Of a stretch of 12,000 nt of DNA, positions 1-12,000 are shown piece by piece; the stretch's first letter is position 1, and each line of letters begins with the position of its first letter. Made by a program: the position numbers and the translations under genes. The notes below the pieces were generated by a model that saw only the letters and a list, made by a program, of their open reading frames with translations, ran no database searches and was not told the origin of the DNA. This stretch comes from an uncultured Eubacteriales bacterium (GTDB taxonomy: Bacteria; Bacillota; Clostridia; Oscillospirales; Acutalibacteraceae), in contig ONXZ01000020.1 of assembly GCA_900321905.1 (NCBI GenBank), positions 1 to 12,000 on the forward strand, in the 5' to 3' direction.

Positions 1-13
1 TTGGTCGTCCCAT
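1..13 (-). CDS. 5' end of a minus-strand gene (Met-Gly-Arg-Pro...)
   Basis: Only the first codons are inside the window. On the minus strand a purine-rich ribosome binding site (AAAAAGGAG, 23-31) lies 9 nt before an ATG at 11-13, and the frame then reads Met-Gly-Arg-Pro. An earlier in-frame ATG at 20-22 directly abuts the ribosome binding site and is too close to be used. Many small ribbon-helix-helix DNA-binding proteins of Clostridia begin Met-Gly-Arg-Pro, but four residues cannot settle the family. The strong ribosome binding site, an upstream promoter and a dyad in the leader make a real gene likely. Confidence 0.4.
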
Positions 14-45
14 TCTTTTCATCTCCTTTTTCTCTATCTTACCAC

Positions 46-84
46 AAAAAATGATGGTAGACACTTTTTTGTGTCTACCATCAT
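46..84 (-). terminator. Perfect 14-bp dyad with T-rich tail: terminator of the minus-strand operon and/or operator
   Basis: ATGATGGTAGACAC (51-64) and its exact reverse complement (71-84) flank a six-T loop. On the minus strand the stem is followed directly by a run of T (46-51), as in a rho-independent terminator, and there is no T run on the plus-strand side. It lies downstream of the carboxypeptidase gene and its repeat, so it probably ends the five-gene minus-strand operon. The same dyad overlaps the -10 and start region of the next gene's promoter, so an operator role is also possible. The stem is only moderately GC-rich. Confidence 0.6.
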
Positions 85-111
85 TATATCATTTCACCAT
101 CTGGCTGTCGT
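83..111 (-). promoter_or_regulatory. Probable sigma-A promoter with extended -10, minus strand
   Basis: Reading the minus strand, ACGACA (106-111; four of six matches to TTGACA) is followed after exactly 17 bp by a perfect TATAAT (83-88) preceded by TGA, an extended -10. Transcription would start near 76, inside the 51-84 dyad, and lead into the gene starting at 13. This is inferred from sequence only. Confidence 0.45.
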
Positions 112-117
112 TTTTTT

Positions 118-316
118 AGTTAGCAGTATGCAGTTAGCCGTAAGCAGTTGGAGGTTGGTCGCTGCGCTCCGATTATATTTCGGGACGCCGGGGTCGTCGT
201 CCCCTACAAATATACGTTTCTGCGAGCAACTGTAGGGGCTGACGACCTCGGCAGCCCGCTAATTGTTCGAGGCGGAGCCGAGTAACCAACAACGGCATAC
301 TGCTAACTGCATACTA
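118..316. repeat. Modular inverted-repeat element A (AGTTAGC/AGTATGC heptad arms)
   Basis: The outer arms are 7-bp units: AGTTAGC-AGTATGC-AGTTAGC from 118 and, inverted, AGTATGC-AGTTAGC-AGTATGC ending at 315. Next inward are GGTTGGTCGCTGCGCTCC (153-170) and its diverged inverse ending at 286. The core is a 28-bp inverted repeat (181-208 against 231-258, 23 of 28 matching). The 231-257 half is identical over 27 bp, in inverse orientation, to 5221-5247 in element C. There is no coding capacity, so this looks like a nonautonomous MITE-like or extragenic palindromic repeat. The right edge forms the stop codon of the carboxypeptidase gene (TAG at 314-316, of which AG belongs to the first heptad). 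Confidence 0.8.
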
Positions 317-1468
317 ATACTTTGTATTGCCATATTTATCTATGTACTGATAGAGTTTTTTCATATCGTCCCAGCGCAGGTTGCTGCTCTTTGCACCAAG
401 CACCGTGACAACATACGTTTTGCCCCTATGCTCATACACACCGCTGAAACAAGAGCCTGCGCCCGAGGTGTAGCCTGTTTTGCCGCCCTTGTGCTTTATG
501 GAATAATCCTTGAGCATATCTGTTGTGTAGACAGTGCGGCTCTCCTTTTTCTTAACCGATTTAAAGGAGTATTTACGCGTATTAATAACGTTGCGGAACG
601 TGCCGTTTGTCGAGTAGATGTTGCCCATAATCAGCGACATATCATAAGCCGATGAGTAATGTCCTTTTGTATCAAGACCGTGCGGCGTTACAAATTGCGT
701 GTCTTTGAGTCCGAGTTGCTTTGCTTTGGCGTTCATCTCTTTTGCAAACTTCGGCACGGAGCCGCTCACGCCCTGTGCAATCGCCGTTGCCGCGTCGTTT
801 GAGGACGCGAGCATAAGCGCATACAGCAGCGATTTGTTTGTGTAAACGTCGCCCGGTTTCATACTCAGTATGCCGTAAGGCGTGTTTGCCGCGCTTTTTG
901 TAATCTTAGTGGAGTCGTTGAGCATACCCTTTTCAAGAAGTATGGTCGCAGTCATAATCTTTGTGGTGCTTGCCTGTTTGCGGCGTGTGCGGCTGTTTTT
1001 GGCGTAGACAACCGCCTTATCCTCAACGCACCATATGCAGGCGCTTGCGGATTTAATCTTTTTATTAACAATGTTAATCGTGGTCAGCGTGATGTTTTTA
1101 ACCGTTTTTTCGGCGTGCTTGTTGCCGTCAACCACTATGCGCCACTTGCCTGTGCGGCGGCGACGGTTTTCCTTAGGGAAAGTTATTTTGACGGTTGATG
1201 AATTCGTGTCTTTTGTTTTGTAGACTTTGATAGTTCTGTACTTTTTTGTTTTGCTGCTGTACATCTGCAGGCGCACCGTCCTGCCGCCCGTTGACGGAGT
1301 AATCGTGACATCTTTGCTCAGCGGTTTCTGATAAGTTGCTGTTATCTTTGCGCCGACGCCTGATACTGCCGTTTTGTCTTTTGAAATTTCCATTGCAAAC
1401 AAGTTCTGCCCTGTGAAGAAGGAGAACATTACAACAAAAATCATCACTTTACTAACCGTTTTTTTCAT
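314..1468 (-). CDS. Secreted D-alanyl-D-alanine carboxypeptidase (peptidase family S11)
   Basis: A penicillin-binding-protein-type serine peptidase of 384 residues that removes the terminal D-Ala from peptidoglycan stem peptides outside the membrane. All three family motifs are present: SxxK as Ser167-Thr-Thr-Lys170, SxN as Ser222-Ser-Asn224, and Lys330-Thr-Gly332. A signal peptide covers about residues 1-25. Residues 26-135 are an unassigned, probably beta-rich, Lys/Thr-rich region ahead of the catalytic domain (about 136-384). The C-terminal domain found after the catalytic domain in DacA/PBP5 is absent, so membrane attachment is not evident. The start is supported by AAAAGGA 9 nt upstream, inside the preceding gene. 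That gene's stop lies 2 bp before the ATG, so translation is probably coupled. The stop codon merges into repeat A. Family assignment is firm; the physiological role (growth or sporulation) cannot be told. Confidence 0.93.
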   Translation of the reverse strand: MKKTVSKVMIFVVMFSFFTGQNLFAMEISKDKTAVSGVGAKITATYQKPLSKDVTITPSTGGRTVRLQMYSSKTKKYRTIKVYKTKDTNSSTVKITFPKENRRRRTGKWRIVVDGNKHAEKTVKNITLTTINIVNKKIKSASACIWCVEDKAVVYAKNSRTRRKQASTTKIMTATILLEKGMLNDSTKITKSAANTPYGILSMKPGDVYTNKSLLYALMLASSNDAATAIAQGVSGSVPKFAKEMNAKAKQLGLKDTQFVTPHGLDTKGHYSSAYDMSLIMGNIYSTNGTFRNVINTRKYSFKSVKKKESRTVYTTDMLKDYSIKHKGGKTGYTSGAGSCFSGVYEHRGKTYVVTVLGAKSSNLRWDDMKKLYQYIDKYGNTKY

Positions 1469-1470
1469 AC

Positions 1471-2616
1471 CTAAAAGTCCTTTTCAGTTAACTGTCTGGT
1501 TTTTGTTTCGGTGGTGTCTGTGTAGATTTGCGGGTACCAATTTGAAGCAAGGCGGTACGGATTTTGCTGCTTATGCTCGTCGTACCACGCCTGCGTGTGC
1601 CTTATGCGTTTGTTTGCCTTTGTCTTTGTTATCTTTTCAAAATCACGTTTTCTCTCAATGCGTTTGCACAGCAGAACAAAACGTGAATCCGGCTGTTTTT
1701 CAGTAGGCATATTTACCGACAGATAGTAGCCTTCGTAGTCAAGTTTTGCGCCTGTGATGTAGAGCGAGCGAGTGTTTACGCGGTCGATGTACGACTTAAA
1801 ACTGCGCTCTGTGAGGTTGCCCCACGCATTATACGGGAACACATAGCCGTTGTCGTTTTTTGCATTGGTGTTTGCGTAGTATGCCGCAACGACCTGATAT
1901 TCCTCATCGTCAAACAGCGTTTTGAACACAACGTGCTGGCTTGACGATTTGTATGCCTTTGCTGTGCAGTAATACTGCTCAAGCGCGCTGCTGTAAAGCG
2001 CTACCGAGCGCAGGTGCTGCTCCTCAAGCACAGTTGAGCCGAGTTCTATAACGCCCAAATCTTTTTTTGACTTGCCGCCGACAGGTATCTCCTTGCCGTT
2101 GTCGTCAAAAATCAGCGTGCCTGCAGTCCTTTGGTCTTTGCCGTAGGCGTCGCAAAACTCCTTGCGTATGCCCTCGGGGTAGTCAATGCCGTACTTCTCA
2201 ACATACGGTTTGAGGTAGGCGACTTTTGAGTAGTCGTAAAGTTTTATTCCGCCAAAAACTACGCCTGCAATAACTGCAACAGCAAGCACGGCAATGCCGA
2301 GCCGCTTTGTGAACACCTTGCCCAGCGCGGATTTGACCGCAGGTAAAAGGCGTGTTTTTACGTTTGCCCTGATAATTGCGCCGCTCGGTTTAAGGGGCTT
2401 TTTCTTTTTAACTTTTTGCTTTTTAACTCGCGGTTTTTCCTCCTCTTTGGGCGGCTCAACCGGTACGGTTTCCTCGCGCGGTTTGGGCGGCTCAACCGGC
2501 GCAAAGGCGTCGCTTGGCTCAGGCTCTGATTCAACGTTTTCAGCCGTCTTGCCTTGCTGTTCCCTCACGCGCCTGAGGATTTCCTCAAGTTCGTCAAAAT
2601 CAAAATTGTCAGACAT
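1471..2616 (-). CDS. Single-pass membrane protein with a sortase-B-like extracellular domain lacking catalytic Cys and His
   Basis: A 381-residue protein. Residues 1-80 are cytoplasmic: an acidic N-terminus, a Pro/Glu-rich stretch (30-62) and a basic stretch (63-76). One membrane helix lies at about 106-123 and the remainder should be outside. Residues 133-320 resemble class B sortases in order: Tyr-Gly-Ile-Asp-Tyr-Pro (142-147), the Arg-Thr-Ala-Gly-Thr-Leu strand (163-168), the Phe-Lys-Ser-Tyr-Ile-Asp helix followed by Thr-Arg-Ser-Leu-Tyr-x-Thr-Gly (282-289), and the end strand Ser-Arg-Phe-Val-Leu (311-315). The catalytic Cys of the TLSTC motif aligns with Asn302, and the active-site His region aligns with Tyr208-Ser-Ser210; only Arg312 remains. 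The likely role is structural, binding or regulatory rather than transpeptidation. The start has AGGA 7 nt upstream. It is coupled to the downstream carboxypeptidase gene. The homology call rests on motif recall, not a search. Confidence 0.7.
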   Translation of the reverse strand: MSDNFDFDELEEILRRVREQQGKTAENVESEPEPSDAFAPVEPPKPREETVPVEPPKEEEKPRVKKQKVKKKKPLKPSGAIIRANVKTRLLPAVKSALGKVFTKRLGIAVLAVAVIAGVVFGGIKLYDYSKVAYLKPYVEKYGIDYPEGIRKEFCDAYGKDQRTAGTLIFDDNGKEIPVGGKSKKDLGVIELGSTVLEEQHLRSVALYSSALEQYYCTAKAYKSSSQHVVFKTLFDDEEYQVVAAYYANTNAKNDNGYVFPYNAWGNLTERSFKSYIDRVNTRSLYITGAKLDYEGYYLSVNMPTEKQPDSRFVLLCKRIERKRDFEKITKTKANKRIRHTQAWYDEHKQQNPYRLASNWYPQIYTDTTETKTRQLTEKDF

Positions 2617-2630
2617 TTATTGTTCCTACC

Positions 2631-2812
2631 AGTTGAGAGTTGAGAATTGAGAGTTGAGAATTAATGGCGGCACAGCCGCACCAGATTATAAAATAGGTGT
2701 GGACGAAGTCCCCTTGGAGCGGGCGCCTCACCCTTTTGTCACCTGCGGTGACATTTCCCCTCACAGGGGAATCACCCGAAATTCTCCACTCTCCATTCTC
2801 CATTCTCAATTA
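2631..2812. repeat. Modular inverted-repeat element B (AATTGAG heptad arms)
   Basis: This fills the gap between thiI and the sortase-like gene. The left arm (2631-2662) is made of AGTTGAG/AATTGAG units and the right arm (2779-2811) is their inverse in AATGGAG/AGTGGAG form. Inside are palindromes with a 3-nt centre: GCGGC-ACA-GCCGC (2667-2679), GGAC-GAA-GTCC (2701-2711), GTCACC-TGC-GGTGAC (2738-2752) and TTCCCCT-CAC-AGGGGAA (2755-2771). The 19-bp segment at 2693-2711 recurs in elements C (inverted) and E. The right edge supplies the last two bases of the thiI stop codon. Confidence 0.8.
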
Positions 2813-3979
2813 TTTTATAACTGTTCTTCTTGCGCCGTCGACTGCGCGGGCAATGAGCGCTTCGCTGTCGAGCGCGGCTTCCGCTTCGATTACAGAAGCG
2901 AGTTGCGGACGTGTTTTAGGGTGCTTTGGTGTGAACACCGTGCAGCAGTCCTCGTACGGAAGAATTGACGTGTCAAACGTGTCAATCTTGCGTGAAATGC
3001 GCACAATTTCGTCCTTATCCATACCGATACACGGACGAAAAACAGGCATTTCACACGCCGCGTCTGTGCAGCCGAGGGCATAGATTGTCTGGCTTGCGAC
3101 CTGACCCACGCTCTCGCCTGTGATGAGCGCAGAGCAGTTTTGGTGCTTTGCAATAATCTCGCTCACCTTCATCATATATCTTCTCATTATTATTGTAAAA
3201 TATTCCTCAGGGCAGTCCTTGCGAATCTGCTCCTGAATCTCGGTAAACGGCACAACGTAAGTTGTGACAGGACCGCTGTAACGTGCAACGCGGTGGAGAA
3301 GTTCCATAACCTTTTCTTCCGCGAGTTCAGTGGTGTAAGGCGGTGACGCAAAGTGAACGGCAACGAGTTCAATACCGCGTTTTGCCATCATATACGCCGC
3401 AACAGGCGAATCAATACCGCCGCTGATAAGCACAGCCGCCCTGCCGCTTGTGCTGACAGGCATACCGCCTGCGCCCCTGATGTTGTTGCCGCGAACAAAG
3501 GCATAGTTGTCGCGGATTTCAACAGTAACAGTTACTTCGGGATTATGCACGTCAACCTTGAGGTGGTTAAACTTTGAGAGCAGAAATCCGCCGAGTTCGC
3601 GAGCGATTTCAGGCGATTTGAGCGGGAATTTTTTATCGCTGCGCTTTGCTTCAACCTTAAAGGTCTTTGCAAGCGAGAGTTCATCCTCAAGATACTCTGC
3701 GCTGATTGATTTTATGCTGTCCATATCCTTGTCGGCAACTGCGGCACGCGACAGCGCGGCAATGCCGAAAACACGTTTAAGGCGCTCAACAGCGTCGTCG
3801 AGGTCGGTGTTTTTGTCAACAGGCTCAACCATAATAGTCGACTGGCTCTTTGTGAACGTGAACTCGCCGAGGTCGCGCAGTGACTTTTTCATATTCTTAA
3901 TGAGTATGTCCTCAAAGGTGTTGCGGTTAAGCCCTTTGAGTACCAACTCGCCGTTTTTGATTAATACTATTTCTTGCAT
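2810..3979 (-). CDS. thiI: tRNA 4-thiouridine synthase ThiI (tRNA sulfurtransferase), rhodanese-less form
   Basis: ThiI adenylates U8 of tRNA with ATP and replaces its oxygen with sulfur to give 4-thiouridine; in many bacteria it also serves thiamine thiazole synthesis. The 389 residues fit the short form: N-terminal ferredoxin-like and THUMP domains (about 1-165), then the adenylating domain with the PP-loop Ser186-Gly-Gly-Ile-Asp-Ser191 and the Thr-Gly-Glu-Ser-Val-Gly-Gln-Val-Ala-Ser-Gln segment (287-297). The C-terminal rhodanese domain of the E. coli protein is absent. Cys345-Cys346, in Pro-Tyr-Glu-Asp-Cys-Cys, probably include the counterpart of the first E. coli catalytic cysteine (Cys344). 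The start has TGGAG about 6 nt upstream. The gene lies 43 bp after a NifS-family desulfurase, the expected sulfur donor, as in the B. subtilis nifZ-thiI pair. The stop codon runs into repeat B. Confidence 0.96.
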   Translation of the reverse strand: MQEIVLIKNGELVLKGLNRNTFEDILIKNMKKSLRDLGEFTFTKSQSTIMVEPVDKNTDLDDAVERLKRVFGIAALSRAAVADKDMDSIKSISAEYLEDELSLAKTFKVEAKRSDKKFPLKSPEIARELGGFLLSKFNHLKVDVHNPEVTVTVEIRDNYAFVRGNNIRGAGGMPVSTSGRAAVLISGGIDSPVAAYMMAKRGIELVAVHFASPPYTTELAEEKVMELLHRVARYSGPVTTYVVPFTEIQEQIRKDCPEEYFTIIMRRYMMKVSEIIAKHQNCSALITGESVGQVASQTIYALGCTDAACEMPVFRPCIGMDKDEIVRISRKIDTFDTSILPYEDCCTVFTPKHPKTRPQLASVIEAEAALDSEALIARAVDGARRTVIK

Positions 3980-3999
3980 ATAAATCTCCAGACCTGTTC

Positions 4000-4024
4000 A
4001 GGCTTCCTTTACATAAGGGAGGCT
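4000..4024 (-). repeat. Short intercistronic inverted repeat between nifS and thiI
   Basis: Two 10-bp half-sites (4000-4009 and 4015-4024) around a 5-nt centre form an imperfect hairpin beginning inside the nifS stop codon (TAG at 4023-4025). On the minus-strand RNA it has two mismatches, so the fold is modest. It lies before the thiI ribosome binding site and has no T run, so it is not a convincing terminator. It may be a minimal member of the extragenic repeat population seen elsewhere in the window. Confidence 0.5.
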
Positions 4025-5150
4025 AAATGTGATAATTTTCTACCGTTTCTTTTATTGCGGTAACGAGCGCGTCAATATCTTCCTGCGTGGTGTGGCGCGA
4101 AAATGACACACGCACCGAGCGCTCAATAGTTTTGTCGGGCAGTTTCATCGCTGTGAGAACGTGACTCTTTTTGCCCTTGGCGCACGCCGAGCCGTTGCTG
4201 ATACAAATGCCGTACTTTGACGACAGGTGCTGCACAACTGTCTGGCTTGTCATAAAAACAGGCACATAAAAGTTGATAATATAGTCGCTCGCGCTGTCAG
4301 GAGAGTTGAGAGTTACGCCCTCAATTTCAAGCAGTTTTTGCCTTGCGTATGCGTTAATCTGCGCCATATGCTGTGCGATGCTGTCAAGGGAGCAGAGTTC
4401 ACACGCCTTGCCGAAGCCTGCAATCAGCGGAATTGCCTCCGTGCCGGGGCGAAGTTTCTTTTCCTGCTCGCCGCCAAACTGACGCGGCAGAATACGCGCG
4501 CCTTTTTTGACATAAAGTGCGCCGACGCCCTTTGCGCCGTGAATTTTGTGCGCTGTCACGCTGACTAAATCTGCGCCGAGTTTTGACGGGCGCACAGGGA
4601 TTTTGCCAAACGCCTGCACGCAGTCGATATGCACAAGCGCAGGTGCGCCTGCCTTTTGCACAGCCTTTTTGATAAACTCAACGGGCAGCACTGTGCCGAC
4701 CTCGTTGTTGACATACATCATCGTTACAAGGATTGTGTCGGCGTTGACCGCTTCGGCAATCTGCGCCTTTGAGATGTTGCCCTCTTTGTCAGGCATAAGT
4801 CGGATAACTTCAAAGCCCTGCTTTTCAAGTTCGTCAACCGTTTGCAGCACGCTCTCGTGCTCAATGGCGGTGGTGACAATGCGCTTGCCGCGGCGCCCCA
4901 GCGCAGCAGCAGCACCGAGGATTGCAAGGTTGTTGGCTTCCGTTCCGCCTGAGGTGAAGCAGATTTCCTCACTCTCACAGCCGAGCAGATTTGCAACGCT
5001 CTGACGTGCCTTACGCAACTTAGCGTTGGCGTCAAGACCTGCTTTGTGAAAACTTGATGGGTTGCCAAAGTTTGCCGTGAGCATATTATAAATTTCGTCT
5101 GCAACCGCCTTTTCGGGTATCGTGGTTGCACTGTTATCAAGATATATCAT
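4023..5150 (-). CDS. nifS: NifS-family cysteine desulfurase (sulfur donor for ThiI)
   Basis: A PLP enzyme converting L-cysteine to L-alanine and an enzyme-bound persulfide. The 375 residues show the family landmarks: Tyr-Leu-Asp-Asn-Ser-Ala-Thr-Thr at the N-terminus, Gly69-Thr-Glu-Ala-Asn-Asn74, His98 in the Glu-His-Glu-Ser cofactor-stacking motif, Asp176 and Gln179, the PLP lysine Lys202 in Ala-His-Lys-Ile-His-Gly, and the catalytic Cys323 in Ser-Ala-Cys-Ala-Lys-Gly. A longer reading from 5210 adds 20 residues that are a translation of repeat C, so the ATG at 5148-5150 is chosen; it has AGGA just upstream, though with short spacing. Position next to thiI suggests the dedicated NifZ role (4-thiouridine) rather than general Fe-S assembly. 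No iscU or sufU partner is visible here. Confidence 0.95.
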   Translation of the reverse strand: MIYLDNSATTIPEKAVADEIYNMLTANFGNPSSFHKAGLDANAKLRKARQSVANLLGCESEEICFTSGGTEANNLAILGAAAALGRRGKRIVTTAIEHESVLQTVDELEKQGFEVIRLMPDKEGNISKAQIAEAVNADTILVTMMYVNNEVGTVLPVEFIKKAVQKAGAPALVHIDCVQAFGKIPVRPSKLGADLVSVTAHKIHGAKGVGALYVKKGARILPRQFGGEQEKKLRPGTEAIPLIAGFGKACELCSLDSIAQHMAQINAYARQKLLEIEGVTLNSPDSASDYIINFYVPVFMTSQTVVQHLSSKYGICISNGSACAKGKKSHVLTAMKLPDKTIERSVRVSFSRHTTQEDIDALVTAIKETVENYHI

Positions 5151-5157
5151 AGTTCCT

Positions 5158-5358
5158 AATTGAGAATGTAGAATGGAGAATGGAGAATTTCGGGTGGACT
5201 TCGTCCACACCTATTATATTCGGGCTGCCGAGGTCGTCAGCCCCTACTACCCTGTTACAACAGACAATGTAGGGGGCGATGACCCCAGCGCCCCGTTATA
5301 ATCGGGTACGGGCAGAGCCCGTCATTAATTCTCAATTCTCAACTCTCAATTCTACATT
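5158..5358. repeat. Modular inverted-repeat element C (AATTGAG heptad arms)
   Basis: This occupies almost the whole gap between the HAD-NUDIX gene and nifS. The left arm (5158-5190) reads AATTGAG-AATGTAG-AATGGAG-AATGGAG. The right arm (5326-5358) is the inverse of AATGTAG-AATTGAG-AGTTGAG-AATTGAG. Inside are GTGGAC-TTC-GTCCAC (5194-5208), a diverged core inverted repeat (5221-5247 against 5269-5295), and ACGGGC-AGA-GCCCGT (5308-5322). The half at 5221-5247 matches 231-257 of element A over 27 bp in inverse orientation. The right edge contains the last codon and stop codon of the HAD-NUDIX gene. Confidence 0.82.
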
Positions 5359-6521
5359 AAAAGAGTTTTTAGTTTTAATGCTGCCGCTACTGTTTTTGCG
5401 TCCTTGATTTCGCCCGACATAACACGTTTTACGAGTTCGTCAAGCGGCATTTTTATCACCTGCAAAAATTCGTCGTCGTCGAGGTTCTGTTCCTCAAAGT
5501 GCAGTCCTGTCGCACCGTAAAGACGGATAATCTCGTTTGTATAACCGGGCGACGGATAAATTTCACCGAGTGAAAAGTAGTTATCCGCAACTGCGCCGCA
5601 TTCTTCCCTGAACTCGCGCACGCCTGCTTCAAACGGGTCCTCGTCCTTTTCGAGTTTGCCGGCAGGAATTTCAAAAATAATCTCTTTGTACGGATAGCGA
5701 AACTGCCTTACAAGCAGCACTTCGCCCTCGTCGGTAAGGCCGATAACCGCCACGCCGCCGGGGTGGTCAACGCACTCGCGCTTTGCCTGATTGCCGTTGC
5801 ACAGCGTGATATCATCATGATGAACGGTCAGCACTTTACCGCTGAAAATGCCGTTAACACGGTCGGTGTGCTCGTAAAGGTCAAGGGCAACCGCTTCAAC
5901 GTCCTGCGGTGCGTCAAGGATAAAATCAGCGCCGCTTTCGATAAGTTCAAACTTTGTGCCGTAACCCCAGGTTACGCCAATCGAGCGCAGTTCGTTTTCC
6001 TTTGCGCCGTCAATATCGTACTGCGTGTCGCCCACCATAATAATATCGGCAGGGGCTGTGCCGAGTTCTTTTGCACAGCGCGCGATAATGGACGGTTTCG
6101 GCTCGCAGTCAGCCTGAAAAGTCACGCCGCAAACGCAGTCAAACATATCGGCAATACCGAAATGGCTGAGCAGTTTTTCAATAAACAACTGCGGTTTTGA
6201 CGAGGCAATACCGAGTTTGAAACCGTCGTTTCTGAGCGACTTTAACAAATCGTGAATTCCGTCATAGAGGTGACTTTCAAAAAGTCCGATTTCGCTGTAA
6301 CGCTCGCGGAATTTTTTGACAAGTTCGTCCGCTTCCTGCGGAGTTTTGCCAAATTTTTCCTGAAAAGTTACAAGCAGCGGCGGGCCGATAAAATAACCGA
6401 GTTCGTCAACATCAGGCGTTTCAATACCAATGGAGTTAAGCGCAAACGCCGCGCTTTTTTTGATACCTTCGCCGGTGTCGCATACCGTTCCGTCAAAATC
6501 AAATATAATCGCTTTTGCCAT
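5352..6521 (-). CDS. HAD-family phosphatase fused to an ADP-ribose pyrophosphatase-type NUDIX hydrolase
   Basis: A 389-residue two-domain cytoplasmic enzyme. The N-terminal domain (about 1-212) is a HAD subfamily I phosphatase of the phosphoglycolate phosphatase/5'-nucleotidase type: Asp8-x-Asp10-Gly-Thr, a cap region with Ile-Gly-Pro-Pro-Leu (45-49), motif II Ser107, Lys142 in Lys-Pro-Ser, and motif IV Gly-Asp165-Thr-Gln-Tyr-Asp169. The C-terminal domain (about 220-389) is NudF-like, with a complete NUDIX box at 288-310 (Gly288, Glu294, Arg302-Glu303, Glu306-Glu307, Gly309) following Glu-Ile-Pro-Ala-Gly-Lys-Leu. NudF enzymes cut ADP-ribose to AMP and ribose 5-phosphate; the HAD half could then dephosphorylate a product, which is inference. 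The ATG at 6521 has AGGTGA 7 nt upstream. A TTG at 6539 lies ahead of that site and is rejected. It is first in the minus-strand operon. The C-terminal Met codon and stop lie inside repeat C. Confidence 0.9.
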   Translation of the reverse strand: MAKAIIFDFDGTVCDTGEGIKKSAAFALNSIGIETPDVDELGYFIGPPLLVTFQEKFGKTPQEADELVKKFRERYSEIGLFESHLYDGIHDLLKSLRNDGFKLGIASSKPQLFIEKLLSHFGIADMFDCVCGVTFQADCEPKPSIIARCAKELGTAPADIIMVGDTQYDIDGAKENELRSIGVTWGYGTKFELIESGADFILDAPQDVEAVALDLYEHTDRVNGIFSGKVLTVHHDDITLCNGNQAKRECVDHPGGVAVIGLTDEGEVLLVRQFRYPYKEIIFEIPAGKLEKDEDPFEAGVREFREECGAVADNYFSLGEIYPSPGYTNEIIRLYGATGLHFEEQNLDDDEFLQVIKMPLDELVKRVMSGEIKDAKTVAAALKLKTLLM

Positions 6522-6554
6522 AATCAAGTCACCTGCCAAAAATCATTGGCAAAT

Positions 6555-6583
6555 ATTATACCATAATTGTAATTAATTAGCAA
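6555..6583 (-). promoter_or_regulatory. Promoter for the HAD-NUDIX/nifS/thiI operon
   Basis: On the minus strand TTGCTA (6578-6583) is followed by a 17-bp spacer and a perfect TATAAT (6555-6560), preceded by TGG, an extended -10. Transcription would start near 6548, giving a leader of about 27 nt before the ATG at 6521. It is the best promoter match in the window and points into the five-gene operon. Confidence 0.7.
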
Positions 6584-6619
6584 GTTTATTAATTTATTAA
6601 GTAAATATATAAATAATTC

Positions 6620-6649
6620 TTTACATAAGTAATTATATTATGTTATTAT
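6620..6649 (+). promoter_or_regulatory. Probable promoter for coaX
   Basis: TTTACA (6620-6625) with TATTAT (6644-6649) at an 18-bp spacing, in a very AT-rich divergent intergenic region. Several other AT hexamers nearby could serve as the -10, so the exact boxes are uncertain. The leader before the coaX ATG would be about 30 nt. No riboswitch-like structure is evident. Confidence 0.4.
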
Positions 6650-6684
6650 ATAAGTTGAGATATTATTGTCACAGAGGTGATTAT

Positions 6685-7446
6685 ATGCTACTTGCTATTG
6701 ATGTTGGCAACACCAACATTGTGCTTGGCGTGCTTGACGGTGATAAAATAATGCACAAAGGCAGAATGCACACAAACGTTAACTCCACGACTGACGAATA
6801 CGCAATCAAACTCAAGGCGTTTCTTGAACTGCACGGCGTTCACGGTGAGATTGACGGCGCAATTATTGCAAGCGTTGTACCGCCGCTTGTAAGGCCGCTG
6901 AAAAAGGCGGTTAAACTCGTCACCGCTCAAAACGCGCTTGTTGTAGGACCGGGAGTAAAAACAGGACTTTCAATCAAGATTGACGACCCGTCGCAACTCG
7001 GCGCTGATATGGTTGTGGGCGCGGTTGCGGCAAAGGAGAAGTACCCCTGCCCTATCATTATGTTTGACCTCGGCACAGCGACGACAGGCTCTGTGATTGA
7101 CAAAAACGGCGACTTCATCGGTGCGGTGATTACCGCAGGCGTTAAGACATCTTTGAACGCCCTTGCAAGCGGCACGGCGCTGCTGCCGCTGATTGAGATT
7201 TCCGCACCCAAAAGGGTAATCGGCACCAACTCAATCGACAGTATGCGCTCAGGCGCGGTGGTCGGCACGGCGGCGATGATTGACGGCTTTATTGACAGAT
7301 TTGAGGAAGAACTCGGCGAAAAGGCGACTGTCATTATTACAGGCGGACTCGGCACGCAGGTTATCAAAAACTGCAGGCACGACATTGTGCTGAGCCAAAA
7401 CCTCTTGCTTGACGGACTGAAAATCATTTATGATAAAAATAATTGA
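6685..7446 (+). CDS. coaX: Type III pantothenate kinase
   Basis: Catalyses the ATP-dependent phosphorylation of pantothenate, the first step of coenzyme A synthesis; a cytoplasmic ASKHA-fold dimer. The 253 residues show Asp6-Val-Gly-Asn-Thr-Asn near the N-terminus (phosphate loop), Gly106-Ala-Asp108 (catalytic Asp), Asp128-Leu-Gly-Thr-Ala-Thr (second phosphate/monovalent cation site), and Ser186-Met-Arg-Ser-Gly near the substrate cap. The residue after Asp108 is Met, where many CoaX proteins have Arg. The ATG at 6685 follows AGAGGTGA (6673-6680) and starts directly with the conserved motif; a start at 6640 would add 15 residues with no family support. The last Asn codon and TGA stop lie inside the first 7-bp unit of repeat D. 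The next gene on the same strand is 96 bp away with no clear terminator between. Confidence 0.95.
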   Translation: MLLAIDVGNTNIVLGVLDGDKIMHKGRMHTNVNSTTDEYAIKLKAFLELHGVHGEIDGAIIASVVPPLVRPLKKAVKLVTAQNALVVGPGVKTGLSIKIDDPSQLGADMVVGAVAAKEKYPCPIIMFDLGTATTGSVIDKNGDFIGAVITAGVKTSLNALASGTALLPLIEISAPKRVIGTNSIDSMRSGAVVGTAAMIDGFIDRFEEELGEKATVIITGGLGTQVIKNCRHDIVLSQNLLLDGLKIIYDKNN

Positions 7447-7528
7447 GAATTGAGAGTTGAGAATTGAGAATTTTTGTTTCTCGGCTACGCCTCAATCAAA
7501 TAATCAGGGTCGGCAACCTTGGCGACCC
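7441..7528 (+). repeat. One-armed heptad repeat element D between coaX and the glycoside hydrolase gene
   Basis: Four tandem 7-bp units (AATTGAG, AATTGAG, AGTTGAG, AATTGAG; 7441-7468) begin in the coaX stop region, followed by a T-rich stretch, GGC-TAC-GCC (7483-7491) and a hairpin at 7507-7528. There is no matching inverted arm, unlike elements A to C, so this may be a decayed or shortened copy. The T-rich stretch at 7471-7478 has no stable GC-rich stem directly before it, so termination is doubtful. Confidence 0.7.
7507..7528 (+). promoter_or_regulatory. Leader hairpin immediately upstream of the ribosome binding site
   Basis: GGGTCG (7507-7512) pairs with CGACCC (7523-7528), with a further partial pairing inside (CAA/TTG). 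The stem ends two bases before AGGAG (7531-7535). It could influence ribosome access or mRNA stability, or simply be the core module of repeat D, whose GTCG/CGAC pattern resembles the cores of elements A and C. Confidence 0.35.
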
Positions 7529-7542
7529 GCAGGAGTAAAATT

Positions 7543-10500
7543 ATGAAAAAAACATTATCACTACTATTAAGCGTTATACTTGCGCTGACGGCGCTGATGA
7601 GTGCAGGCGTTACCGCGCTTGCTGACGGTTCGGGCAACTGCGGCACTGACGGAGCAAACGTAACGTGGACGCTTACAGGCGGCACGCTCACAATCAACAA
7701 AGGCTCGTCGGGCGAAGCGCGTATGGCGGACTTCGTCAACAACGGCGCGGCGCGTCCCGGCTGGTACGACAGCCGCACGTCAATCACAAAAATCGTGATT
7801 GAGGAGGGCGTTGTTAACGTTGGCTCGTATGCGTTTGACGGCTGCTCAAACGTCACATCTGTTGACTTTGGAACGATTGACACAATCGGCAACAACGCGT
7901 TTATGAACTGCACCTCGCTCACGCAGGTCAACCTGCCGAGTTCGTTCAACTGGATGTACACGTCTGTTTTTGAAGGCTGTACTGCGCTCAAAGTTGCGTA
8001 CCTCGGCGAGCGCTGGTGGACAGACAGTGCTGTGCCTGACTACTTTTTTAAAGGCTGTACTTCCCTGCGCCTTGTAAGGCTGGGCAGCAAGTTCACAGGC
8101 TTCGGCACAGGCACGTTTGAGGGTTGCTCTGCGCTCAAAGTTATTATTTCGGACAACTCAAACATCTCATATGACGGCATAACCGTTGTGCCGACAAGTA
8201 TTATGAGCGGCGAGTGCTCCGACAACACATATTCGAGCAGTAAACTCACATACAACTACGATATGTGGAATTTTGCGCTCACTTTCAGCGGCTCGGGCGA
8301 TATGAGCAGCACGCCTTGGGCAGACCTCAAAACTGCGGTTGACAGCGTTTCGTTTGCAAAAACTGACGCTAAAACGTCAATCTCCACCTCTGCTTTTGCA
8401 GGTTACGCAAATCTTGCAAGCGCTGATTTTACCAACATCTACGCAGTCGGCTGGGGCGCTTTCGGCGATGACGCAAAACTCGGCAACATTCAGTTTGACG
8501 ATGAACTGACTGACATCTGGGACTATGCGTTCTCCAACTGTACGTCCATTGAAACGGTACAGTTCGGTAACGGCAGCGGCGATTTGCATATCAGATACCA
8601 CGCTTTCCAAAACTGCACAAGTACCACATACTGGCTCAACATTCCGGCAAACGCCAAGTACATTGACGAGGGCGCTTTCTGGAACACTAACTTTAACTAT
8701 GTTCACATTTACTCGCCCGACGTTGTTATCGGCGACGACGCCTTCGGCAACGGCGAGGGCGGCTACGCGCGCTTTTTCAGCCTTGACGGCACGCACACGA
8801 CGACCTACGATTTTGTTGAAAATCATAAGAAAAACAAATCTTACAACTGGCACTACTTCTGCAACAGCGAGCACAATTACGCAACTGTAACCGTTGCGCC
8901 AACCTGCACCGAGCAGGGCTACGACCGCTACGGCTGCATTTACTGCGAGGCAGACGAATACAAATCAAACTTTGTTGACCCGCTCGGCCACGACTACGAA
9001 TGTACAGGCACCGAGGACGGCAACTATACATACGAGTGCAGACGCTGCGGCGGCACGGACTACAAGTTGTCCGCCTTTGAGCCTATGCACTACTTCCAAA
9101 AGGCGCTGTCTACCTACGATATTGACAACGCATACAATCAGCCGAACTACGACAGCCGCGTTGACGTGAACGCCGACGGATTTATCAACGGACGTGACTG
9201 GGCGATTATCACCCATAACATCAACAATATCGACACAACCGGCAAGGCTACAACAATCGACACATCAACGACTTATCAGGAGATTGAAGGCTTCGGCGCG
9301 TCCGGTGCATGGTGGTCGCCCGAGGTCGGAGCCTGGGAAAACACTAAAGATATCGTCCGTCTGCTCTACTCTAAAAACGGCGGTATCGGTCTTAACATCT
9401 ACCGCTACAACCTCGGCGCCGGCTCGCTTAACGACAGCCAACTTTACAACACCGGCACAAGGACGGACTGTTTTCTTAAATCTGACGGTACATATGATTG
9501 GACTGCCGACGCAGGCGCAAGGAATACGCTTAAATGGGCAAACACCTTCTGCCCTAACGTTAAGGTTGAGTTGTTCTCAAACTCCGCACCTGCTTTTATG
9601 ACTAACAACGGCAAGGCTTACGGCAACCCTGTTGCTGAGGGCGAGGACGTTACCTGCAACCTGCCGAGCAGCAACTTTGCGGCGTTTGCAGACTACGTTG
9701 TTAAGAGCGCGGAACACTTTATTGACGAGGGTTACAACGTTACCGAGGTATCGCCAATCAACGAGCCTGAATGGGGATGGACAGGCTGGTACAACGGCGA
9801 CGGCAGTATCTCCTGCGGTCAGGAAGGCTGCCACTTTGAACCTAACGACGCACGCGATTTTTACAACAACGCTATGGTGCCTGCGCTTGAAGCGAGCAGC
9901 AAACTCAACGGCACAGACCGCGACAAAGTTGAACTCGCGGTATGGGAGTGCGCACAACTCAACCACGGCTGGTGGTGGAGCAGATTCCTTGACGCTAACT
10001 TCTCCGCAACCGTTAAGCAGACTGTAATCGGAAGTATCACGCGTGAGGTTGCAAACGAAAACACACGCGCTATCCGCCGCTATGTCGACACGCTTGACAC
10101 CCACTCTTACTGGGCGGCGGCAAGCGACAGACAGCAGATTATGTCCGACATCAGCGCAACGAAATACAGCACAATCAAAAAGATAAAATGCTCTGAATAC
10201 TGCCAGATGTACAACGACGGCAACTCGGGCGTTGTAGGTCACACACAGGCGGCAGGCGGCTCGTCAAACGGTATGGGCATTGACTACGGTCTTGCAATGG
10301 CAGACATTATTTATCAGGATATGACTATCCTCAACGCAGTTGAGTGGGATTGGTGGACAGCGTGCGGCAAGGGCGTTTACACCGACAGCCTTGTTTACAT
10401 CGACTCAAACGACCACTCAAATATTCAGACGGCTAAAAGACTCTGGTGCCTCGGCAACTACTCAAAGTTTATTCAGGAAGGCGCAAAGCGAATCAAGGTT

Positions 10501-11766
10501 ACAACAGGCTCACAGTTCGGCGCAAATCTGTACACAAAGCCTGAAAATATCTACACCTGGAAAGACGGCGACAACACCGGCACCGATAAATACAACTATC
10601 TTGAAGAATCGGCTTACCTCAACCCCGACGGCTCAGTTGCGATTGTTTACATCAACAATTCCGATACAATTGAGTACACCTCGCTCAGGGACAACGGCTA
10701 CAGCCACTTCAAGACCTACGTAACAGACGACACCAAAAACCTTGAACTCTATCAGAGCGGCAGCACTGATAAACCGGTATGTATCCCCGCCCGCTCATGC
10801 ACAACAGTTGTGCTTAAAAACAACGCGCAGCCTGCCGAGTCAAAGAAGGACGCTTATCTGTTTGCTTACTTCACGGGCAACGCTGTGTCACAGCAGAGAG
10901 TTCACCTCGCTGTGTCAAAAGACGGTTACAGTTTTACTCCGCTGAACGGCAACAAAGAGGTTATCACTCAGACAAAGGGTACTCTGAACTGCCGCGACCC
11001 GTATGTTTTCAAGGGTCAGGACGGCTACTACTATATGATTGCAACCGATATGGACTGCAACACAGGCTGGTGGGGCAACAGTCAGACAATGGTTATATGG
11101 CGTTCAACCGACCTTGTTAACTGGACTGACGAAACTATAATTAATATGAGTGAGATTACAGGCGCAGACGACATTAAGCGCTGCTGGGCGCCGCAGGTTA
11201 TCTGGGACGAAAAAGAGCAAAAGTATATGGTTTACTTTGCGCTCGCGTCGGGGAGTATCACACAAAATCACACCGTTATGTACTACTGCTACACCGACGA
11301 TTTGCTCGACCAGAGCAAGTACACATATCCGCAACTGCTCTACAAACCCGAACTCGGTGACGACAAGGAGAATAACGCCATTGACGGCGATATTATCTAC
11401 GACAAGGCAAACGACCTTTACTACCTTTACTACAAGGACGAGGACAACGCCACTATCTGCTATGTAACGGGCAAGAACGTGAACGGTCCTTACAGCGACC
11501 CTGCAAATCCGCAGAAGGTGCTGTCAAGCGACGTTGCGCTTGAGGGCTGCAACTGCTACTACATCAACGGCACAGACACGCTCGTTATGCTTGCAGACGC
11601 TTATCTTGACGGTTACTTTGTGCTTAACACCACAAAGGACTATAAAAACTTCACCACGCTTGACAACAGTGAAACCACTATCAACGAATGTCAGCCGCGC
11701 CACGGTAGCGTTATCACAATATCCGACGCGCAGTACGACAGACTTGTCAGCGAATACGGTATTTAA
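7543..11766 (+). CDS. Secreted multidomain glycoside hydrolase: BspA-type LRR, Cys-rich segment, dockerin-like loop, GH30, GH43
   Basis: A 1407-residue exported protein. A signal peptide covers 1-27 (Ala-Leu-Ala before Asp28). About 11 LRR_5 (BspA-type) units lie in two blocks (95-204 and 283-413) with the pattern Ala-Phe-x-x-Cys-Thr-Ser-Leu. A Cys-rich segment spans 440-502. A single dockerin-like F-hand lies at about 516-563, with Asp541-x-Asn543-x-Asp545-Gly-x-Ile-Asn549-x-x-Asp552. The GH30-like barrel and beta domain (about 565-1092) start at Glu-Ile-Glu-Gly-Phe-Gly-Ala-Ser; the likely acid/base is Glu741 in Ile-Asn-Glu-Pro-Glu and the nucleophile Glu885 in Cys-Ser-Glu-Tyr. The GH43-like propeller (about 1103-1390) has likely base Asp1152 (Arg-Asp-Pro-Tyr), pKa modulator Asp1281 and acid Glu1334 (Leu-Glu-Gly). 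No sortase signal, SLH or C-terminal dockerin is seen. The ATG at 7543 follows AGGAG by 7 nt; an upstream TTG at 7519 is rejected. An arabinose- or galactose-containing glycan is plausible as substrate but unproven. Confidence 0.88.
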   Translation: MKKTLSLLLSVILALTALMSAGVTALADGSGNCGTDGANVTWTLTGGTLTINKGSSGEARMADFVNNGAARPGWYDSRTSITKIVIEEGVVNVGSYAFDGCSNVTSVDFGTIDTIGNNAFMNCTSLTQVNLPSSFNWMYTSVFEGCTALKVAYLGERWWTDSAVPDYFFKGCTSLRLVRLGSKFTGFGTGTFEGCSALKVIISDNSNISYDGITVVPTSIMSGECSDNTYSSSKLTYNYDMWNFALTFSGSGDMSSTPWADLKTAVDSVSFAKTDAKTSISTSAFAGYANLASADFTNIYAVGWGAFGDDAKLGNIQFDDELTDIWDYAFSNCTSIETVQFGNGSGDLHIRYHAFQNCTSTTYWLNIPANAKYIDEGAFWNTNFNYVHIYSPDVVIGDDAFGNGEGGYARFFSLDGTHTTTYDFVENHKKNKSYNWHYFCNSEHNYATVTVAPTCTEQGYDRYGCIYCEADEYKSNFVDPLGHDYECTGTEDGNYTYECRRCGGTDYKLSAFEPMHYFQKALSTYDIDNAYNQPNYDSRVDVNADGFINGRDWAIITHNINNIDTTGKATTIDTSTTYQEIEGFGASGAWWSPEVGAWENTKDIVRLLYSKNGGIGLNIYRYNLGAGSLNDSQLYNTGTRTDCFLKSDGTYDWTADAGARNTLKWANTFCPNVKVELFSNSAPAFMTNNGKAYGNPVAEGEDVTCNLPSSNFAAFADYVVKSAEHFIDEGYNVTEVSPINEPEWGWTGWYNGDGSISCGQEGCHFEPNDARDFYNNAMVPALEASSKLNGTDRDKVELAVWECAQLNHGWWWSRFLDANFSATVKQTVIGSITREVANENTRAIRRYVDTLDTHSYWAAASDRQQIMSDISATKYSTIKKIKCSEYCQMYNDGNSGVVGHTQAAGGSSNGMGIDYGLAMADIIYQDMTILNAVEWDWWTACGKGVYTDSLVYIDSNDHSNIQTAKRLWCLGNYSKFIQEGAKRIKVTTGSQFGANLYTKPENIYTWKDGDNTGTDKYNYLEESAYLNPDGSVAIVYINNSDTIEYTSLRDNGYSHFKTYVTDDTKNLELYQSGSTDKPVCIPARSCTTVVLKNNAQPAESKKDAYLFAYFTGNAVSQQRVHLAVSKDGYSFTPLNGNKEVITQTKGTLNCRDPYVFKGQDGYYYMIATDMDCNTGWWGNSQTMVIWRSTDLVNWTDETIINMSEITGADDIKRCWAPQVIWDEKEQKYMVYFALASGSITQNHTVMYYCYTDDLLDQSKYTYPQLLYKPELGDDKENNAIDGDIIYDKANDLYYLYYKDEDNATICYVTGKNVNGPYSDPANPQKVLSSDVALEGCNCYYINGTDTLVMLADAYLDGYFVLNTTKDYKNFTTLDNSETTINECQPRHGSVITISDAQYDRLVSEYGI

Positions 11767-12000
11767 TTCAGTTAGCAGTATGCAGTTAGCAGTTGAAGGT
11801 TGGTCGCTACGCTCCAATCAGACTCAAGGAATTCGCTACGCTCATAAGGAACGTGCTTCGCACGAAAGGCTCAAGGTGTTGGGTGCTGCGCACAGCAATT
11901 TATAATAGGTGTGGACGAAGTCCACCTTCCCCCTTGAGTCTTGAGTCTATTCCCTTGAGTCTAATCCGAGCGAAGCGAGTTACCTTAATTCATCATTCAC
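11767..12000. repeat. Modular repeat element E, cut by the window end
   Basis: No gene is visible in this stretch. It begins 3 nt after the stop codon with AGTTAGC-AGTATGC-AGTTAGC units (11770-11790). A 32-bp inverted repeat (11798-11829 against 11953-11984, about 25 matches) encloses CGTGC-TTC-GCACG (11852-11864), GTGC-TGC-GCAC (11883-11893), GTGGAC-GAA-GTCCAC (11911-11925) and a third heptad family, TTGAGTC (11934-11962). The 19-bp segment at 11905-11923 is shared with elements B and C. The end (11986-12000) looks like the start of another 7-bp-unit arm. No terminator is seen after the hydrolase gene. Confidence 0.75.

Follow-up and report, generated by a model that had tools for sequence, protein, structure and literature searches.

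Heptad repeats at gene ends in an uncultured Acutalibacteraceae genome are probably arms of small insertion elements related to IVP elements

The heptad repeats that border several genes in the window, the 12,000-nucleotide stretch analysed here, are probably the arms of small insertion elements, gene-less relatives of the IVP elements, a family that includes the 23S rRNA IVS. A full-length element measures about 410–580 bp and consists of a tandem array of short units (mostly 7 bp), hairpin modules, a single gene for a four-helix-bundle IVP/S23p protein (PF05635), more modules and an inverted array. The copies in the window carry no gene and are either 180–200 bp long or single arms. Since a profile search found no IVP gene among the window proteins, we refer to these copies as IVP-less relatives rather than members of the family.

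The features of the window are listed in Table 1. The arm units are degenerate 7-bp words. Three two-armed inverted structures (E1–E3) were identified; E4 has one arm and E5 continues beyond the end of the window. E1 is degenerate and was detected by an inverted-repeat search and TRF, but missed by the search for period-7 arrays; its core (232–258) is the exact inverse of 5221–5247 in E3. Strong RNA hairpins were predicted for the two-arm elements, with fold z-scores of −9.4 (E1), −4.8 (E2) and −8.2 (E3); the E4 region (7441–7540) scored −2.6. In 250 kb of the window's own genome we counted 14 noncoding and no coding period-7 arrays, 0–1 arrays for each of the periods 4–6 and 8–13, and 10 for period 14, the double unit. 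An Rfam search of the window returned two matches, both below the gathering score, and E3 gave no match to phage records.

Table 1. Elements and genes in the window.
Feature	Position	Strand	Description
E1, two-arm element	117..316		AGTATGC/AGTTAGC arms, GC-rich palindromic core; at D-Ala-D-Ala carboxypeptidase stop 314-316
E1 arms	125-161/279-315		inverted, 81%
E1 tandem repeat	118-149		TRF, period 14
E2, two-arm element	2631..2813		AATTGAG/AATGGAG arms 2631-2664, 2781-2813; overlaps thiI stop 2810-2812
E3, two-arm element	5158..5359		arms 5158-5192, 5322-5358; overlaps HAD-Nudix stop 5352-5354
E4, single heptad arm	7439..7472	+	AATTGAG x 4.6; includes coaX stop TGA 7444-7446
E4 remnant core	7473..7530	+	GGGTCGGCAACCTTGGCGACCC hairpin; second arm not seen
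E5, element(s)	11769..12000		CAGTTAG arm 2 nt past stop 11764-11766, hairpin modules, CTTGAGT units 11933-11967; leaves window
Presumed cysteine desulfurase stop gap	3980..4022		heptad array absent; short imperfect hairpin
D-alanyl-D-alanine carboxypeptidase (Peptidase_S11)	314..1468	-	PF00768
ThiI	2810..3979	-	PF02568
Class V aminotransferase	4023..5150	-	PF00266; presumably of cysteine desulfurase type
HAD hydrolase-Nudix fusion	5352..6521	-	PF13419, PF00293
Type III pantothenate kinase (CoaX)	6685..7446	+	PF03309
BspA-type leucine-rich repeat + GH30 domain protein	7543..11766	+	PF13306, PF14587, PF17189

The preliminary description of this DNA had placed the stop codons of six of the seven complete genes in or within 3 nt of a repeat edge. 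This holds for five of the seven. The carboxypeptidase TAG is composed of a T and the AG of an AGTATGC unit and the thiI TAA of a T and the AA of an AATTGAG unit, the HAD-Nudix TAG and the coaX TGA lie inside an AATGTAG and an AATTGAG unit, respectively, and CAGTTAGC begins 2 nt past the TAA at 11764–11766. The sixth stop (4023–4025) fails, as no period-7 array touches 3960–4045; the 43-nt gap there contains a small hairpin alone, which has no second copy in the sampled DNA of the own genome or of relative G058. The repeats had also been described as running nearly to the next ribosome binding site, which is correct for both elements upstream of a window gene: the distance from element end to start codon is 14 nt for E2 (end at 2631) and, depending on the threshold, 7–12 nt for E3 (end at 5158–5163).

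The same gaps were compared in relatives. After the HAD-Nudix gene, 16 of 18 relatives have gaps of −14 to 18 nt without heptads, and G058 and G006 have arrays of other heptads. Downstream of coaX the next match follows after 3–39 nt in 11 of 13 relatives, one relative has no match beyond, and the 145-nt gap of G058 holds another element. Relatives also differ at the E2 site, and the heptad words vary between species. These data bear on the proposal that the repeats are useful 3′-UTR modules, kept for stop supply, translation insulation or mRNA end protection. The strong predicted hairpins are consistent with it, as are the stops lying partly or wholly within an array in 17 of 63 codirectional gaps and the reuse of some of the same gaps in G058 and G006 with different heptads. 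However, the modules are missing after the HAD-Nudix gene in most relatives, and some arrays occur in divergent gaps (6/81). Furthermore, the words of stop-side arrays contain a stop codon in 14 of 25 cases compared with 18.0 expected by letter shuffle, so that the units are not designed to supply stops; the idea of heptads built to supply stops was discarded on this test, although individual repeats do provide a stop. Altogether, we consider maintenance as 3′-UTR modules unlikely.

IVP genes and heptad arrays co-occur. PF05635 was present in 33 of 60 genomes of the genus (32 above the cut-off), and the window's own assembly contains two IVP genes, one of them with AGTTAGC arms resembling E1 and E5. 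Of 79 genus rows, 39 IVP loci were analysed; with a limit of 250 nt, period-7 arrays flanked the IVP gene on both sides in 12 and on either side in 23. Arrays on both sides were found for 1/179 (own genome) and 9/272 (G058) control genes and for none of 42 other genes in IVP loci, 20 of which had an array on one side. In 29 loci taken from the phylum rows, arrays were present on both sides in 13 and on either side in 18. The upstream flank was inverse to the downstream flank (score at least 14) in 41 of 77 IVP loci versus 7 of 1,079 ordinary genes, all drawn from the genus; 36 of the 77 did not reach this score, and locus L254, whose flank was too short, was dropped. Permutation of flanks among IVP loci proved too heavy as a null because words are shared within the genus and plasmid sets (99th percentile exceeded by 14/38 genus, 15/29 phylum and 4/10 plasmid loci), and ordinary genes therefore served as control. 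IVP-flank sequences matched IVP-less elements in the own genome and G058 with a best E of 1e-20, and wherever an examined IVP locus had both arms, the gene between them was IVP. As judged by these sequence matches, arms and inner modules are common to IVP-bearing and IVP-less copies. Codon usage also favours the element interpretation: TAG was used at 8 of 17 array-overlapped stops compared with 115 of 839 genes.

This association extends to whole genomes. At least five matches to the heptad pattern occurred in 13 of 33 genomes with IVP and in none of 27 without (Spearman 0.69 over the 60 genus genomes, which are related, so that the points are not independent). Likewise, the IVP-less genome G048 had no noncoding period-7 array in 400 kb versus 14, 50 and 38 in 250, 371 and 396 kb of others; at a looser threshold, two of its gaps contained an array. 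Loci around thiI from 29 genomes showed arrays in 6/24 with an IVP gene and 0/5 without, too little DNA for a census. For the own genome, 13 of 40 contigs were dropped for N, 12 of them being wholly N. The reversed-pattern control was nonzero in heptad-rich genomes (G058: 27 and 27 vs 39 and 41 for the pattern) and in G052 even exceeded the pattern (44 and 31 vs 31 and 22); we took these matches as other heptad words and hence compared across genomes. The correspondence has exceptions: G013 has five IVP rows and no heptad match, and G012 has eight matches to the second pattern and no IVP match. By eye, a second type of IVP locus shows arrays of hairpins in place of plain arms and clear arms were not seen in L242, L249 and L257; in Pseudanabaena (L336) the two arrays share one orientation. 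The 23S rRNA of three genomes from other genera contains copies with arms of the same kind.

Plain slippage repeats, formed in place at gene ends without any element, might account for the variable number of units (the 428-bp element of T. variabilis and the 414-bp element of Scytonema are two heptads apart) and for words that differ among species. They do not account for inverted arm pairs around shared cores, for IVP genes between arms or for whole units of 414–506 bp that are present or absent between compared plasmids. The same cores were found with different arms. For the two-arm copies slippage is not viable unless the cores are unrelated, and we regard it as very improbable.

A peak of arrays near stops had been predicted, and it was found in the stretches sampled from three genus genomes: in 31 of 63 codirectional array-bearing gaps the array lay within 3 nt of the stop, and in three within 3 nt of the start. 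On the other hand, in 10 of the 63 the array was over 30 nt away from either gene end. Seventeen of 26 two-arm elements began within 3 nt of a stop, whereas uniform placement expects 5.4. Much of this could be constraint only, i.e. insertion anywhere with stop-adjacent copies as the survivors, since operons leave little space between genes and the next ribosome binding site is needed. Element-free codirectional gaps have a median of 20 nt, and in relatives the same stops are followed by gaps that are short or negative. If 12–22 nt before the start stay intact, 12.1–15.1 of 26 are expected near a stop (P 0.002 to 0.14): protecting 22 nt gives 15.1 versus the 17 seen (P 0.14), but protecting 12–18 nt leaves an excess (P 0.002–0.025), and the residual gaps have a median of 27.5 nt versus 236 under a per-base draw. 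Thus, short gaps and protected ribosome binding sites account for most of the stop-adjacent placement and a residue is left, for which targeting may be responsible. Constraint as the only cause has, in our judgement, not quite an even chance. Nine IVP elements of the genus had two arms and an upstream gene in the same orientation; three of them lay within 3 nt of the stop of that gene and the other six at 11–58 nt.

Support for insertion at stops came from filled and empty sites in cyanobacterial plasmids. Empty sites were sought for five of the ten plasmid IVP loci read (L330, L332, L334, L335 and L338), and a sixth site surfaced in those searches. In all six comparisons the IVP insertion is located at the upstream stop codon. 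The 428-bp insert shows GTAAT duplicated over the stop TAA, a clean 5-bp duplication; a 442-bp insert at TAG has TTCTA on both sides, a 506-bp insert lies at TAATG, and three further inserts sit at stops. In two comparisons the element's first base completes the stop. Of the six, only the 428-bp case is clean at base level; another shows ATG only, and in the 7003/7002 comparison the upstream gene end is rewritten and the join blurred. In two comparisons the insert is at the stop despite gaps of 40 and 52 nt, which speaks against constraint alone, although promoter selection could account for part of this. Movement itself was not observed, and duplications are invisible at the window copies, as intergenic flanks in the genus are too diverged. 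The two suggestions of the preliminary description, that insertion occurs at stops and that the elements restore them, therefore both hold in part: the plasmid comparisons and the residual excess favour targeting although most of the peak is constraint. Relatives keep the same stops without the repeat, and some arrays sit away from stops, which partly matches what that description had itself named as counter-evidence.

A search of the open literature found no paper linking heptad repeats to IVP elements. The 23S rRNA IVS resembles the present elements in its PF05635 gene (in full-length kin), in inverted, stem-forming ends and in heptamers beside the gene, namely GACAGAT units in tandem ahead of the S23p start; an earlier proposal of IVS mobility is also recounted in that source (PMC4990558). 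Complementary ends predicted to form a stem were found in E1–E3, not in E4, and E5 is incomplete. In contrast to the IVS, the window copies lie between protein genes, encode no PF05635 protein and have many relatives per genome. The heptameric repeats of Xanthomonas and Nostoc, according to PMC4692102, likewise have 7-bp units, often in inverted pairs in Xanthomonas, and lie between aligned genes near or over stops, but are classed as G-quadruplex repeats, generally without mobile-element association. TAACTGA repeats of Beggiatoaceae, Cyanobacteria and Bacteroidetes are intergenic heptamers, some over the end of the upstream gene; they differ in being direct repeats of a single word, in the main genome mostly just before starts (PMC4679880). 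'S23' and 'helix bundle' are absent from the main text of PMC4692102 and from the text of PMC4679880.

The window elements also resemble MITEs, being short, gene-free and of high copy number, with terminal inverted repeats in E1–E3. They differ in that their ends are tandem arrays of a variable word and their gene-bearing kin encode IVP and no known transposase; in the both-armed IVP loci examined no transposase-encoding parent was found, and a distant parent is possible. REP/BIME sequences with RAYT are extragenic hairpins in many copies as well; the window elements differ in their arms of 7-bp units. Retro-mobility, with an Avd-like IVP and a reverse transcriptase in trans, was considered because IVP weakly matches Avd models (29.9 and 26.0 bits vs a cut-off of 80; 24.8 and 30.5 vs 40) and 2GSC and 4DWL are homologous according to PMC10053308. 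However, RVT_1 was found in only 16 of 60 genus genomes and not in four IVP-bearing drafts (G000, G058, G007 and G034), which are incomplete and in which a very diverged reverse transcriptase could escape. Thus, neither of two traits of DGRs, Avd above cut-off and a reverse transcriptase, was found; the idea is weakened and appears quite unlikely.

As arms of IVP-related elements, the repeats would move as parts of whole units. Insertion would occur at short TA-rich targets through a staggered cut of about 5 bp, and 3′ ends of operon genes would be the preferred tolerated site, because the duplicated target or the element's first bases restore the stop and the next ribosome binding site remains intact. 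After a T or TA, an element that begins with A-A, A-G or G would rebuild a stop. IVP has no known catalytic activity; it might bind the hairpin or arms, aiding a host or trans-acting nuclease or recombinase, and would move IVP-less copies in trans. The hairpin would render the insert harmless in mRNA, like the IVS stem in rRNA, and unit number and words would drift via slippage and concerted change.

IVP genes were twice seen between cas6 and cas4, and also between cas10 and cmr3, and '23S rRNA IVP' is listed among the domains in a legend of a CRISPR survey (PMC10910872). If our interpretation is true, IVP genes may be passengers in the cas, conjugation or ribonucleotide reductase operons that contain them. 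More tentatively, the heptad repeats of several bacterial groups, which have until now been reported as simple repeats without an explanation, could be arms or relics of one widespread transposable class that has IVP as its only gene and no recognised transposase, inserts into 23S rRNA as well as at operon-gene stops, and restores the stop when it lands. This would explain heptamer repeats near or over stops in several groups and would provide a simple insertion rule for a gene-poor element, to land on a stop and restore it. IVP/S23p proteins, described without a known function, would gain a setting in which one can be tested.

Genes were called with a codon-usage script and tandem periods were then scanned in 27 readable contigs out of 40 taken from the window's own genome (G000, a draft of 1.76 Mb in 274 contigs; 250 kb including the window) and in stretches of three relatives of the same genus, G058, G007 and G048. 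Arrays of period 7 gave noncoding/coding counts of 14/0, 50/1, 38/1 and 0/0, respectively. Single counts for periods 4–6 and 8–13 in these samples were 0–8, the larger ones being coding, and period 14, the double unit, tracked period 7. Within one genome the heptad words vary (AATTGAG, AGTTAGC, AATTCGG, CAGTTTT, AGTGTTA, GGCTCAA, TGTACAG and others). Despite this variety, the two arms of one element match each other inversely, and inner modules recur between different arms.

Repeats had been described at the stops at 314, 2810, 4023, 5352, 7444 and 11764; five of the six have heptad arms inside or within 3 nt, and only 4023 is without them. Long hairpin folds are predicted for the three two-armed elements of the window. 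Synteny comparison showed that the order of its seven genes is kept in the closest congeners, and ThiI is up to 92–93% identical to that of congeners. Among named genomes, an Oscillospiraceae MAG has the closest ThiI (92%), followed by Eubacterium coprostanoligenes ATCC 51222 (82%). The orthologous gaps are mostly short. Behind the HAD-Nudix gene they measure −14 to 18 nt in 16 of 18 relatives and hold no heptads; the figures are 3–39 nt after CoaX (11 of 13) and 9–23 nt after ThiI (five of the six whose next match starts at residue 1–2). G058 and G006 carry elements in some equivalent gaps, with other words (CAGTTTT, AGTTTTA, AATTCGG, ACCTAAA). CoaX ends with AAG before the stop in 6 of 13 relatives; in the window it ends AAT-TGA, read from AATTGAG. 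By eye, CTTCCCC...GGGGAAG hairpins with GTGACGGATGAGG-type sequence form a second intergenic repeat family in congeners, for example in the NifS–ThiI gap (L142, L143).

Features of the window and of the loci compared
Feature	Sequence	Coordinates	Basis
E1, two-arm element	window	117-316	
E2, two-arm element at thiI stop	window	2631-2813	
Apparent relative of the CTTCCCC...GGGGAAG family, nested in E2 core	window	2700-2780	by eye
E3, two-arm element	window	5158-5359	
Large protein combining GH30 domains with BspA-type leucine-rich repeats	window	7543-11766	
Possible IVP-less copy at TraM-gene stop, the site of an IVP element in pC052_D	L353	777-1038	
IVP copies hosted in 23S rRNA	L341, L318, L326/L339		Rfam

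Positions were counted in gaps between called genes of the own genome, G058 and G007. Gaps with an array numbered 63 among 636 codirectional ones (0.93 per noncoding kb), 14 among 86 convergent ones (1.27) and 6 among 81 divergent ones (0.26). The supposed peak at 0–3 nt from stops was present, with an array edge that close in 31 of the 63 codirectional gaps and equally close to a start in 3. For two-arm elements the figure was 17 of 26, against 5.4 expected under uniform placement. Protection of the start side lifts this expectation, to 9.7, 12.1, 12.8, 13.6 and 15.1 when 8, 12, 15, 18 and 22 nt are kept before the start codon (P = 0.0002, 0.002, 0.008, 0.025 and 0.14). Residual gaps around these elements are short (median 27.5 nt) and resemble the per-gap median of positive empty gaps (43.5 nt, versus 236 nt per base). 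Thus, much of the stop-side peak is explained by constraint. Some stop targeting is likely left over, although these gaps do not prove it. The array contained three stop-codon bases in 9 of the 63 gaps, two in 8, none in 46 and never one. TAG was over-represented among overlapped stops (8 of 17, compared with 115 of 839 genes; P 0.001), the bias predicted for an element that supplies AG following a T.

One G058 element encloses an ORF of the four-helix-bundle S23p family (IVP, PF05635), known from intervening sequences (IVS) of 23S rRNA. PF05635 was present in all five genomes first searched, in 33 of 60 genus genomes (79 rows), in 61 of 299 genomes of the phylum (52 above cut-off) and in 30 plasmid records. 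Two own-genome IVP proteins matched PF05635 at 133 and 101.7 bits against a cut-off of 33.8, and TIGR02436 as well; matches to models of the DGR accessory protein Avd were weak and below cut-off. Relatives with solved structures are 2gsc (XCC0516) and 2rld. Of the 33 genus genomes that have an IVP gene, 13 gave at least five matches to one heptad pattern; none of the 27 that lack it did so (484 versus 2 matches in total). Adding a second pattern gave 14 of 33 versus 1 of 27, all counts ignoring kinship.

Plain arms flank one IVP sequence type. Another, by eye, has upstream arrays of ~7-bp linkers alternating with small hairpins, and no plain heptad arms (L224, L227, L228, L231, L248, L250–L254, L258). 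Flanks of IVP genes resemble IVP-less elements of the own genome and G058 in both arms and inner modules. Both arms were found in 12 IVP elements, nine of them behind a codirectional gene, at −2, −2, 2, 11, 13, 27, 48, 58 and 58 nt from its stop. In G150, G152 and G206, which belong to other genera, IVP copies lie in 23S rRNA and have arms of the same kind. In some IVP elements (L325, L328, L302, L306) the arms appear by eye to be built of 8-bp or 11-bp units rather than heptads.

Using annotated cyanobacterial plasmid records, we sought empty sites for five (L330, L332, L334, L335 and L338) of the ten plasmid IVP loci L329–L338. In all six filled/empty comparisons the upstream stop was the insertion site. 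T. variabilis plasmid C, compared with N. linckia and N. carneum, has a 428-bp insert with GTAAT on both sides; the empty site reads AAAAAGTAATTAAC, and the stop TAA lies inside the GTAAT duplication. Scytonema has a 414-bp insert at the identical site; the two (L335, L348) differ by 14 bp, or two heptads, which shows directly how unit number changes. Relative to pC052_B of C052, ATCC 53789 pNsp_a and C052 pC052_D carry 442 bp at a TAG stop, flanked on both sides by TTCTA, so that the left stop now reads TTC-TAA. At a different junction of the same operon, ATCC 53789 pNsp_c has 506 bp more than pC052_B, at TAATG, with ATG repeated. The N. edaphicum insert directly adjoins the alpha-subunit stop (empty in Calothrix NIES-4105). 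In pC052_D compared with C057, the element's G turns the stop TAA into TAG; at this site a third plasmid, Nostoc ATCC 53789 pNsp_c (L353), has a gap longer by ~210 bases of short repeats, in which no IVP gene is annotated. In Picosynechococcus 7003 versus 7002 the upstream end is rewritten, and the stop TGA lies within the arm. On cyanobacterial plasmids (L329, L336, L338), IVP genes also sit inside cas operons (cas6-IVP-cas4 twice, cas10-IVP-cmr3) and could therefore pass wrongly for CRISPR-associated genes.

The open literature describes heptamers near or over stops in Xanthomonas and Nostoc (PMC4692102) and ahead of S23p in one IVS (PMC4990558). Judged by titles, abstracts and passages, no paper treating heptad repeats and IVP genes as one mobile family was found in the accessible open literature. 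Ordinary stop-codon modules, one of the two options in the preliminary description, are not the best reading of the window repeats. They are best read as relatives, without the IVP gene, of an IVS-like insertion family that tends to land on stop codons and restore them.
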